Part shown: piece by piece, positions 1-64,000 of the stretch
Layout of the letters: the number at the start of each line of letters is the position of its first letter
How positions within the stretch are numbered: position 1 is the first letter of the stretch
Source of the DNA: Candidatus Aminicenantota bacterium
GTDB lineage: Bacteria; Acidobacteriota; Aminicenantia; Aminicenantales; Saccharicenantaceae
Direction of reading: 5' to 3'
Assembly: GCA_026393975.1 (NCBI GenBank)
Contig: JAPKZD010000016.1
Span: 62,001 to 126,000 of the forward strand
DNA length: 64,000 bases
Program-made: the position numbers and the translations under genes
The notes under the pieces: model-generated
Told to the model about the DNA's origin: nothing
Seen by the model: the letters and a program-made list of their open reading frames with translations, nothing else
The model's database searches: none

Positions 1-1
1 C

Positions 2-2440
2 GTCACCGGCCCGTCCGGCTCGGGCAAGTCTTCCCTCGCCTTCGACACGATCTTTGCCGAGGGCCAGCGCCGCTACATCGAGTGCCTCTCGGCCTACGCC
101 CGGCAGTTCATCGACCAGATGGAAAAGCCCGATGTCGAGTCCGTCGAGGGCATCTCGCCGGCCATCTCGATCGACCAGAAGACGATCTCGGCCAATCCGC
201 GCTCGACCGTGGGTACCATCACCGAGGTCTACGACCTCTTCCGTCTCCTCTTCGCCCGCGTCGGGACGCCCCACTGCCCGAGCTGCGGCCGGGTCGTCAG
301 CTCCCAAACCCCCGAGGAGATCCTGAAGAGGATCGCCGAGAGCGCCTCCGGCGAGAAGGTCCGCATCCTGGCCCCCGTGATCAAGGGGCGCAAGGGCGAA
401 TACCAGCGCCTCTTCGAGCGCCTCCGGAAAAAAGGCTTCCTCAGGGCCCGCGTCAACGGCACTCTCCGCGACCTCGAGGACGACATCCCGCTCGAGAAGA
501 ACCGCAAGCATACGATCGAGGTTCTCGTCGACACGATCAAGGTCGGCCCCGACTCCGAGCGGCGCCTCCGCGAGGCCGTCGCAAAAGCCCTCGGGGTGTC
601 GGAGGGGGAGGTCCTCGTCGTCGGCGACGCCGGCCGGGAACGCTTTTTTTCCCTGACGCTCCTCTGCCCTTACTGCGAAGTCAGCCTGACGGAACTCGAG
701 CCCCGCAATTTCTCCTTCAACAGCCCGTACGGCGCCTGCCCGAAATGCCACGGGCTCGGCCACGAGACGACGCGCAACGAATGGGGAGAGGTCGAGCTGA
801 CCGACGCCGTCTGCCCCGATTGCGGCGGAGCCCGGCTGAAAAAGGAGAGCCTGTCGGTCCGGATCGGCGGCCGGAACATCCACGAGATCGGCGAGCTCTC
901 CATCCGCGACCTCCTCGCCGCGTGCGCCAAGCTCGAGTTCCCGGCCGCGGAAACCCTCATCGCCGGGAAGATCCTCAAGGAGATCTCCTCCCGCCTGGCC
1001 GTCATGGAGGAGCTGGGGATGTCCTACCTCCAGCTCAACCGGACGACCTCCTCCCTCTCCGGCGGCGAGGCCCAGCGCGTTCGCCTTGCGGCCCAGGTCG
1101 GCGCCCGGCTCCGCGGCGTCCTTTACGTCCTCGACGAGCCCACGATCGGGCTCCACCAACGGGACAACGGCCGCCTCATCAGCCTCCTCCGGAGCCTCCG
1201 CGACGAGGGCAACTCGATCATCGTCGTCGAGCACGACGAGCAGACCATCCGGGCCGCCGACTTCGTCCTCGACCTGGGGCCCGGGGCCGGCGAGGCCGGC
1301 GGTTTCAAGGTCGCCGAAGGCCCGCTCGCCGCCATCCTCGACTCCCCCGATTCGCTGACGGCCCAGTATCTCCGCGGCGAGAAGACCGTGCCCGTCCCGG
1401 CCGCCCGGCGTCGGCCCGCCGGCTGGCTCGTCGTCCACAAGGCCCGCGAGCACAACCTCAAGGGGATCGACGTCCGCATCCCCCTCGGCGTGATGACGGC
1501 CGTGACGGGCGTCTCCGGCTCCGGCAAGAGCACCCTCGTCTACGACATCCTCTACAAGGCGCTCGAAAACCGGCTCTATAAGGCCCGTCAGCGCGTCGGA
1601 GCCCACGAGAAGATGGAAGGCATCGACGGCATCGACAAGGTCGTCGCCGTCAACCAGAAGCCGATCGGGCGCACCCCCCGCTCGAACCCGGCGACCTACA
1701 CAGGGCTCTTCACCGCCCTCCGCGACCTCCTGGCCAGGACCCCGGAGGCCCGGGCGCGCGGCTACGCGTCCGGCCGGTTCAGCTTCAACGTCGCCGGCGG
1801 ACGGTGCGAGGACTGCGAGGGCGCCGGCGTCAAGAAGATCGAGATGCATTTCCTCCCCGACGTCTTCGTCACCTGCGATCGCTGCGGCGGGAAGCGCTAC
1901 AACAAGGAGACCTTGGCCGTCACCTACAAGGGGAAGACGATCGCCGACTACCTGGCCATGACGGTCGACGACGCCTACGAGCTCCTCAAGGCCTACCCCC
2001 AGCTCAAGCGGAAGCTGGCCACCCTGAAAAGGGTCGGCCTGGGCTACATCCGCCTGGGCCAGCCCGCGCCCACTCTTTCGGGCGGCGAAGCCCAGCGCAT
2101 CAAGCTGACGAAGGAGCTCGGGCGGCGGGCGACCGGCCGGACCCTCTATCTCCTCGACGAGCCCACGACCGGCCTCCACTTCGACGACGTCCGCAAGCTC
2201 CTCGAGGTCCTCTCCGAGCTCGCGTCGCTCGGAAACACGGTCATCATCATCGAGCACAACCTTGAAGTCATAAAATATTGCGACTATATTATTGACCTGG
2301 GCCCGGAAGGGGGAGAAGATGGGGGCCGGATCGTGGCCCAGGGAACGCCGGAAGAAGTCGCCGCGGCGGCCGGTTCCTACACGGGACGGTACCTCGAAAA
2401 GGTCCTGGACGGCCGGCGGCCGGGGCGAAAGGACGGTTGA
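2..2440 (+). CDS. uvrA: UvrA, excinuclease ABC subunit A (5' end outside window)
   Basis: ATPase that loads UvrB onto damaged DNA in nucleotide excision repair. The reading frame is open from base 2, so the first few residues lie upstream of the window. The first visible residues form the N-terminal Walker A (GPSGSGKSS). They are followed by the AEGQRRYIE and SAYARQF motifs, a CPSC zinc motif, a second zinc module (CPYC ... CPKC), the ABC signature LSGGEAQR and Walker B VLDEPTIGLH. The second half repeats the pattern: Walker A GVSGSGKST, a zinc module (CEDC ... CDRC), LSGGEAQR and LLDEPTTGLH. Both ATPase sites look intact. holB starts 4 nt after the stop, so uvrA, holB and ricT are probably co-transcribed. 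Confidence 0.97.
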   Translation, partial: VTGPSGSGKSSLAFDTIFAEGQRRYIECLSAYARQFIDQMEKPDVESVEGISPAISIDQKTISANPRSTVGTITEVYDLFRLLFARVGTPHCPSCGRVVSSQTPEEILKRIAESASGEKVRILAPVIKGRKGEYQRLFERLRKKGFLRARVNGTLRDLEDDIPLEKNRKHTIEVLVDTIKVGPDSERRLREAVAKALGVSEGEVLVVGDAGRERFFSLTLLCPYCEVSLTELEPRNFSFNSPYGACPKCHGLGHETTRNEWGEVELTDAVCPDCGGARLKKESLSVRIGGRNIHEIGELSIRDLLAACAKLEFPAAETLIAGKILKEISSRLAVMEELGMSYLQLNRTTSSLSGGEAQRVRLAAQVGARLRGVLYVLDEPTIGLHQRDNGRLISLLRSLRDEGNSIIVVEHDEQTIRAADFVLDLGPGAGEAGGFKVAEGPLAAILDSPDSLTAQYLRGEKTVPVPAARRRPAGWLVVHKAREHNLKGIDVRIPLGVMTAVTGVSGSGKSTLVYDILYKALENRLYKARQRVGAHEKMEGIDGIDKVVAVNQKPIGRTPRSNPATYTGLFTALRDLLARTPEARARGYASGRFSFNVAGGRCEDCEGAGVKKIEMHFLPDVFVTCDRCGGKRYNKETLAVTYKGKTIADYLAMTVDDAYELLKAYPQLKRKLATLKRVGLGYIRLGQPAPTLSGGEAQRIKLTKELGRRATGRTLYLLDEPTTGLHFDDVRKLLEVLSELASLGNTVIIIEHNLEVIKYCDYIIDLGPEGGEDGGRIVAQGTPEEVAAAAGSYTGRYLEKVLDGRRPGRKDG

Positions 2441-2444
2441 GGAC

Positions 2445-3434
2445 ATGGCCTTCAAGGATGTCGTGGGCAACGAGCGGATCAAGAAGATCCTCAAGCTGGC
2501 CCTCGAGCGCACTCGCGTCCCGAACTCGCTCCTTTTCTGCGGCCCCGAAGGCGTCGGCAAGAAGGCCATGGCCCTGACCCTGGCCAAGACGCTCAATTGC
2601 CTGAACCTGACCACCGATTCCTGCGATGAGTGCCCCTCCTGCGAGGCGATCGACAAGGGGGTCCATCCCGACGTCATGGTCATCGCCGCGGAGAAGCAGG
2701 AGATCAAGATCGAGCAGACGCGCTTCCTCAAACAGATGGCCTACCTCAGGCCCATGACGGGGAAAAAAAGAGTTTTCATCGTCGTTGACGCCGCCGAGAT
2801 GAGCGACTCCGCCGCCAACTCCCTGCTCAAGGTCCTCGAGGAGCCGCCCCCCTATTCGCATCTCGTCCTGGTGACGGCGAGCCCCTTCCTCCTCTTCCCG
2901 ACCATCCTCTCCCGCTGTCAGACGCTGGCCTTTTCGGCGATCGGCCGCGAAGAGATCGAGAAGATCCTCCTCGAGCGGAATTTCGGCAAGGAGCAGGCCC
3001 GGATCCTCGCCCTCCTCGTCGACGGGAACCTCGACTGGGCCCTGGACCTCGAATGGGAGGAAGTCCAGAGCCTCAAGGAGGAGTCCTGGGCCCTCTTCGA
3101 GGCCCTCGCTTCGGGCGACCGCTCGGCCTTGTTCCTGGAGAGGTTCGGGGCCCTCGCTAAGGCCGTCCAGGAGGAGTTCGGCCGGACGCTCGGAGTCTTC
3201 TCGTCTTTCGTGAGAGACATCCTGCTTCTCAGGCTCGGCGGCGACCCGGCGTTCCTGCTCAATCCGGATTTCGAACCGAGGCTCCGCGGGGCCTCGGCGG
3301 CCTGGACCGTCCGCCGCGTCCTCGGCGTCCTCGAAGAGCTCGATTTCGTGCTGGCCGAGCTCCCGAAGAACCTGAATAAGGGCCTTCTGGCGACGACCTT
3401 CTTTTCCAATTTCGGAGAACTGAGACATGTCTGA
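2445..3434 (+). CDS. holB: DNA polymerase III delta' subunit (clamp-loader)
   Basis: A 329-residue AAA+ protein of the replicative clamp loader. Visible features are the P-loop GPEGVGKKAMA, a zinc-binding cluster with cysteines (CDECPSC), a Walker B-like VVDAAEMS and the SANSLLKVLEEPP motif typical of delta'/tau. The frame is open further upstream inside uvrA. The ATG at 2445 is preferred because it follows the uvrA stop by 4 nt, has GAGGA just upstream and starts the conserved MAFKDVVGNE sequence. The 3' end overlaps ricT by 8 nt. The holB-ricT order is also found in Bacillus, which supports both calls. Confidence 0.92.
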   Translation: MAFKDVVGNERIKKILKLALERTRVPNSLLFCGPEGVGKKAMALTLAKTLNCLNLTTDSCDECPSCEAIDKGVHPDVMVIAAEKQEIKIEQTRFLKQMAYLRPMTGKKRVFIVVDAAEMSDSAANSLLKVLEEPPPYSHLVLVTASPFLLFPTILSRCQTLAFSAIGREEIEKILLERNFGKEQARILALLVDGNLDWALDLEWEEVQSLKEESWALFEALASGDRSALFLERFGALAKAVQEEFGRTLGVFSSFVRDILLLRLGGDPAFLLNPDFEPRLRGASAAWTVRRVLGVLEELDFVLAELPKNLNKGLLATTFFSNFGELRHV

Positions 3435-4110
3435 CATCATCTGCGTTAAATCGGAAACATCAGGCCGGATCGTCCGCGTCCGCTTCGGGGAGCTGGCTCT
3501 CCACGTGGGGGACCGCTGCATCATCGAATCCGAGCTCGGCGGGGACCTGGCCGTCGTCGTCGACGAGACGAGCTCGTTCTGCCACAACCCCAAGGCGGCC
3601 AAGATGGCCGTTTCGGTCATCCGCAAGGCCGCCCCGGACGACATCCGCAAGTTCGAGTGGCTGAGGGAGAAGGAGGCCGGGGCCTACGACCTCTGCCTCC
3701 AGCGGATCACCGCCCACAACCTGCCCATGAAGCTCGTCGCGGTGCGCTATTTCTTCAACGAGAAAAAGGGGATCTTCTACTATACCGCCGACGGCCGGAT
3801 CGATTTCCGCGAGCTGGTCAAGGAGTTGGCCAAGGAGCTCCGGATGCGGATCGAGATGCGCCAGGTCGGCGTCCGGGACGAGGCCAAGATGATCGGCGGG
3901 CTCGGCGTCTGCGGTCGCTGTCTCTGCTGTTCGAGCTTCATGACGACCTTCGCGCCGGTGACCATCCAGAAGGCCCGCAAACAGCAGATCGTCATCAACC
4001 CGACCAAGATCTCAGGGCAGTGCGGCCGGCTGATGTGCTGTCTGGCGTTCGAAGAGCAAACGGAGGGGCGGATGTATTCCCAGTCCGACGAGCGCCTGAT
4101 CGAAGACTAG
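3427..4110 (+). CDS. ricT: PSP1-domain protein, RicT/YaaT family
   Basis: A 227-residue PSP1 superfamily protein. In Bacillus, RicT (YaaT) forms the iron-sulfur Y-complex with RicA and RicF, which affects RNase Y-dependent mRNA maturation. The C-terminal half carries the family's cysteine cluster (GVCGRCLCC, then GQCGRLMCC), consistent with Fe-S binding. The ATG overlaps the holB stop by 8 nt and has GGAGA upstream. Downstream it converges with the anti-sigma-like gene; the two stops share a CTAG palindrome at 4107-4110. No RicA or RicF homologue is seen in the window. Confidence 0.88.
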   Translation: MSDIICVKSETSGRIVRVRFGELALHVGDRCIIESELGGDLAVVVDETSSFCHNPKAAKMAVSVIRKAAPDDIRKFEWLREKEAGAYDLCLQRITAHNLPMKLVAVRYFFNEKKGIFYYTADGRIDFRELVKELAKELRMRIEMRQVGVRDEAKMIGGLGVCGRCLCCSSFMTTFAPVTIQKARKQQIVINPTKISGQCGRLMCCLAFEEQTEGRMYSQSDERLIED

Positions 4111-4388
4111 CGGCGCCGCAGCAGCCGGTCCAGGAGCCGGCGCCACCAGGGCGCGGGCCGGTGGCGGTGGTGTTCACCGCCCTCCTCGGGCGTCGCGAGA
4201 ACCCCTTCCTTCCGCAGGATCTGGACGATCTCGCTCTGCTGGTCGAGCTTCTCGAAGCAGTGCGGGCAAATGAAATAATGCTCCTCGAACTCGGCCTGGT
4301 CCTCGGGCTTGAGCTTATCGAGGAGGTATTCGTCGATGTAATGCTCGTACTCGCACTTTTTCATGGCCGCAGCCTTCGAGGACTTCAT
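4107..4388 (-). CDS. small zinc-finger anti-sigma-like protein
   Basis: A 93-residue cytoplasmic protein with no membrane segment. A His-x3-Cys-x2-Cys motif (HYFICPHC) sits in the context of the zf-HC2 / zinc-binding anti-sigma family. The C-terminus is very basic (WWRRLLDRLLRRR). It lies 37 nt downstream of the ECF sigma gene on the same strand, which suggests it binds that sigma factor; this is inference from position and motif. A second ATG at 4364 has an AAGG sequence eight bases upstream and would remove eight N-terminal residues, so the true start is uncertain. The stop overlaps the convergent ricT stop by 4 nt. Confidence 0.65.
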   Translation of the reverse strand: MKSSKAAAMKKCEYEHYIDEYLLDKLKPEDQAEFEEHYFICPHCFEKLDQQSEIVQILRKEGVLATPEEGGEHHRHRPAPWWRRLLDRLLRRR

Positions 4389-4425
4389 GTTTTTAGTCGT
4401 TTCACCCCGCGATAAACGGACATCC

Positions 4426-4926
4426 TTATCTCCTGACGGCCTTCTGAATGAGCTTGAGGGCGTAGTTGACCCGTTCGCTGACCCGGCGCGGCGAGATGTC
4501 CAGGGCCCGGGCCACCTCGTCCCGGGACAGCTCCCGGTAATAATAGAGGTAGAGGACGTCCCGGAACTTGGGTTTGAGGCCGGCTACGACCTGCTCGACC
4601 TGCTTGGCCCTCTCCCGGCGCTCCATCTCGTCGTGGGGGTCGGGGTAGGGGGCGGGCTCGGGGGCGTGCTTGAGAACGCGCGTCTTCTGGCGGATGTAGT
4701 CGACGATGCGCCGGCTGGTGATGGTGTAGAGGAAGGTCCCGATCGAGGAATCCCCCCGGAACTCCCCGCTCTTGATCTTGGCCACCGTCTGGGTCAGGAT
4801 CTCGTTGACTACGTCCTCCCAGTCGGGGTTGGAGCCGCCGAGCGCTTTCCTGACCCGGAAGGAGATGACCGCCCGATATTTGAGGACGGCATCCTCGGGC
4901 GGCGGCGTCTTGTCCCGGGTGACCAT
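4426..4926 (-). CDS. ECF-type RNA polymerase sigma-70 factor
   Basis: A 166-residue sigma factor with only regions 2 and 4. Region 2 contains DVVNEILTQTVAK and the SIGTFLYTITSRRIVDYIR segment (-10 recognition). Region 4 is the helix-turn-helix LSRDEVARALDISPRRVSER (-35 recognition). A longer start (ATG at 4935) is possible. The ATG at 4926 is preferred because a TATAAT sequence overlaps the upstream ATG and lies 7 nt before 4926, the geometry of a leaderless transcript. The zinc-finger partner gene follows immediately. The genes under its control cannot be identified from this window. Confidence 0.85.
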   Translation of the reverse strand: MVTRDKTPPPEDAVLKYRAVISFRVRKALGGSNPDWEDVVNEILTQTVAKIKSGEFRGDSSIGTFLYTITSRRIVDYIRQKTRVLKHAPEPAPYPDPHDEMERRERAKQVEQVVAGLKPKFRDVLYLYYYRELSRDEVARALDISPRRVSERVNYALKLIQKAVRR

Positions 4927-4933
4927 TCGCGCC

Positions 4934-4963
4934 ATTATACCGGCAGGCGCCGGGATTCCGCAA
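4934..4963 (-). promoter_or_regulatory. promoter of ECF sigma gene (leaderless geometry)
   Basis: On the minus strand, TTGCGG (4958-4963) and TATAAT (4934-4939) are separated by 18 nt. Only 7 nt separate the -10 box from the ATG at 4926. The site lies between ftsK and the sigma gene, so the sigma/anti-sigma pair can be transcribed independently of ftsK. Confidence 0.55.
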
Positions 4964-4973
4964 GCCGCCGGGC

Positions 4974-7361
4974 TCAGCCGCCCTCGTCCCGGTCCTGCTT
5001 CCGGGATTTTTCGCGCGCCTGCTCCTTGAAGAACTCCTTGCGGTCGACGAGGATCTCGCGGGGCTTGCTCCCCTCCGAAGGCCCGATGATGCCCTCGCCC
5101 TCCATTTGGTCGACGATCCGGGCCGCCCGGGCGTAGCCGAGCTTCAGCCGCCGCTGGAGGTAGGAGGCCGAGGCCTGGCCGCTGTTGAGGATGGTCTCGA
5201 CGGCCTTCTGGTAGAGTTCGTCCTTCTCGCCCGAGTCCTCGAGCAGATGGTCGGGGTCGCCGCGCACGACCTGGAGGATGCGCGTGTCGTAGGTCGGCGT
5301 GCCCTGGCTCTTGACGTGCTTGACCAGGCGCCGCACCTCCGGGATGGAGATGAAGGCGCAGTGGAGGCGGACGAGCCGCGGGAAGTTGGGCGGCAGAAAG
5401 AGCATGTCGCCCATGCCCAGGAGCTTGTCGGCGCCCATGGTGTCGATGATGATGCGCGAGTCGACCTTGGACGGGACGCGGAAGGCGATGCGGCAGGAGA
5501 AGTTGTTCTTGATCGTCCCGGTGATGACGTCGATCGACGGCCGTTGGGTGGCCATGACCAGGTGGATGCCGACGGCCCGGGCCAGCTGGGCCAGCCGGCC
5601 GATGAAGAACTCGACTTCCTGGGCCCCGACCATCATCAGCTCGGCCAGCTCGTCGATGATGATGACGATGTAGGGGAGGGGCTGAAGGTTCTCCTTCTCC
5701 TCGTCCGTGAGCTGGCCCTTGCGCTCGGCGATGAGTTGTTTCATCTGCGTGTTGTACTGGTCGATGTTGCGGACCTTGATGCTTTGCAGCTTCTTGTAGC
5801 GCTCCTCCATCTTGCGGACGATGTCCATGAGGACGACGTGGGCCTTCTTCGGGTCGTTGATGATCGGGCAGAGGAGGTGCGGGATGTCCTCGTAGAGGGA
5901 GAACTCGAGCCGCTTGGGGTCGATGAGGACGAGCTTGACCTCTTCCGGCGTGGCCTTGTACAGGATGCTGGCGATCAGGGCGTTGAGGGCGACGCTTTTT
6001 CCCGTCCCCGTCGACCCGGCGATGAGGAGGTGGGGCATGACGGCGAGGTCGGTGATGGTCACGCCGCCGTGGACGTCCTTGCCCAGGGCGAAGGTCAGCT
6101 TGGACGGCGCGCTCTGGAACTTCTCCGACTCGATGATGTCCCGGAGCTTGATGATCTCGCGCTTGTAGTTCGGGATCTCGATGCCCAGGGAGGACTTGCC
6201 CGGGATGCGCTGGATGCGGACGGACTCGGCCTCCAGGGCGAGCGACAGGTCCTCGGTCAGGTTGGCGACCTGGGCGACCTTGATCCCCGGGGCGGGGAAA
6301 TATTCGAAGGTCGTGATGATCGGGCCCGGATGGTATTCGCGGACCTCGCCCTCGATGCCGAATTCCCGGAGCTTCTCCTCGATCCGCCGCTTCTTGTCGA
6401 AAAGCTCGTTCTTGTCGATCTTCTCGGCGGGCTTGCCCGGTTCGAGAAGCGTGAACGGCGGATAGTGGTACTCGCCCTTCTTGCCGAGGTCGGGGAAGAG
6501 GAGCCTCTCCGGCGCCGGCGGCGCTGCGGGCTTGGCGGCCTGCGGCTCGCTATTGAACGGCTTGCGGACTTCCTTTTCGCGGCGCCGGCGTTCCCGCTCG
6601 GCCTCCCGCTCGGCCTTGCGGTCGGCCTTGCGGTCGGCCTTCGCCCCGGCCGGTCCAGAGTCGGCGGGATCGGCCGGGGGGGCGTATTTCTGGCGGACCT
6701 GCTCCCGCATCTTGTCCTTGGCCTTCGATTTCTGATAGTCCGTGACCTTGATCCGGACTTCCTTGGCCGTGGAGTCGAAGGCCCCCTTGGCGAAGCGGAG
6801 TGTTTTGGCCAGGGACCAGCGCGTGGAGAAGAGGAGAAAAAGGGCGGCGGCGGCGAGGAGGAATACGAACGAGCCGACCGTGTTGAGGTAGCGCTCGAGG
6901 AAATTCAGGAGGAGGTCGCCGGTGATCCCGCCGGCCGGGATGACGTCGCCCCGATAGGGAAACCTCTGGAAGAGGAGGGCGAAGAACGGGCAGACGATGA
7001 GGAGGGCCAGGGTAATGGAGCCCAGCCGGCGGAGGAGATGCGACGACGTTCCCCGCAGCACGGCCCGGACGGCGGCGTAGCCGAGCACCCACGGGAAAAA
7101 GAACGCGGCGAGGCCCAGGCACCACAGGAGCGCCTGGGAGAAATAGGCGCCCACGCTGCCGGCGAAGTTGCGGACCTGGTGGCCGGGGGGCGGAATGTTG
7201 GCGAAGGACGGGTCCTTGGCGTTGTAGCTGACGACGCTGATGAGGGCGAACAGGGCCAGAAAGATGAGGACGACCCCCGTGATCTCGACGGCCAAGCCAT
7301 GTTTTTTCGGCTGGGCCTTGCCGTTCTTACCGTTCGCGCCCTTCGATTTCCGCTTTTTCAC
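4974..7361 (-). CDS. ftsK: FtsK/SpoIIIE DNA translocase
   Basis: A 795-residue septum-associated DNA pump that clears and aligns chromosome termini at division. The N-terminal ~200 residues contain four hydrophobic membrane segments. A charged linker rich in Ala, Lys, Arg and Glu follows, then the RecA-like motor with Walker A (GSTGTGKS), Walker B (VIIIDELAEL) and the MATQRPS motif. A C-terminal winged-helix gamma domain (ASASYLQRRLKLGYARA) would read KOPS-like sequences. An in-frame ATG at 7379 would add six residues. The GTG at 7361 is preferred because a TATAAT box sits 6 nt upstream and overlaps the longer version. rsmA ends 12 nt upstream of the ATG at 7379. Confidence 0.93.
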   Translation of the reverse strand: MKKRKSKGANGKNGKAQPKKHGLAVEITGVVLIFLALFALISVVSYNAKDPSFANIPPPGHQVRNFAGSVGAYFSQALLWCLGLAAFFFPWVLGYAAVRAVLRGTSSHLLRRLGSITLALLIVCPFFALLFQRFPYRGDVIPAGGITGDLLLNFLERYLNTVGSFVFLLAAAALFLLFSTRWSLAKTLRFAKGAFDSTAKEVRIKVTDYQKSKAKDKMREQVRQKYAPPADPADSGPAGAKADRKADRKAEREAERERRRREKEVRKPFNSEPQAAKPAAPPAPERLLFPDLGKKGEYHYPPFTLLEPGKPAEKIDKNELFDKKRRIEEKLREFGIEGEVREYHPGPIITTFEYFPAPGIKVAQVANLTEDLSLALEAESVRIQRIPGKSSLGIEIPNYKREIIKLRDIIESEKFQSAPSKLTFALGKDVHGGVTITDLAVMPHLLIAGSTGTGKSVALNALIASILYKATPEEVKLVLIDPKRLEFSLYEDIPHLLCPIINDPKKAHVVLMDIVRKMEERYKKLQSIKVRNIDQYNTQMKQLIAERKGQLTDEEKENLQPLPYIVIIIDELAELMMVGAQEVEFFIGRLAQLARAVGIHLVMATQRPSIDVITGTIKNNFSCRIAFRVPSKVDSRIIIDTMGADKLLGMGDMLFLPPNFPRLVRLHCAFISIPEVRRLVKHVKSQGTPTYDTRILQVVRGDPDHLLEDSGEKDELYQKAVETILNSGQASASYLQRRLKLGYARAARIVDQMEGEGIIGPSEGSKPREILVDRKEFFKEQAREKSRKQDRDEGG

Positions 7362-7367
7362 GGCCGG

Positions 7368-7376
7368 ATTATAACA
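7368..7376 (-). promoter_or_regulatory. extended -10 promoter before ftsK
   Basis: The minus strand reads TGTTATAAT, an extended -10 element with a perfect hexamer. It lies 6 nt before the GTG at 7361. No convincing -35 box is present, as is usual for extended -10 promoters. The geometry implies a leaderless ftsK mRNA. Confidence 0.45.
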
Positions 7377-7391
7377 CATTCGCCCGGGGTT

Positions 7392-8183
7392 TTAGGAACC
7401 GAGGGCTGCAAAGAGGGCGAAGAGGATATCAGCCGAAAGCTCCTCGGCCCGGACGTTCCGGGCGATACCGTGGACGGCGTAGGCCGCGGCGAGGGCGGCC
7501 GGGGTCGAACGGCGGGCCAGGTTTTTCCAGAGCATCTTGCGACGTTCGGCGAAGGCGGCTTTGAGGAAGGCGCGGAAGGGCGCGTCGGCCGCGCCCGCGC
7601 GGAGCGGCGCCGGCCGCCGGCGGAGCGTGAGGAGCGCGGACTGGACCTTGGGCGGGGGCGAGAAGGACCCCGGCGCCACTCTAAACGCGACCCGGGCTTC
7701 GAACTCGTTCTGGAGGAGGATGCCGAGAGGCGCGTAGCTTTTCGAGCCCGGCCCGGACGTGACCCGTTCGGCCACTTCCTTCTGGAGAAGAAAAACACAG
7801 TCGGAAAACAACTCTCGGTCGTCGAGGACACGGAAGAGGAGCGGCGAGGAGATCGAGTAGGGGATGTTGCCCACGACCCGCAGCGCGGGGACGCCGGTCC
7901 GGCGGCGGAGCTCGCAGAGATCCACGGTCAGGATGTCGGCGTGGACGACCTCGACGTTGGGCGGCATGTCACGCGTGAGCCCGGGGACGAGCCGGTCGTC
8001 CTTTTCGATGGCGACGACCCGGCCGGCGGTCTCGGCCAGCGCTGCCGTCAGGATACCGCGCCCGGCGCCGATCTCGACGATGACGTCTGTTGGCCTAGGG
8101 TCGATAACGACGACGATTTTCCGAAGGACGGCCGAACTGGCCAGGAAGTGCTGGCCGAGGGCGTGTCGCCGCGATTTTTTCAT
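7392..8183 (-). CDS. rsmA: 16S rRNA dimethyladenosine transferase RsmA (KsgA)
   Basis: A 263-residue SAM-dependent enzyme that dimethylates two adjacent adenosines in the 3' hairpin of 16S rRNA. The start is set at ATG 8183, which begins MKKSRRHALGQHFL, the usual N-terminus; the frame is open further upstream without similarity. Motifs are EIGAGRGILT (SAM binding), VVAIEKDDRL, and the catalytic NIPYSISSPLL (NLPY/NIPY motif). The length matches the family. A TATGAT hexamer lies 12 nt before the ATG with no clear -35. The gene is divergent from the receiver gene, with a hairpin-rich spacer between them. Confidence 0.93.
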   Translation of the reverse strand: MKKSRRHALGQHFLASSAVLRKIVVVIDPRPTDVIVEIGAGRGILTAALAETAGRVVAIEKDDRLVPGLTRDMPPNVEVVHADILTVDLCELRRRTGVPALRVVGNIPYSISSPLLFRVLDDRELFSDCVFLLQKEVAERVTSGPGSKSYAPLGILLQNEFEARVAFRVAPGSFSPPPKVQSALLTLRRRPAPLRAGAADAPFRAFLKAAFAERRKMLWKNLARRSTPAALAAAYAVHGIARNVRAEELSADILFALFAALGS

Positions 8184-8268
8184 GGTGCGGACTGCATCAT
8201 AGCGTTTTTCGGCCCCGCGATAAAGCGCAGCGGTCCGGCTCGCCGGACGGGGCTGTGGCATGTTGACC

Positions 8269-8409
8269 CGTTCGCCGACGCTAAGCCCCGCCTTTCAAGG
8301 CGGGGAAGAGAAGCGAGGCCCCGGTCCAGCCAGGACCGGGACTGGTAAGCCCTGCTCAGGGTTAACCCCGAACAAGCCCCGGCATTCATGCCGGGGAGCC
8401 TGGGGTTTG
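8269..8409 (+). repeat. intergenic hairpin-repeat cluster, copy A
   Basis: Three strong inverted repeats follow one another between rsmA and the receiver gene: CCCCGCCTT/AAGGCGGGG (8286-8305), CCCGGTCC/GGACCGGG (about 8320-8340) and CCCCGGCAT/ATGCCGGGG (8377-8396). The last is nested inside AACCCC/GGGGTT. Segments 8277-8319 and 8355-8409 recur with few changes at 40179-40219 and 40013-40067, in the opposite order. The right edge supplies the -35 box of the next promoter. No reading frame is evident. It could be a REP/MITE-type element or transcribed structure. Confidence 0.7.
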
Positions 8410-8435
8410 ACAAGGGAGGGGTATTCTCGTACAAT
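8407..8435 (+). promoter_or_regulatory. strong sigma70-type promoter of receiver-accD-folC operon
   Basis: TTGACA (8407-8412) and TACAAT (8430-8435) are separated by 17 nt, which is near consensus. The predicted start of transcription is near 8442, leaving about 11 nt before the ATG at 8453. The -35 box overlaps the end of the hairpin-repeat cluster. Confidence 0.75.
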
Positions 8436-8452
8436 TTCGGGGCATCCGAGCC

Positions 8453-8950
8453 ATGGCCGAAAAGAAAATCCTCATTGTCGACTACGATGCGGAGAGCCTC
8501 GAAAAGCTCTCCAAGTTGTTGAAATCCCACAAATTCCACGTCATCAAGGCCTCCGATGGTCAAACCGCCTACGACAAATATCGCGCGGAAAAGCCCGACC
8601 TCGTCGTCCTCGAAGCCATGCTACCGAAAATGCACGGCTTCGACCTGACCAAGAGGATCACCCAGGAGTCCGAGGGCCGGGTCCCCGTGGTTATGATCAC
8701 GGGCCTTTACAAGGGGCCCCAGTTCCGGCGGGAGGCGCTCGGCCCGCTCGGCGCGGCGGAGTTCTTCGAGAAGCCAGCGGACCCCGAGGTATTCGTCGGC
8801 GCCATCAAGCGGCTCCTCCACGACCAGGACGACTTCGACGAGGTGCTCCCGGACTCCAACACGGTCATCGAAGCCCTGAGCCGCCGCGGCCGGGGACAAC
8901 CCTCCCCGCGCGCGGAGGGAAAATCGGCGCACAAAGGAAAACGCCCATGA
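8453..8950 (+). CDS. atypical response-regulator receiver protein
   Basis: A 165-residue protein with one CheY-like receiver domain (residues 4-120) and a short basic tail; no output domain is visible. Strand 1 reads KILIVDYD, so one acidic-pocket position is Tyr11 instead of Asp/Glu. The phospho-acceptor position is Glu54 (VVLEAMLP) where Asp is usual. The conserved switch Thr (MITG) and the Lys of EKP are kept. A Glu at this site often mimics the phosphorylated state, so the protein may be locked on and independent of a kinase; this is inference. The stop overlaps the accD start (ATGA), so the two are translationally coupled. Confidence 0.85.
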   Translation: MAEKKILIVDYDAESLEKLSKLLKSHKFHVIKASDGQTAYDKYRAEKPDLVVLEAMLPKMHGFDLTKRITQESEGRVPVVMITGLYKGPQFRREALGPLGAAEFFEKPADPEVFVGAIKRLLHDQDDFDEVLPDSNTVIEALSRRGRGQPSPRAEGKSAHKGKRP

Positions 8951-9738
8951 CAAACCTCTGGACCCGTTGTAACAACTGCCAGCGGATCCTTTACAAACAA
9001 GATATTCTGGACAACCTCGCCGTTTGTCCGTCCTGCGCTTTCCATTTCCGGATCTCGGCCGAGGAACGGCTGCGGATGCTGTTCGACGACGGCGCCTACG
9101 AGGTCCTCGACGACAACCTCCACGCCGTCGACGCCCTGCACTTCGTCGACACGAAGCCCTACGTCGACCGGATCGCCGAGAACGAAAAGCGGACCGGCCT
9201 CGCCGAGGCCATCGTCACGGCCCGGGGGACGATCGGCGGCGTTCCCGTCTACATCCTGGCCATGGAATTCGGGTTCCTCGGCGGCAGCGTGGCCTCGGTC
9301 GTCGGCGAGAAGATCGCCCGGGCCTGCGAGCGGGCCCTCGAAGACGGCCTGCCGGTGATCATCGTTTCCTGCTCCGGCGGCATGCGCATGCAGGAAGGCA
9401 TGCTCTCGCTCATGCAGATGGCCAAGTCGAGCGCGGCCATCGCCCGCCTCGGGAAAGCCAAGATCCCCTTCATCTCCGTACTGGCCGACCCGACGACGGG
9501 AGGCACGACGGCCAGCTTCGCCATGCTCGGCGACATCAACGTCGCCGAGCCCCAGGCCCTCATCGGCTTCGCCGGTCCCCGCGTCATCGAGCAGACGATC
9601 AAGGAGAAGCTGCCCAAGGGCTTCCAGCGGTCCGAGTTCCTGCTCAGTCACGGCATGATCGACGACATCGTCGAGCGGAAGAACCTGAAGCCCTATCTCG
9701 TCAAGGCTCTCCGCCTCTTCCTCAACCGGCCTCAATGA
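8947..9738 (+). CDS. accD: acetyl-CoA carboxylase carboxyltransferase beta subunit
   Basis: A 263-residue subunit that, with AccA, transfers carboxyl from carboxybiotin to acetyl-CoA to give malonyl-CoA for fatty-acid synthesis. The N-terminal zinc ribbon is C8-x2-C11-x15-C27-x2-C30. The crotonase-like body carries GFLGGSVASVVGEKI, SCSGGMRMQEG and DPTTGGTTASFAMLGD, all typical of AccD. It begins at the ATG overlapping the receiver stop, and its own stop overlaps the folC start (ATGA). accD-folC is a common bacterial order. No accA is in the window. Confidence 0.95.
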   Translation: MTNLWTRCNNCQRILYKQDILDNLAVCPSCAFHFRISAEERLRMLFDDGAYEVLDDNLHAVDALHFVDTKPYVDRIAENEKRTGLAEAIVTARGTIGGVPVYILAMEFGFLGGSVASVVGEKIARACERALEDGLPVIIVSCSGGMRMQEGMLSLMQMAKSSAAIARLGKAKIPFISVLADPTTGGTTASFAMLGDINVAEPQALIGFAGPRVIEQTIKEKLPKGFQRSEFLLSHGMIDDIVERKNLKPYLVKALRLFLNRPQ

Positions 9739-11027
9739 CCTCGTCCGAGTGCCGGGACTACCTCGGCCGCCTCCAGCACTTCGGCATCAAGCTCGGCCTC
9801 GAGAACATCGCGACGCTTTGCCGGGCCCTCGGGAACCCCCAGGACCGTTTCCCGTCCGTCCACGTCGCCGGGACGAACGGCAAGGGCTCGGTTTCGGCCA
9901 TGCTCGCCGAGGTCCTGAGGGCGCAGGGGTTCAGAACGGGCCTCTACACCTCGCCGCACCTCGTCCGGGTCGAGGAACGGGTCCGCGTCGACGGCGCGGC
10001 CATTCCGCCGCGGCGGTTCCGCGATCGGCTGGCGCGGCTCCGGGCGACGATCGACGGTTTGATGGCCGAGGCCCGCCTCGCCTACCATCCGACTTACTTC
10101 GAGGTCCTAACGGCCCTCGCTTTTCTCGAGTTCGCCGAAACGAAGGTGGACGTCGCCGTGCTGGAGGTGGGGATGGGCGGCCGGTTCGACGCGACCAACG
10201 TCGTCTGCCCCCTTGTCTCGGTCATCACGACGATCGCCAAGGACCACGAGAAGCACCTCGGCTCGAGCCTCGAGAAGATCGCCTTCGAGAAGGCCGGGAT
10301 CATCAAGCCCGGCGTCCCGGTCGTCTGCGGCGTCCGGGGAGGAGTGGCTCTTCGGAAGATCCGCCGGGTCGCCCGCGAGCGCGAAGCGCCCTTGATCGAG
10401 GTTTTCGGCCCGGGGAGGACGCTCGAGACCCGGTCCGTCGCCGGGGGCTACCGGTTTCTCTACGCGGGAGAGCGCGGCCGCTACGCTTTTTGCCCCGCCC
10501 TTGCCGGCCGGCATCAGGGACACAATGCCGCCGTCGCCATCGCGACCGCGGAGGTCCTTTCCCGGACCTGGAAGCCCCTCGACAAGGGCAAGATCGTCAA
10601 GGCCGTCCGCGAAACGCGCTGGGAAGGCCGCCTTGAAACCGTCTGCCGGCGACCGCTCGTCCTTCTCGACGGGGCCCACAACGTCGAGGGGGCCGAGGCC
10701 CTTGCCGCTCACGTCCGGGAAATCGTCGGCCGTCCCGTCGTCCTCGTCTTCGCGGCCATGCAGGACAAGGACATCCGCTCCATGACCCGGCTCCTCTTCC
10801 CCCTCTGCGAGACGGTCATCCTGACCCGCGTCCCCTACAAGCGGTCGGCCACGCCGGAAGAGCTTGCCGCCGCCGCTCCCGCTTTCAAGGGCCGAGTTCT
10901 CCTGGAGCCGGACACGCGCAAGGCCGTCCGCCTAGCCCTGGCCGAATCGCGCGGCCGTACTCCCGTCGTTATCGCCGGCTCGCTTTTCCTCATCGGCGAG
11001 GTCAAGCGCCTGCGGCTTTTTGCTTAA
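9735..11027 (+). CDS. folC: folylpolyglutamate synthase / dihydrofolate synthase
   Basis: A 430-residue Mur-ligase-like enzyme that adds glutamate to (dihydro)folates. Motifs are the P-loop HVAGTNGKGSVSAML, YTSPHLVRVEERVRV, the EVGMGGRFDATN loop, ITTIAKDHEKHLG and the C-terminal LLDGAHNVEG. The start ATG overlaps the accD stop by 4 nt. Length and motif order are those of full bifunctional FolC; whether it has the dihydrofolate synthase activity cannot be told by eye. It is the last gene of the operon; the next 274 nt hold a structured element and the ATPase promoter. Confidence 0.93.
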   Translation: MTSSECRDYLGRLQHFGIKLGLENIATLCRALGNPQDRFPSVHVAGTNGKGSVSAMLAEVLRAQGFRTGLYTSPHLVRVEERVRVDGAAIPPRRFRDRLARLRATIDGLMAEARLAYHPTYFEVLTALAFLEFAETKVDVAVLEVGMGGRFDATNVVCPLVSVITTIAKDHEKHLGSSLEKIAFEKAGIIKPGVPVVCGVRGGVALRKIRRVAREREAPLIEVFGPGRTLETRSVAGGYRFLYAGERGRYAFCPALAGRHQGHNAAVAIATAEVLSRTWKPLDKGKIVKAVRETRWEGRLETVCRRPLVLLDGAHNVEGAEALAAHVREIVGRPVVLVFAAMQDKDIRSMTRLLFPLCETVILTRVPYKRSATPEELAAAAPAFKGRVLLEPDTRKAVRLALAESRGRTPVVIAGSLFLIGEVKRLRLFA

Positions 11028-11061
11028 AAGGGGGCCGAGGGGATTATCGGAGTGAGCATAA

Positions 11062-11203
11062 GCGGTGATTTAGCTGGTCAGAAGCCGGACGAGGGCAGTT
11101 TCAGGGGAAACCGCCAAAACGTGTTTGAGTGAGGCGTAGCGTACGCCGAGCGAGTTGTTTTGGTGCTGAGTCCGGCGCGCTGACCGGCGTGTAAAATCAC
11201 CGC
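11062..11203. other. 142-bp nested palindrome, possible structured RNA or MITE
   Basis: The ends pair as GCGGTGATTT (11062-11071) with its complement at 11194-11203. CTGGTCAG (11074-11081) pairs with 11180-11187 with one G-U, and GCCGGAC (11084-11090) pairs perfectly with 11170-11176. Inside are two hairpins: GTTTC/GAAAC (11098-11111, 4-nt loop), and CCAAAAC/GTTTTGG (11114-11120/11157-11163) enclosing GGCGTA/TACGCC with a 3-nt loop (11133-11147). The result is a three-way-junction shape. There is no open reading frame and no T-run for a terminator. It lies between folC and the ATPase promoter. Confidence 0.65.
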
Positions 11204-11239
11204 AGCGAACGATGATGATCCCGGAGGCCCCTCCGGCGA

Positions 11240-11268
11240 TTGAAATTTCGCGGCGGACGTGTTACAGT
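11240..11268 (+). promoter_or_regulatory. promoter of the F-ATPase operon
   Basis: TTGAAA (11240-11245) and TACAGT (11263-11268) are separated by 17 nt. Transcription would start near 11275, about 27 nt before the ATG of the first ATPase gene at 11302. GGGAAAG just upstream of that ATG can act as ribosome-binding site. Confidence 0.55.
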
Positions 11269-11301
11269 TTCCTTTGCTTTTCCGCCTGGGAAAGACGCCT
11301 T

Positions 11302-11721
11302 ATGCTGTCCATTAACGCCACGGCCATCGTCATCTTCCTCATCGTCTGGGTCCTCGTCCTCGTCTTGACCCGCGTCTTCTTCAAGCCCATCCTGCGCATC
11401 CTCGACGAGCGCGCCGGACGGATCGCCAGGGACAAGGCGGCGGCCGCCGCGGCCTTGGGTTCCTACGAGAACGACCTGCGCCGGGTCGAGGAAGGCCTGA
11501 AAGAAGCCCGGGCGGCCGCCGCGGCCATCCGAAGCACGGCGGAAACCGAAGCCTTCAAGGAAAAGAGCCGGCTCGTCCGCGAGGTCCAGGCGGAAGGCCG
11601 GGCCGAGGTCGAGAAGGCCAAGCAGGAGCTTCTCCGCGAGATGGAGGTGCTCAAGAAGGAGCTCGACGCCCGGACCGCGGAGATCGCCGAGACCATCGAG
11701 AAAAGGATCCTTGGGGAATGA
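11302..11721 (+). CDS. atpF: F-type ATP synthase subunit b (first copy, b/b')
   Basis: A 139-residue peripheral-stalk subunit. One N-terminal membrane helix (AIVIFLIVWVLVLVLTRVFF) is followed by a long Ala/Glu/Lys/Arg-rich coiled coil reaching the C-terminus. The ATG at 11302 is preferred over an upstream in-frame ATG (11212) because the membrane helix begins right after it and GGGAAAG lies upstream. The stop overlaps the start of a second b-type gene (ATGA). Two dissimilar b subunits in tandem suggest a b/b' heterodimer stalk, as in phototrophs and several environmental phyla. Confidence 0.85.
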   Translation: MLSINATAIVIFLIVWVLVLVLTRVFFKPILRILDERAGRIARDKAAAAAALGSYENDLRRVEEGLKEARAAAAAIRSTAETEAFKEKSRLVREVQAEGRAEVEKAKQELLREMEVLKKELDARTAEIAETIEKRILGE

Positions 11722-12230
11722 GCGGCCAAGTGTCGGCGACCATGGACTTCCTCGGCAAACTGGTCAATTTCGTGATCCTCTTCGGGGGCCTGGCCTTCGT
11801 CGCCCGCAAGCCGCTCAAGGCCATGCTCGCCAAGAGGTCGGCTGACATCGGTGGGGCCATCCGCCAGGCTGAGGAGGACAGGGCCGGGGCCGAGGCCAAG
11901 GCCGGAGAATCCCAGGCTAAGATGTCGGGCCTCGAAGGGGAAGTCCGGCGGCTCAAGATCGCCGCGCAGGAGGAAGGCCGGCGCGAGACCGAGCGCATCG
12001 CCCGGACGGCCGCCGAGGAAGCCGAGCGGCTCAAGAAGTTCACCCGGCAGGAACTCGAGGAGCAGGTCAGGCGGGGCGTCCAGGAGCTCAGGACCTACGC
12101 CGCGGCCCGCGCCACCGACCTCGCCCGGGAGAGGATCCGGAAACGCCTGACGCCCGAGCTCCAGGCCGACCTTATCGACAAATCCATCGACAGGCTGTCC
12201 CGTCCCAATGAAAAATCAGACCCTCGTTAG
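11718..12230 (+). CDS. atpF: F-type ATP synthase subunit b (second copy)
   Basis: A 170-residue protein with an N-terminal hydrophobic helix (FLGKLVNFVILFGGLAFVARKP) followed by an unbroken charged coiled coil. This is the typical b-subunit form: membrane anchor, dimeric stalk and delta-binding C-terminus. The Arg of the ARKPL motif after the helix is characteristic. It overlaps the first b gene by 4 nt and the delta gene by 23 nt, so all three are translationally coupled. Which copy is b and which b' cannot be decided by eye. Confidence 0.88.
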   Translation: MSGQVSATMDFLGKLVNFVILFGGLAFVARKPLKAMLAKRSADIGGAIRQAEEDRAGAEAKAGESQAKMSGLEGEVRRLKIAAQEEGRRETERIARTAAEEAERLKKFTRQELEEQVRRGVQELRTYAAARATDLARERIRKRLTPELQADLIDKSIDRLSRPNEKSDPR

Positions 12231-12750
12231 AAAATATGCCGACGGCCTCGCCCAGGCCCTCAAGGACGAGCGGGAGTTCGAGTCCGTCGGGGCCGAGGTC
12301 CGGGCCTTTCTCGACCTCTTCGTTTCACGCGATGACCTGCGCCGGGCCCTGGTCACCCCGTTCGTCAACGCCCGTAAAAAGGCCGCCGTTCTCGACGGGA
12401 TTCTGGCCCGCTCCGGAACCGGCCCGAAGGCGTCCCGTTTTCTGTCCCTCCTCCTCAGACACAAGCGCCTGTCCCTCCTCCCAGCCATAGCGGATCTTCT
12501 CCCCGAGGCCTGGAGCGACAAGAATGGCGTCTTGACCCTCGAGGTCACCTCGGCCGCCCCGCTGACGGCTGGGCAGAAAGAGAGGCTCGAAAAGGCCCTC
12601 GTGGCCTCGGAGAAAAAACCCGTCCGGCTCGTCTGCAAGACGGACCCCGCCGTTATCGGGGGCCTCGCCCTGAGGAAGGGCCACGTCGTCTACGACGCGT
12701 CCGTCGAGGGCCGTCTCGCCGCGCTCAAAGAGCGACTCGGACAAGGATAG
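12208..12750 (+). CDS. atpH: F-type ATP synthase delta subunit
   Basis: A 180-residue OSCP/delta subunit that links the b stalk to the alpha3beta3 head. The helical N-terminal domain starts [13 protein letters not shown], which matches the family's conserved YA.AL start. The C-terminal region includes [19 protein letters not shown] and [25 protein letters not shown], both standard delta signatures. It overlaps the preceding b gene by 23 nt and ends 8 nt before atpA. Confidence 0.93.
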
Positions 12751-12758
12751 AGGTTGTT

Positions 12759-14276
<1,518 letters not shown>

Positions 14277-14277
14277 C

Positions 14278-16847
<2,570 letters not shown>

Positions 16848-16876
<29 letters not shown>

Positions 16877-17630
16877 CGGCGAGACGCTGGACACGTTCTT
16901 CCACGGACGGATCCGCGTCCTCCAGAAAAAGAAAGGCTACCGGTTTTCCGTCGACGCGCCCCTGCTGGCGGATTTCATCCGGACGAGGGCGGACGACGAG
17001 GCCCTCGAATTGGGGACCGGAAGCGGCGTCATCTCTCTTCTCCTGAGCGTCAAGCCCTTCCGGCGGATCGTCGCGCTCGAGATCCAGGAGGGCCTGGCCG
17101 ACATGTCCAGGCGTAACGTCGAGCTCAACGGATTGGGGGAACGGATCGAGATCGTTCGCGAGGACCTGCGAACATACGAGCCGGGACGCCGATTCGACCT
17201 TGTCTTCTCGAACCCTCCCTATATACGAAGAGCGACAGGATTCCTGAGCCGGTCGGAAGAGAAGTCCGCGGCCAAGCACGAGCTCCACGGCGAGATCAGA
17301 GATGTCTTAAAGAAGACGGCGGAGTGGCTCGAGCCGGATGGCCGGGCCTGCTTCATCTACACCGAGAAAAGGCGGGCGGACTTTCTGGCGGCGGCGGGGG
17401 AGAGCGGCTTGAGCCTCCGGCGGACGAGGTTCGTCCACCCGCGCGCCGGCGAGCCGGCCAACCTCTTCCTGGCCGAGTTGGGGCGCCTATCGAGGACGCA
17501 GGCGGCGTCTGCCGCCACGGAGGGGACCGGGGGTGAGGGCGGTCCCGAAGTCATGCCTCCGCTCATCCTCTTCGGCCCGGACGGCAAGTACACCGATGAG
17601 GCCGAAGCGATTTTTTCAGGCCGACTCTAG
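16848..17630 (+). CDS. TrmN6-like SAM-dependent methyltransferase
   Basis: A 260-residue class-I methyltransferase resembling tRNA1(Val) adenine-37 N6-methyltransferase (TrmN6/YfiC). Visible features are FSVDAPLLADF, the SAM-binding ELGTGSGVISLLL, VALEIQEGLADMSRRNVELN, and the catalytic NPPY (SNPPYIRR), which indicates methylation of an exocyclic amino group. A ~35-residue Ala/Gly-rich insertion precedes the conserved C-terminus (LILFGPDGKYTDEAEAIF). It overlaps atpC by 29 nt and is probably read through from the ATPase operon. Its end overlaps the convergent lipoprotein gene by 15 nt. The exact target is not certain from sequence alone. Confidence 0.82.
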
Positions 17631-17903
17631 ATAGCGTCCGGTTTTCGTTACGCGGATCTCGACGGGGCGGTAGCCGGCAAGTTCGATGCGGACGACATGA
17701 ATGTCCCGGCGCGTCAGTTTGAGATTAATGGGCGTTTCCCCGACGGCCGTACCGTTGACGAGGACCTTTACGCCGGCCGGTCGGCTCGTGGCTGGGATGT
17801 GTTGGGTTCTTCCCCGGGACAGCGTCTGGCAGCCCGGGACGGAAAACAACGCCAGTGAGCCCATAAGGAACAAGGCCGCGGCTCTAACAAGCGATTTCGG
17901 CAC
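17616..17903 (-). CDS. PEGA-domain lipoprotein
   Basis: A 95-residue protein with a lipoprotein signal peptide (LVRAAALFLMGSLALF, lipobox VPGC) and one PEGA domain. The core is PAGVKVLVNGTAVGETP, then HVVRIELAGYRPVE, the usual beta-repeat of this surface-associated family. The start is set at GTG 17903, the first start before the signal peptide, with AGGGGT ten bases upstream and a good promoter before that. The frame stays open upstream without similarity. It probably sits in the envelope; its function is unknown. Confidence 0.75.
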   Translation of the reverse strand: MPKSLVRAAALFLMGSLALFSVPGCQTLSRGRTQHIPATSRPAGVKVLVNGTAVGETPINLKLTRRDIHVVRIELAGYRPVEIRVTKTGRYLESA

Positions 17904-17925
17904 CGTTCGAATGACCCCTGAAGAT

Positions 17926-17954
17926 AATCTATGGCGGTCCTTCGCACTTGTCAA
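17926..17954 (-). promoter_or_regulatory. promoter of PEGA lipoprotein gene
   Basis: The minus strand reads TTGACA (17949-17954), a 17-nt spacer and TAGATT (17926-17931). It is back to back with the plus-strand promoter at 17988-18016, leaving about 33 nt between the two -35 boxes. Confidence 0.6.
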
Positions 17955-17987
17955 CGACCTGAACAAGCCGCGTTTTGCCGCTCCACA

Positions 17988-18016
17988 TTGACGGTCTTTT
18001 CCTCCTGTGATATATA
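17988..18016 (+). promoter_or_regulatory. promoter of nucleotidyltransferase pair
   Basis: TTGACG (17988-17993) and TATATA (18011-18016) are separated by 17 nt. Transcription would start near 18023, about 13 nt before the ATG at 18036. Confidence 0.55.
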
Positions 18017-18035
18017 GGAAAAAAGAGTCATCCCC

Positions 18036-18251
18036 ATGCGGCCGGAAAGCAGGAACCTGGAAAGCTTGGACGATTCGATGGCCGCTGTCCTTAGAGAAAA
18101 AACCCCGCTCGAACGCCTGCGCATTGCTTTCGGACTCTGGTCCTCTACGAGGATCATGCTGACCGGCCTTCTCCGGTCCCAGCATCCCGACTGGGACGAT
18201 AAGAAGATCCAAGAGGAAGTCGCCAGGAGAATGTCTCATGGAGCAGCATGA
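18036..18251 (+). CDS. small helical protein paired with nucleotidyltransferase
   Basis: A 71-residue, mostly helical protein with TPLERLRIAFGLWSS followed by RSQHPDWDDKKIQEEVARRM. Short proteins of this pattern (ERL.IAF ... HPDW....V.R) commonly precede genes for predicted nucleotidyltransferases. It overlaps the next gene by 14 nt, so the two are coupled. It may be the partner or antitoxin of that enzyme, but no function is established here. An alternative start at 18078 would remove 14 non-conserved residues. Confidence 0.65.
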   Translation: MRPESRNLESLDDSMAAVLREKTPLERLRIAFGLWSSTRIMLTGLLRSQHPDWDDKKIQEEVARRMSHGAA

Positions 18252-18801
18252 GCTCCTCCGGCATGCCGTCCGCTGTTTCGACAAGCACAGGATCCGCTAT
18301 TTCGTAACGGGGGCCATTGCCGCCATCGCCTACGGCGAACCGAGATTGACCAACGACATCGACATCGTGGCCGATATCCATGACGACGACATCCCCAAGC
18401 TGAAAAGCTGCTACCCCGAGGATGAGTTTTATTTGGAAGAAGACGCGGCGAGAAAGGCCATCCGCACGCAATTTCAATTCAACATCATTCATCCGGCATC
18501 GGGCCTGAAAATCGATGTCATGGTCAGCAAGGGAGACGAATTCGATCAGAGCCGATTCCGGCGCGTCCGGCGGCTCAAGCCCTTGGAAGACACAGAGGTT
18601 GATTTCGCCTCGCCGGAGGACGTCATCCTGAAGAAAATGGCCTTTTACAAGGAAGGGCAGTCGGGAAAACACTTGCGCGACATCGCGGGTATTTTGAAAA
18701 TCTCAGGGGAAATAGTCGATTTTTCCTATATCGCGGATTGGGTCAAGAAGCTGGGCTTAGAAGAGATCTGGGCGGTCTTCCCAAAGGAAAGGCCTCGGTA
18801 G
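18238..18801 (+). CDS. predicted nucleotidyltransferase
   Basis: A 187-residue protein with the nucleotidyltransferase (pol beta-like) signature: FVTGAIAAIAYGEPRLTNDIDIV gives the glycine-containing loop followed by the metal-binding D-x-D. A third acidic residue is likely in KIDVMV. The C-terminal half has PEDVILKKMAFYKEG, typical of the AbiEii/DUF6036-like group. It is coupled to the 71-residue gene upstream. The arrangement next to mazEF, with convergent stops 1 nt apart, suggests a toxin-antitoxin-like or defence-related role. That is inference. Confidence 0.75.
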   Translation: MEQHELLRHAVRCFDKHRIRYFVTGAIAAIAYGEPRLTNDIDIVADIHDDDIPKLKSCYPEDEFYLEEDAARKAIRTQFQFNIIHPASGLKIDVMVSKGDEFDQSRFRRVRRLKPLEDTEVDFASPEDVILKKMAFYKEGQSGKHLRDIAGILKISGEIVDFSYIADWVKKLGLEEIWAVFPKERPR

Positions 18802-18802
18802 T

Positions 18803-19144
18803 CTATGCCAATAGCGTCCGGAGCTTTCCCAGCGCTTCATCGATGACGGCGGGGGGAAGAGAACAGACCAGCTCGGCGCGGTGCGCGTGCCAGTCGAGGC
18901 TCTTGGCCTGATCGGCCAGGACCGCGCCATTGATGGGCATGCCCGGGGGGATCAGCACCTCGAAGGGGTATCCTTTCACTATCGAGGTGATGGGGCAGAG
19001 AACGGCCAGCCCGACCCGCGAATTGTAGGCCTGAGTCGACAGGACGACCGCGGGGTGGCGCGCCGTCTGCTTTTGGCCGGCCTGAGGGGCGAGCGAGATC
19101 CAGACGACATCGCCGCGCTGAGGCGTATAGAAAATCTGCTTCAT
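18803..19144 (-). CDS. mazF: MazF-type mRNA interferase toxin
   Basis: A 113-residue PemK/MazF-fold ribonuclease. Motifs are PQRGDVVWISLAPQAGQKQTARHP-type start with the conserved G-D-x-V-W, PAVVLSTQAYN, LAVLCPITS and VLADQAKSLDW. Length is normal and the catalytic Arg/Thr region looks intact. The ATG at 19144 overlaps the mazE stop (ATGA). The longer frame upstream is antisense to mazE and is rejected. The toxin is expected to cleave single-stranded mRNA and be neutralised by MazE. Confidence 0.93.
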   Translation of the reverse strand: MKQIFYTPQRGDVVWISLAPQAGQKQTARHPAVVLSTQAYNSRVGLAVLCPITSIVKGYPFEVLIPPGMPINGAVLADQAKSLDWHAHRAELVCSLPPAVIDEALGKLRTLLA

Positions 19145-19383
19145 CAGCTCTCTTCTCTCGCGGGTTCCTCTGTCTCCCATTCGGAGTGGATGTTCTCGTC
19201 GGTCACTTCGGCCAGGAGGGTGTCGAGGTCCCACGCCCTATCCCTATCGGGTTTTATGACCAGCGCGCCTTCTTCGAGCGACATCTCGACAGGGGCGTTG
19301 TTTCCGATTCCCATCCCTTCGGCGAAGGATTTAGGGATGCGGACGGCCAGGCTGTTTCCCCATTTCTGGACGTGAGTTTTCAT
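19144..19383 (-). CDS. mazE: MazE-type antitoxin (AbrB/SpoVT DNA-binding)
   Basis: A 79-residue antitoxin. The N-terminal swapped-hairpin AbrB domain is clear (VQKWGNSLAVRIPKSFAEGMGI, then VEMSLEEGALVIKP). The acidic C-terminus (DENIHSEWETEEPAREE) would wrap MazF. It is translated from ATG 19383 and coupled to mazF by a 4-nt overlap. A 10-bp inverted repeat over its promoter is a likely autoregulatory operator. Confidence 0.92.
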   Translation of the reverse strand: MKTHVQKWGNSLAVRIPKSFAEGMGIGNNAPVEMSLEEGALVIKPDRDRAWDLDTLLAEVTDENIHSEWETEEPAREES

Positions 19384-19393
19384 GATTTTGTCG

Positions 19394-19438
19394 AAATGTA
19401 TCTACAAAGAAGATACATTTTCTTCAGGCGAATGTCAA
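19394..19438 (-). promoter_or_regulatory. mazEF promoter with palindromic operator
   Basis: The minus strand reads TTGACA (19433-19438), 17 nt, then TATCTT (19410-19415). A perfect 10-bp inverted repeat, AAATGTATCT (19394-19403) and AGATACATTT (19411-19420), covers the -10 box. This fits repression by the MazEF complex. The -35 lies 5 nt beyond the stop codon of the upstream gene. Confidence 0.75.
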
Positions 19439-19442
19439 AGGT

Positions 19443-20681
19443 TTATTTCTTCTCGAACGCCTTCTCGATCTCCTCGAGGCCGACGCCGAGGACCTTGCGG
19501 GCGATCTGGTCGAGGGCCTTCTCCGGCCCCTGAAAGTGCATCGTCGTGTGGACGTGGGTCAGCGTCCCGCCAGGCGCGAGGGCCGCGGCCGGCGACGACG
19601 ATTCGAGCTCGTAGAACGGACCGAGCGGCTTCGCCCCCGGCGCCGCCGGACCGTCGTTGTAGCTGTTGACGACGTCCCCGGCGAACGGCTTCTCCTGGAT
19701 CTCCCACATCGAGTTGACGTAGTCCGTCGCTCCCTCGGGAATGGTCAAGCGGATGATGGTCAGGACTCCGTTCGCGGCGTCGTAGCTCCCGGCGAAGGGC
19801 TTGACCCGCGCCGGCGAGATCCCGATCTTGCTCCGGTACTTGCCGTCGCCGCTGAAGAAGAGGATGCCGTCCTTTTCCTTGACGACGAGACGGTCGGCCG
19901 GGACCTTGCCGAAATAGGCATCGTTGACGGCAGGCCCGAGCTCCGTCCCCGGCCCGCTCTTGAAGGGGATGAGGATTGTCGTCTCCGGCGAAGGGTTGAA
20001 CATGCCCAGGATCCAGATCGACAGCAGGCCCGTGTCCTTTGTCCAAGCGGCTGCGCCGGCGTTGGTGATCCTGTTGTCGGAGACGTAGGCGACCATCTTG
20101 ACGCCCGCCGGGACGGGGACGCCGAGCGCCTCGACATCGGCTGCGCCGAGGACACGGACCTCCCGGTCGACCGCGACGTCGAACTCCGTCCCCGAGTAGT
20201 TGGCGAGGCGCATGGACTTACGGAAGTGGATGCGGTCAGCGCCCTGTGAGGCGATGTCGAAAGCCCCCTCGTTGACGGCCGGCGGCGTCCACCAATGGTC
20301 GAGATCGAACGGATCGCCCTTCTTGAAGAATATGGAGAACTGGCCGCCCTCGGGCCCGAGCCAGAAGCGGTCCTCGCCGCCAAAGGCGTTGATGTGCGGG
20401 TTGTTCACGCCCAAGGCGAGGAGTTCCCGGTTGATCCAGCCGAAGCTCAGACCGTCAGGGCCCGCCGCAGTGCTGGTCATGACCCGGCCCTGGAGGTCGG
20501 GGTTGACGGCCACCTGGGCCAGCCCGTCCGGGCCGCTGAGGACGACGACTTTCGTGTGGGTCTTGAGGAAGGCCAGGTCGTCCTTGAACAGGGTCCCTTC
20601 GGGCGCCTTGGCCGATTTCACGCAGCCCGCCGCGATGGCGATGATCACGAACGCCGCGCCGATGCCGATTCCGTATCTCAT
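19443..20681 (-). CDS. DUF6786-like lipoprotein
   Basis: A 412-residue lipoprotein (signal FVIIAIAAGC). The mature part resembles the DUF6786 family: VAVNPDLQGRVMTSTAAG, WINRE, NAFGGEDRFWLGPEGGQFSIFF and NYSGTEFDVAVDREVRVL. The fold is probably a galactose-mutarotase-like beta-sandwich, which would suggest a carbohydrate-related role; the function is unknown. The ATG at 20681 is chosen because GGAGG lies 4 nt upstream and the signal peptide follows; the longer frame adds 14 residues before the signal. Confidence 0.75.
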   Translation of the reverse strand: MRYGIGIGAAFVIIAIAAGCVKSAKAPEGTLFKDDLAFLKTHTKVVVLSGPDGLAQVAVNPDLQGRVMTSTAAGPDGLSFGWINRELLALGVNNPHINAFGGEDRFWLGPEGGQFSIFFKKGDPFDLDHWWTPPAVNEGAFDIASQGADRIHFRKSMRLANYSGTEFDVAVDREVRVLGAADVEALGVPVPAGVKMVAYVSDNRITNAGAAAWTKDTGLLSIWILGMFNPSPETTILIPFKSGPGTELGPAVNDAYFGKVPADRLVVKEKDGILFFSGDGKYRSKIGISPARVKPFAGSYDAANGVLTIIRLTIPEGATDYVNSMWEIQEKPFAGDVVNSYNDGPAAPGAKPLGPFYELESSSPAAALAPGGTLTHVHTTMHFQGPEKALDQIARKVLGVGLEEIEKAFEKK

Positions 20682-20711
20682 GGGGCCTCCTTCAGTCTTA
20701 TCGATTCCATC

Positions 20712-20740
20712 ATTATTCACCAAAAGATAGCAGGACTCAA
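20712..20740 (-). promoter_or_regulatory. promoter of DUF6786 lipoprotein gene
   Basis: The minus strand reads TTGAGT (20735-20740), 17 nt, then AATAAT (20712-20717). The -10 matches five of six consensus bases. It is followed by a GGAGG ribosome-binding site before ATG 20681. Confidence 0.45.
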
Positions 20741-20807
20741 GCCAGCGATATCGAGAAGAGAGACAGTCCCCCTGAGGGGCAGTCCCAGAGCAGTTTCACC
20801 TCATGCT

Positions 20808-20855
20808 CGGGACAGTCCTCATTCCGGGTTTGTTCCCGGAATGAGGACTGTCCCG
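20808..20855. repeat. REP-like perfect 21-bp hairpin
   Basis: CGGGACAGTCCTCATTCCGG plus one G (20808-20828) pairs perfectly with 20835-20855 around a 6-nt loop (TTTGTT). A degenerate relative (GACAGTCCCC ... GGGGCAGTCC) lies at 20762-20785. No T-run follows on either strand. Hairpins built on GGGACAGTCC are reminiscent of REP sequences mobilised by RAYT transposases, but no such transposase is in the window. It lies 12 nt beyond the stop of the C26 hydrolase gene. Confidence 0.7.
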
Positions 20856-20867
20856 TCCGCGCCGGGC

Positions 20868-22034
20868 TTACCGGCCGTGGCTCTCGACGAGTTTTCCGGC
20901 GAACCAGCTCCAGATCTTCTGGTTGAACTCGAGGCTCGGCGGCGTCCCCTCGAGGATGGCCCGGAAGCTCGTCGGCGCGTCGCCGGGCTTCTGCCTGTGG
21001 CGGGGCTCGGCGTCGAAGAGCAGGGGGTGTTCCGGGTGGAACTGGACGCCGAGGACGTTGGGGTATTTCTTGTGCTCGACGGCTTCGACCACGCGCCCGT
21101 CGCGCGAGCTGGCCACGGCCACGAGTCCCTTGCCGAGCTTCTCGATGGCCTGGTGGTGCGAGCTGAGGATGCGCGGGTGGTCGGACGACTTGAAGCCCAT
21201 GGCCGTCACGAACAGGCTTTTGTCCCCGAGTTGGAGCGAGTGGAAGTTATAGCCGATGAGCTTGTCCAGGGGAAATAGGAGCCGGTACGGGTTGTTGTGC
21301 CACTGCTCGGGGCCGAGCGCGATGACGTCCTCGACGGTCGTCTTGGCGTAGAGCTCCGACCAGATGTCCTGGACGAGCGTCCCTCCCGTCCCGACGTTCA
21401 GCGTCTGGTGGCCCAGGCAGATGCCCAGGACCGGAAACCCCGGCCGCGTTTCAAGCAGAGGGACGAATTTCTCGTCTTGGAATCCGCCGAGCAAATGGAA
21501 GACGGCCGAGGCCTCGAACCAGTGGCGGTAGGGGTCGGTGATCTCCGTCAGGAGGTTCGTCTTCTCGCCGAAGACGGACGCCGGGATGTCGGGCCCGCCG
21601 AAAAAGATGACGCCGTCGGCCTTTTTCACGATCAGCTCGTATTCGGGCGTGCAGGCGTTCTTCCGGAAGAGGCCCGGCTCGCTGATCGCGGCCGAGACTT
21701 CGTGGAACTTGAACCAGTCGAGGCCGTTCTCCTGGACGTACTTGCGGCTCTCGTCGAAGTTGGCCGTCTGCTTGACGTGGTAGACGCCGATGACGATCAG
21801 TCCGGGGATGTCGAGCGTGCCGTTTTTCCGCAGGGTGGCCAGGGCCCGGATGTTGAAGGTCTCGGGATTGAAGATGACCAGGCGGACGGAGCCGTCCCTT
21901 GTGGGTGCCGCGTCGAGGTATCTGTCCGGCGTCTGGCCGGCGAGGGGAAAGGCCACGGCCAAGGCCAGGACAACAGCGAGGAAGAAGACAGCGCGAGGCC
22001 GGGATTTGGATTTCGGGACCGGGTTTCTTCTCAA
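20868..22034 (-). CDS. secreted class-I glutamine-amidotransferase-like hydrolase (peptidase C26)
   Basis: A 388-residue protein with a cleavable signal peptide (AVFFLAVVLALAVAFPLAG) and a C26/gamma-glutamyl hydrolase-like domain. The nucleophile elbow is VLGICLGHQTLNVGTGG with catalytic Cys, and the His/Glu pair is in GVQFHPEHPL. The region GVIFFGGPDIPAS matches the family. It would hydrolyse a gamma-glutamyl compound outside the cytoplasm; the substrate is unknown. The start codon is TTG 22034, supported by GGAGG seven bases upstream and by the signal peptide. Confidence 0.8.
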   Translation of the reverse strand: MRRNPVPKSKSRPRAVFFLAVVLALAVAFPLAGQTPDRYLDAAPTRDGSVRLVIFNPETFNIRALATLRKNGTLDIPGLIVIGVYHVKQTANFDESRKYVQENGLDWFKFHEVSAAISEPGLFRKNACTPEYELIVKKADGVIFFGGPDIPASVFGEKTNLLTEITDPYRHWFEASAVFHLLGGFQDEKFVPLLETRPGFPVLGICLGHQTLNVGTGGTLVQDIWSELYAKTTVEDVIALGPEQWHNNPYRLLFPLDKLIGYNFHSLQLGDKSLFVTAMGFKSSDHPRILSSHHQAIEKLGKGLVAVASSRDGRVVEAVEHKKYPNVLGVQFHPEHPLLFDAEPRHRQKPGDAPTSFRAILEGTPPSLEFNQKIWSWFAGKLVESHGR

Positions 22035-22071
22035 GGATACACCTCCGCGGGATTCGAATTTTCTCCAGGCT

Positions 22072-22101
22072 ATTATAGGCGCTTCCCCCGCGCTCCTGCA
22101 A
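22072..22101 (-). promoter_or_regulatory. promoter of C26 hydrolase gene
   Basis: The minus strand reads TTGCAG (22096-22101), 18 nt, then a perfect TATAAT (22072-22077). Transcription would begin near 22065, about 30 nt before the TTG start with its GGAGG site. Confidence 0.55.
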
Positions 22102-22231
22102 CCGCTGTCCCATCTGTCTGGCTCCGTCCAGGATGTTTTCCCCTGGAGGAAACCTTTTCCCCGGTTTTTTCGTCAACCAGTGAGGAGGGAGGTGGCGTCG
22201 GGGCCATTTTTTGGAAATGAGGAAGCGGGAA

Positions 22232-24427
22232 ATGAAGAATACGGAAAGCATCGCCGGAAGTCACCGTGATAAAATTCTGGCCCTCATCCTGTCGGCCTTT
22301 TTCATATTGACTGTCGCCTCGGAAGCCGCCGCCCTAGCCGCCTCGACTCAGCCGCCGGCCGCCAAAGAGCCCCTTCAGATCCCCCGGCTCACGACCGCGC
22401 CCAAGATCGACGGCGTCCTGGACGATCCCATCTGGGAAACCCAGGCCCTCAAGATCGACACTTTTGTCCAGCTCGCGCCCAAGGAAAACGGTGTCCCAAC
22501 CGAAAAAACGGTCGCCTACCTAGGCTACGACGAAAAGAACCTTTATGTCGCGTTCCGGGCGTACGACTCGCAGGTCTCGAAGCTCCGCTGTTCCGTCACC
22601 GGCCGCGACAAGTGCATGGAAGACGACTGGGTGTTCATCATGCTCGACACGTTCAACGAGAAAAGGCGCGCCTTTTCCTTCCTTCTCAACCCCATCGGTG
22701 TCCAGATGGACATGATGCGGATCGAGGAGGGCGGCAACGACAACATGGACGATAGTTGGGACACCGTCTTTCTGTCCGACGGGAAAGTGGACGCCGAAGG
22801 CTACACGGTCGAGGCGGCCATCCCTTTCAAGAGCCTGCGTTTCCCCAACGACGACATTAAAACCTGGAACATCGTCCTCGGCCGGAACCTCCCCCGGACA
22901 GGCGAGATCATCCTCCACCCCCATTACTCGCGCGATATCCCTGGGGTCCTCTCCAACGGCCGGACCTTCACCATCCAGGGCGCCGTCGAACGGAGCCGCA
23001 ACGTCGAGGTCATGCCCTTCATGACCGCCCTCAAGCGCGAGGGCGAAAAGGTCAGCCTCGGCCCCGGCGCCAACTTCAAGCTCGGCCTGAGCTCCAACAT
23101 GACCCTCGACCTGACGGCCAACCCGGACTTCAGCCAGATCGAGGCCGACGAGCCCAAGATCGACTATAACCTCCGCTACGCCTTGCGTTACGCCGAGAAA
23201 CGGCCGTTTTTCCTCGAGGGCATGGAGATCTTCCGCTCGCCGGAGATCGAAACGGTCTACACCCGCCAGATCACCGACCCGATCTGGGGAGGCAAGCTTT
23301 CGGGCAAGAGCGGGCGCTTCACCTACGGCCTGCTCTCCGCTTACGACATGCACCTCACGGAGAGCCTCTGGGAGATCCCCAATGGGACCGGGACGGCCGA
23401 GGCCAAGGCTTTTTCCAACATCTTCAGGACCAAAGCCGATGTCGGGTCGGGCTCCTACATCGGCTTCACCATGACCGACAAGGAGTTCGGGGGCGGCACC
23501 TGGAGCCGGCTCGGCGGCCTTGACGGCCAGCTCCGCTTCAAAGACAAGGTCTTCTTCAGCTTTCAGGCACTGGCCTCCAAGTCAAGCGTGGAGGGCGACA
23601 GTACGGCCCTCGCCCCGGGCCTCTACGGAGAGCTCTACTACACGACCAAGAACTGGTCGTTCGGCGGATTCTACAAGGCCATGCACCCCGATTTCCAGGC
23701 CTCCCTGGGATTCGTCAACAGGACCGACTACCGCAGCGCCGGCGGCTTCGCTTCGCTCCGCCTCTACCCCGACAAGAAATACCTCAACCAGGTCCAATTC
23801 GGGCTTCAGGCGGGCGTGCGCGACGGCTATGCCGACAGCGTCACCCAGGACACGTGGGCGCGCGCCAACGTCCAGTTCCGCCTGACCGAATTCAACCAGG
23901 TCTTCGTCCAGTACGAGAACAGCATGGAGCGGTTTGCCTCGACCGAATTCAAGAAGCAGACCTTCTCGGTCGAATCCCAGATCACGTTCATCAGCTGGAT
24001 GCCCTTCAATTTCTTCTTCGAGACCGGCGACAGCATCAACTATGATCCCGACGACGCCTTTCTCGGCTACAGCAACACCTATGGCCTCTCCGTCAAGTTC
24101 AAGCCGAGCTCGCGGCTTCAACTGGGGGTCGATTTCAGCAAGCAGACCTTCTGGCGTTCGGCGGGCGGGGAGAGGCTATGGGACTACAACGTCGTCCGCC
24201 AGCGGACGACCTACCAGCTCTCCAAGACGATCTCGTTCCGGGCCATCGTCGATTACAACTTCTTCTATAAAGAAGCGTTCGGAAGTCTTCTCGCGAGCTG
24301 GGTCCTTCGCCCGGGAACGGTCTTCTTCCTCGGCTTCGACAACAACTACCTCCGGGACGAGTTCGGCCATCTCCTCCAGGACAATTACAACGTCTTCATC
24401 AAGTTCTCGTACTGGTGGCGGCTCTAA
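22232..24427 (+). CDS. DUF5916 outer-membrane protein with N-terminal CBM9-like domain
   Basis: A 731-residue exported protein. After the signal peptide (ILALILSAFFILTVASEAAA) comes a CBM9-like domain (about 45-240: PKIDGVLDDPIWE, VAYLGYDEKNLYVAFRAYDS, VFIMLDTF, YTVEAAIPFKSLRFP). Next is the DUF5916 region (FSQIEADEP, RYAEKRPFFLEGMEIF). The remaining ~400 residues alternate aromatic and polar residues and end in FIKFSYWWRL, as expected for an outer-membrane beta-barrel. The start at ATG 22232 is preferred over TTG 22211 and ATG 22217 because GAGGAAG precedes it. It may bind or import saccharides; the ligand is unknown. Confidence 0.85.
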   Translation: MKNTESIAGSHRDKILALILSAFFILTVASEAAALAASTQPPAAKEPLQIPRLTTAPKIDGVLDDPIWETQALKIDTFVQLAPKENGVPTEKTVAYLGYDEKNLYVAFRAYDSQVSKLRCSVTGRDKCMEDDWVFIMLDTFNEKRRAFSFLLNPIGVQMDMMRIEEGGNDNMDDSWDTVFLSDGKVDAEGYTVEAAIPFKSLRFPNDDIKTWNIVLGRNLPRTGEIILHPHYSRDIPGVLSNGRTFTIQGAVERSRNVEVMPFMTALKREGEKVSLGPGANFKLGLSSNMTLDLTANPDFSQIEADEPKIDYNLRYALRYAEKRPFFLEGMEIFRSPEIETVYTRQITDPIWGGKLSGKSGRFTYGLLSAYDMHLTESLWEIPNGTGTAEAKAFSNIFRTKADVGSGSYIGFTMTDKEFGGGTWSRLGGLDGQLRFKDKVFFSFQALASKSSVEGDSTALAPGLYGELYYTTKNWSFGGFYKAMHPDFQASLGFVNRTDYRSAGGFASLRLYPDKKYLNQVQFGLQAGVRDGYADSVTQDTWARANVQFRLTEFNQVFVQYENSMERFASTEFKKQTFSVESQITFISWMPFNFFFETGDSINYDPDDAFLGYSNTYGLSVKFKPSSRLQLGVDFSKQTFWRSAGGERLWDYNVVRQRTTYQLSKTISFRAIVDYNFFYKEAFGSLLASWVLRPGTVFFLGFDNNYLRDEFGHLLQDNYNVFIKFSYWWRL

Positions 24428-24452
24428 AGGGTAACGCCTCCTCCCTTGCGTT

Positions 24453-24481
24453 TTGACTCCTCCCGGGCGATGGGCTAAGAT
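24453..24481 (+). promoter_or_regulatory. promoter of rubredoxin-glutamate synthase-like gene
   Basis: TTGACT (24453-24458) and TAAGAT (24476-24481) are separated by 17 nt. Transcription would start about 14 nt before ATG 24502. Confidence 0.55.
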
Positions 24482-24501
24482 AGGCCGCACCCGAGACGAT
24501 C

Positions 24502-25911
24502 ATGGCCCGGTACCGCTGCCTCATCTGCCAGTACGTTTATAACGAAAAAACGGAAGGGATCCCGTTCGACGACCTGCCCCTGGACTGGACCTGCCCCGTT
24601 TGCGGGGCCGCCGAGTCCGAGTTCGAAGAGATCGAGGCGGCGCCCCAGCCGCCCGCGGCCGCCCCGCCCGAGATCATCCGGGAAGGGAAGACCCTCGAAG
24701 ATTTCCGCCGCGCCTCCGACGACGTCGAAACCCTCATGGCCGACATCCACCGGATAGCCGTGACCGGCGAATCGGTCATCGAGCCCATGCGCTCCCGGAA
24801 ATCCTCCGTTTCCTGGGGCGAAATCCTGATCAAGGGAGCCCAGCTCGCCCGGCTGCCGCTCAACCGCGACGAGGCGGTCGACACGCGGACGGTCATCGGA
24901 CCGATGGCCAAAAAGCCCCTGGTCATCGGGACGCCCATCATCATCAGCCACATGTCGTTCGGGGCGCTGTCGAAAGAGGCCCAGACCGCCCTGGCCCAGG
25001 GCAGCGGGGCGGTGGGCACGGCCATGTGCTCGGGGGAGGGGGGCATTCTGGCCGAGGCCCTCGGGCTGGCCCACAGCTACGTCCTCGAATACGTCCCCAA
25101 TCGCTTCAGCATCACCGAGGAGAACCTCAAGCGCGTCGACGCCGTGGAGATCAAGTTCGGCCAGTCGGCGAAACCGGGGATGGGCGGCCATCTGCCGGGC
25201 GGCAAGGTGACGGCCGAGATCGCCGCCATCCGCGGTTTCCCGGAGGGCGCGGATATTATCAGTCCGTCACGGTTTCCCGACATCGCGACGCGCGACGACC
25301 TCAAGCGGAAAGTCGCCGAGCTCCGCCGCCTTTCGGGCGGCCGGCCGGTCGGCGTCAAGTTCGCCGCGGGCCACGTCGAGGCCGACCTCGAGTTCGCCCT
25401 CCACGCCGGGCCGGACTTCATCACCATCGACGGCCGGTCCGGGGCGACGGGCGCCGCCGTCAAGTTCATCAAGGACGCGACCTCGATCCCCACGATCTAC
25501 GCCCTCCACCGGGCCCGGAAATATCTCGACGCGAGGGGGATCAAGGGCGTGACGCTCATCATCACGGGGGGATTGCGCGTCTCCTCGGACTTCGCCAAGG
25601 CCCTGGCGCTCGGGGCGGACGTCGTGGCCATCGGCACCGCGGCCCTCATGGCCATCGGGTGTCAACAGTACCGGATCTGCGACAGCGACCGCTGTCCCGT
25701 GGGCATCGCCACCCAGGACCCGGGCCTTCGGGCCCGGCTCAACGTCGACGAATCGGCCCGCTGGCTGGCGAATTTCCTGCGGGTCTCGACCGAGGAGCTC
25801 CGGGACTTCGCCCGTCTCACCGGGAACGACAGCGTCCACAAGCTCTCGGTCCGCGACCTGGCCACGACGAGCTCGGAGATCTCCGGGCACACCTCGATCG
25901 AGCACGCCTGA
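24502..25911 (+). CDS. rubredoxin / glutamate synthase-like FMN domain fusion
   Basis: A 469-residue protein. Residues 1-40 form a rubredoxin (C6-x2-C9 ... C31-x2-C34). After a Pro/Ala linker the rest is the FMN-binding, TIM-barrel domain of glutamate synthase large subunit ([63 protein letters not shown]). The cysteines of [12 protein letters not shown] would hold a 3Fe-4S cluster. The amidotransferase domain is absent. This matches archaeal-type, ammonia- or ferredoxin-linked GltB relatives. The fused rubredoxin suggests a one-electron donor; the substrate is unproven. It is convergent with the hydrolase gene. Confidence 0.88.
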
Positions 25912-25929
25912 CCGGCGCGGCGCCCTGCC

Positions 25930-27300
25930 TCAACGCTTGAGGATCCAGGCGGCGATATCCTCGACGACATAGCCCGCGACGCTGCCGTGCTTCTGGACGT
26001 ATTCGAGCGGCGTCAGGATGCCTTCCCCTTCATAGAAAAGGTGGTTGAGTTTCGGGTAGAGGTGGAACTCGACGTCCTTCCGTCCGCCCAAGGCCTTTTT
26101 CCAGTTCTCGAAGTCCTCCGTCGTCACCTGGTAGTCGCGGCCGCCCTGAAGGATGAGCATGGGCGCCTTGACCGTCTTGGCCAGCTCGGGCGGATCGTAA
26201 CCGCGGACATCGAGCCAATAGGCCGGCATGGCACCCAGGAGCTTCGTCGTCGAAGCCTTATCGGCGTCGGTGAGGGACTTGATATTGGCGACGGCGGCCT
26301 TGATGTCTTCAAGCTTCTTCTTGTCTTCCTCTGAAACCGCGCCGCCGGCCAGGCCGTAGAGGTAGTTCATCTGGCGGAGGATCGTGTCATCGAGCGGCCG
26401 GGTCAGGCCGGCCATGCTGATGAAGCCGGCGATGTCGAGCGATGCGGCGGCCTTCGCTATCCTGGGCATCAGGAATCCGCCCTGGCTGTGCCCCAGGATG
26501 AAGACTCTCGCCTGGTCGACCTTGCCCGTATTCTGGAGCAGGGCCGCGGCGGCCAGAGCGTCGTCAATCGTTTCGTCCTTGACCGTCATCGTCGCTTCGA
26601 GCTTGGGGTTGGCCAGGATCTTCGCCCCGTGGACCTTGCTGCGCTTGTCGTAGCGGAGGACGGCGATGCCGCGCGTCGCCAACCCCCAGGCGAGGTCCTG
26701 GAACGGCTTGTTGGGGCCGAGTGATTCGTTTCTATCATTGGGGCCCGAGCCGTGGACGAGGACCAGGCCCGGGAATGGCCCGTCTCCCTTGGGCATGGTC
26801 AATGTCCCCGGGAGTTGCCATTCGCCGGAGCCCACGATGATCTCGCTCTCGACGAATTTCGTCGGGTCGGCATAAGCGGGCGGCTCGTATTTCACCGGGG
26901 GCGCCGTCGGCACGAAACCGAACCCGGCGATCTTTCCGGCCTTGTCGAAAACGATCCGCGTATCCAGGGTCGCTTTATCGAACTCGCAGGTGACGAGGAC
27001 GATCTCGTAGCCCTGGAGCTGGTCGCGCCGGGCGGCCGTCTGTTTCTTGAACGTCCCCAACTGCTTCGGGAGCTGGGTCTTCCATAGCGCTTCGAGCTTG
27101 TCGGGTCCGGACACCTTGAGCATCGTTTCGTCGAAATCGCGTGCGGCCAGGTTGAAGTCGCCTTTTTCGAGGGCCGCCAGGAACTGACGCGCCTTGACCG
27201 TCAAGGCGTCTTCGGCCTGGGCCGAGGCAAGGGCGATGAGAGCTGGAGCCCACCAGGTTAAAAAAAATGAAACCAATATTAAAAGTGATTTTCTTCTCAT
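25930..27300 (-). CDS. secreted alpha/beta hydrolase with N-terminal DUF3887-like domain
   Basis: A 456-residue exported protein. A signal peptide (SLLILVSFFLTWWAPALIALASAQA, read in parts) precedes a DUF3887-like domain (about 30-125: ARQFLAALEKGDFNLAARDF). The C-terminal alpha/beta hydrolase has nucleophile elbow GHSQGG, an acidic residue in LQGGRDYQV and the catalytic His in LNHLFYEG. It is probably a periplasmic or surface esterase. The ATG at 27300 begins the signal peptide and lies 7 nt after a TATATT box, suggesting a leaderless mRNA. The long upstream open frame is non-coding. Confidence 0.85.
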   Translation of the reverse strand: MRRKSLLILVSFFLTWWAPALIALASAQAEDALTVKARQFLAALEKGDFNLAARDFDETMLKVSGPDKLEALWKTQLPKQLGTFKKQTAARRDQLQGYEIVLVTCEFDKATLDTRIVFDKAGKIAGFGFVPTAPPVKYEPPAYADPTKFVESEIIVGSGEWQLPGTLTMPKGDGPFPGLVLVHGSGPNDRNESLGPNKPFQDLAWGLATRGIAVLRYDKRSKVHGAKILANPKLEATMTVKDETIDDALAAAALLQNTGKVDQARVFILGHSQGGFLMPRIAKAAASLDIAGFISMAGLTRPLDDTILRQMNYLYGLAGGAVSEEDKKKLEDIKAAVANIKSLTDADKASTTKLLGAMPAYWLDVRGYDPPELAKTVKAPMLILQGGRDYQVTTEDFENWKKALGGRKDVEFHLYPKLNHLFYEGEGILTPLEYVQKHGSVAGYVVEDIAAWILKR

Positions 27301-27307
27301 GGACTTT

Positions 27308-27336
27308 AATATATCCGAATCCTCCCGCAAGGCCAA
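27308..27336 (-). promoter_or_regulatory. promoter of DUF3887 hydrolase gene (leaderless geometry)
   Basis: The minus strand reads TTGGCC (27331-27336), 17 nt, then TATATT (27308-27313). Only 7 nt separate the -10 box from ATG 27300. Confidence 0.45.
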
Positions 27337-27430
27337 ACAGGAATTCGGGGATACGAGAAAGAAGGGGGATACGCACCGCTTCTCTCGAAGCAGGACATGT
27401 CCCCGGTCCCGCGGCCAGACCAGGCCCGGT

Positions 27431-27459
27431 TTGACCGCGTGCCGGTCCATCGTTAGAAT
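27431..27459 (+). promoter_or_regulatory. mfd promoter (leaderless geometry)
   Basis: TTGACC (27431-27436) and TAGAAT (27454-27459) are separated by 17 nt. Exactly 6 nt separate the -10 box from the GTG start at 27466, so transcription should begin at or next to the start codon. Confidence 0.65.
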
Positions 27460-27465
27460 AAGCCG

Positions 27466-30400
27466 GTGAGTCTCGATTTCCTGTTCCGTACGGACGAGTT
27501 CGGCGCCCTCGTCCGCGCCGTCGCTTCGGGCGACCGGCCGCTCTCGGTCCACGGCGTCATCGAGCCGGCCAAGGCCTACGTTCTGGCCTGCCTGGCTCGG
27601 ACGGCCGGGAGACCGGTCGTCTTCATCCGGGCCGAATCCGCCCCCCTGGCCCCGATCGAGCAGGAATGCCGTTTTTTTCTGTCCCGGCTGGCGCCCGACG
27701 CTGGGCTGGCCGGCCTCCCGCCGCTCGCCGATAATCCGTACTTCGAAGTCCCGCCGGCCCTCGACACGGCATCCTCGAGGATGAAACTTTTCCGCCGGCT
27801 CCTGGCCACACCGCCGGCCGTCATCGTCACCAACCTCGGCGGCCTGCTCAAGCCCGTTCCCGCCCCGGAGGACCTGGCCGGACTTTTCCTGAGCCTCGAA
27901 GTCGGCGCCGAGGCCGACCACGACCTCCTCCTCGAAACCTTCGCCCGGTACGGCTACACCAAGGAGGACCTCATCGCCTCGCCCGGCGAATACGCCTGGC
28001 GCGGCGGCATCGTCGACATCTTCTCGCCCTGGGAGATCAACCCTTTTCGGGTAGAGTTCGACGGCTCACGGGTCGTCTCCCTCCGCGAGTTCGACATCTC
28101 CAGCCAGCGGTCCTTGAAAAAGATCGAGCGTCTGACGATCCCGGGACTCCGGGAATTTCCGGCGTCCCCCGAATTCCTGGACCGCTGGGCCGCGGCGGCC
28201 CGGAAGCGGGCCAAAGGCGTCGGCCGCGACCTCGAGGCGAAGATCGCCGCCGTCGAACGGGGCGATTTCGGGCCCAGCTTCGCCGCCCTGGCCCTCCTCC
28301 TCGGCGACCGCTTCGTCCCGGTGACCGATTATCTCCGCGACCCGGTCTTCGTCGTCGACGATCCCGAGGCCGTCGATTGCGAGTGGGGCGCGCTCGTCGA
28401 AGAGCTCCGCGGCCAGTACGCCGACCTCCTCGCCGACGGCATCTTCGCCCTCCCGCCGGAGGAGATCTTCCCGCCGCGGCTCCTCCAGCGGGTCCGCAAG
28501 GAGGCCGTGCGCTTCGAGGAACTCGGCGCCCCGGCCCGAAAAAAGGTCTTTTCCTTCTCCTTTCAGCCCGTGCCTCGTTTTGACAACAAGATCCCGTTCT
28601 TTCTCCAATACCTGAAGAAGCTCCAAAACGAGCGCGACCTCTGTTACATCTATCTTTCCAACACGGGCACGCGCCAGCGCCTGGCCACCCTGCTCCGGGA
28701 GAGCGAGATCCCCGTCCTCGAAACCGAGTCGCCGCTCGCCGTCCCGCCCCGCTCCGAGGTCGCTCTCCTCCTCGGCGCCCTGCCGGGAGGTTTCAGCTAT
28801 CCGAAGGAGAAGTTGAATTTTTTCGCCGAGAAGGACATCTTCACCGAGGAAAAGGTCATCGTCAACCGCGCTTCCCGGCGCCCTTTCTTCTCCCAGTTCC
28901 AGGACCTCCAGGCCGGCGATTATGTCGTCCACACCGATTACGGCATCGGCATCTTCCGCGGCCTGCAGAGGCTCGAGGTCGAGGGCAAGGGGCGGGAGTT
29001 CATCGAGCTCCATTTCCGGGATGGGGACAAGCTGCTCGTGCCGGTCGAGGACCTCAACCTCGTCCAGAAGTTCTCCAAGGCCGGCCCCGAACTGCCGCCG
29101 CTCGACAAGCTGGGCACCAACACCTGGGAGAAAACGCGGACCCGGGCCAAGAGAGCCGTCGAGGCCGTGGCCAAGGAGCTCGTCGAGCTCTACGCCCGGC
29201 GCCGGGCCATGAAAGGGCATCCGTTCTCGCCGGGAGGGGATTGGGAGGAGGAGTTCGGCAAGACCTTCGAATACGAGGAGACCGAGGACCAGCGCCGCTC
29301 CATCCGAGAAATCCGCAACGACATGGAAGCGGAACGGTCGATGGACCGGCTTCTCTGCGGCGACGTCGGCTACGGGAAGACGGAGGTGGCCATGCGGGCG
29401 GCCTTCAAGGCGGTCATGGACGGCAAGCAGGCCGTCATCCTCTGCCCGACGACCGTCCTGGCCAGCCAGCACCTCAAAACCTTCCGCGACCGGATGGTCC
29501 TCTTCCCGGTCCGCGTCGAGGCCCTGACCCGCCTGCAGAGCACCCGGGAGCAGAAGGCCGTCGTCGAGGACTGCCGGAAGGGCTTTGTCGACATCCTCAT
29601 CGGCACGCACCGGCTCCTGTCGAAGGACGTCGGGTTCAAGGACCTCGGCCTGCTCGTCATCGACGAGGAGCAGCGCTTCGGCGTCGGGCACAAGGAGAGG
29701 ATCAAGCAGTTCAAGGCCACGATCGACGTCCTGACACTGACGGCGACGCCCATCCCCCGGACGCTGAACATGTCGCTTTCGGGCCTGCGCGACATCAGCC
29801 TGATCGAGACGCCGCCGCGCGACCGGCTGGCCGTCCACACCGTCGTGACGCCGTTCAATGCCAAGCTCGTCGCCTCGGCCGTCCGCCAGGAGATCGGCCG
29901 CGGGGGCCAGGTCTATTTCATCCACAACCGGATCGAGGACATCGACAAGGTCGCCGAGCTCGTCACGAAGCTCGTCCCCCAGTCCCGGGTCGTCGCCATC
30001 CACGGCCGGATGGGCGGGGCGGCCCTCGAAAAACGGATGCTCGATTTCGTCGATCGGAAATACGACGTCCTTGTCTCGACGACGATCGTCGAGAACGGCA
30101 TCGACATCCCGCTCGTCAACACCCTGATCGTCGACCGGGCCGACCTCTACGGCCTGGCCCAGCTCTATCAGCTCCGCGGCCGCGTCGGCCGGTCGTCGCG
30201 CCAGGCCTACGCCTACTTCCTCGTCCCGCCTTACCTCGAGCTAACGCCCCTGGCCCGGGAGCGGCTCAAGGCCCTCAAGGAATTCAGCGAACTCGGCTCG
30301 GGCTTCCGTCTCGCCGCCCGCGACCTGGAGATCCGCGGCGCCGGGAACCTCCTTGGCCACCGCCAGCACGGGACGATGGAATCCGTCGGCTTCGAGTACT

Positions 30401-30888
30401 ACATGCAGCTGCTCGACCAGGCCGTCCGCGAGCTCAAGGGTGAACCGGTCGAGGAGGAAAACCCCGAGATCCACCTCAAGGTCGACATCCGTATTCCCGA
30501 GGATTACCTGCCCCAGGTCAACCTCCGGCTCAACCTCTACAAGCGTCTCGCTTCGCTCGAGGACCTGGCCGATATCGAGCGCATCCGCGAGGAGGTCCGC
30601 GACCGCTTCGGGCCTCTGCCGGATCCGATCGAGAACCTCCTCCGCTACGGCGCCCTCAAGCACCTGGCCAAGCGGCTGAGGATCCGTTCCATCGACCGGA
30701 GCGAACACCGGGTCGTGTTCCGGTTCCGGCCGCAGACGCCCGTCGACTGGTCCCGGGTGACGTCCCTGCTCAGGCGGTACTCCGGGTCGCTATCGCCCGA
30801 GGGGGTCATGTCGCTCGCCTTCCGCGGGACGACCGAGCGGGCCCTCCTTGATGAAACGATCGGGGTCTTGATGGAGTTATCCCAATAG
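27466..30888 (+). CDS. mfd: transcription-repair coupling factor Mfd
   Basis: A 1140-residue ATP-dependent translocase that removes stalled RNA polymerase and recruits UvrA. The N-terminal UvrB-like part has FSPWEINPFRVEFDG. A CarD-like polymerase-interaction domain follows (about 485-545: GDYVVHTDYGIGIFRGL). The motor has Walker A LLCGDVGYGKTEVAMRAA, DEEQ box (VIDEEQRFGVGHKE), LTATPIPRTLNMSL and QLRGRVGRS. The C-terminal TRCF domain ends the protein. Length is normal. The start is GTG 27466, 6 nt after a -10 box. It shares the window with uvrA, though 25 kb away. Confidence 0.97.
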   Translation: MSLDFLFRTDEFGALVRAVASGDRPLSVHGVIEPAKAYVLACLARTAGRPVVFIRAESAPLAPIEQECRFFLSRLAPDAGLAGLPPLADNPYFEVPPALDTASSRMKLFRRLLATPPAVIVTNLGGLLKPVPAPEDLAGLFLSLEVGAEADHDLLLETFARYGYTKEDLIASPGEYAWRGGIVDIFSPWEINPFRVEFDGSRVVSLREFDISSQRSLKKIERLTIPGLREFPASPEFLDRWAAAARKRAKGVGRDLEAKIAAVERGDFGPSFAALALLLGDRFVPVTDYLRDPVFVVDDPEAVDCEWGALVEELRGQYADLLADGIFALPPEEIFPPRLLQRVRKEAVRFEELGAPARKKVFSFSFQPVPRFDNKIPFFLQYLKKLQNERDLCYIYLSNTGTRQRLATLLRESEIPVLETESPLAVPPRSEVALLLGALPGGFSYPKEKLNFFAEKDIFTEEKVIVNRASRRPFFSQFQDLQAGDYVVHTDYGIGIFRGLQRLEVEGKGREFIELHFRDGDKLLVPVEDLNLVQKFSKAGPELPPLDKLGTNTWEKTRTRAKRAVEAVAKELVELYARRRAMKGHPFSPGGDWEEEFGKTFEYEETEDQRRSIREIRNDMEAERSMDRLLCGDVGYGKTEVAMRAAFKAVMDGKQAVILCPTTVLASQHLKTFRDRMVLFPVRVEALTRLQSTREQKAVVEDCRKGFVDILIGTHRLLSKDVGFKDLGLLVIDEEQRFGVGHKERIKQFKATIDVLTLTATPIPRTLNMSLSGLRDISLIETPPRDRLAVHTVVTPFNAKLVASAVRQEIGRGGQVYFIHNRIEDIDKVAELVTKLVPQSRVVAIHGRMGGAALEKRMLDFVDRKYDVLVSTTIVENGIDIPLVNTLIVDRADLYGLAQLYQLRGRVGRSSRQAYAYFLVPPYLELTPLARERLKALKEFSELGSGFRLAARDLEIRGAGNLLGHRQHGTMESVGFEYYMQLLDQAVRELKGEPVEEENPEIHLKVDIRIPEDYLPQVNLRLNLYKRLASLEDLADIERIREEVRDRFGPLPDPIENLLRYGALKHLAKRLRIRSIDRSEHRVVFRFRPQTPVDWSRVTSLLRRYSGSLSPEGVMSLAFRGTTERALLDETIGVLMELSQ

Positions 30889-30896
30889 ACTATAAT
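30868..30896 (+). promoter_or_regulatory. promoter of PpiC-SurA foldase pair
   Basis: TTGATG (30868-30873) and a perfect TATAAT (30891-30896) are separated by 17 nt, lying across the 3' end of mfd. Transcription would start near 30903. This rules out the TTG at 30900 and supports ATG 30915. Confidence 0.65.
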
Positions 30897-30914
30897 GAGT
30901 TGAAACTAAAAAAG

Positions 30915-31916
30915 ATGTGCGGACATAACGGATCCCGGAAGACGCGGCGGGCGCCGGCGGCGCTCCTGGCCGTCCTGCCGATCTTCGGCTTCCTTCTCGC
31001 CGCCGCTTGCGGGCGCGGGGAGGGCCAGGGGCCGGTCTCCCGCGTCGCCGGTCTCGTCCAGGCCAAGCTCCGGGGCCGTCCGGTTCTCCGCGTCGAGAAG
31101 AACGAATTCGTCAACGCCGACTTCCGCGCCTACCTCGACGGGACGGGCGCGGATGCCAAGGGCCTGCCGGCCGAATCCCTGAGCCGGCTCTTCGACAGGT
31201 TTGTCGACGAGAAGATCCTGCTCGAAGCGGCGCGTGAGCGGGGGATCGTCCTGTCCGAGGACGAGAAGAAGGAGTTCCTGGCCAGGCTCGCCGTGGACGC
31301 CATCTCGGCGAGCGAGTCCGGCCGCTCCGAAACCGTGCCGCCCGAGGGGGCCTTCGACCGTCTCCTCGTCGAGAAATACATCTTCCTCGTCGTCCGCGAC
31401 ACCCGGGTCGACGGCGGCGAGGTTCTCGCATACTACGAGCAGCACAAGAAGGATTTCCTGCTTCAGGAGCGGGTCCAGGTCAGCCAGATCCTCGTGGACA
31501 CCGAGGAGAAGGCCGTTTCCGTCCTCCGCAGGCTCGAACGGACCGGCGAGCCGGAATTCCGCACCATCGCCCTGGCGGAGTCGCTGGGCCCGGAGTCCTC
31601 CAAAAAGGGGATCATGGGCGTTTTCCAGCCGGGCGACCTCCCCGCGGACATGGAGAGGGTCATCTTCGCCTTGGACGAGGGGATGACCAGCCAGGTCGTC
31701 GAATCGGCCTACGGCTTCCACATCTTCCGGTTGGACCGAAAGTTTCCCCCCGCCCTCCAGACCGAGAGCGAGGCGGCCCCGGAGATCCAGAAACGGATCA
31801 TGGCCCAGAAAATGAAGGACGTCCTGGCCGCCCACCTCGGGGGGCTCAAGGATACCCTGAGCTGGCGGGCTTTAACCGAGAACCTATTCTTCACCTATCA
31901 GAGGTTGGACGAATGA
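30915..31916 (+). CDS. PpiC/SurA-like peptidyl-prolyl isomerase lipoprotein
   Basis: A 333-residue periplasmic foldase. The signal peptide ends in a lipobox (FLLAAAC), so it is membrane-anchored like PrsA. A SurA-N-like helical region is followed by a parvulin domain (about 185-275: ERVQVSQILVDTEEKA, SKKGIMGVFQPGDLP, AYGFHIFRLDRK). It is expected to assist folding of exported or outer-membrane proteins. The last codons overlap the next foldase gene (ATGA), so the pair is coupled. The start is set by the promoter that lies just upstream. Confidence 0.85.
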   Translation: MCGHNGSRKTRRAPAALLAVLPIFGFLLAAACGRGEGQGPVSRVAGLVQAKLRGRPVLRVEKNEFVNADFRAYLDGTGADAKGLPAESLSRLFDRFVDEKILLEAARERGIVLSEDEKKEFLARLAVDAISASESGRSETVPPEGAFDRLLVEKYIFLVVRDTRVDGGEVLAYYEQHKKDFLLQERVQVSQILVDTEEKAVSVLRRLERTGEPEFRTIALAESLGPESSKKGIMGVFQPGDLPADMERVIFALDEGMTSQVVESAYGFHIFRLDRKFPPALQTESEAAPEIQKRIMAQKMKDVLAAHLGGLKDTLSWRALTENLFFTYQRLDE

Positions 31917-32893
31917 AAAGAATCATAACGGGTTTAGTTTTGGCCGGTATGCTCGGCTCGGCGGCCGTCTTCGGCGGCGGGCAGGAAGTCGTCGAGGAGA
32001 TCGTGGCCGTTGTCAACGACGAGATCATCACCCTTTCGGACTACCGGACGCAGTTCGACATGACCGTGGCCCAGCTCCGAGCCGCCCAGCTGCCCCAGGC
32101 GGACTACGACAAGCAGTACGTGGCGCTCAAAAAGGAGCTCCTCAACGGCATGATCACCGAGCTCCTCCTCCTCCAGAAGGCCCGGGAGCTGAACCTGAAC
32201 GTCGGCGACCAGGTCAAGGCGATGATCGAGAAGATCAAGACGGACAACAACATGACTTCCGACGTCGACCTCCGCCGGGCCGTCGAGCAGCAGGGCATGT
32301 CCTACGAGACTTGGCTCAAGCAGTACGAGGAGGGCATGATGAGGCAGGCCGTCATATATACCGAGGTAGAGAGGGCCATCGTCCTTGATGACTCCGAGGT
32401 CGTTCAGTACTACAAGAAAAACCCCGCCGAGTTCACGACCCCCACGGAATACAAACTCCATGCCGTCTATCTCGCGGCCGCGGGTCGCACGCCCGAGGAA
32501 TGTGAGGCCCTCAAGGCCGCGGTCGACGCCAAGCTCAAGGCGGGCGCCGCCTTCGCCGATGTGGCCGGGGAGTTCTCCGACCCGCCGATGAAGGAGTCCA
32601 AGGGCGACCTGGGGACCTTCAAGGCGGGCGAGCTCGATAAGTCGCTCGAATCGGCCGTCGAAAAGCTCAAGTCCGGCGAGGTGGGCGGCTGGGTCAACAA
32701 CAAGAACGGCTGGTACCTTCTCAACCTCGTGGAGAAAAAGGACAGCTTTCTGCGCCCGTTCGAGGACGCCCGGAAAGAGGTCGAGGAGAAGATCTACAAC
32801 AGGAAACGCACCGAGAAGGGCGACGTGTACATCAAGACCCTCCGGGAACGGAGCTACGTCAGGATTCTCAAGCCCGAGCCCCTCGACCGCTAA
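31913..32893 (+). CDS. SurA-like periplasmic chaperone / PPIase
   Basis: A 326-residue periplasmic protein with signal peptide (IITGLVLAGMLGSAAVFG). The SurA N-terminal domain begins EEIVAVVNDEIITLSDY, a strongly conserved motif. One parvulin domain follows (YKLHAVYLAA, ADVAGEFSDPPMKESKGDLGTFKAGELD, WYLLNLVEKK). E. coli SurA has two parvulin domains; this one is shorter. With its upstream partner it probably escorts outer-membrane proteins. The stop codon lies inside a palindrome shared with the convergent decarboxylase gene. Confidence 0.87.
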   Translation: MKRIITGLVLAGMLGSAAVFGGGQEVVEEIVAVVNDEIITLSDYRTQFDMTVAQLRAAQLPQADYDKQYVALKKELLNGMITELLLLQKARELNLNVGDQVKAMIEKIKTDNNMTSDVDLRRAVEQQGMSYETWLKQYEEGMMRQAVIYTEVERAIVLDDSEVVQYYKKNPAEFTTPTEYKLHAVYLAAAGRTPEECEALKAAVDAKLKAGAAFADVAGEFSDPPMKESKGDLGTFKAGELDKSLESAVEKLKSGEVGGWVNNKNGWYLLNLVEKKDSFLRPFEDARKEVEEKIYNRKRTEKGDVYIKTLRERSYVRILKPEPLDR

Positions 32894-32937
32894 CTTGGGC
32901 CATTCAGGAAAACGCCGCCCAAGTTTAGGGCTCGAGG
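32881..32937. terminator. bidirectional terminator-like palindrome between convergent genes
   Basis: CTAACTTGGGC (32890-32900) pairs with GCCCAAGTTTAG (32917-32928) with one bulge. The outer CCTCGA (32881-32886) pairs with TCGAGG (32932-32937). The loop is about 16 nt. Both stop codons lie in the stem. There is no long T-run, so efficiency is uncertain, but its place between two 3' ends fits termination for both strands. Confidence 0.55.
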
Positions 32938-33479
32938 ATGAGCACGGCGGCGGCCAGGGCCGTCGTCCACAAACCCGTTTCCCCCGTCGCAGCCTGGGTG
33001 ACGCTCCGGGTCCTAAGGGACAGGCCGTTCGAGATCTTGAACGCTTTGGTGGGTTTCCCCCCGTCCGGCTGCCGGAGCTTTTCCCCGAGTTTCGTCGCCA
33101 GCATCTCGGCGGCGAGGTACTCCGTGTGCCGGCCGGTCTCTTTCTCGGACTTCCCGAAGTCGGAATGCTCGGCGAGGTAGCCGTAGCGCGACGGGTCGTC
33201 GGGTACGGCCATGCCGATGGACGCCGAGATCAAGCCCCGGGGCTCGTCCGTGGCGTTTTCGCTGAGGACGACGAAGAGGATCTGGCCCGGCTCGAGAAGG
33301 CGCAGACCGGCGTCCTTGGAGATGAAGCGGCAGCGCGGCGGATAGATGCTCGACACGCGGACGAGGTTGAAGGGAGCGATCCCCGCTTCGCGCAGGGCCA
33401 TTTCGAAGCTGACGAGTTTTTCCTTGTGCCGGCCCTGGCCCCGGGTCAGGAAGATTTTGGAGGGAACGAGCGCGCCCAT
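32925..33479 (-). CDS. pyruvoyl-dependent arginine decarboxylase
   Basis: A 184-residue proenzyme converting arginine to agmatine, an entry to polyamine synthesis. It resembles PvlArgDC: the start is GALVPSKIFLTRGQG, then FEMALREAGIAPFNLVRVSSIYPP. Self-cleavage is expected between Ser43 and Ser44, converting Ser44 to the pyruvoyl cofactor. The middle (LISASIGMAVP, YGYLAEH) and end also match. The start is ATG 33479; upstream residues in frame are low-complexity and antisense to the next gene. Downstream polyamine genes are not in the window. Confidence 0.87.
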   Translation of the reverse strand: MGALVPSKIFLTRGQGRHKEKLVSFEMALREAGIAPFNLVRVSSIYPPRCRFISKDAGLRLLEPGQILFVVLSENATDEPRGLISASIGMAVPDDPSRYGYLAEHSDFGKSEKETGRHTEYLAAEMLATKLGEKLRQPDGGKPTKAFKISNGLSLRTRSVTQAATGETGLWTTALAAAVLILEP

Positions 33480-33492
33480 GTCTCGCCCGCGC

Positions 33493-34035
33493 CTACTTCT
33501 TGACCTCTCCCGGTTTCGGCCCGACGGGCGCCGGTTCCTTGAAGTCGATGTCACGGGAGACGTCGAAGATGCCAAGGCGGACGGGCGATGACCCTTTGGA
33601 AATGGCGAAAAGCCGGACCTCCGCCTGTTTCCAGGCCGGGTTGTCGCGGATGCCGGCCAGGTTTTTCCCGTCGACGCCGAGGTTGCTCCTCAAGGTGATG
33701 ACCGGGCTCAACTCGCCCGGCGGCACGGCCTTGCCGCGGATCGCGGCCATGAAGGCGTCGCCGAAATTCTCCGGGTCGCCTTTGAAGTTGAAGACGGCGT
33801 TGAAATTCACGTAGTTCAGCGGTTTGGGCCCGACATTTTTGATACGGAAGGAGATCTGGGGGACGAGGACGAGCCGGGGCGGCCAGGGCTGGTAGTACTT
33901 GGAGACCCAAGTGGACGTGTAGTCCAGGACCTCGATCGAGTTTTTCAGGTCCTCGCTGGACATGACCTTGCATCCGGGCAGGACGACGAGCGTCAGGACG
34001 CCGAGGATGACGATGGAAAGCGCGGTTCTCTTCAT
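33493..34035 (-). CDS. hypothetical lipoprotein
   Basis: A 180-residue lipoprotein (signal TALSIVILGVLTLVVLPGC). No family is recognised with confidence. The mature part looks like one beta-sandwich (LVLVPQISFRIKNVGPKPLNYVNFNAVFNF). The phrase 'RIKNVGPKPL' recalls domains that compare free and bound conformations in LEA/NDR-type sandwich proteins, but this is weak. A strong ribosome site (GAGGAG) precedes the ATG. It lies 13 nt upstream of the decarboxylase gene and may be in one transcript with it. Confidence 0.75.
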   Translation of the reverse strand: MKRTALSIVILGVLTLVVLPGCKVMSSEDLKNSIEVLDYTSTWVSKYYQPWPPRLVLVPQISFRIKNVGPKPLNYVNFNAVFNFKGDPENFGDAFMAAIRGKAVPPGELSPVITLRSNLGVDGKNLAGIRDNPAWKQAEVRLFAISKGSSPVRLGIFDVSRDIDFKEPAPVGPKPGEVKK

Positions 34036-34059
34036 GCGGCTTCTCCTCTCTCTTTCCGT

Positions 34060-34088
34060 ATGATAACGGACGGGGGGGAATTATTCAA
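34060..34088 (-). promoter_or_regulatory. promoter of lipoprotein-arginine decarboxylase pair
   Basis: The minus strand reads TTGAAT (34083-34088), 17 nt, then TATCAT (34060-34065). A GAGGAG ribosome-binding site follows before ATG 34035. Confidence 0.6.
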
Positions 34089-34103
34089 CCCGCGGGCTAG
34101 CGG

Positions 34104-35369
34104 CTAGCGGACCAGCCGCGAGACCGGGACGGCCTCGAGGCCGTAGGAATCGATGAGAGGAAAGGTCGACTTGAGGACAGCCAGGGTTTCCGGGAATGGA
34201 TGGCAGATGCCGACCGCATGCCCCTTTTTCCGGGCTTTTTGGAAGAGCTCGATGAGACGGCCGCGGATCCGGCCCCGGTCCTCGTCGGCGTCGAGGAAGA
34301 CGTCGCGTTCGGTCGACGGGATGCCCATCCTGCGGGCCTCGTCGAGGGCTACGGTTTTCGAGGTCGTCCGGCTGTCGACGAAAAAGAGGCCCTTCATCTT
34401 GAGCGGCTTCAAGATCGCCCTCATCAGGGCGCGCTCGGCCGTGAACCGCGAGCCCATGTGGTTGTTCATCCCCGCGGCGAAGGGCACGCGCGAGAAACTC
34501 GCTTCGAAGGACCTGACGATATCGGTCTCGGTCATGCCGGCCAGAATCATCCCTTCCGTGTTGGCCATGGCCTCATGGTTGTTTAGGGATTCGAGCGGAA
34601 GGTGGAGCAGGACCTCGAGGCCGTTTTTGTGAGCGGCGCGGGCCGTTTCGGCGGCGTAGGTGCTGTAGGGGAGGACCGACACGGTCACATGCCGCCCGAG
34701 GGCGATGAGCTCGTCGAGCGTCTCGAGGCTGTTGCCCATATCGTCCATGATCAGGGCCACCTGGCCCCGGAAGGCCTGCTTTGCGGGAGCTTCTTTTTCG
34801 ACGATGACGGCGGGCGGCTCGACGGGCAGGATAAAGGAGATCCCGGCATCTTCGTTGGGTGCTCTTCTCAGGGCCCAGAGGACCTCCGTTCTCTCCTCGC
34901 CGGCGGTCCTCTTTTTGCCGACGACGCGGACAGTTTCAGCCTTCAAGGCTTTTTCGAGGATCGGTTCGACCGAGGCGTAGAGTTCGACCGGGATCTCGAC
35001 CTCGAAGAGGGGTCGGCCTTTCGGCCCCTGGAGCTCGAGGACCGCATCCTCGGAGACGCCGGCTGTCGTCAGGCTCGCGGAAATGATCTCGTCGAACGGT
35101 TTTTCCGGCGGTTTTTCCGGGGGCTTCGGCGCGGGCTCTTCCGCCGGCTTCGGCGCAGGCTCTTTCGCGGCCTTTACGACGGGCCTTTTCTCGGGGGCCG
35201 CGGCCGGAGCCTGTTTTCGGACGACGAAGATGTAGGAGGGCTCGCCCTTCCGCAGGTTGATGTAGTCCAGGAGGAGGAACGAAACGAATGCCATCGCGGC
35301 GAGGACAGATGTGACCAGATAAAACGCCGGCCAGGGTTGGCGGCCTTTGGGCGGGAGCCTCTTCCTCAT
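34104..35369 (-). CDS. yibQ: divergent polysaccharide deacetylase, YibQ family
   Basis: A 421-residue membrane-anchored protein. One N-terminal membrane helix is followed by a Pro/Lys/Glu/Ala-rich linker (about 55-92) that could span the periplasm. The C-terminal half is a divergent NodB-like deacetylase: VALIMDDMGNS (metal/catalytic Asp), VLLHLPLES, NNHMGSRFT, FVDSRTTS and VGICHPFPETL. YibQ relatives occur with envC and ctpA in many bacteria, as here (3 nt after ctpA). A role in cell-wall remodelling at division is likely; the substrate is unknown. Confidence 0.85.
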   Translation of the reverse strand: MRKRLPPKGRQPWPAFYLVTSVLAAMAFVSFLLLDYINLRKGEPSYIFVVRKQAPAAAPEKRPVVKAAKEPAPKPAEEPAPKPPEKPPEKPFDEIISASLTTAGVSEDAVLELQGPKGRPLFEVEIPVELYASVEPILEKALKAETVRVVGKKRTAGEERTEVLWALRRAPNEDAGISFILPVEPPAVIVEKEAPAKQAFRGQVALIMDDMGNSLETLDELIALGRHVTVSVLPYSTYAAETARAAHKNGLEVLLHLPLESLNNHEAMANTEGMILAGMTETDIVRSFEASFSRVPFAAGMNNHMGSRFTAERALMRAILKPLKMKGLFFVDSRTTSKTVALDEARRMGIPSTERDVFLDADEDRGRIRGRLIELFQKARKKGHAVGICHPFPETLAVLKSTFPLIDSYGLEAVPVSRLVR

Positions 35370-35372
35370 CCG

Positions 35373-36530
35373 TCAGAGCTTGGGCAGGAGAGGGATGGTC
35401 TTCTCGAGGTAGGATTTTTCGTCGAGCTTGTCGACCGGGAGGGAGACGTCGGGGCGAAGGCCTTCGTCCCAGAGTTTCCGGCCGGAGGGCAGGGAGAAAA
35501 CGCCCGAGGTGAGCAGGATCGCGCTCTCGTCCTTCAAGGAGAAGAATTCCGTCCGCCCCACCAATCCGGGCGTCGGGAACCCGACGACCTTGACCTTGCG
35601 GACCTCCTGGAGGACACCCGCGGCGAACTCGGCCGGTCCGGCTGTCCCGGCGTTGACCCAGACCGCGAGCGGCAGAGTCCCCAGCTCGGGTTCGGCCGGG
35701 CAGGCGATGGCCTGCTTGACGCCGCCCCGGTTCTCGAAGTGCCCCGCGTCCGCCGCCTTGACGAACAGGTTGACGAATTTTCGGGCCTCTTCGAGGTCGC
35801 CGTCCTGACAGTTCCTGAGATCGACGACGAGGGCTGTTTTCGAGTTCTTGAGGGCGGGCAGGACCTCCTGCCGGAGGTCGGAGTCGACGAGGGACGGGGC
35901 GAAGCGGTGGATGCGCAGGATCGCGGGCTTTCCGGCGGTCCGGACGAACGTGAACGGTTTCGGGAAGAGAAGGGCTCGCGGCACGTCCAGGTCGAGGGTT
36001 TCGTTGCCCCGCAGGACGCGGATCTTAACCAGTTGTTCGTCCGTTCCCTCGAGCAGAAGCTTCGTTTCGGCCAGGCTCATGCTCAGGCTGTTCCGCCCCT
36101 TGATGGCGGTCAAAAGGTCGCCGATCTTGATGCCTATTTTTTCGGCCGGCGATCCCTCGATGACGCTCACGACCTGAGGGAAGGAGGCATAGCGTTTCAG
36201 GATGACGACGCCCGGGTCCGTTTCCCTGCCGGTCCGGGCGAGATATTCCGCCGTAAGATCCTTGCTGAGGTAGGCGGAGAGGGGGTCCAGGGAGTTGACC
36301 AGGCCGCGGTAGGCGCCCTCGGCCGTCTGGACGGGGTCCCTTTCCTCGAGGTAGTCGTTCCGGATGAGCCGCATGAGCGAGTCGAGGAGCTCGAAGCCCT
36401 TGGGCGCCGCCGGCTTGAAGCCGCCCGGGAGGAACCGCATCTGGAAGACGAAGAACAGGGCCGCGGCCAGGAAGGCCGCCCACAGGAACCAGCGGTATTT
36501 CGGGACTTTCATCGTGGAACGGACGTTCAT
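35373..36530 (-). CDS. S41-family CtpA-like protein, probably catalytically degenerate
   Basis: A 385-residue membrane-anchored protein with an N-terminal helix, an S41-type cap region (LLDSLMRLIRNDYLEE), a PDZ domain (about 103-185: FPQVVSVIEGSPAEKIGIKIGDLL) and the S41 core. The expected nucleophile motif (T-A-S-A-S-E) reads TAGPAE here, with Gly298 at the serine position. The general-base lysine motif (TFGKG) reads TPGLV. It therefore looks inactive as a protease and may act as a scaffold; this should be checked by alignment. GGAGG precedes the ATG, 4 nt after the envC stop. Confidence 0.8.
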   Translation of the reverse strand: MNVRSTMKVPKYRWFLWAAFLAAALFFVFQMRFLPGGFKPAAPKGFELLDSLMRLIRNDYLEERDPVQTAEGAYRGLVNSLDPLSAYLSKDLTAEYLARTGRETDPGVVILKRYASFPQVVSVIEGSPAEKIGIKIGDLLTAIKGRNSLSMSLAETKLLLEGTDEQLVKIRVLRGNETLDLDVPRALLFPKPFTFVRTAGKPAILRIHRFAPSLVDSDLRQEVLPALKNSKTALVVDLRNCQDGDLEEARKFVNLFVKAADAGHFENRGGVKQAIACPAEPELGTLPLAVWVNAGTAGPAEFAAGVLQEVRKVKVVGFPTPGLVGRTEFFSLKDESAILLTSGVFSLPSGRKLWDEGLRPDVSLPVDKLDEKSYLEKTIPLLPKL

Positions 36531-36534
36531 TCTA

Positions 36535-37773
36535 TCACCTCCGCTTCAGCCATTGCAAGGGATCGAGGGCCTTGGTCTTGTAGCGGATCTCGAAGTAGAG
36601 GCATTCCCCCTTGAGGGAGCCCGTATCCCCGACCATGGCCACGGGCTGTCCGGCTCGGACCATGTCCCCGACGGCGACCAGGAACTCCGCGCAGTGCCCG
36701 TAGAGCGAGTAATAGGTCATGCCGTGGTCGACGATGAGGAGGTTCCCGTAGCCCTGGAAGTAGTCCGCGTAGACGACCTTGCCCGTGTGGACGGACAGGA
36801 TGAGCGACTTGTCCTTGCCCGGGCTGATCTCGACGCCCTTGTTCATGACGACTGTCTTGAAGTCGGGGTGGCGCTCGAAACCGAAGTTTGTGACGACCTT
36901 CCCCTCCAGGGGCCAGGGGAGCTGGCCCCTTCTTTCGTAGAGGGGGACGAAGGCCGCGGGGAGGACCCACTCCTGGCTGATGATCTTGTTCATCATCTTC
37001 TGGAGCTCGTCGGCGCTCGCGGAGAGCTCCTCGAGGGTCTGCTTGAAAGTGTCCTTGTTCTTCCGAGTCTCCAGGACCAGGGCGGCGTACTTGCGGGCCT
37101 CGGTCTCGAGCTCCTGCTTCTTGAGGTTGGCCGCCCGGACCATCTCGGCGAGGTCCCTCTGCTTGCTGTCGAGGGCGGCCTCGGCCGAACGCAGTTCGTC
37201 GAGGGAGCGGAGGAATCCGGAAACGATGTTCTCTTGGTGACGGGCGAGGATGGCCAGGTTCTTGCTCTCGGAGGCGTAGGTTTCGATGTCCCGCGCCTGG
37301 AGCAGGAACTGGAAGAAGTCGAGCCGGCCGAACTTGTAGAGAGTTACCAGGATTTTTTCGATCGACTCGCGCTCCCGGTCGAGGTTCAAGCGGATGGTCC
37401 GGATGTTCGCTTTGATCGCGGCCAGGTCGGCCCGGGCCCGCTCGAGCTCGACGTTCTGTGCGGCCAGCTCCTTCTGGACGAGGCTCTTATTGAGGTTGAC
37501 CCTGGCCAGCGACGATAGGACCGACGACTCCTTCCGGGCCTCGGCCTCGATCCGGGCCTTGAGGTCCTTGATCTGCCCGTTGATGCGGCTGAGCCTCTGC
37601 TCGAAGTCCGAGACGCTCTGTGATGAAGGGGAGGATGACGGGGAGGCGGATGCGGAGGCCCGTGAGGGCTGGCCGGGATATGCGCCGGATGGACGGATGG
37701 CCGCCCCGACGAGAAGAGCGACTCCCGCAAGGAGCGCCGCGGCGCGCGGGAATTTGATCGTCGTCCTGTCCAT
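36535..37773 (-). CDS. envC: EnvC-like murein hydrolase activator
   Basis: A 412-residue periplasmic protein: signal peptide, Ser-rich spacer, about 210 residues of coiled coil (VSDFEQRLSRINGQIKDLKARIE onward, read in parts), then an M23/LytM domain. The metal-binding sites of active M23 enzymes are replaced: MNKGVEI where H-x-G-x-D is usual, and GECLYFEIR where H-x-H is usual. EnvC itself is degenerate in the same way and activates amidases at the septum. First gene of the envC-ctpA-yibQ operon. A TTTGGC-N17-TACAAT promoter-like pair lies at 37786-37814. Confidence 0.87.
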   Translation of the reverse strand: MDRTTIKFPRAAALLAGVALLVGAAIRPSGAYPGQPSRASASASPSSSPSSQSVSDFEQRLSRINGQIKDLKARIEAEARKESSVLSSLARVNLNKSLVQKELAAQNVELERARADLAAIKANIRTIRLNLDRERESIEKILVTLYKFGRLDFFQFLLQARDIETYASESKNLAILARHQENIVSGFLRSLDELRSAEAALDSKQRDLAEMVRAANLKKQELETEARKYAALVLETRKNKDTFKQTLEELSASADELQKMMNKIISQEWVLPAAFVPLYERRGQLPWPLEGKVVTNFGFERHPDFKTVVMNKGVEISPGKDKSLILSVHTGKVVYADYFQGYGNLLIVDHGMTYYSLYGHCAEFLVAVGDMVRAGQPVAMVGDTGSLKGECLYFEIRYKTKALDPLQWLKRR

Positions 37774-37853
37774 GGTCTGCTGCCTATTGTAGCCTATCGC
37801 TGCTCTCCGCCAAAGCCCTTCCGCGAGCGAGGCTCCGAAGCAGCTACGCTTTC

Positions 37854-37882
37854 TTGACCGGCCGCGCGCCTTCCCCTATACT
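37854..37882 (+). promoter_or_regulatory. promoter of anSME-like maturase gene
   Basis: TTGACC (37854-37859) and TATACT (37877-37882) are separated by 17 nt. Transcription would start near 37889. This places the in-frame start at 37854 inside the promoter and supports ATG 37902, which has AAAGG upstream. Confidence 0.65.
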
Positions 37883-37901
37883 CGAGCCGGAAAAAAGGTC
37901 C

Positions 37902-39050
37902 ATGGCCGTCGCGTCCCGCGGGTTCCAGGTGTTCGTCAAGCCGGCCGGCGCCGCCTGCAACCTGGCCTGCCGCTATTGTTACTACCTTGGAAAAGGCCCG
38001 TCCGGTCCCGAGAGCGGGCCAGTCCGCATGCCCGAAGACCTCCTCGAGGATTACATCGTCCAACACATCGCCGCTTCGCCCGACGAGGTCATCCGCTTCT
38101 CCTGGCACGGCGGCGAGCCGACGGTCCTGGGCGTCGATTACTTCCGCAGGATCGTTGAGATCCAACGCACGCACCGCCCCGCCGGGCGGACGATCGCTAA
38201 CGGCATGCAGACAAACGGCACCCTCCTCGACGAGGAGTGGGGCCGTTTTCTCGCGGCCGAAGGGTTCGCCGTCGGAATCAGCCTCGACGGCCCACGTGAG
38301 CTTCACGACAGGTATCGCCTCACCCGGGACGGGAGGTCCACTTTCGATGAGACGATGCGTGGCTACGGGATTTTGAGGCGTCACGGCGTCCCGACCGACA
38401 TCCTCTGCGTCGTTGGCGCGAATAACGTCGGGCATCCCGCGGAGGTCTACGGCTTTTTCAAGGAGATCGGCGCCTCCTATGTGACCTTCCTTCCGCTCGT
38501 CGAGCCGCGGCTCGACGCGCCGGGCGGCGTCAGCCCCGACACGGTGCCGGCCGAAGCCTGGGGCGATTTCCTTTGCGCTGTCTTTGACGAGTGGGTGGCC
38601 GGGGATATCGGGCGGGTCAAGATCCAGATCGTGGAAGAGGCGGCCCGGACCGCGTTCGGCCAGGAGCATTCGCTCTGCATTTTCCGGCCGGTCTGCGGCG
38701 ATATCCCCGTCCTCGAGCGGAACGGGGACTTCTACTCCTGTGACCATTTCGTGGACGCGGAGAACCGCGTCGGCAACATCCGCGAAACGCTGCTCGTCGA
38801 CCTCGTCGAAAGCCCCGCCCAACGTGCGTTCGGGCATGCCAAGCTGGGAAAGTTGCCCCGCGCCTGCCGGGCCTGTGAAGTCCGGGCGATGTGCAACGGG
38901 GAATGTCCGAAAAACCGTTTCGCCCGTGCCCCGGACGGTGAGCCGGGGCTGAATTATCTATGTGCGGGATACAAGAAGTTCTTCACCCGTGTCCGGCCCT
39001 TCGTCGCCGAAGTGGCCGCCGAGTGGCGCCGGCAGAACGCTAAGCCTTGA
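37902..39050 (+). CDS. radical-SAM anaerobic sulfatase-maturase family enzyme (SPASM)
   Basis: A 382-residue radical-SAM enzyme. The CX3CX2C cluster motif is C19, C23, C26 (CNLACRYC). FSWHGGEPTVLGVDYF and MQTNGTLLD are standard. The C-terminal SPASM region has CIFRPVCGD, GDFYSCDHFV and CRACEVRAMCNGEC, matching the auxiliary Fe-S clusters of anaerobic sulfatase-maturating enzymes, which make formylglycine from Cys or Ser. No sulfatase is present in the window, so the substrate is elsewhere or differs. Its end overlaps the convergent hydrolase gene by 11 nt. Confidence 0.85.
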   Translation: MAVASRGFQVFVKPAGAACNLACRYCYYLGKGPSGPESGPVRMPEDLLEDYIVQHIAASPDEVIRFSWHGGEPTVLGVDYFRRIVEIQRTHRPAGRTIANGMQTNGTLLDEEWGRFLAAEGFAVGISLDGPRELHDRYRLTRDGRSTFDETMRGYGILRRHGVPTDILCVVGANNVGHPAEVYGFFKEIGASYVTFLPLVEPRLDAPGGVSPDTVPAEAWGDFLCAVFDEWVAGDIGRVKIQIVEEAARTAFGQEHSLCIFRPVCGDIPVLERNGDFYSCDHFVDAENRVGNIRETLLVDLVESPAQRAFGHAKLGKLPRACRACEVRAMCNGECPKNRFARAPDGEPGLNYLCAGYKKFFTRVRPFVAEVAAEWRRQNAKP

Positions 39051-39897
39051 GCTTCTCCTTGAGGAAGTCGACCGTGCGCCGCCAGGCGAGCTCGGCCGCT
39101 TCCTTGTGATACCGCGTCCCGGTGTCGTTCATGAAGGCGTGCCCGGCGCCCTCGTAAGTGTAGATCTTGTATTCGACGCCGGCCTTCTTGAGGGCCTCCT
39201 CGAATGCCGGGATGCCCGCGTTGATCCGCTCGTCGTCGCCGGCGTAGTGGATGAGCATCGCCGCTTTTATTTTCGGGACGTCCTCGGGCGCGGGCTGCAT
39301 GCCGTAGAAAGGAACGGCCGCGGCCAGGTCCGGCGCGTTGACGGCCACCTGGTTCGTCGTTCCTCCGCCCCAGCAGAAGCCCATGCAGCCGACCTTGCCA
39401 GTCGCATGGGGTCCGGTTTTTAGATATTCGACGGCGGCGACGAAGTTCTTCGTGTTCGCCGCGTCGTTGAGCTTCTGGAAGAGGGGCCGGGCCTCGTCCG
39501 GATTCTCCGGTGTCCCGCCCAAGGGCGATAGGGCGTCCGGGGCGATGGCCAGGAATCCTTCGAGGGCCACCCGCCTGGCGATGTCTTCGGTATGGGGGTT
39601 GAGGCCCCTGTTCTCGTGGATGACGATAACGCCGGAGAGCTTGTCTGCGCCCTTGGGCCGGGCCGAGTAGGCGCGGACCTTGCCCGTTGCTCCCGGATAC
39701 TCGATGTATCCCGTTTCGAGGCGCGGGTCGTCCTTCGGGACGACTTGGCCCGCGGCCCCGCCGCTTTCGAGGGCCGGCAGGAGAGCCGCCGCGGCGGCCG
39801 TTCCGCCCGCGAGCGCGGCCAGCTTTCCGAGGAAGTCGCGGCGGTCCATCGCGCCGCGTGCGTATTTTTCGTAAAGGTCGTTGATTTCCGGGCTCAT
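39040..39897 (-). CDS. dienelactone-hydrolase-family protein with Tat-like signal
   Basis: A 285-residue alpha/beta hydrolase. The N-terminus carries a twin-arginine-like signal (DRRDFLGKLAALAGG), so the folded enzyme is probably exported. The DLH core has VIVIHENRGLNPHTEDIARR, the cysteine nucleophile in GFCWGGG, an Asp in AGDDERIN and His in GAGHAFMN. Substrates of such periplasmic DLH-like enzymes are usually unknown. The ATG at 39897 is chosen for its GGAGG site; the frame allows seven more residues. Confidence 0.87.
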   Translation of the reverse strand: MSPEINDLYEKYARGAMDRRDFLGKLAALAGGTAAAAALLPALESGGAAGQVVPKDDPRLETGYIEYPGATGKVRAYSARPKGADKLSGVIVIHENRGLNPHTEDIARRVALEGFLAIAPDALSPLGGTPENPDEARPLFQKLNDAANTKNFVAAVEYLKTGPHATGKVGCMGFCWGGGTTNQVAVNAPDLAAAVPFYGMQPAPEDVPKIKAAMLIHYAGDDERINAGIPAFEEALKKAGVEYKIYTYEGAGHAFMNDTGTRYHKEAAELAWRRTVDFLKEKLKA

Positions 39898-39945
39898 GGT
39901 CGTCCTCCCTGGATGCATTTACCTGTTTTCCCCGCGGACATGACC

Positions 39946-39974
39946 ATGGTATTTCGCGGTCTCGGCCCTGTCAA
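39946..39974 (-). promoter_or_regulatory. promoter of DLH-family gene
   Basis: The minus strand reads TTGACA (39969-39974), 17 nt, then TACCAT (39946-39951). A leader of about 40 nt leads to the GGAGG site and ATG 39897. Confidence 0.6.
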
Positions 39975-39991
39975 GTCTTTCCCCTCCGGAG

Positions 39992-40219
39992 GCGATGGCC
40001 CATTCGCTAAGGCTCAGGGCTACCCCTAACAAGCCCCGGCCTTCGTGCCGGGGAGTCGAGGGGTTTGCCCGTTCGCCGCCAGCGGCCGGGGCCCCGGGCT
40101 TGCCCGGGGGTCCACTTCCGCCGTACTCGCCCGTGTATGAGAGCCACGGGCGAGTGGCGAGCCGAAGGCTCGTCCCTTGACGCTAAGCACCGCCCTTCAA
40201 GGGGGATGAGAAGCGCGGC
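39992..40219 (+). repeat. intergenic hairpin-repeat cluster, copy B
   Basis: The 391-nt gap between the DLH gene and the glycerate kinase gene is filled by inverted repeats. Segment 40013-40067 (CCCCGGC/GCCGGGG inside ACCCCT/AGGGGT) matches 8355-8409, and 40179-40219 matches 8277-8319. Other stems are CCCCGGG/CCCGGGG (about 40092-40109), an 11-bp perfect ACTCGCCCGTG/CACGGGCGAGT (40125-40155) and CGAGCC/GGCTCG (40158-40172). No reading frame is credible. Related CGTTCGC-type edges also occur at 41653 and 41758. Confidence 0.7.
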
Positions 40220-40288
40220 TTAGGGTTGGCCCCTGAGTACAAGGGGGCCTACTGGCGGCGACCCCCGGGATTAGGTTATAGTGGTCGC

Positions 40289-41650
40289 ATGAGCGAAAAC
40301 ACACAGGCCGAAGGCGGTTTCCTGAGCGACGCGGAGGCCATCTGGCGGGCCGCCATCGCGGCGGTCGAGCCGGAGCGCCTCGTCCGGGAGAGCGTCGTCC
40401 GCGAGGACAACCTCGTCCGGATCAAAGGGACGACATTCGACCTGGCCGGCTTCGAGAAGGTCTTCCTTGTCGTTTTCGGCAAGGCCGCCGCGGCCATGGC
40501 CGGCGCGCTCGCCGATATCCTCGGCGAGCGGCTGACCTCGGGACTCGTGGTCGTTCCCGGGCCGGGCGTAAAAACGATTCCCAAGCTCGAATACATCGAG
40601 GCTTCCCATCCCATCCCGGACGCCCGAAGCGTCGAAGCCGCCCGCCGGGCGCTCGAGATCACCGGTAAGGCGGGGGAGAAGGATCTCGTCTTCGTCTGCA
40701 TTTCGGGCGGCGGTTCGTCGCTCCTCACGCTTCCCGCCGATGGCATCACGCTCGAAAAGAAGCGGCGCCTGACCGACGACCTGCTTCGCGCCGGGGCGAC
40801 CGTCGACGAGCTCAACGCCGTGCGGAAACACCTTTCCGCCGTCAAGGGCGGGCGGCTGGCCAAAGCGGCCTTCCCGGCGACCGTGGTGACGCTCGTCCTC
40901 TCCGATGTCGTCGGCGACGACCTCGGGACAATCGCCTCGGGTCCGACGCACTGGGACGTGTCGACCTTCGCCGACGCCCGCCGCGTCCTCGAGCGCTACG
41001 GCCTCTGGGATTCGGCCCCGGCCCTGGTCCGGGCCCGGCTCGAAGAAGGCCGCCGCGGCGAGATCGAAGAGACCCTCAAGGAGGGCGACCCCGTCTTCGC
41101 GCGCGCCCACGCGTTCATCGTGGGCGACAACATGACCGCGCTTCGCGCGGCTAAACACGAAGCGGATAAGCGCGGCTTCGAGACGGTCTTCCTGTCGTCC
41201 TCCGACAGCGGCGAAGCCAGGCAGGTCGCCGCGAACTACGCCGCTTTCCTGGCCGGGCTGACCTGCTCCGCGGCCTCCCTGCCGCGGCCGCTCTGCTTCC
41301 TGGCGGGAGGCGAGCTCACGGTCACGGTGAAAGGGAAGGGGAGGGGCGGCCGCAATACCGAGTTCGTTCTGGCGGCGCTCGTCGAGATGGGGAAAATAGA
41401 TACCGAGGGCCTCGACTGGTTCATTCTGAGCCTGGGGACCGACGGCATTGACGGCCCGACCGACGCCGCCGGCGCCTGGGCCGACGCCTCGACGGCCGGA
41501 TGCGCCCGCGCCATGCGCCTCGATCCTGCCGCCTATCTCGACGACAACGATTCCTATTCTTTTTTCAAACAGACGGGCTACCTGATCGTCACCGGACCGA
41601 CCGGGACGAACGTCATGGACTTGCGCGTCTTCCTGCTCCGCGCCGGCTGA
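40289..41650 (+). CDS. glycerate 2-kinase family protein (DUF4147/MOFRL)
   Basis: A 453-residue enzyme of the GckA/TtuD type, which phosphorylates D-glycerate to 2-phosphoglycerate. The N-terminal DUF4147 domain has VVFGKAAAAMAGALAD, SHPIPDARSVEAARRAL, CISGGGSSLL and NAVRKHLSAVKGGRLA. The C-terminal MOFRL domain has AGGELTVTVKGKGRGGRNTE and GTDGIDGPTDAAGAW. All expected motifs are present. The ATG at 40289 lies 6 nt after a TATAGT hexamer (40277-40282) with no clear -35, another possible leaderless start. Other genes of glycerate metabolism are not nearby. Confidence 0.9.
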   Translation: MSENTQAEGGFLSDAEAIWRAAIAAVEPERLVRESVVREDNLVRIKGTTFDLAGFEKVFLVVFGKAAAAMAGALADILGERLTSGLVVVPGPGVKTIPKLEYIEASHPIPDARSVEAARRALEITGKAGEKDLVFVCISGGGSSLLTLPADGITLEKKRRLTDDLLRAGATVDELNAVRKHLSAVKGGRLAKAAFPATVVTLVLSDVVGDDLGTIASGPTHWDVSTFADARRVLERYGLWDSAPALVRARLEEGRRGEIEETLKEGDPVFARAHAFIVGDNMTALRAAKHEADKRGFETVFLSSSDSGEARQVAANYAAFLAGLTCSAASLPRPLCFLAGGELTVTVKGKGRGGRNTEFVLAALVEMGKIDTEGLDWFILSLGTDGIDGPTDAAGAWADASTAGCARAMRLDPAAYLDDNDSYSFFKQTGYLIVTGPTGTNVMDLRVFLLRAG

Positions 41651-41848
41651 TACGTTCGCTGGCGCCGACCCCGATTTGCTAATCTTTGCAAATCGGTGTA
41701 AAAGCGCCGCTCAGTATTAGCCCTGGGCCTTAGTCCGAAGGGGCAAGCGGGCTTATACGTTCGCTGGCACTAACCCAGTTTTAGAAAACTGGGTTGGACC
41801 TGCTCAGTATTAGCCCTGGGCCTTAGTCCGAAGGGGCAAGCGGGCTTA
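41651..41848. repeat. two tandem repeat units with exchanged hairpins
   Basis: Unit 1 (41651-41755) and unit 2 (41756-41848) share the same 13-nt start (TACGTTCGCTGGC) and an identical 47-nt end (41709-41755 and 41802-41848). Between them lies a hairpin of unrelated sequence: CCGATTTGC/GCAAATCGG in unit 1 (9 bp, 41671-41696) and AACCCAGTTTT/AAAACTGGGTT in unit 2 (11 bp, 2-nt loop, 41772-41795). The common end itself can fold (AGCCC/GGGCT around CCTT/AAGG). Conserved flanks around a structure kept by different bases suggest selection on a fold. Confidence 0.75.
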
Positions 41849-42692
41849 TCATTCGTAGACACCGGCGAGGTCCCACTTTTTGATCGTGTCGAGGACAAGC
41901 TCGGCGACGCGGTCGTTGACCTTGCGGAAGTACTCCCGGGCCTGGGCGGCGTCGAAGGTCGGATAGCCTTGCCCCTTCTCGTAGAGGAGGATCGTCGAGG
42001 CCACCGGCGCGGCGTAATAGGCCCCGGCCGAGGCGTTGGGCGAGGCCATCTCCGGTTTGTAGCGCTCGGGGTGGACGCTATCGGGCAGGAAGGCCTGGAT
42101 GTAGGCCGTCTCGTTGTTGCCGGCGTGCCCGCCGTTCTGCTTGAAGACGGCCTTGGTGATGTCGTCGGCCAGGGTCCACCAGTTGACGACGAGGACCCGG
42201 ACGCGGCGGGCGTTGGCGACGCGCGTCGCGGCCGCGTTCAACGCCGCCGTGTCCGTTGAGGACGATGATGTTCTTGAAGCCGTTCGCGGCCAGGTTGTCG
42301 AGGACGGTCTCGGCGAAGGGCGAGTAGACCTCGGCCGGGATGGAGACGGCCCCCGGGAAGGCCTTCATGGCGTCGGTCATGCCGTAGTTCAGGGTCGGGG
42401 CGATCAGGGCGTCGACCTTCGCCGCGATATCCCGGGCCATGGCCTCCGGGGCGAGGTTGTCGGTGCCGTTGGGGATGACGCCGTGGGGTTCGAGGGAGCC
42501 GAACGGCACGAGCACCGTCCTGATCCGCGCCGGGACGAGCTCGCCGAACTCCTGCCAGCACATCAGGTTCATCTCGCGCGTCGTCGGCGGTTTCGCCGCG
42601 TTCTTGGCCGGGTCGGCCGTCTGCGCGAACGCCGCTGCCGCCGGCAGGACAGCCAGGAAAATCAACGCCGGGACCACGGGGGATTTTCTCAT
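41849..42692 (-). pseudogene. creatininase-family amidohydrolase, frameshifted
   Basis: The 5' part (42692 to about 42245) encodes a signal peptide (VVPALIFLAVLPAAAAFA) and the first half of a creatininase-like hydrolase (VLVPFGSLEPHGVIPNGTD, NIIVLNGHGG). The second half (NAAATRVANARRVRVLVVNWW, then NGGHAGNNETA to the stop at 41849) continues in another frame. One extra base near 42241-42245 (GTTGAAC where GTTAAC would restore the frame) explains the break. There is no homopolymer, so it may be a real mutation or an assembly error. GAGGAGG precedes the ATG. If intact, it would be a secreted metal-dependent amidohydrolase of about 280 residues. Confidence 0.75.
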
Positions 42693-42979
42693 GTCGGTTG
42701 CCTCCTCGCTCCCTCCATCTTATGCCAATCGCGGGAGTTTGGGAATTCAGATTTTATTCTTGCTTTATTTCCGGGCCTGGCTATAATGATACTGGCTCTC
42801 TCTCGCCGGCTGGAGAGGGCTCCCTCAAAATTCTTATCATCACCCCCCTTTTGCTGACCTCAGCCGGCACTCACCCCTCCCCAAGGGAGGGGGTAGTGTT
42901 GCGCCCGCTCCGATTTTCAGTTCCGCCGGCCCGCCGATTGTGCTATCATACGAAAAATCCCCGAGCGCGGAGTCCATGC

Positions 42980-43447
42980 ATGATGGGCAAGATCGACTGG
43001 AAGACGGAACTCACGCACCACTTCGACAGCCTCCGGGTCATCGAGCGCTGCCAGACGGAGACCATCGGCTATTTCAACCAATTCTGCGAGTTCATCGCCG
43101 AGCCGGCCTTCGAGAGCCTGGCCGACGAGCTGGCCCTCTTCCGGATCAAGTCCCGCCAGAAGAAGAACAAGGACCGGGACATCCGTTTCAGCGTCTGCTT
43201 TCCGGGCACGAAGGACGACCAGCTCCATTACCGGATCTCCCTGCCCAAGAACGCCGTGGAGCTTCGCCTCAAGCTCCAGGTCAAGGCGCGGCGGACGCCG
43301 ACGGCGGATTATCAGACGACGGACGAGGACTTCATGCCCGGGCTGTTCCCCCTCGAAGTCCTCAAGATGGACAAGGACGACGTCATCCACGACATCATCG
43401 AGCACTACCGCAGGTTCTGCTACGCGGCGCTGACGTCGCCGGACTGA
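42980..43447 (+). CDS. hypothetical protein
   Basis: A 155-residue soluble protein of no recognised family. It begins MMGKIDWKTELTHHFDSLR and has mixed alpha/beta character: a helical first third (ERCQTETIGYFNQFCEFIAEP) and a probable beta-rich middle (KDRDIRFSVCFPGTKDDQLHYRISLP). No signal peptide or membrane segment is seen. GGAG lies eight bases before ATG 42980. The upstream 287-nt gap holds TTGCTT-N16-TATAAT (42760-42787) on the plus strand and an 8-bp hairpin (42874-42892), so a long leader of about 190 nt is possible. Confidence 0.75.
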   Translation: MMGKIDWKTELTHHFDSLRVIERCQTETIGYFNQFCEFIAEPAFESLADELALFRIKSRQKKNKDRDIRFSVCFPGTKDDQLHYRISLPKNAVELRLKLQVKARRTPTADYQTTDEDFMPGLFPLEVLKMDKDDVIHDIIEHYRRFCYAALTSPD

Positions 43448-43466
43448 CCGGCGAACGGCCTTCTCG

Positions 43467-44702
43467 TCACTCCCTTTCCGACGGCGGGCGGCGCTCGCCG
43501 AACACGGGCGATTCCCGGACGAGGGTGGCGAGGACGGCGCCGGCGACGGCGAGAGCGGTGAGGACGAGGAGCGAAGTCGTCATGGCTCCGGTCGCCCGGT
43601 CCTTCATGGCGTCCATGCCCATGATGAAGACGATGCCCGAGATCTGGCCCATCAGCAAGAGCAGGCTGTTGGACGTGCCTTCCGGAGCGGGATGGGTGAT
43701 CTCGGCCGCGTACTGGAAGCCGATAGGTCCGGCGCTCAGCAGGAAGAATCCGAAGACGAAACCCGACAGGAGGAGCAGTCCGTAGCTCGTGGCGTAGGTC
43801 ATGCCGATGAGTCCGGGGATGAGCCCGGCGAAGGCCATGAAGATGAACGGCTTCCTGCGGCGGGACCTGTCGGAAACGAGCGGGATGACGACCGCGCCGA
43901 CGATGCCGCCGACGAGCATCAGGCCGCCGAGCGCCCCGGCCTGGGAGATGGAGAAGCCGCGCGGCCGGACGATGTCCTCGACCCAGGTCGATATGCTGTT
44001 GAACATGCCCAATCCGACGAAGAACATGATCAGGAGGAAGAGGAAGTCGCGCCGGCGAAGCATCGATTTGAGGCCGTCGAACATCAGGACGCGCTCATCG
44101 CGGCCGGCCGGCGTGGGCGGGTGCTCGCGGGCGACGAGAAGGAAAAAGCCCGCCGCGACGGCCGAGGCGACGCCGTAGAGAAGGAGCATCCGGCTCATGC
44201 CGATGCGCAGGTATAAATAGGGAGTGAGCAACATGGCCACCAGAGGGCCGAGGTAAAGCGCCAACGTGCCCACTCCGGAGGCCGTCGCCCGTTCCCTGAC
44301 CGGGAACCAGCGGGCCGCGATCTTGGTGATGGAGCCGATCACCAGCGGCTGTCCGACGGCGATCCCGACCTGGGAGAGGAAAACGACCGTATAGTTCGAA
44401 GCGAAGAGGCCGCGCAAGAGCGCGAAGACGGCCGTCAGGACGGCGCCGAGCCCGACGGCGGCCTTGAAGCCCCAGGTGTCGATAGCCCAAGCGGCGGGCA
44501 GGACGACGAGGATGTAGACGATCATGAAGACCATGGACAGGAGCCCGATCATGAGGTCGGACTTTCCGTAGAAAACGGCGGCGGCGCTCGTGATCGGGGC
44601 GAACGTGATCCAGAGCACCTGGGTCATGAGGCCCACGAGAACGAAAGCGAGGAGCACGAGCCAGCGATAGCGATAGACCTTGATCGTTTCTCCGTTCATC
44701 AT
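43467..44702 (-). CDS. major facilitator superfamily transporter
   Basis: A 411-residue protein with 12 predicted membrane helices. The first helix region (YRWLVLLAFVLVGLMTQVLWITFAPI, read in parts) and the AAWAIDTWGFKAAVGLG loop resemble the FLVCR-like branch of MFS carriers, which in eukaryotes move haem or choline. The substrate cannot be assigned. The central cytoplasmic loop (RDERVLMFDGLKSMLRRRD) and DRSRRRKPF loop are typical. GGAGG precedes the ATG. It lies 16 nt downstream of the acyltransferase gene and is probably co-transcribed with it. Confidence 0.82.
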   Translation of the reverse strand: MMNGETIKVYRYRWLVLLAFVLVGLMTQVLWITFAPITSAAAVFYGKSDLMIGLLSMVFMIVYILVVLPAAWAIDTWGFKAAVGLGAVLTAVFALLRGLFASNYTVVFLSQVGIAVGQPLVIGSITKIAARWFPVRERATASGVGTLALYLGPLVAMLLTPYLYLRIGMSRMLLLYGVASAVAAGFFLLVAREHPPTPAGRDERVLMFDGLKSMLRRRDFLFLLIMFFVGLGMFNSISTWVEDIVRPRGFSISQAGALGGLMLVGGIVGAVVIPLVSDRSRRRKPFIFMAFAGLIPGLIGMTYATSYGLLLLSGFVFGFFLLSAGPIGFQYAAEITHPAPEGTSNSLLLLMGQISGIVFIMGMDAMKDRATGAMTTSLLVLTALAVAGAVLATLVRESPVFGERRPPSERE

Positions 44703-44718
44703 ATTAACCTCCTTGTTT

Positions 44719-45639
44719 TCACCCGGGCAGGCGGGATATGGCCGCGAGATGATCCTCGAGAAGCCGTTCGGCCATCGCGACGACGGCCGGCATCAGGCGA
44801 TCCCGGGGGAGCTCGCGCCCTTCGACCGGGACCGAGAATGAAAGATGGATCTTGGGTTGAACGCTCCGCGGGCGGACCATCTGCCAGCTGACCTGCAGGA
44901 ATTCGGCCAGTTTCTGGCGCTGGGGGGCGTTTCTCCTGATTCTGACAAGAGGGCTGTTCAGGAAGCGCGGCATCAGGATGCCGCTGGCGATCGATACCTG
45001 CAGGCGGGTCTCCGGAACTCTGCGCAGGATGATCTCGATGCTGCGCGACCAGTCCTCGAGGGCTTCCCCGGCGCCGGGACTCGTTTCCGGGTCGGGCTCC
45101 ACTTCGACATGCGCATAAAGGAGCAGGGCCCCCCCGCTCGCGAGATGGCCGATCGAAGCCCGCAGGGCTTTCATGCGTCCGGCGGTGTCCCGCGGAGCGT
45201 AGATGTAATACTCGCGGGCGGCCGCGAAGGCCCGGGTGAAGCCGATGTCCGAGATCACCACCTTGAGGTCTTTCCTGGGAACCGAGGCCATGATGGCCAG
45301 CGAATCATACGCGCCAGGGTGGTTGGAAGCGATGAGCAGGGGGCCGTCCCGGGGGATGCTTTCCGCGCCGCGGACGGCCGGCTTAAGCGAAAAATCGGCC
45401 AGGATACTGCGGGCGCCGCCGCTCAATCCCGATGACCTGATTTCGTCGTCCGCGCGGGCGATAATCCCGGCGAAGCGGCCGGCGGGATACCTGAACAGGG
45501 GCCCCAACAGCCGGCGCGCGACGCCGTTGGGCGAAAACCCCAGGGCCCGGCAGATTTCGTCCGTGATCTTTTCTCGATATGCCGCGACGCCTTGGCGGTC
45601 GGATGATGGGGTCATCGTTTTCGGAACGGGCGGCCGCAC
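44719..45639 (-). CDS. PlsC-like lysophospholipid acyltransferase
   Basis: A 306-residue acyltransferase. The catalytic H-x4-D is in ASNHPGAYDSLA and the phosphate-binding region is LKVVISDIGF ... GGALLLYAH. The family acylates lysophosphatidic acid or related acceptors. Unlike typical PlsC it has a 70-residue N-terminal extension and no clear membrane helix. The GTG at 45639 is chosen because it lies 7 nt after a strong -10 box (leaderless geometry); an ATG eight codons later (45615) lacks a clear ribosome site. Confidence 0.78.
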   Translation of the reverse strand: MRPPVPKTMTPSSDRQGVAAYREKITDEICRALGFSPNGVARRLLGPLFRYPAGRFAGIIARADDEIRSSGLSGGARSILADFSLKPAVRGAESIPRDGPLLIASNHPGAYDSLAIMASVPRKDLKVVISDIGFTRAFAAAREYYIYAPRDTAGRMKALRASIGHLASGGALLLYAHVEVEPDPETSPGAGEALEDWSRSIEIILRRVPETRLQVSIASGILMPRFLNSPLVRIRRNAPQRQKLAEFLQVSWQMVRPRSVQPKIHLSFSVPVEGRELPRDRLMPAVVAMAERLLEDHLAAISRLPG

Positions 45640-45646
45640 CGAACCG

Positions 45647-45676
45647 ACTATAGAACCGGCTGCGGAAGGATGTCAA
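45647..45676 (-). promoter_or_regulatory. promoter of acyltransferase-MFS pair (leaderless geometry)
   Basis: The minus strand reads TTGACA (45671-45676), 18 nt, then TATAGT (45647-45652). Seven nt separate the -10 box from GTG 45639. Confidence 0.6.
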
Positions 45677-45690
45677 GAACGAAGGGGTGG

Positions 45691-45996
45691 TTACTTCTTT
45701 TTATTGATCTTTTCCCAGCGTCCGGGCGTCCAGGCCCAAAAACTGCCTACCTGCTTCCAATTCCCCGGGACCCAGGCCTTGTTCGGCTTCACCTTGACCC
45801 AGCGGCTTTCAACCCAAACATAGTTGACGCCGGCCCACTTCCAGTAGCCCGCGACCCAGACGTGAAGGGGGCCGGGCCTGACGGTGATGACCTCGACCCT
45901 GAGCGGGGGAGGAGCGATCCGCGGTTTCGTGGCGGCGTAGCCGGACACGATAATCAGGAAAAAGGTGCCCAATATGGCAAAGGCGGTCTTTTTCAT
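45691..45996 (-). CDS. YXWGXW/WXXGXW-repeat exported protein
   Basis: A 101-residue exported protein with a signal peptide (TAFAILGTFFLIIVSGYAA). The mature part is four short tryptophan repeats: WVAGYWKW, WVESRWVKV, WVPGNWKQV and WTPGRWEKI. This is the pattern of the WXXGXW (BcpO-related) repeat family, whose role is unknown but which is found in outer-membrane-associated proteins. GGAGG lies 6 nt before ATG 45996. It follows the peroxiredoxin gene by 54 nt on the same strand and may be in its transcript. Confidence 0.8.
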   Translation of the reverse strand: MKKTAFAILGTFFLIIVSGYAATKPRIAPPPLRVEVITVRPGPLHVWVAGYWKWAGVNYVWVESRWVKVKPNKAWVPGNWKQVGSFWAWTPGRWEKINKKK

Positions 45997-46050
45997 CGGT
46001 TCCTCCACCCATTTAGTCGTCGGAGGACGGAGAAGCTTGGCGGAAACGGC

Positions 46051-46857
46051 CTACTTCTGCCCGTTGATGACCTCGAGGACCTTGAAGAGGTAGTCGTAGC
46101 CCGGGCGGTCGACGGTGTTCTGGCCGAGGTACTTGAACTGGAGCACGCCGTTGGCGTCGATGATGTAGACGCTGGGGATGTTCTGGTCGACCTTACTGCC
46201 GTTCCATTCCGTCTGGAAGAGCCCTAGGCCCTTGGAAAGCTTCCGCTCGCCATCGACGAGGATGGGGAATGGGGCCAGGATCGTGCCCTTTTCGAGCGAG
46301 TAATCGGCGGGGAAGAGCTGGCGGAAACGCTCCATGCGGAGCTTGCCCTTTTCGTCGAGCTTGGACGGGTCGGCTGGATTTTTCGTGTTTCTGACCGATT
46401 CGAGCTGGCCGGGCAGGGCCTCAAGCCAGGCCTTGACGATGTCCTGGGGATAGGGGAAGACGACCAAGATCTCGACGTTGTACTTCTCGCGGATCTTCTT
46501 CGCCTTCTCGAGCTCGGCGAGCTCGACGTAACGGTAGTTGCAGATCGTGCACCAGTAGTTCTCGGCCGCGTAGCCGCGCGGAAAGAGGATGAGGACGTTC
46601 TTGCCGCGGAGGGACGAGAGACTCAGCGACCCGCCCTGGTAGACGGGCAGGGTGAAGTCGGGCATGGGTTGGCCGACGACCACCGGGTTGGGCCGGACCT
46701 CGGCCTGCGGGGTCGTCTGGGCCTGCTGGGCCGGCCTGGCCGGCACGGTCTGCTGGGGCTCGGCGGCGGCCTGGCCCTGGAACAGGATGATGATGGCAGC
46801 CACGGCCAGGACAACCAGGGCCGCGACCAGGATGGTGGCTTTTTTCTTATTGATCAT
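46051..46857 (-). CDS. membrane-anchored peroxiredoxin/thioredoxin-fold protein
   Basis: A 268-residue protein. One N-terminal membrane helix and a Gln/Ala/Pro-rich linker place the catalytic domain outside the cytoplasm. The AhpC/TSA-like domain has PMPDFTLPVYQGGSLSLSSLRGK and the active-site segment YWCTICNYRY, giving a C-x2-C pair where peroxiredoxins usually have one peroxidatic Cys, then VYIIDANGVLQFKYLG. A long insertion (about 145-200) is unusual. It may act as a thiol oxidoreductase or peroxidase in the periplasm. GGAGA precedes the ATG. Confidence 0.8.
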   Translation of the reverse strand: MINKKKATILVAALVVLAVAAIIILFQGQAAAEPQQTVPARPAQQAQTTPQAEVRPNPVVVGQPMPDFTLPVYQGGSLSLSSLRGKNVLILFPRGYAAENYWCTICNYRYVELAELEKAKKIREKYNVEILVVFPYPQDIVKAWLEALPGQLESVRNTKNPADPSKLDEKGKLRMERFRQLFPADYSLEKGTILAPFPILVDGERKLSKGLGLFQTEWNGSKVDQNIPSVYIIDANGVLQFKYLGQNTVDRPGYDYLFKVLEVINGQK

Positions 46858-46887
46858 TGTGCGGGTCTCCTTTTCGGGGATGCCTCT

Positions 46888-46916
46888 ATTAGAGACGACC
46901 TGTTCCCAAGAGTCAA
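46888..46916 (-). promoter_or_regulatory. promoter of peroxiredoxin gene
   Basis: The minus strand reads TTGACT (46911-46916), 17 nt, then TCTAAT (46888-46893), matching five of six consensus bases in each box. Confidence 0.65.
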
Positions 46917-47002
46917 GCGCGCACCGGGACGTACAGGCCAGGCCAACTCAGGCCCGATCCTGCGTCCGATGCTCTTTCCGACTCAGCTCCGCACTCTAAT
47001 AT

Positions 47003-47035
47003 TTGAATGCGGGGTGGGAATGCAATATATATAAT
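47003..47035 (+). promoter_or_regulatory. promoter of M20 peptidase-YfcC pair
   Basis: TTGAAT (47003-47008) is followed after 17 nt by an AT-rich run TATATATAAT (47026-47035), which offers overlapping -10 boxes. A GGAGGA ribosome-binding site follows before ATG 47066. Confidence 0.5.
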
Positions 47036-47065
47036 GTCGTCGAAGGCGCGCCGGAAGGAGGAGCG

Positions 47066-48238
47066 ATGGAAGACAGCGATATCCGGGGACTTTTGCAGGC
47101 GATGGTCAGGGCTCCGAGCTACCCCGGGGTAGCTCGGCAGGAAGAGGCCGCCGTCCGCGAGCTCGAAGCCTATCTCCGAAGGCACGGCATCCCCTCGACG
47201 CTCGTCGACGTCCGGGAGGGCCGGCCGAACTTGTTGGCGACGGTCGCCGGCGAGAAACCCGGACCGCACCTCCTCTTCTGCGGCCACATGGACACCGTGC
47301 CGCCGAATGCCGGGGCGTCGGTGGACCCCTTCGCGGCCACGGTCGAGAACGGCCGCCTCTTCGGCCGGGGGAGCGTCGACATGAAGGGCGCGCTGGCAGC
47401 CATGGCCGGGGCCCTCGTCCTGCTGAAGGAGTCAGGCGGCCCGGCTTCGGGCTCGGTCACACTGGCCGCGGTCATCGACGAGGAGATGGAGAGCTTGGGC
47501 GCCGAGGCCCTCATCGCCTCCGGTTTCAAGGCTGACGGGGCGGTCATCGGTGAGCCCACCGAGAACAGGGTGGCCATCGGCCACAAGGGGCTCGAATGGC
47601 TCGAGGTCGAATTCGAAGGCAAGGCCGCCCACGGCAGTACGCCCGAGGCGGGGATCAGCGCTATCGTCGCCGCGGCCCGTTTCGTCTCGCTCGTCGAGCG
47701 GGACCTCGTCCCCGGGTTCGAGCGGAGGCGCGACCCGGTCCTGGGCCTTCCCGCGATCAACATGGGTACGATTTCGGGCGGACAACAGCCGAGCATGGTC
47801 GCCGCCAACTGCCGGCTCCAGCTCGACAGGCGATGGGTCTCGACCGAAACGATCGATCAGGTTTTCGGGGACATCGAAACTCTGCTCGCGCGGGTCCGGG
47901 AGGTGCTCCCCGGCCTCAAGACGAAGCTCTCTCGGATGCCCGGCGGCATGGCTACGATGCTCCACGGCCCGCTCGTCATCGATCCCGATCATGCCCTCGT
48001 GCGTTCCGCGCTTCAAGCGTTCGGAGATCTGGGTCGGCCCGCTCCTCCGACGGCCGTCTTCCCGGCGTGGACCGACGGAGCCCTCATCTCCCGCGAGGCC
48101 GGCATACCGACCATCGTCTGGGGACCGGGGGCGCTCGCCCTGGCTCATTCCGCGGAGGAGAGCATCCTTCTCGAGGACGTTTATCTAGCCGCGCGCCTTT
48201 ACGCCGCCGCGGCCCGGCGTTTCACGGCGGGGCGATGA
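47066..48238 (+). CDS. M20-family metallopeptidase (ArgE/DapE-like)
   Basis: A 390-residue di-zinc peptidase. Metal ligands and catalytic residues are visible: H and D in CGHMDTVPP, D in GRGSVDMKG, the E-E pair in VIDEEMESLG, a Glu/Asp ligand in VIGEPTE and a His in LALAHSAEES. The dimerisation domain carries KGLEWLEVEFEGKAAHGSTP. It probably hydrolyses an N-acyl amino acid or dipeptide in the cytoplasm. The permease gene begins in its stop codon (ATGA), so the pair likely imports and cleaves the same compound. GGAGGA precedes ATG 47066. Confidence 0.9.
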   Translation: MEDSDIRGLLQAMVRAPSYPGVARQEEAAVRELEAYLRRHGIPSTLVDVREGRPNLLATVAGEKPGPHLLFCGHMDTVPPNAGASVDPFAATVENGRLFGRGSVDMKGALAAMAGALVLLKESGGPASGSVTLAAVIDEEMESLGAEALIASGFKADGAVIGEPTENRVAIGHKGLEWLEVEFEGKAAHGSTPEAGISAIVAAARFVSLVERDLVPGFERRRDPVLGLPAINMGTISGGQQPSMVAANCRLQLDRRWVSTETIDQVFGDIETLLARVREVLPGLKTKLSRMPGGMATMLHGPLVIDPDHALVRSALQAFGDLGRPAPPTAVFPAWTDGALISREAGIPTIVWGPGALALAHSAEESILLEDVYLAARLYAAAARRFTAGR

Positions 48239-49614
48239 AGAGTCGCGTCCCGCATACCTACGTCCTGCTCATCGGCCTGCTCGCCCTGGCCTCCGTCACG
48301 ACCTGGATCATCCCCGCCGGAAGCTACACCCGCGTCGTCGAACAGGGCAGGGAAGTGGTCGACCCCCTGTCCTATCATCCCGTCGAGGCCCGCCCGGCCG
48401 GGCTCGGCGCGTTCATCCTCGCTTTCCCCCGGGGCCTCCGGGAGATCGCCGAGATCGTCTTCTACATCTTCATCATCGGCGGTGCGTTCGGGGTCCTGAA
48501 CAGGACCGGAGTCATCCAGGCCGGCGTCCGCGCGCTGGTCCGGCGGCTCGGACAGAACAAAGCGCTCATCGTACCGCTCCTCACCGTCGTCTTCGCCGTC
48601 GGCGGAGGCACGATCGGCATCGCCGAGGAGACGCTCATTTTCCTGCCGGCGCTCCTTCTTCTCGCCCGATCGCTCGGCTACGATTCGCTCGTCGCCGGAG
48701 GCATCGCCCTGGTCGGGGCCAACGCCGGCTTCGCCGCCGCTTTCATGAATCCGTTCACTGTCGGCGTCGCCCAGGGCATCGTTGGCCTGCCGCTCTTCTC
48801 CGGGATGGGCTTCCGGCTCGGGCTCTGGGCGGTGATGACGGCCGTGACCGTCGTTTTCATGACGCGTTATGCGCGGCGCGTCGGGGCGAAACCCGAGCTC
48901 AGCCGAATGTACGAATTCGACAAGACGCGCGAGCCCCTGCCGGACGCGGACAAGGCCGAGCCTTTCACCAGGAAGCATTCGCTCGTCCTGGCCGCCCTGC
49001 TGGCGGTGCTCGTCCTGCTCGTAGTCGGAGCGATCCGCTGGCATTGGGGCATCCTCGAGCTTTCCGGTCTCTTTTTCGGACTGGCCCTCGTCGCCGGCCC
49101 CATCGGCGGGCTGTCGCTCGACGACACCGTCAGGGCTTTCATCCAAGGCGCCGCGGACATCACCTACGCCGCCCTCATCGTCGGCTTGGCCCGGGCGACG
49201 CTCGTGGTTTTACGGGACGCCCGGGTCATCGACACCATCACCCATGCCCTGGTCGTGACGACCCAGGGCTGGTCGTCCTGGCTGAGCGCCGTGGGCATCT
49301 ACCTCATGCAGAACCTGCTCCATTTCATCGTGCCTTCGGGAAGCGGCCAGGCCGCCGTCTCCATGCCCATCCTCGCGCCGCTCGGCGACCTCGTCGGCGT
49401 CACCCGCCAGACCAACGTTCTGGCCTACCAGCTCGGCAACGGCTTGACCAACGTCTTCATCCCGACCCAGGGTTATTTCATGGCCGCGTTGGGCATCCTG
49501 AAGATCCCCTGGACGACCTGGGTCCGTTGGCTTCTTCCTCTTCTCGCGATCTGGCTGGCGATCGGCTGCGGCGCGGTCATCCTCGCCAACGCCATCCGCC
49601 TCGGGCCTTTTTAG
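48235..49614 (+). CDS. YfcC-family permease (DUF4310/C4-dicarboxylate-arginine-type carrier)
   Basis: A 459-residue membrane protein with about 12 helices. It resembles the YfcC / ArcD-DcuC-related group: TTWIIPAGSYTR near the start, FYIFIIGGAFGVLNRTG, GGGTIGIAEETLIFLPALL, GANAGFAAAFMNPFTVGVAQ, and PSGSGQAAVSMPILAPLGDLVGVTRQ, the family's conserved re-entrant-like segment. It likely imports peptides, acylated amino acids or dicarboxylates for the overlapping M20 peptidase. A GC-rich hairpin (GGGGCGC/GCGCCCC) directly follows the stop codon without a T-run. Confidence 0.85.
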   Translation: MKSRVPHTYVLLIGLLALASVTTWIIPAGSYTRVVEQGREVVDPLSYHPVEARPAGLGAFILAFPRGLREIAEIVFYIFIIGGAFGVLNRTGVIQAGVRALVRRLGQNKALIVPLLTVVFAVGGGTIGIAEETLIFLPALLLLARSLGYDSLVAGGIALVGANAGFAAAFMNPFTVGVAQGIVGLPLFSGMGFRLGLWAVMTAVTVVFMTRYARRVGAKPELSRMYEFDKTREPLPDADKAEPFTRKHSLVLAALLAVLVLLVVGAIRWHWGILELSGLFFGLALVAGPIGGLSLDDTVRAFIQGAADITYAALIVGLARATLVVLRDARVIDTITHALVVTTQGWSSWLSAVGIYLMQNLLHFIVPSGSGQAAVSMPILAPLGDLVGVTRQTNVLAYQLGNGLTNVFIPTQGYFMAALGILKIPWTTWVRWLLPLLAIWLAIGCGAVILANAIRLGPF

Positions 49615-49746
49615 GGGCGCGAGCGCCCCGCGCCCGGGTTTCACAAGCCGTCCCGAATGCCGGGCCCGTTCCGGGGAAGGGGAGCACACGGTTTTCTTGA
49701 GCGATTTGTAGGCCCTTTTGTGGCCTTGACAGGTGCGCGGAGGGCA

Positions 49747-49776
49747 TTGACTCTGGTTCAGAGCCCATGTTATTCT
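49747..49776 (+). promoter_or_regulatory. promoter of outer-membrane beta-barrel gene
   Basis: TTGACT (49747-49752) and TATTCT (49771-49776) are separated by 18 nt. A consensus TTGACA at 49726-49731 has no -10 at the right distance. AAGGAGAAGG precedes ATG 49835. Confidence 0.45.
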
Positions 49777-49834
49777 TCCGCCCTCATAATTCCGAATCCG
49801 GGATCGTGAAATATTTATTTAAGGAGAAGGATTC

Positions 49835-50494
49835 ATGAAGAAAGGCTTGCTGGTTTTTTCGGTGGCGCTTTTGCTCGCGGCGCTCGTGCCCCAGGCGGTT
49901 GCCGCCGCGGTTGACATCGACCTTGGCGTCAAGGGGGGCGTGTCTCTGGCCAAGTTAAAATGGAGCGACGACACGGAGGCCTCAAGTAACTTGACCCAAC
50001 CCGTCTTCGGCGTCTTTGCCGCTTTCAACCTCAATAAGTCTTTTGCGATTCAACCGGAAATTTACTTGTTGACGCAAGGCGGAACGTTTTCGAGCGAGGC
50101 AGAAATCGGCATCTTAGAAAGTGTCGACCTTTTTGAATACAAATCGTTTTATCGCTATATTCATGTTCCCATCCTGGCCAAGGTCCGCCTCATGCCGAAC
50201 GAGAAATTGAACCCCATCATATTCGCGGGGCCGGCCGTGGATTTCCTCCTGTCTGCCCATGATAAGTATTACATCAACGGCGTGTTTGAAGGCGACGAGG
50301 ACGTCAAGCAGGACCTCAAGACCACAAACTTCGGCCTCGTTTTCGGCGCTGGCGTGGAGTACATGATGGACAAGGTCATGCTCATCCTGGATGTTCGCTA
50401 CGATATGGGGCTGGCGGATATCAACGCGGTGACGATGGGCTCTTATACCCTGAAAACCAAGACGCTGATGTTCATGGCCGGGGTCGGGTTCTAA
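49835..50494 (+). CDS. outer-membrane beta-barrel protein (PorT-like)
   Basis: A 219-residue exported protein with a signal peptide (LLVFSVALLLAALVPQAVAA). The mature part reads as an eight-stranded barrel: DLGVKGGVSLAKLKW, PVFGVFAAFNLNKSFAIQPEIYLLTQGG, YIHVPILAKVRL, NPIIFAGPAVDFLLS, FGLVFGAGVEYM, VRYDMGLADI, and the C-terminal LMFMAGVGF ending in Phe, as required for outer-membrane insertion. The pattern fits the OMP_b-brl_2 (PorT) family. The gene is less GC-rich than its neighbours. AAGGAGAAGG precedes the ATG. Confidence 0.85.
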   Translation: MKKGLLVFSVALLLAALVPQAVAAAVDIDLGVKGGVSLAKLKWSDDTEASSNLTQPVFGVFAAFNLNKSFAIQPEIYLLTQGGTFSSEAEIGILESVDLFEYKSFYRYIHVPILAKVRLMPNEKLNPIIFAGPAVDFLLSAHDKYYINGVFEGDEDVKQDLKTTNFGLVFGAGVEYMMDKVMLILDVRYDMGLADINAVTMGSYTLKTKTLMFMAGVGF

Positions 50495-50583
50495 ACAAGA
50501 AAGTTCATCACTGTTTTTCTGCGGCCGGGGCGCCGGCCTGGAAACGTTCGCGGCCGAGGCGATGATCAGCCGTGGAGGTTCGC

Positions 50584-51915
50584 ATGAAGAAAACGGTTGG
50601 CGCTCTGGTCGTCCTGGCCGCTTTGATGAGTCTGGCCGCGCAGGCCGGCTGTGGCCGTCAGGATATCCGAACCGAGATCGCCAAGTGGCAGGACGGCAAA
50701 GCGGCGGCGGTTTCGCTGACCTATGACGACGGCAGCATCAACCAGTTCCGCGTCGCCGTGCCCCTGATGAAGGGCTTCGGCTTCCCGGCCACTTTCCACA
50801 TCATAACGGGCGAGATTAGCGGGTCGCGATATCACGGCGCGTTCATCGGCCGTCCCACCGATGCCATCGTCCGGGAAACGGCCGGCGTCCCAACCGGGCC
50901 GGATAACTTTTTCGAACGGGCCTCCGCGATCGGCCGCCTCGGCCTCCAGGGGGGCTTCGACTATCACCTCCGCGCCGGCGAAATGTTCGAGGATGGCAAG
51001 ATAGACGCCGCCTACCGGCTGATCGACGAGGCCTACGCCAAGGTCCGCCAGGGCGCATTCAAGCCGGAGTCCGCGCCGCCCCCCGACGGCGGCAAAAACG
51101 CATTGACCTGGGACGACTTGAAAGTCCTGGCCGGCGAGGGGTACGAGTTTTCCAGCCATACGGTCACGCATCCCCGGCTGGCGGTTCTCGACGAGGCCAA
51201 CCTGGTCTACGAGCTGGAGAAGAGCCGTGAGGACATCCTCGACCACCTCGGTCCCAAGCACACGTTTACGATCGAGTGCCCCTTCGGCACCGAGGACGAA
51301 CGGGCGGTCGGGTACGCCTTGGCCCGCTATCCGGCGTCGCGCAATCGCCTTTCTGAGGCATTCCTCGAAGAGCTCAACCGTTGGAACGACAAGGACCCCG
51401 CCGCGTCCGCCAAAGAGTATGTCCAGTGGCAGCGGGGCGTTCTGACGGCGACGGCCATGAGCCAGATGAAGGGTTGGGTCGATACGATCGCCGGCCGCGA
51501 CAACATCTGGCTGGTCCTCGTCTTCCACGGCGTCGACGGCATCGGCTGGGAGCCGAAGACCGGCGCGGAGCTCGAGGAGTATTTCGGCTATATCAAGTCG
51601 TTAGAAGCCCGGCTCTGGGTGGCGACATTCCAGGATGTGACGAAGTACATGCGGGAGCGGATGCGCGGCCAGGTGACGACCTCACGGAGGGGCGGGACGA
51701 TCGAAGTCGACCTCCGCCACGACTTGCCGGCGGATGTCTACGATCTTCCGCTCACTCTGAAAACCCACGTCCCAGCCGGTTGGACGTCCGTCGAAGTGAG
51801 ACAGGGAAGCCGGACGACAAGCGCAAGCCCGGCCCGGGACGAGCGGGGCCCGTACGTCCTGTATCAGGCCGTGCCGAACGTCGGTCCCGTATCGCTCATC
51901 AAGCGCCCGGGCTGA
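50584..51915 (+). CDS. polysaccharide deacetylase-family lipoprotein (NodB/CE4)
   Basis: A 443-residue protein with a lipoprotein signal (LAALMSLAAQAGC). The NodB homology domain has the metal-binding pair in VSLTYDDGS and the His ligands in SSHTVTHPRL. FHIITGEISG and VFHGVDGIGW also fit. A C-terminal beta domain (about 370-443: IEVDLRHDLPADVYDLPLTLKTHVP, read in parts) follows. It likely removes acetyl groups from an envelope or environmental polysaccharide. GGAGG precedes ATG 50584. Confidence 0.85.
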   Translation: MKKTVGALVVLAALMSLAAQAGCGRQDIRTEIAKWQDGKAAAVSLTYDDGSINQFRVAVPLMKGFGFPATFHIITGEISGSRYHGAFIGRPTDAIVRETAGVPTGPDNFFERASAIGRLGLQGGFDYHLRAGEMFEDGKIDAAYRLIDEAYAKVRQGAFKPESAPPPDGGKNALTWDDLKVLAGEGYEFSSHTVTHPRLAVLDEANLVYELEKSREDILDHLGPKHTFTIECPFGTEDERAVGYALARYPASRNRLSEAFLEELNRWNDKDPAASAKEYVQWQRGVLTATAMSQMKGWVDTIAGRDNIWLVLVFHGVDGIGWEPKTGAELEEYFGYIKSLEARLWVATFQDVTKYMRERMRGQVTTSRRGGTIEVDLRHDLPADVYDLPLTLKTHVPAGWTSVEVRQGSRTTSASPARDERGPYVLYQAVPNVGPVSLIKRPG

Positions 51916-51990
51916 CAAGCGCCAGGCGATAACCTCAAGCCGCGGCCGACACACGGCTAGGGCGCGGAGCCCTGGCCGCCGCCCGTGATG

Positions 51991-53112
51991 TTAGAGCATG
52001 GCCAGGTCGACATACGGTAGGGACGTGTCGATCTGGCCCTCCGCGAGGAGAGAGGGGTCGTTCGAGAAGAGGACGATGTCGGAAACCGTCGACTGCCCCA
52101 AGAACCTCTTTGTCGCCCGGAGCAGAGGGTCCTGGCCGCAGCTGCCGACGATCAGCAGGTTATATTTCTTTTGCGAGCAGTCATTATGGACCCTCGACAG
52201 CAGGGCCTCCAGGATCTCGGGATCCCTGCCGCGGGCGGCGCAGTCGATGACCGTGGCGTCCCTGGTCGTCCCGCCCTCCTTGGGCAGCGGGGGAAAATCC
52301 AGCAGGGCGGCCGCGGCCGCGTGCGCGCCCCTGAGCCACTTGAGTCTCCACCCGTAGCGGACGATCCGGTTCTGCTTCAATCCCCCTGTGTCCCAGGCCG
52401 CGCACGTCCCGACGACCTCGCCGCCCCGTTCCGCGACATAGTAACGGGAAAGGTCGCATCCGGGCCTGGCGGCCAGGTTGCGGAGAAACGATTCCCTGTC
52501 GACGACCGGGGCGAAGAGCCGAGCCCGGAACTCGTCCCGAAGCAGCGCGACCATGGCGTCCACATCGGAGAGTTCCGCGCGCCGGACCCGGTATCCGTCG
52601 CTCTCTCTCTTCCGCCCCATGACCAGGATGCTCTTCGCGCGGAGCGTCGCGATGACCTTGGAGCGGGGGAGGTCCAGCTGGTCGGGTCCGTTCCTGCCGA
52701 TGAACCTTCCGGCGGCCCGGTTCCCCGTCATGACAATGGCGTAGCCCAGGATGCACTCTCCGCGCATCTCCCTTGAGAGACAGCTCGCCGCCCGATAGAA
52801 GAATCCCCGTCGTCGGGCCTCCTTTTTGACGTGCACGTTTCCGAAATAGGCCACGGTCCGGGGCATCCCATTGACGAGCCGGCGCTGGAACATGAGCATG
52901 GCGAAGCCGGCGAGGCTCGCCCCGCGGAAGAAACCGACGCACTCCAACCGCTCCGAGAAAAGACGCGGAATCGCGAAAATGTCGGGCTGCCTGTCGAAGA
53001 CGACACTCAGCCCCGGGGTTTCGACCGGGGTTTCACCGAGGATTCGGAGCATCTCCCAGTTCCACTCCCGGGAGATCTTTCTCAGATGATACTCCTCCGC
53101 CGCGCTCGTCAT
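51991..53112 (-). CDS. tandem GNAT-domain acyltransferase-like protein
   Basis: A 373-residue protein with two GNAT-like halves. The first contains YFGNVHVKKEARRRGFFYRA, with the V...R-x2-G acyl-CoA loop. The second starts YRVRRAELSDVDAMVALLRDEF and includes YYVAERGGEVVGTCAAWD. Double-GNAT proteins may transfer acyl groups to amines. It is the last gene of the aminolipid-like operon; its ATG overlaps the stop of the BtaA-like gene by 4 nt. An N-acylation step on the product is a reasonable guess, but donor and acceptor are unknown. Confidence 0.78.
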   Translation of the reverse strand: MTSAAEEYHLRKISREWNWEMLRILGETPVETPGLSVVFDRQPDIFAIPRLFSERLECVGFFRGASLAGFAMLMFQRRLVNGMPRTVAYFGNVHVKKEARRRGFFYRAASCLSREMRGECILGYAIVMTGNRAAGRFIGRNGPDQLDLPRSKVIATLRAKSILVMGRKRESDGYRVRRAELSDVDAMVALLRDEFRARLFAPVVDRESFLRNLAARPGCDLSRYYVAERGGEVVGTCAAWDTGGLKQNRIVRYGWRLKWLRGAHAAAAALLDFPPLPKEGGTTRDATVIDCAARGRDPEILEALLSRVHNDCSQKKYNLLIVGSCGQDPLLRATKRFLGQSTVSDIVLFSNDPSLLAEGQIDTSLPYVDLAML

Positions 53113-54188
53113 CGCAATTCCATGACCACGAGGTTATAAAAGGGAAACCGGTCGGACCTGACGAGCTCCTCGCCGCGGTCGTCCCGCCGGACGAGGCGCT
53201 CCCACAGCGCTTCCGGAAGCGGATGGTCCAGATGGATATAACGGGAAATCGCTAGGCTCGACGGTGCGGCCTTCTCGCAAACGAGCGCCACCAGCCTGGC
53301 GTACTCTTCGAGGCCCATCCAGTCGCCGATGTTGGACAGGTGGAACTTGTTGAACCTGCCCGGAGGGCTCTTGTCCACGGCTTCCTGATAGGACTCCAAC
53401 CGCCACGCGATGCTCGCGTGGTTTTCCCGGACCCGCCGCAGCCCCTCTTCAGACAAGTACTCGGGGAGCGCTTCGGGAAATAGGACGCGTCCGAAAAAGC
53501 AGAATTGGAGGTAGGGATTCTTCCGGGCCGGGGTCGCGGCGCAGAAATCCCGGAACCGGCCGTAAAAGAATTCCGCGATGTCGCGCTTTCCTCCGTGCCG
53601 GAGCCCTTCCTCGGCGATCCCCCGCTTGTGGTAAAGGCGGGGATGGAACGCCACTTTGAAGAGGACCTTCAGAAGGGCCGTGCTCAGATGCCGGTCGAAG
53701 TACTCCTGCCGGGCCGCGACCGTGTCCTGCTCGAAGAGGCGCCTCAGCTTTCTTTCCCCGAGGACCGCCAGGGCCGCGGGACTGAACCGCCCGAGGTATC
53801 TCTCGAACCGGCCGGCGCGGATAGGGCCCCTTTCGACGGCGGGCATGTTCGCCGCCCAGAAGCCCTTCTCGTTGTCACCCAGGAAGGCTGCCGTCCGGTC
53901 GAAAAGACGCCTTCGTTTTTCGGCCGAGGCGTCCATGAAACCCAGGAGCGCGGCCGCCTCGAGCGGCTCCAGGGCCCGGCAGGCGCCCAGCTTCAGCCGG
54001 CAGAGAAAAAGCTGGGCCGGAGAAATGTCGACCGCCTCGATCGCGATGGGCCCTAGGGCGAGCAGGTTGAGCGGGACCTCCCCGGCGCTGGCGACGCAGA
54101 GCAGGCGGTCGCCCTCCCGGATCTCGAGCGCTCGCCGCTCAGTCAGGGCGTCCTCCTGGGAGATGCCGTAGTTGTAGGGAGGTTTCAT
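53109..54188 (-). CDS. BtaA-like (DUF3419) SAM 3-amino-3-carboxypropyl transferase
   Basis: A 359-residue protein resembling BtaA, which moves the 3-amino-3-carboxypropyl group of SAM to diacylglycerol in betaine-lipid synthesis. Matching features are a SAM-binding start (EGDRLLCVASAGEVPLNLL), IEAVDISPAQLFLCRLKLGA, and the C-terminal HLSNIGDWMGLEEYARLV. There is no BtaB methyltransferase nearby, so the product may not be methylated, or the acceptor may differ. The ATG at 54188 overlaps the megasynthase stop (ATGA), and the stop overlaps the GNAT start. The longer upstream frame runs antisense-like through the neighbour and is rejected. Confidence 0.72.
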   Translation of the reverse strand: MKPPYNYGISQEDALTERRALEIREGDRLLCVASAGEVPLNLLALGPIAIEAVDISPAQLFLCRLKLGACRALEPLEAAALLGFMDASAEKRRRLFDRTAAFLGDNEKGFWAANMPAVERGPIRAGRFERYLGRFSPAALAVLGERKLRRLFEQDTVAARQEYFDRHLSTALLKVLFKVAFHPRLYHKRGIAEEGLRHGGKRDIAEFFYGRFRDFCAATPARKNPYLQFCFFGRVLFPEALPEYLSEEGLRRVRENHASIAWRLESYQEAVDKSPPGRFNKFHLSNIGDWMGLEEYARLVALVCEKAAPSSLAISRYIHLDHPLPEALWERLVRRDDRGEELVRSDRFPFYNLVVMELR

Positions 54189-57100
54189 GACGTGCGTACC
54201 GACCGAAAACCTTCGATCGCCCCCAGTTTCTCGAATAAGCCGAACTTTTCCGCCCCTGCCGTCACGGCCTCGATCGCGCGCGCGGTGATTGTCCCCTTGA
54301 GGGGGACGTCGAGAGGTTCGAGTCCGCAAAGCATGGCCTCGCCGGCGCAACAGAACGTCGTGCCCTTCGGGGTGTGCGAGCTGATCACGAAATCCGGGTC
54401 GTCCGGCAGAGTGACGTAAGAAGCGAAGGGGAGGGCCGTCACGTTAAGCATGCGGGCCACCCCGGGGGCCAGCGCCGAGGGGATGGAAACATCCGCGATC
54501 ACCACGGGGGCCCCGTCCTTGATGTGGTGGGGGAAAATGATCGGGTCGTTGGTGTTGGTGGCCACGGCGATGACGTCGCATTGTTTGAGCGGGGCGAGAT
54601 CCGCGGCCAGTTCGAGCGTCCCCGGGAAATTCCCCCGGTCGAGGCCGGCGGCGAAGGCTTCGAGCTTCGCTTTTTTCCTGTCCATCAGGACGGCCCTGCC
54701 GAAGAGGCCGTCGGTCCTGATCAGGCATTCCGTGACGATGGAGCCGATGTTCCCGGAGGCCCCGACGACGCCCAGTGTCAGCTTCGCGCGCCCCTGCCGC
54801 AGCTTCCGGATCTCCTCGCCCAGACGGCGGAGGCCGGAGGCAGCCGTCAGCGTGTTCCCGGTGACGATCCTCGCCCCCTCCGGCTCGACGAGCCCGAGGC
54901 CGTTGCGGCTGAGGATCGACGCGTATCCGCCCAGTCCGATCACGGCGGCGCCGCCGCGGGCCGCCATGTCGACGGCCTCCTGGACCTTGGCCACGACCCG
55001 CCGTCCCTTTCCCAGCCGGTGCAGGCGCTCGAGCTCGGCCGAGTCCGCCGCCAGGATGATGAAGCTGAAGTGGACCCGGCCGCCGAACAGGTTTTTCGAA
55101 AAGAGGACGAACGGCTTCATCTCCATCACCGCCTGCAGACGGTTGAACAGGATGCGGAGGCCGGTGTCCGAGGCCCGGGCGAAGTCCTTCTCCATGATCC
55201 GGAGCTCATCGGCCGGCCGGCTGAAATGGGCGATGAAGGCCACCCGGACGGCCCTGTCCGCCGGTTCGTCGAGCCGAGAGGGAAGGACTCCCGGGCGCGC
55301 TTCCTTCCCCTTGTTGTCGTCGAAGGGGTCGCCGTCCATGAGGGGCAGGCAGAGCTCGTAGGTCCGCCTCTCCTCGATCCTTCGGGCCAGCTCTTCGAAC
55401 GCGCCGGCGACCCGGCCGATCTCCTCGTCCGTGATATAGGCGGAGGGCTCGACCCTCAGGGTGTTCGGCGCGGACAGCGTCGGCAGGGCCCGGACGCGGA
55501 ACTGCCGGAGCAGGTAGGACGAGAAGAGATAGCCGGCGACCTCCCGCCCGGCGAGGGCCCGGAGGGTGATGTTATCGCTTTTCGAGAAATCCCTGAAGCG
55601 GACCCCCAGCATGAGCCCGCGGCCGCTGACCTCCTCTATCACGGAGGGGAAGGCCTCCCGGACGGCGTTCAGTTTCTCCAGGAGCTTGGCTCCCTGCCGG
55701 GCGGCCCGCTCGGGCACCCGGTCGCTCTTGATGACCGACAGGGCCTTCAGCGCGACGCGCGCCGCGAGACCGCCATTCGAAAACGTCGAGACGTAGTATT
55801 TGCCGAAGTCCTCCTGAAAGCGCTTCTTGTCGACGAGCAGGGCCGAGATCTTTTCGATACCGCCGCCGAGGGCCTTCCCGAACAGGTAGTAGTCGCCGGC
55901 GACCCCTTGGGAAGCGAGGAAGGACCCCGTCCGGCCCAGGCCGCACTGGATCTCGTCGATGATCAATGGGAAAGCGTACTCCCCAAGGCGGCCGAGGACT
56001 TCCGGGTTGACCGCCCTCACGCCGCCTTCGCCTATCACCGGTTCGACGATGGCCGCGACGACCGTGCTGACGGCGAACTCCTCCAGGCGCCATTCGCCCC
56101 CGTTCGGGGCGGCGATCCTCCGGAGCTTGACCCGGGCGCCGGCCAGGCCGCGGTCGAGCCCGTCCTTCCAGTCGGGCGATTGATCATCGACCGGGATGCG
56201 TTCGAAGCCCGTGATGTTGGCGAACGGGCGGCGCTGTTCGTCGTTTCCGAGCAGCGAGCGGGGGCCGGAGGAGTTGCCGTGGAAGGCGTTCTTCAGCGTC
56301 ACCACGCTCAAGGGGACATCGCGGAGGGCCTTCCTGTTCTCTTCCCAGACGAGGGCCAGCCGGCTTCCGGCCTCTCCGCCGAACTGCTGGAGCTCGTCCT
56401 GTTCCATTTTCTCCAGCTTCTTCCGCCATTCCAGGGCCGCGTGGTGGAGGGCCATCTCGACGGCCTCCGACCCGGAGGACGCGAACAGGACGCCGTAGTC
56501 CCGCCCCGTCGTCTCGCCCACCGTCGTCGCCAGCTCCTCCGCCAGTTTCGCGGCGTGCTCCTGGATGCTCGCCTGGTCCGACAGCGGGATATCGTCGGCT
56601 TCGAGAAAGGCGGCCGCGGCCGCCTTGAGGGCCCCGTGGTTGTGCCCGAGAAGGTTCGTGCCGTAGCCGCCGACAAGATCCAGGACCTCGACCTCCCGCC
56701 CCTCTTCGAACGTGAACAGGGAGTCCTTCTTGGCCCTGTGGTAGGTGTGGTCCATCCGGAGCCCGGCGAGCATGCCCCCGACATAGGGATTGAGGACGCG
56801 CGTGAACCTCTCCGACGCGAAGCGCTCGTCCCCGCAGGCCTCCACCCCGGGCGGCAGGGACTGAGGGTCGGTCAGCCCGGCGATGGTTTCCCGGCAGCCG
56901 GCCTCGATCCCGGATCGAGAGACGTTGCCTTTTTTCGTCCTGGGCACAGTCCCGGCGGCCAGGGCCAGCCTCCGGATGATGCGGTGCCGGAATTCGAACG
57001 GCTCCAGGTCCTTAAAGAGCCGGGCGTTCGTCCCGGCGACGAGCCTCGAAAACTCGCCGAGGGCGCCCTTGTCGATCACCGTTACAATCGTCTCAGGCCC

Positions 57101-58627
57101 GCCGGCGACGAAGACGAGGGCGGCCAGCCCGGGACTGTCGCGCATCGGGAAATATTCGACATGGATGGCCTTCCGGTGGAGGGCGGCATAGTGCTTCTTC
57201 ATGGACGCGAGCGGGATCTTGACGCCGAAACCGTCCTTGATGAAATCGAGCCCGTCCCTCCCGATATAGACGAGCCTGTCTCCGTCCGCTAGCTGGACGA
57301 TGTCGCCCGTGTCGAGGAACCCTCCGGCGGCATCGGCGCCCGCGGCCTCCCCGAGTATGGACTTGCAGCCGAAGGGCGATTTCACGTAGAGCCGGTAAAG
57401 GCTGGGCTCCTCGGGCATCTTCATTAGCCCGACGGCCACGCCCGGGAGGGGCCATCCGAGCGACTTGCGGTCGTCCTCCGTGGCATCGTCGAAGAGCACG
57501 GTGCTCAGCACCTGTTGGGTCTCGGTCATCCCGAAGGCGTTATGGAGGGAGAGGCCGAGGGCCGATTGAACGGCCTTGGCCGTTCTTCCCTCGTCGCGGG
57601 CGCCGCTTATGACGACGGTTTTCAGGCTCGCCTTGAGCCGGTCTTTCATCTCGGGGAAGTTGCGCATCAGCTCCAGCAGCAGATGGTATATGGCGGGTCC
57701 TCCGGTGACGTGTTCCGGCATCATCCGGAGGAGGAAATAGCGGACGGTTTCGGGTTTTTCCTCGAACCACTCCGTGTTGATGAGACACACGGGAGACCCC
57801 GACCACAGGGCGTTGAAATAGGCCCGGATCCCCATCGAGTGGGTGAACAGGGGCGTGAACCCGCGGCCGCCCAGCTTGTCGGGCGCGTAGAAGCCCGCTT
57901 CCTGCCAACTCAGGCAGTTCCGGATGAAGGCGCCCTGTTCGTAGACGACGAGCTTCGACTTGCCCGAGGATCCGGACGTCGTCAGCACCAGGGCTTCGGT
58001 CTCAGGCGCCGTCGCGGCAATGGCCTCCGCGACTTCCGGGTCGGGAGGCGCGCCCGGTACGGCGTCCGGCATGTCGCGGTAGAGTCCATCACGCAGTCCG
58101 AAATCCTCCAGGGGGTCGTAGCAGGGCAGCCCCTTCCTGAGGCCGGCCGCCTTGATGTCCCGGACGATCGTCTTTTCCTTGTCGTGGCCGTCGAGGGAGG
58201 CGATGTCCCGTTCCGGGACGATGACGGCCGCGCAGCCGGCGAGGTCGAGCCATTCTTCGAGCGGCCCCGTTTCGACGAACATGGGGAGAAGGGTCCTCAC
58301 GCCGTAGGCCGCCAGGGCGGTGAACGTCAGCGCGGTGAACAGCTCGTTCCCCCCGGAAACGGAGGCCAGCAGGACCGTCGTCCCGGGCCGGATGCCCTTC
58401 TTCCGGAACTCGCCGAACATCCGGGCGGTGACGAAACGGAGCCGCCGGAGGGAGACGCGGACGAGCGTGGGGCCGTCATGGCCGATGATCACTTCGCTCC
58501 GCTCGTCCCGGTGGGCCAGTTGCCGGAAAAGAAGGGCGGCTAGGTTCGGGACGGGCAGGCCCGGGAGGTCCCGTTCCGAGGCCAGGATCCTGTCGAAGCG
58601 TCCGTCCGCTTCCGGGGGCCTAGGCAT
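54185..58627 (-). CDS. ANL ligase / class-III aminotransferase / AAR-like reductase fusion
   Basis: A 1480-residue three-domain protein. Residues 1-575 are an adenylate-forming ligase: P-loop TTSGSSGKSK (216-225), AFGMTET (364-370), DTGDIV, KDGFGVK and a C-terminal catalytic-Lys region RTKKGNVSR. Residues 600-1090 are a class-III PLP aminotransferase: SSGSEAVEMA (717-726), DEIQCGLGRTG (891-901) and PLP Lys918 in LFGKALGGG. Residues 1125-1480 resemble cyanobacterial acyl-ACP reductase: AVIGLGGYASIL, VTGNTLTA, Rossmann VVGASGNIGS (1287-1296) and FCCAGEAML with Cys1427 at the thioester position. No carrier domain is seen. It could turn a fatty acid into an aldehyde, then an amine. It overlaps both neighbours. 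Confidence 0.82.
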   Translation of the reverse strand: MPRPPEADGRFDRILASERDLPGLPVPNLAALLFRQLAHRDERSEVIIGHDGPTLVRVSLRRLRFVTARMFGEFRKKGIRPGTTVLLASVSGGNELFTALTFTALAAYGVRTLLPMFVETGPLEEWLDLAGCAAVIVPERDIASLDGHDKEKTIVRDIKAAGLRKGLPCYDPLEDFGLRDGLYRDMPDAVPGAPPDPEVAEAIAATAPETEALVLTTSGSSGKSKLVVYEQGAFIRNCLSWQEAGFYAPDKLGGRGFTPLFTHSMGIRAYFNALWSGSPVCLINTEWFEEKPETVRYFLLRMMPEHVTGGPAIYHLLLELMRNFPEMKDRLKASLKTVVISGARDEGRTAKAVQSALGLSLHNAFGMTETQQVLSTVLFDDATEDDRKSLGWPLPGVAVGLMKMPEEPSLYRLYVKSPFGCKSILGEAAGADAAGGFLDTGDIVQLADGDRLVYIGRDGLDFIKDGFGVKIPLASMKKHYAALHRKAIHVEYFPMRDSPGLAALVFVAGGPETIVTVIDKGALGEFSRLVAGTNARLFKDLEPFEFRHRIIRRLALAAGTVPRTKKGNVSRSGIEAGCRETIAGLTDPQSLPPGVEACGDERFASERFTRVLNPYVGGMLAGLRMDHTYHRAKKDSLFTFEEGREVEVLDLVGGYGTNLLGHNHGALKAAAAAFLEADDIPLSDQASIQEHAAKLAEELATTVGETTGRDYGVLFASSGSEAVEMALHHAALEWRKKLEKMEQDELQQFGGEAGSRLALVWEENRKALRDVPLSVVTLKNAFHGNSSGPRSLLGNDEQRRPFANITGFERIPVDDQSPDWKDGLDRGLAGARVKLRRIAAPNGGEWRLEEFAVSTVVAAIVEPVIGEGGVRAVNPEVLGRLGEYAFPLIIDEIQCGLGRTGSFLASQGVAGDYYLFGKALGGGIEKISALLVDKKRFQEDFGKYYVSTFSNGGLAARVALKALSVIKSDRVPERAARQGAKLLEKLNAVREAFPSVIEEVSGRGLMLGVRFRDFSKSDNITLRALAGREVAGYLFSSYLLRQFRVRALPTLSAPNTLRVEPSAYITDEEIGRVAGAFEELARRIEERRTYELCLPLMDGDPFDDNKGKEARPGVLPSRLDEPADRAVRVAFIAHFSRPADELRIMEKDFARASDTGLRILFNRLQAVMEMKPFVLFSKNLFGGRVHFSFIILAADSAELERLHRLGKGRRVVAKVQEAVDMAARGGAAVIGLGGYASILSRNGLGLVEPEGARIVTGNTLTAASGLRRLGEEIRKLRQGRAKLTLGVVGASGNIGSIVTECLIRTDGLFGRAVLMDRKKAKLEAFAAGLDRGNFPGTLELAADLAPLKQCDVIAVATNTNDPIIFPHHIKDGAPVVIADVSIPSALAPGVARMLNVTALPFASYVTLPDDPDFVISSHTPKGTTFCCAGEAMLCGLEPLDVPLKGTITARAIEAVTAGAEKFGLFEKLGAIEGFRSVRTS

Positions 58628-60542
58628 TTTCGGACCTCCGCGTTCCCTTGGAGTCCAGCATCCGCACCAGGACCGGCAGGAGGATGCAGTCCCCGGCCAG
58701 CCCGGCGGTCAGGGTCGCCAGGCTCAGAATGCCGAAATACCGGATCGGCGGAGACGAGGCGAAGAGGAATACCGAAAACCCGACCGAGAGGATCGCCATC
58801 GTCAGGACCATGCCGGGGGCGGTTTCGCGGAAGGCCTCACGGAGGCCGCCGGTTTTTTTGTACCAGAACAGGAGGTGGAAGGTGTTGTCCACGAGGATGC
58901 CGAGCATGAGACAGCCGATGGGTACGGTGGCCATGTTCAGCGTCAGCCCCGACCAGCCCATCAGGCCGATGACGCAGGCGACGGGAATGGCATTAGGGAG
59001 GATGGACGCGGCGAACAGCCGCGCGTTCCTTAGAAAGGCGGCCATGACCAGGAAGATCAGCGCGAAGGCGAGGGCTAGGCTGCTCACGAACGCCTTCTTG
59101 AGCTCCTCGGCGACGACTGCGTACAGGGTCACATAGCCGTTGACGCTCGGCCGGACGCCCGGCATCTTCGCCGCGGCCAGGACGGCGATCCTGTCCGCGA
59201 GCGCCAGGCCCCCGCTGGTCGAGAGCGTCGGGATGAAGAACGTAACGCGTCCCGTGCGGCCGTCCGGCGACACGTACTGGGACTTTGGCCGTTCCGAAGA
59301 GGGAAAGCTGAGATAGCTCACCGCCCCGTCGACCTCGTCGAGCTCGAGGACGGCCGATATCCAGCCGTTGAGCTCACGGGGGTCGGCCTTGTCGATCTCG
59401 AGCGTGTATTCGAGGGGGACGTAACGGCTGACGTTGCGCTCGACGAAATGGTGGTCGACGACGCGCGAGTTGGACGGGGAAATGATATCGAGGCTGTAGA
59501 TGTCGGCCTTGAGCTTCAGGATGCCCGGAACCATGGCCGCCGCCACGCCCAGGAAAATGAGGAGGATCGACGGCCGCGAAAAGACCGGGAAACGCCGGAA
59601 GAAGCGCTCGATGTCGGCGCGCGGCTCGAAGGCGTAACGCTTGGGGAAAAAGAGGAGGAGGGCCCAGGCGAAGCCGCCGGCGATCCCCGCCGTCCCGAGA
59701 ACGGCGAAATCCTTCAGGAGCGGGATGCGGCTCGGCCAGAAGGTAATGAAACCGATGGCCGTGGTCAGGACGGCCATGAAGCAGGGCGCCACGACCTTCC
59801 GGAAGTCCCCCCGGTGGAACAGGACGTGGAGCGAGCCGGACGTGCCGTAGAAAAGGACGAGGACCGGGAGGATCACCGTGACCATACTGAGGGGGATCCG
59901 GAAGACCGCCGCCGCGAGCAGGAGCGTCGAAACGCCGCCGGCGGAGACGCCCATGGTCATCAGGAAGGCCTTGGTGCTCTTCAAGACGAGCAGGAGGAGG
60001 GCCATCAGGAAAAGCAGGCCCAGGCCGATGAAGGAGAGGGTATATTTTTGCGTTTCCTCGTTGATCGCTTCGTGGAGCACCCCCGTGCCCGCGAGATGCG
60101 ATTCGAGGGGGACGTCCTTCAACAGGTTCCGGACGGCCTTCAGGAGTTCGGGCCGGTTGGGATTCAGACGGGAAGGCGGCGTGAACGCGACGATGAAGAC
60201 GGAGATGCTCTTGTCGAGGCGGCGTTTCAGACGGTAGACGGGGGGCGGATAAACCGAGACGCCGTCGACGTCCGGGAGCTCCGTCAGCCGGTCCCAGATG
60301 ACCATCAGCGCGTCGCGGGCCTCATCGCTCTCGAATCCTCCGGGGTCGCGGAGGACGACCAGGAGCGCGGCGCCGCCGCCGAATTGCTCGAGGAAATCCC
60401 CGTAGCGGGCGATTTCCGGCGACGAGGGCGTCACCCATCGTTCGAGGGAGTTTTCGACCCTTATTTTCGGAAGATAGAGCACCAGGAGGACGATGAATAC
60501 GGCCGGGACCGCGATGCGAAAGGCCTTCACGAGCTTGTCCAT
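58620..60542 (-). CDS. RND/MMPL-family exporter
   Basis: A 640-residue membrane protein with two repeats of one helix, a periplasmic domain and five helices, about 12 helices in all. This is the compact RND/MMPL type seen in lipid and hopanoid exporters. Features are TLSFIGLGLLFLMALLLLVL, VILPVLVLFYGTSGSLHV, and in the second half NMATVPIGCLMLGILVDNTFH, the conserved helix-4 motif with Asp. First gene of the operon; its stop overlaps the ligase-fusion start by 8 nt. Coupling to lipid-modifying genes suggests export of their product across the inner membrane. Confidence 0.82.
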   Translation of the reverse strand: MDKLVKAFRIAVPAVFIVLLVLYLPKIRVENSLERWVTPSSPEIARYGDFLEQFGGGAALLVVLRDPGGFESDEARDALMVIWDRLTELPDVDGVSVYPPPVYRLKRRLDKSISVFIVAFTPPSRLNPNRPELLKAVRNLLKDVPLESHLAGTGVLHEAINEETQKYTLSFIGLGLLFLMALLLLVLKSTKAFLMTMGVSAGGVSTLLLAAAVFRIPLSMVTVILPVLVLFYGTSGSLHVLFHRGDFRKVVAPCFMAVLTTAIGFITFWPSRIPLLKDFAVLGTAGIAGGFAWALLLFFPKRYAFEPRADIERFFRRFPVFSRPSILLIFLGVAAAMVPGILKLKADIYSLDIISPSNSRVVDHHFVERNVSRYVPLEYTLEIDKADPRELNGWISAVLELDEVDGAVSYLSFPSSERPKSQYVSPDGRTGRVTFFIPTLSTSGGLALADRIAVLAAAKMPGVRPSVNGYVTLYAVVAEELKKAFVSSLALAFALIFLVMAAFLRNARLFAASILPNAIPVACVIGLMGWSGLTLNMATVPIGCLMLGILVDNTFHLLFWYKKTGGLREAFRETAPGMVLTMAILSVGFSVFLFASSPPIRYFGILSLATLTAGLAGDCILLPVLVRMLDSKGTRRSENA

Positions 60543-60549
60543 GGCATCT

Positions 60550-60579
60550 TTCCGGGATTAAGATAAGGATTTCCCGGAA
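60550..60579. promoter_or_regulatory. inverted repeat over the aminolipid operon start
   Basis: TTCCGGGA (60550-60557) and TCCCGGAA (60572-60579) form a perfect 8-bp inverted repeat with a 14-nt spacer. On the minus strand the spacer contains TATCTT (60560-60565), which could be the -10 box of the operon; no good -35 is seen. The repeat starts 7 nt upstream of ATG 60542. It is a candidate operator. A short hairpin is the alternative. Confidence 0.45.
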
Positions 60580-60668
60580 CGGAGTTGTCATAAAGATGTC
60601 AAGATTCGGTCAAAAGGGCGTTAATTCCCGCACGGGGCGCAAGTTCGCTTTGATGAGCGGGGCGGCCG

Positions 60669-61649
60669 CTAGCGGGAAGCGACGGCCAGGGCGAGGTTGA
60701 GACGGGCCCGGGCCGCGGCGCGGTCGGGGTCGCCCAGGACGAGAGCTGCGACGGCGCCCTTGCCCTTGAAGAGGAACCAGCGCCCCGCTTCGTTCTTGCC
60801 CTCGAGCGTTTCGCCTTGGCGCCGGACGTCCTTGAGATACTCCCTGAAGACGGCCAAGACAGCGTCATCGAGGGCCTCGGCCTCGGGCGCTTTTCTGAAT
60901 TCGACGATGACCAGCTTGGAAACGGCGGGAGCGACGCCGTACTTGGCCGAATAGGCCTCGGTTGCGCTGTCCGTTGTGCCGAACCCCCAAAACGCGGCTT
61001 CGAGAACTGGCGATTCGCCCTGGGCCGCGAGCGGGCCCTTGATGTATCGCCCGCTTCGGGCAACCATGCCGTCGCGTGGAAGCCACGCCATGCCCATTGG
61101 CCGGACCGTCTCTTTCCCCGGGATCTTGGTCTCGATTGCCGCGGCGAACTCCCCGATCTCCCGGTCTGAGCATTCCGGGGCCAGGATGTTGACCATGTAT
61201 TCGCCCTTGACGAGTCCCCCCTGTCCGGGGCTGACCCAATGGTCCGACTCGATGCCCGGCCGGCCCTCTTCCTCGCCCTCGAGCTTGGTCGAGTAGATGC
61301 CGAAGGCCGCTTCGCCCGATTCCATGCGGTAGATCTCGAGAACGACCTCTTTTGTCGTTGGCGCGACCCTTGCCGGCTTGAACTTGAAAACCGCGAGCTC
61401 GCGGAAGCCGTACTGGAGGACGATCTCGGCTCCGCCGTCGATGTAGCCGTAAAGGCCGTCCTTCGTGTAGGTCTCAACGCCGCCGTCCCGAGTCCAACCG
61501 GGGATCCCGTCCACGGCCCGCATGAGGGCGGGCTTATCTTGAGCGGTGGGGAAGCTGGCGCTGTCGCCGGGCCGGGCGGCGTTCCCTCTGGAGCAGGCCG
61601 CGGCGGCAAGCAGGACGGAAACGGCGAGGACGCCATATTGGTGGGTCAT
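60669..61649 (-). CDS. DUF6599-like lipoprotein
   Basis: A 326-residue lipoprotein (VLAVSVLLAAAAC lipobox). The mature part matches the DUF6599 pattern: GIPGWTRDGGVETYTKDGLYGYIDGGAEIVLQYGF (read in parts), EIYRMESGEAAFGIYS, and a second similar half. The family is of unknown function and common in Acidobacteriota-type genomes. It lies 126 nt upstream of the RND exporter gene on the same strand, so it may or may not be in that transcript. Confidence 0.75.
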   Translation of the reverse strand: MTHQYGVLAVSVLLAAAACSRGNAARPGDSASFPTAQDKPALMRAVDGIPGWTRDGGVETYTKDGLYGYIDGGAEIVLQYGFRELAVFKFKPARVAPTTKEVVLEIYRMESGEAAFGIYSTKLEGEEEGRPGIESDHWVSPGQGGLVKGEYMVNILAPECSDREIGEFAAAIETKIPGKETVRPMGMAWLPRDGMVARSGRYIKGPLAAQGESPVLEAAFWGFGTTDSATEAYSAKYGVAPAVSKLVIVEFRKAPEAEALDDAVLAVFREYLKDVRRQGETLEGKNEAGRWFLFKGKGAVAALVLGDPDRAAARARLNLALAVASR

Positions 61650-61689
61650 GATTCGCGGACATCTTTCATTCGAGATCTTTGTTTTAAGC

Positions 61690-61875
61690 CTATTTCGCCG
61701 GCGTTTTCGGCTTGAGCTCCATGCCGAGCTGCTGATAAAAACCGAGCATGTCGGGGATGGCCGTCATCATCATCTTGGCCATGGCCATTTCGTCTTCGCG
61801 GGATATGGGCGCGGAGCTGTTCGAAGGAAAGTAGCATTTGAAGTCCGGGGCAAAGTGCTTCAGGAATATCTCCAC
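61690..61875 (-). CDS. small SnoaL/NTF2-like fragment
   Basis: A 61-residue reading frame from GTG 61875. The text FLKHFAPDFKCYFPSNSSAP, then MMMTAIPDMLGFYQQL resembles the first half of a SnoaL-like (NTF2-fold) domain, which normally needs about 120 residues. AGGGAAAC precedes the GTG. The domain-like sequence continues a few residues upstream of the GTG without a start codon. It is either a truncated remnant or a short expressed protein. Confidence 0.4.
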   Translation of the reverse strand: MEIFLKHFAPDFKCYFPSNSSAPISREDEMAMAKMMMTAIPDMLGFYQQLGMELKPKTPAK

Positions 61876-61937
61876 GTTTCCCTCTGATGGACCGACGATA
61901 GCCCTTGCCGGAAGGGAAAGTCAAGTCGAATGCGGGC

Positions 61938-63824
61938 CTACCTCTCGATCGAGCCGATGTCGCCCATCGTGCCGTTCGGCCGGGCGTTGCCGCGCTGGTC
62001 GGTCGTTTCCATCCTGAACGGCTTCGTGTTCCTCGTGACCGTGATGCTAACGTGATTGCCGAGCGGTCCTGTCGTGAATGTGCCCCAGAAATTGTCTCCG
62101 AGGATGGCCATGCCGAGCCTGTTCCCGATGGCGGTGTCCAGGTTGTGCCAGAATGCGATCCAGGCGGCGTTCTGTGCGTTCGACGGCCAGGTCACGGCCG
62201 GGCCGTACCAGGTCGTTCCGGTCATGTCGCCGAAGCTCGAGCCAAAATCGCTCCCCAGGATCGTGCCGTATTGGGACCTCAGCTGAAGGATGACGTAGTT
62301 CAGGAAATCATCCGTGGGCCCGCCGAAGCCCGAGTACCCGGCGTTGACGTAGGTGATGCTGTATTCCTGATTGGGGATCTTGTCGGCCGCCAGGTCGGCC
62401 GGGGGATACCAGAGGATGGCCGGCTGGCCCGCGTCCGTCCCCGCCGAGAGGACGGAGCCGTGGTAGTGGGCGCCGCTCACGTTCAGGGCGTCGAGGAGGG
62501 CGACCCCGTCATGGTCGCCGACCTTCGGCCAACGCTTGCGGCTGGACATCATCCAGTCGGGGACAGGCACGAGGATCCAGCTGAAGTCGACAACCCCGAC
62601 GAGGTTGTAGCCCTGGCTGTAGAAATCGAGGATGGAGCCCGCGTACCAGTCCTCGGCGGCGCCGTTCAGCGTGTTGCCGACGACGACCGAATTCTGGAGC
62701 CAGACGGTCTCCACGGTGTGGGCGTTGCCGACGGTGGCACATCCACCCCCGCCGCCGATGTTCGGCTTGCCGCTGAAGATCGCCAACTCGCCCGTGACCG
62801 CGTTTTCCGCGATGGTACAGCCGGACATCCAGAGCGATCCGCCGCCCATGTAGACGCCGCCGCCGCGATCGTACCACTGCCCCGCATTGGGGAAGTCCGG
62901 GTGGTCCTGGACGAGGTTCCGGGCGATCGTGCAGTTCGTCAGAAACATCGTGGCCAGGTTGTTCGGCCCGCCGGACAAGGTAAATATGCCGCCGCCGTAG
63001 GCGTGCTGGGCGGTGACCCGGTTGCCGCTGATCGTGCACCCCCTCAGGGACGCGTCGTTCCCGAGGCGGCCCGTGTTGTCGCCGCCGCCGACCGAATAGA
63101 TGCCGCCGCCCCCGGCCCCGTAGGCGATGACCGAATTGCCGCTGATGACGCAGTCGTTGAGGTCCAGACCGTTGGCGTAGATGCCGCCGCCGTAGGTGCC
63201 GCGGTCCCGGGCGGACCCGGATTCGCCGAAGCAGGTGTTGCCGGCGATCGTGCAGTCGGTGAGCCTCGCCGTCCCCCAGACCGCGAGACCTGCTCCCCGG
63301 GCCAGAGTGTAGGACTGGGTCCCGCCCGTGATCGCCTCGGCGACGGAATAACCGGAAGAGATGGTCACGTTCCTCATGGTCAGGTCGCCGTAGACGGCCA
63401 GGACCCTGGCATGGCTCGTACCGCCCCCGTTCCATTTGAAGGTGATCCCGTTCGGCAGTGCCGAGGCGTCGATGGTCAGGTTCTTGTCCGCGTAGAGGGC
63501 CGATTTGCCGTAGTCCCGCTCTTGATAGCCCGAAAACGTCATGCCGGAGTAGACCTCGCCCTTGAGCGTCGAGTGTTCCTCGGCCACGATGGTCAGCAGG
63601 ATCGTCTCGCCGTCGAGCGACTCGTCGAAGGTGATCGTGTCGCCCGCACCGGCCGCCTCGATGGCCGACCTGAGGGTCATCGTGCCGCTCGGCGGAGCGG
63701 CGTTGTCCTCCAGGGAATTAACGACGAGCCCTGGATTCGGCGTATTGTCGTTCGTAGCGCAGCCGCCGGCCAGAAGGACCAGGGCCAGTGGAAAGACCCA
63801 AAGCGTCGGACGCGTGCGTTTCAT
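61938..63824 (-). CDS. right-handed parallel beta-helix lipoprotein
   Basis: A 628-residue lipoprotein (VFPLALVLLAGGC). After a CSLREA-like start (VNSLEDNAAPPSGTMTLRSAIEAAGAGDTITF, read in parts) come repeated beta-helix coils (LTDCTIAGNT, LNDCVISGNS, LRGCTISGNR, LTNCTIARNL, MSGCTIAEN) with Gly-rich GGGIY turns. Such proteins often bind or cleave polysaccharide or act as surface adhesins. No catalytic motif of a known lyase was recognised. The C-terminal ~170 residues are not repetitive. AGGAGA precedes the ATG. Confidence 0.85.
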   Translation of the reverse strand: MKRTRPTLWVFPLALVLLAGGCATNDNTPNPGLVVNSLEDNAAPPSGTMTLRSAIEAAGAGDTITFDESLDGETILLTIVAEEHSTLKGEVYSGMTFSGYQERDYGKSALYADKNLTIDASALPNGITFKWNGGGTSHARVLAVYGDLTMRNVTISSGYSVAEAITGGTQSYTLARGAGLAVWGTARLTDCTIAGNTCFGESGSARDRGTYGGGIYANGLDLNDCVISGNSVIAYGAGGGGIYSVGGGDNTGRLGNDASLRGCTISGNRVTAQHAYGGGIFTLSGGPNNLATMFLTNCTIARNLVQDHPDFPNAGQWYDRGGGVYMGGGSLWMSGCTIAENAVTGELAIFSGKPNIGGGGGCATVGNAHTVETVWLQNSVVVGNTLNGAAEDWYAGSILDFYSQGYNLVGVVDFSWILVPVPDWMMSSRKRWPKVGDHDGVALLDALNVSGAHYHGSVLSAGTDAGQPAILWYPPADLAADKIPNQEYSITYVNAGYSGFGGPTDDFLNYVILQLRSQYGTILGSDFGSSFGDMTGTTWYGPAVTWPSNAQNAAWIAFWHNLDTAIGNRLGMAILGDNFWGTFTTGPLGNHVSITVTRNTKPFRMETTDQRGNARPNGTMGDIGSIER

Positions 63825-63854
63825 CGGCGTGTCTCCTTTTCCAAGGGTGTTTCT

Positions 63855-63884
63855 AGTATAGGCCGACCCCCCGCATCTTTACAA
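63855..63884 (-). promoter_or_regulatory. promoter of beta-helix lipoprotein gene
   Basis: The minus strand reads TTGTAA (63879-63884), 18 nt, then TATACT (63855-63860), followed by the AGGAGA site before ATG 63824. Its -35 abuts that of the divergent promoter. Confidence 0.5.
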
Positions 63885-63885
63885 A

Positions 63886-63915
63886 TTGACTGCCTCCCCG
63901 GACCGGTGATATCCT
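63886..63915 (+). promoter_or_regulatory. divergent promoter of the last gene
   Basis: TTGACT (63886-63891) and TATCCT (63910-63915) are separated by 18 nt. The GTG start at 63942 follows with a GGAGG site. Confidence 0.45.
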
Positions 63916-63941
63916 TCGTTCAACAGCCAGGAGGGCGACGC

Positions 63942-64000
63942 GTGGCCGAAAAGATCCCTTTGTTCACAGAGACCCTGGAAGCCCTGCCTGAAGAGCTCGC
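63942..64000 (+). CDS. start of an unidentified gene (3' end outside window)
   Basis: An open frame from GTG 63942, with GGAGG nine bases upstream and a promoter before it. The 19 complete visible codons (VAEKIPLFTE, then TLEALPEEL) are too few to identify the product. Confidence 0.55.
   Translation, partial: MAEKIPLFTETLEALPEEL

Follow-up and report, generated by a model that had tools for sequence, protein, structure and literature searches.

Bacterial palindromic repeats are usually viewed as passive DNA, and for one class, the BIMEs, a role as protein-binding or nucleoid sites has been proposed. HEARO and OMEGA RNAs are multicopy structured elements tied to transposons. The opening lines of the relevant abstracts describe RU-1 (ERIC) and RU-2 as palindromic small mobile sequences of ~100-200 bp, MITE-like, dispersed and intergenic (PMC2229807, PMC2759123), and REPINs and RAYT-linked REPs as dispersed, hairpin-forming and non-autonomous (PMC3116915).

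Here we describe an element from a 64,000-nucleotide stretch of a Candidatus Aminicenantota genome (the window). Compared by description only, it is like RU-1 (ERIC) and RU-2 in size, MITE-like character and dispersed intergenic placement, but it has a conserved branched core common to several genera, a feature that does not appear in the starts of those abstracts. It shares with REPINs and RAYT-linked REPs, as their abstract presents them, a dispersed, hairpin-forming and non-autonomous character, but it is much larger, no link to a Y1 transposase was found, and its relatives are flanked by duplications. Like HEARO and OMEGA RNAs it is multicopy, structured and transposon-linked, whereas an Rfam search with the window element listed neither of them at E up to 10. 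The family is not described in the titles or abstract starts of the papers found on Aminicenantes repeats, structured RNAs and insertion sequences, on ISL3 MITEs, or on ERIC-type palindromes.

Results

Fold and extent of the window element

A sequence-only reading of the window had singled out a 142-bp nested palindrome (11062-11203) before the ATPase operon, with stems pairing its ends, two separate inner hairpins and no terminator T-run, and had judged the pairing too ordered for chance. Folded as RNA, this stretch reached -70.8 kcal/mol, whereas 200 dinucleotide shuffles averaged -48.6 (sd 3.61; z -6.15; 0/200 as low), and folding as DNA gave a z of -5.91. The fold is therefore better than that of shuffled sequence, and homologous copies are present as well (see below). 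The predicted structure has the proposed shape, with three coaxial outer stems leading to a junction with two hairpins, namely a three-way junction. No T-run follows 11203, and the element indeed lies before the ATPase operon, between a folC-like gene and an atpF-like gene in the same direction, or more precisely between the folC-like stop codon and the predicted ATP synthase promoter. The folded stretch is thus real, but its span had been drawn too narrowly: the likeness among 62 aligned copies reaches ~11028-11234, and the extended element (~11030-11231) gains a further outer stem, GGGGCC-GA-GGGATTATC / GATGATCCC-GA-GGCCCC (Table 1).

Rfam yielded no match over the gathering threshold in the whole window and nothing near threshold in the element, and the sole pass on the scanned loci was a tRNA beside the element in L171. 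Membership in an Rfam family was rejected.

Table 1. Coordinates of the window element, its parts and neighbors, and of the hairpins flanking Y1 genes at other loci (A3, R1 and R2 are explained in the text)
Feature	Position	Strand	Basis
Whole window-type element	11030-11231	+	R1 match 11028-11234, 213.2 bits, E 5.9e-57; R2 57.5 bits, E 9e-12; 62 aligned copies
Left outer arm GGGGGCC-GAG-GGGATTATC, pairs with 11213-11231, GA facing GA	11030-11048	+	Sequence; A3 helices 1 and 2, double changes in 12/12 pairs
Right outer arm TGATGATCCCGGAGGCCCC	11213-11231	+	Sequence; A3 pair counts
Second stem, 5' side GCGGTGATTT, pairs with 11194-11203	11062-11071	+	Fold; helix 3, 97.6% of cells paired, double changes in 5/6 pairs
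Second stem, 3' side AAATCACCGC	11194-11203	+	Sequence; fold; A3 pair counts
Third and fourth stems, 5' sides GCTGGTCAG and GCCGGAC	11073-11090	+	Fold; A3 helices 4 and 5
Third and fourth stems, 3' sides GTCCGGC and CTGACCGGC	11170-11188	+	Fold; A3 pair counts
First junction hairpin GTTTC-AGGG-GAAAC	11098-11111	+	Fold; A3 helix 6, 99.0% of cells paired
Second junction arm: CGCCAAAACG/TGTTTTGGTG, conserved internal loop TGTTTGAG..GCGAGTT, apical hairpin GGCGT-AGCGT-ACGCC	11112-11165	+	Fold; A3 helices 7 and 8
Predicted sigma-70-type atp promoter TTGAAA-17-TACAGT, outside the element, just downstream	11240-11268	+	Sequence; similar TTG..TA boxes in relatives
Upstream neighbor, folC-like Mur ligase, stop codon 11025-11027	9735-11027	+	Gene call and family match
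Downstream neighbor, ATP synthase B subunit (atpF-like)	11302-11721	+	Gene call and family match
Y1-flanking hairpins	L193 (G000:C17) 1200-1450, 2690-2730; L194 740-795; L192 840-930, 1930-2010		

A dispersed family with modular palindromes

A DNA search of the own genome (G000) found the element at eight places, six over the full query, one over 136 of the 142 bases and one as a fragment. DNA matches occurred in 12 of the 13 congeneric genomes and, within the family, in 12 of 34 genomes, all 12 from the own genus. A covariance model (R1), with 150 candidates scored per genome, matched in 13/13 congeneric genomes and at least 26 times in the own genome. Counting copies, which had been suggested as a way to tell a mobile element from a regulator, thus revealed many scattered copies instead of one per genome before atp. 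A pattern scan of GTDB contigs returned 48 stretches, every one from MAGs titled Candidatus Aminicenantes, Acidobacteria or Acidobacteriota, and the core pattern had no match in viral contigs. With a length of ~200 nt, no transposase gene and many dispersed copies, the window-type family resembles a MITE in these respects.

Outer arms are common to elements with differing inner modules: many R1 matches are ~145 nt long, with the same outer arms round a different inner module, and versions of ~219 nt occur in G007. The outer-arm pattern was present at 40 places in the own genome, against 1 for the control; no autonomous copy was seen among the places read there, where the arms pair round known elements or sit in nested composites with no transposase gene between them. 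In L006, L008, L036, L039 and L186, the right arm is broken at one shared point (AAT/CACCGC) by another palindrome, which begins TAAACCCATTCGACTCCCCGG; in L186 the right arm resumes ~100 bases further on. These junctions suggest site-specific insertion of palindrome into palindrome at AAT/CACCGC. At the folC-atp locus of G006, a hairpin, CCGCTGGGGC..GCCCCAGCGG, takes the place of one inner strand, and it is also found in L049 and L053. Composites of at least 300 bases were observed in L184 and L211-L214, with outer arms enclosing further nested palindromes (e.g. GGAAATATCTTAAGCAAGTCC..).

The fold is conserved on one strand

We aligned 62 of 77 places (alignment A3), omitting 15 with contig ends, N runs, inserted hairpins or strong divergence. 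RNAalifold on the 62 copies gave 55 pairs, 35 with double compensated changes. The covariance search against related genomes that had been proposed returned homologous copies, and the covariation is strong. In the pair count, in which kinship of the rows inflates the shuffle control, 95.3% of the cells were paired (84.2 in shuffles) and 353 cells were double-changed (111.7 in shuffles, with 0/500 shuffles as high); with the partner slid, 30-43% were paired. G-U cells numbered 205 against 35 A-C cells, or 115 against 34 after two GU-dominated pairs were removed. In addition, the + strand was more stable than its complement in 62/62 copies (mean -107.0 vs -88.6); the + strand is the folding strand.

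The internal loops often place GA opposite GA, as CGAG (45/62) or TGAG (10/62) facing CGAG (48/62), from which we infer sheared tandem G-A pairs, and at these GA/GA positions the two arms show a systematic difference. Pairing is retained between copies that occupy one locus: between L002 and L031, with conversion between copies possible, 49 pairs were the same, 2 were double-compensated, 3 were kept with a change on one side and 1 was broken, and 10 of 97 unpaired positions had changed.

Across the class, searched under strict filters with few candidates scored, R1 matched at least 27 of 119 genomes, 10 from the own genus and 17 from other families of the same order. Seventeen of 20 loci from other genera were aligned independently (A5; L226 and L236, which are cut short, and L237, which resembles L222, were omitted) and gave the same three-way junction, again with 55 pairs, 35 of them double-changed. 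Here 92.2% of the cells were paired, 126 were double-changed against 42.1 in shuffles, the + strand was more stable in 17/17 copies, and G-U cells numbered 49 against 22 A-C cells. A second covariance model (R2), built from the A5 elements alone with no row of the window genus, matched the window copy (Table 1) and altogether 10 of the 10 window-type loci submitted, window included (E 2e-15 to 8e-10). It also matched the G007 form (L170) and, more weakly, 6/6 shorter loci (L154, L155, L156, L163, L164 and L173; E 2e-8 to 0.0097), whereas 0/6 transposase control loci matched at E up to 1. Across the phylum, R2 had matches in 9 of 297 genomes, none of them outside the own order. Unpaired letters are also common to the genera, e.g. 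GATTTAGC, TGTYTGAGC..GCGAGTT and GGCGTnAAAAATC, and the letters of the internal loop in the second junction arm are conserved in other genera too.

Judged from these alignments, one strand retains the predicted three-way-junction fold throughout a bacterial order. The covariation exceeds chance, since in both A3 and A5 none of 500 shuffles reached the observed values and slid structures scored far lower, and such strong, strand-specific covariation makes a structured RNA possible.

Genomic context and orientation

The genes round the copies were called with a simple codon-usage gene caller. All 70 of 70 elements lie between genes, and the 59 with both neighbors called comprised 17 in line with both genes (+E+), 16 opposite to both (-E-), 23 between divergent genes (-E+) and 3 between convergent genes (+E-); the elements follow no gene-orientation rule. 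The pattern used for this survey missed the window copy, the context of which was read from the sequence and the gene calls. Of 43 copies that precede a + gene, 26 have a promoter-like match (at least 9/12) in the 80-base stretch at their right end, against 1/24 at gene ends and 5.2% of shuffles, and in 12 of the 26 well-matched copies the -35 box starts within ~4 bases of the nominal right end (right flanks of L004, L005, L007, L203, L130, L149 and others). Among the divergent cases, the right gene start was nearer than the left in 18/23. Translations of the neighbors, read by eye, suggest a varied set of housekeeping genes.

It is common for several species to carry an element at the same locus, in some cases of different subtypes, and at several loci this recurrence is easier to reconcile with hot spots or prolonged retention than with active transposition. 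At one intergenic locus, between glycogen-synthase-like and MutT-like genes, the element lies in opposite orientations in two close species (L005, G000:C18; L011, G006:C64): the flanks of G000 and G006 align in one direction (96.9% over 1446 bases, 91.6% over 1231 bases), whereas the element aligns in reverse. Both arms of the G000 copy at this locus are of the right type, with the systematic arm difference lost, as expected from inversion or conversion between arms.

Two rival explanations were considered. One is a multicopy structured non-coding RNA, host- or element-borne, which would be transcribed from the + strand and would bind protein or act in trans through its junction and loops, with dispersal being secondary. 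We regard this as unlikely. The strand-specific stability and G-U tolerance, the compensated changes in two independent alignments (A3 and A5), the unpaired letters conserved across genera and the pairing kept in situ between L002 and L031, unless conversion between the copies contributed, would all be explained by it; however, Rfam gave no match near threshold, inspection of flanks by eye revealed no conserved promoter ahead of the left end, and the element is flipped at an orthologous locus (L005/L011). Still less probable is a palindrome kept at the DNA level for protein binding or as a nucleoid site, the role suggested for BIMEs. Although the long inverted arms, the intergenic placement and the promoter-like matches near the right end agree with such a site, the arms differ systematically at GA/GA and the + strand is favored in 62/62 copies, and this strand asymmetry counts against it because a duplex site would be strand-symmetric.

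Terminal repeats and the link to ISL3 transposases

Terminal inverted repeats (TIRs) are present in relatives from G119 and G110. The G119 elements are bounded by GGTTCTCTTCCATTTTGTGTGG and its reverse complement, and a 20-base TIR pattern occurs at 29 + 30 places in this genome, against 0 + 0 for the control. In a set of 20 TIR-bounded elements (19 from G119 and 1 from G110), the flanking duplications were perfect over 8 bp in 12, matched at 7 of 8 positions in 5 and at 5 or 6 in 3, whereas the control was perfect in 5 of 380. R1 found the core in 13/20 of these elements; the others, by eye, have the same arms with replaced centers. The ISL3-family transposase gene L238 in G119 (Pfam DDE_Tnp_ISL3, 1.1e-71), the one transposase gene found with a matching end, has the same right terminal repeat as the elements, its left end being cut by the contig edge. 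The sister-genus elements thus combine ends common to an ISL3 transposase gene with 8-bp duplications. In G061, L264 and L272 have TIR-like ends, GGCTTTGTCTCCAAGTG, with duplications of 8-9 bp as read by eye.

The ISL3 genes of G101 and G110 have ends other than the element ends. These genes (L239, G101:C467; L240, G110:C42) are bounded by a different inverted repeat, GGATCATCTCCCGATTAGTTG-like. Its first letters resemble the GGATCATC found in the arms of the window family, a likeness that may be accidental.

The G119 and G110 relatives, with paired ends GGTTCTCTTCC..GGAAGAGAACC, 8-bp duplications and no transposase gene, are like ISL3-family MITEs, as is the sharing of an end with one ISL3 transposase in G119. 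Unlike such MITEs, the body studied here has a three-way junction that covaries, is strand-specific and persists in genera with differing ends, and the window copy has neither these ends nor a duplication. In the own genus, long inverted arms are present, and the outward pairing is copy-specific, with no discrete terminus common to all copies. Target duplications round own-genus copies showed no excess (4/62 vs a shuffled mean of 3.98), and the own genome gave no match to the ISL3 transposase (PF01610), Y1 being the other family searched there. Mobility of the window copy is therefore argued from homology only, and in view of the negative duplication test in its genus we call it a probable MITE descendant, not a MITE. 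The sequence-only reading had listed a miniature mobile element among its options; the scattered copies and the duplications in a sister-genus relative (12/20) agree with this, but in the own genus duplications do not rise above shuffles.

We consider it very improbable that the element is REP-like and moved as single-stranded DNA by a RAYT (Y1) transposase. The own genome has three Y1 transposase matches, and strand-specific hairpins are typical of RAYT/REP systems. However, no element arm was found in common at the three Y1 loci of G000, the Y1 flanks and the element loci have in common only other, smaller hairpins, and the relatives carry ISL3-type TIRs and 8-bp duplications, which REPs are not known to have. 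A RAYT/REP identity was rejected, the Y1 genes of the own genome carrying other hairpins. These RAYT-like genes are flanked by hairpins of their own (GGGGACATGTACC..GGTACGTGTCCCC and others; Table 1), and some of these hairpins recur within the studied elements or close to them.

The atp locus

Upstream of atpF, R1 matched in G000 and G006 only, that is, in 2 of the 7 congeneric genomes with at least 947 upstream bases, and not in G005, G008, G009, G011 or G012 (at least 947 bases each). Outside this count are G003, the contig of which is cut 147 bases upstream of atpF and shows a right-end-like remnant there, G007 (56 bases), G004 (weak match, E 1.8e-5) and three genomes with no atpF match. 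TTG..TA boxes similar to those of the window lie upstream of atpF in G005, G009, G011 and G012, all of which lack the element. Since it is present in 2/7 congeneric upstream regions, the element is not a conserved atp regulator, and one copy per genome before the atp genes, the expectation for a regulator, does not fit either this count or the scattered copies.

The least probable reading of all is that the element acts in cis on folC or the atp operon, as a leader, attenuator or terminator. The placement between folC and the atp genes in the same direction would favor this, but the element ends before the promoter-like boxes at 11240-11268, is followed by no T-run, and elsewhere adjoins unrelated genes, in 23/59 copies divergent ones; the copies hold no constant place in the transcripts of any one class of gene. 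For the atp operon, such a role was rejected on account of the element's position and its absence from most congeneric atp loci.

Discussion

The window element belongs to a dispersed multicopy family with a one-strand three-way junction that covaries inside and outside the genus, and in G119 the same core is enclosed by terminal repeats with 8-bp duplications, one ISL3 transposase gene having the same end. With a probability of roughly 0.7, the window copy is a resident and probably immobile representative of a group of non-autonomous nested-palindrome mobile elements that is specific to the order, MITE-like and ISL3-related. The best reading is that this copy is degenerate and that its family has a conserved single-strand fold.

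In such a history, ISL3-type transposases would have spread the core in trans through its terminal repeats, these repeats would have changed between lineages, and the window genus would have lost both the repeats and the transposase. The remaining copies would persist, exchange inner modules and flip by recombination between arms. The fold is most likely a feature of the element itself and would act either as RNA when the element is read through or as a single-stranded hairpin. Insertion would be tolerated only between genes, often at a promoter edge, as before the atp operon.

Conservation of a strand-specific fold is not required of a MITE body, and the MITE model therefore leaves the strongest feature of the family unexplained. 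A tentative proposal, for which we would give odds well below even, is that the three-way-junction core represents a functional, transposon-borne RNA class of Aminicenantes. Selection would then keep the RNA and not the transposon ends, and the fold and loop letters would outlive repeated changes of the terminal repeats and even the loss of mobility.

The locus also carries a caution, in that strong covariation in a structure ahead of an operon does not by itself make that structure a regulator of the operon. For the family as a whole, a branched one-strand fold with compensated changes appears to be kept across the order while the mobilizing ends change, and the family allows one to ask whether such repeats may carry selected RNA or single-stranded DNA.

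Follow-up and report, generated by a model that had tools for sequence, protein, structure and literature searches.

A conserved four-gene cassette in Aminicenantia with a candidate pathway for an exported aminolipid

In the tambjamine YP1 pathway of Pseudoalteromonas tunicata, TamA and TamH together accomplish ANL activation, thioester reduction, and transamination (PMC9594044, PMC5939613). TamH, in which the aminotransferase domain precedes the reductase domain, converts fatty aldehydes (C7–C14) to amines, and PtTamH coupled with the ANL-ACP protein TamA converts fatty acids to amines in a cascade (PMC9594044). PigE of prodigiosin synthesis also combines a reductase and a class III aminotransferase in one protein (NF053554; PMC8341465). 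Among lipid head-group pathways, the BtaA/BtaB route to betaine lipids (DGTS) supplies the only characterized role for the DUF3419 family found in the papers searched, aminolipids of the OlsB/OlsA type (ornithine, glutamine, and glycine lipids; PMC11631085) involve N-acylation of an amino-acid head group, and lipid exporters of the RND type include HpnN, MmpL, and HAE3. In the current study, we compare these systems with a four-gene cassette from a 2.9 Mb metagenome-assembled genome (MAG) of Candidatus Aminicenantes, located within the 64,000-nucleotide stretch of DNA that was analyzed (the window). Its features are as follows.

60542..51991, minus strand: four-gene cassette in the order RND, FUS, BTA (DUF3419), GNAT
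58620..60542, minus strand: RND-superfamily transporter, 640 aa, 12 TM-like segments, weakly HAE3/MMPL-like; proposed exporter
54185..58627, minus strand: FUS, a fusion of ANL, class III aminotransferase, and acyl-thioester reductase (AAR) domains, 1480 aa
56828..58627, minus strand: ANL (adenylating) domain of FUS, aa 1-600, with TSGSSGKSK, FGMTE, and DTGD motifs
55343..56827, minus strand: class III aminotransferase domain of FUS, aa 601-1095, PLP lysine K918 (FGKALGGG)
54188..55342, minus strand: acyl-thioester reductase domain of FUS, aa 1096-1480, GxxGxxG at 1289-1295, C1427
53109..54188, minus strand: BTA, a DUF3419 (BtaA-family) protein resembling SAM-dependent 3-amino-3-carboxypropyl transferases, 359 aa, divergent clade
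51991..53112, minus strand: GNAT-type acyltransferase, 373 aa; proposed N-acyltransferase

All four open reading frames are free of stops on translation, with BTA starting at the ATG at 54188 rather than at the TTG at 54350. The RND and FUS genes overlap by 8 nt, the ATG of FUS lying over the RND stop with a GGAGG upstream, and the FUS/BTA and BTA/GNAT junctions are each a 4-nt ATGA overlap; an earlier, sequence-only reading of the window had reported a four-gene set with overlaps of 8, 4, and 4 nt, and the junctions agree with it. The domain functions agree with that reading, although its "double-GNAT" label holds in Pfam for the N-terminal half of the protein, the second half being GNAT-like by eye only.

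A search for the same gene order in other genomes recovered the four genes in two of them, G026 (L014) and G039 (L013); these loci and the window have none of their flanking genes in common. The cassette proteins are 49–74% identical among the three genomes, and dN/dS lies between 0.07 and 0.40 in all pairwise comparisons of the cassette genes, a rough guide because dS is near or past saturation for several pairs. Since order and content are kept while the flanks are not, and dN/dS is in this range, the arrangement is not due to chance, and the expectation of a conserved, co-inherited cassette is borne out. Strong matches to the reductase domain (full or partial) were obtained in 4 of the 142 genomes of the class, and close DUF3419 relatives in the same four, the fourth being a sister genome (G004, 94% identical) whose contig is incomplete. 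For every one of the four genes, the window copy resembles that of G039, which belongs to a different family, more closely than that of G026, which belongs to the same family as the window genome; this conflict with host taxonomy implies that the set moves as a unit and indicates horizontal transfer of the whole block. No empty site was found in the genus: a single contig was informative, and it stops shortly beyond the flanking gene, where its sequence differs. Over the DUF3419 protein, JADBLN010000014.1 (an Acidobacteria MAG) is 94% identical and JAFGAV010000122.1 (a Candidatus Aminicenantes MAG) 68%; the scan of genome contigs gave two loci only, and other phyla were sampled through plasmids only. 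AAR homologues elsewhere in Acidobacteriota were set aside: none has a DUF3419 or GNAT gene of the window type close by, and all but one also lack a neighboring aminotransferase.

FUS matches the AMP-binding (E 2e-21) and Aminotran_3 (E 1e-46) families, and its C-terminal domain matches the S. elongatus AAR (6jzq; profile, E 6e-13), with C1427 aligned to the catalytic C294 of that enzyme. When the C-terminal profile was compared with the PDB, cyanobacterial acyl-ACP reductases ranked first and the PigE-type aminotransferase 4ppm next. C1427, the GxxGxxG motif (G1289-G1295), and K918 are invariant across the three copies. FUS scores 45.9 bits against the AAR family TIGR04058, under the curated cut-off of 449.7, and its top-scoring NCBIfam model is that of PigE (NF053554), at 225 bits, which misses the cut-off of 850; PigE differs in its reversed domain order and in having no ANL in the chain. 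FUS has the aminotransferase-reductase order, catalytic Cys, and GxxGxxG of TamH together with the ANL of TamA, and is thus like TamA and TamH in one chain, minus the ACP: no ACP domain was found in the chain, nor by motif any ACP-like gene within the window, where motif matches were judged not ACP-like. Also unlike the tambjamine system, the cassette has no bipyrrole genes, and DUF3419 and GNAT genes come after the fusion. The predicted acid-to-amine conversion therefore matches TamA/TamH and is not new chemistry. The sequence-only reading had described it as running from fatty acid via aldehyde to fatty amine; motifs and domain order agree with TamH, but "fatty" is not settled, given the Leisingera fusion described below, and the A10 lysine of the ANL domain is missing.

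BTA is a clear member of PF11899 (E 6e-46; 157.8 bits against a cut-off of 28.2) and shares with BtaA the DUF3419 domain with its SAM-binding region. In the tree, however, the window protein and its two counterparts fall in a separate, divergent clade, set apart by a very long branch of 2.07 changes per column and lying outside a 100/100 group of seven canonical BtaA rows. Canonical BtaA loci (L025, L099, L100, and L102) carry the methyltransferase gene btaB next door, whereas the window operon has no BtaB and a GNAT in its place. This GNAT matches only PF13527 and PF00583 (Acetyltransf_9/_1) in Pfam and not PF13444, the domain of the OlsB family. The proposed N-acylation of an amino-acid head group is the likeness to OlsB/OlsA-type lipids, but the cassette has no OlsA/PlsC, and in the pathway put forward here SAM would supply the amino-acid part and an amine the other chain. 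In four Aminicenantia genomes (L129:7313-9426, L130:7784-9792, L131:6607-8609, and L132:6360-8363), relatives of the GNAT directly adjoin a lipid kinase of the DAGK/YegS type, which supports a lipid setting. The transporter resembles RND lipid exporters in its 12-TM architecture (two repeats and two large loops; TM-like at 4, 169-344, and 486-629 by hydropathy) and has weak HAE3 and HpnN matches, but it is short and lies under all family cut-offs (best NCBIfam match, HAE3 TIGR00921, 51 bits against 351.9), with no MMPL match in Pfam.

Gene content, motifs, conservation, co-inheritance, and the recurring association of DUF3419, GNAT, and exporter are directly observed, and from them we tentatively propose that the cassette encodes a pathway, complete in itself and spread by horizontal transfer, to a lipid or lipid-like molecule built on an amine. 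The ANL domain would activate a carboxylic acid, with a fatty acid as the most likely substrate, through acyl-AMP to acyl-CoA or acyl-ACP; the AAR domain would load the acyl group on C1427 for NAD(P)H-dependent reduction to the aldehyde; and the PLP domain would transaminate the aldehyde to a primary amine, these last two steps running as in TamH. The DUF3419 protein would then transfer the 3-amino-3-carboxypropyl (acp) group of S-adenosylmethionine, between amine formation and N-acylation; as a fifth step the GNAT would acylate the alpha-amino group of the transferred unit, in the role that BtaB has for betaine lipids; and the RND protein would finally move the product out of the inner membrane. 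We infer every substrate (which acid is activated, fatty or aromatic, what accepts the group transferred by DUF3419, and what donates the acyl group), the order of the fourth and fifth steps, and the product, for which an aminolipid is a promising prediction. Sequence searches of the PDB returned no relative of the DUF3419 protein and, for the GNAT, only a chance match to ribosomal L19, and AlphaFold models of the two, built from alignments of two rows, were of poor quality, with mean pLDDT of 47 and 40, and so lend the proposal no structural support.

Each chemical step has a precedent, and none was found for the combination: the literature search, with subscription-only papers outside its scope, returned no description of this four-gene set. 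The earlier statement that no described pathway has this set is accordingly upheld for the whole, but not for the acid-to-amine half, which is known from TamA/TamH (PMC9594044). A more specific version, slightly less likely than the pathway itself, is that the mobile cassette makes a new class of aminolipid, an N-alkyl (from the fatty amine), N-acyl 2,4-diaminobutyrate. On this view the BtaA relative would have exchanged diacylglycerol for an amine as the substrate that it alkylates, and a GNAT would stand where BtaB normally acts; more widely, DUF3419, GNAT, and exporter would form an unrecognized lipid-head-group module in Aminicenantia. Such a pathway would extend DUF3419, known in the searched papers from betaine lipids only, to a setting in which it works alongside an acyltransferase and has an exporter of its own; it would place the whole acid-to-amine conversion in one polypeptide, which is useful for biocatalysis too; and a membrane lipid as its product would mean that an uncultured group of bacteria makes a lipid class that is both new and free of phosphorus.

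Cassettes without the fusion bear on the acceptor of the DUF3419 protein. Locus L128 (G084) has RND, DUF3419, and GNAT genes in the order of the window, its MMPL-type RND homologue holding the same position next to DUF3419; G061 has a closely related RND gene followed by a shortened DUF3419 gene; and L017 (G058) has an ABC permease/ATPase, DUF3419, and GNAT with a 4-nt overlap, the window and L017 GNATs being homologous over 283 columns. Other Aminicenantia DUF3419 genes are fused to a PEMT domain and have another GNAT-type gene downstream; on contigs that extend far enough, a PLP decarboxylase and a MacB-like ABC exporter come next. The recurrence of DUF3419 with an acyltransferase, often with an exporter, points to a recurring module to which the fusion is an addition, and supports acylation of the transferred unit; the acp transfer, N-acylation, and export of the sequence-only reading fit this recurrence, with and without the RND type of exporter, but their order and product are still proposals. 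That homologues might occur singly in unrelated contexts largely fails, as L128 and L017 keep DUF3419 and GNAT with an exporter, though the fusion is absent. The GNAT and DUF3419 trees do not distinguish insertion of the fusion into an L128-like cassette from separate assembly of the cassettes.

Because L128 carries no amine-forming enzyme, DUF3419 and GNAT do not depend on an amine in every host, and the DUF3419 protein may act on another acceptor, e.g., diacylglycerol. An unlikely but credible alternative is thus that it works like BtaA to give a homoserine ether lipid, with the GNAT acylating the head group, the RND protein exporting the product, and the fusion independently making an amine that serves the same function in the envelope. 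BtaA being the sole characterized precedent in the papers searched fits this alternative, as do the DAGK genes adjoining the GNAT relatives, which also lie near other DUF3419 genes. However, in three genomes the fusion gene lies between the RND and DUF3419 genes, and in the window its codons overlap those of both neighbors; the long DUF3419 branch fits a changed acceptor; and no enzyme is present that would join the two products. The placement of the fusion and the branch length support an amine as the acceptor.

The acid itself may be other than fatty. The closest fusion of the same content elsewhere is encoded on Leisingera plasmids (L022:7520-14928, NZ_CP109791.1; and L162), where a LolA-like gene, an AT-AAR-ANL fusion of 1395 aa, and an MMPL transporter gene follow one another. 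The same three domains, in a different order, were thus joined independently beside an RND exporter. Its neighbors, pabB and hydroxybenzoate monooxygenase genes, form an apparent aromatic-acid cluster, and its ANL domain is benzoate-CoA-ligase-like (259 bits), so it may serve a different acid, and a fatty acid is not settled for the window fusion. The FUS aminotransferase domain is closest to CrmG (in the PDB), an enzyme of caerulomycin synthesis, and to PigE, and the best structure matches of the ANL domain are coronafacate ligase and EntE, which do not settle its subfamily. Nicotianamine-type metallophores, moreover, use acp transfer to amines. A small specialized metabolite from an aromatic or otherwise non-fatty acid, such as an N-acp amine with a metal-binding or signaling role exported by the RND protein, is nevertheless doubtful: among characterized relatives of the reductase-transaminase pair, TamH uses fatty-chain substrates (PMC9594044) and the S. 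elongatus AAR is a fatty acyl reductase, and the other cassette genes are associated with a lipid kinase and MMPL/HAE3.

The ANL domain keeps its ATP-site motifs, intact and conserved in the copies, but its A10 motif reads P-x-T-x-K-G-[N/T]-V-S-R, with the canonical lysine replaced in all three copies (N, N, and T), so that adenylation of an acid is likely but not safe. It is about equally doubtful that this domain has no adenylating role and only aids thioester capture or is structural, the fusion taking ready-made acyl-CoA or acyl-ACP, since an invariant lysine (K566) stands two residues before the A10 position; such a role would be compatible with the proposed amine pathway. It is highly improbable that unrelated genes simply happen to be neighbors here, or that the cassette is decaying and functionless: in G004 (L012:610-2085) an in-frame TAG interrupts the DUF3419 gene at codon 248 and most of the GNAT gene is missing, through either decay or assembly error, but purifying selection and an order shared by three genomes with unrelated flanks already disfavor this reading.

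Several further loci were recorded. One Aminicenantia cluster (L018:4443-11980, L153:547-7918, L154:1010-9416, and L015:8910-11868) contains a DAGK-like gene, a PEMT-DUF3419 fusion, and a GNAT-type gene with a short overlap, in addition to a PLP decarboxylase, a class II aldolase-like gene, and a MacB/FtsX ABC exporter, and looks like another uncharacterized lipid head-group pathway. In two Acidobacteriota clusters (L095:2733-8743 and L094:946-9312), DUF3419 is accompanied by an acyl-CoA dehydrogenase, an AMP-binding plus PP-binding protein, and KASIII, with a LuxI-type autoinducer synthase also present in L095. A Rhizobium plasmid operon (L024:3-6143, CP041205.1) encodes KASIII, an epimerase-type NAD protein, a metallo-beta-lactamase-fold protein, a CoF synthetase, DUF3419, and an unassigned protein. 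Upstream of the cassette in the window lie an open reading frame of 345 aa with no family assigned (60599-61636) and one of 628 aa on the minus strand (61938-63824), the C-terminus of which weakly matches choice-of-anchor Q; L013 and L014 share neither of them.
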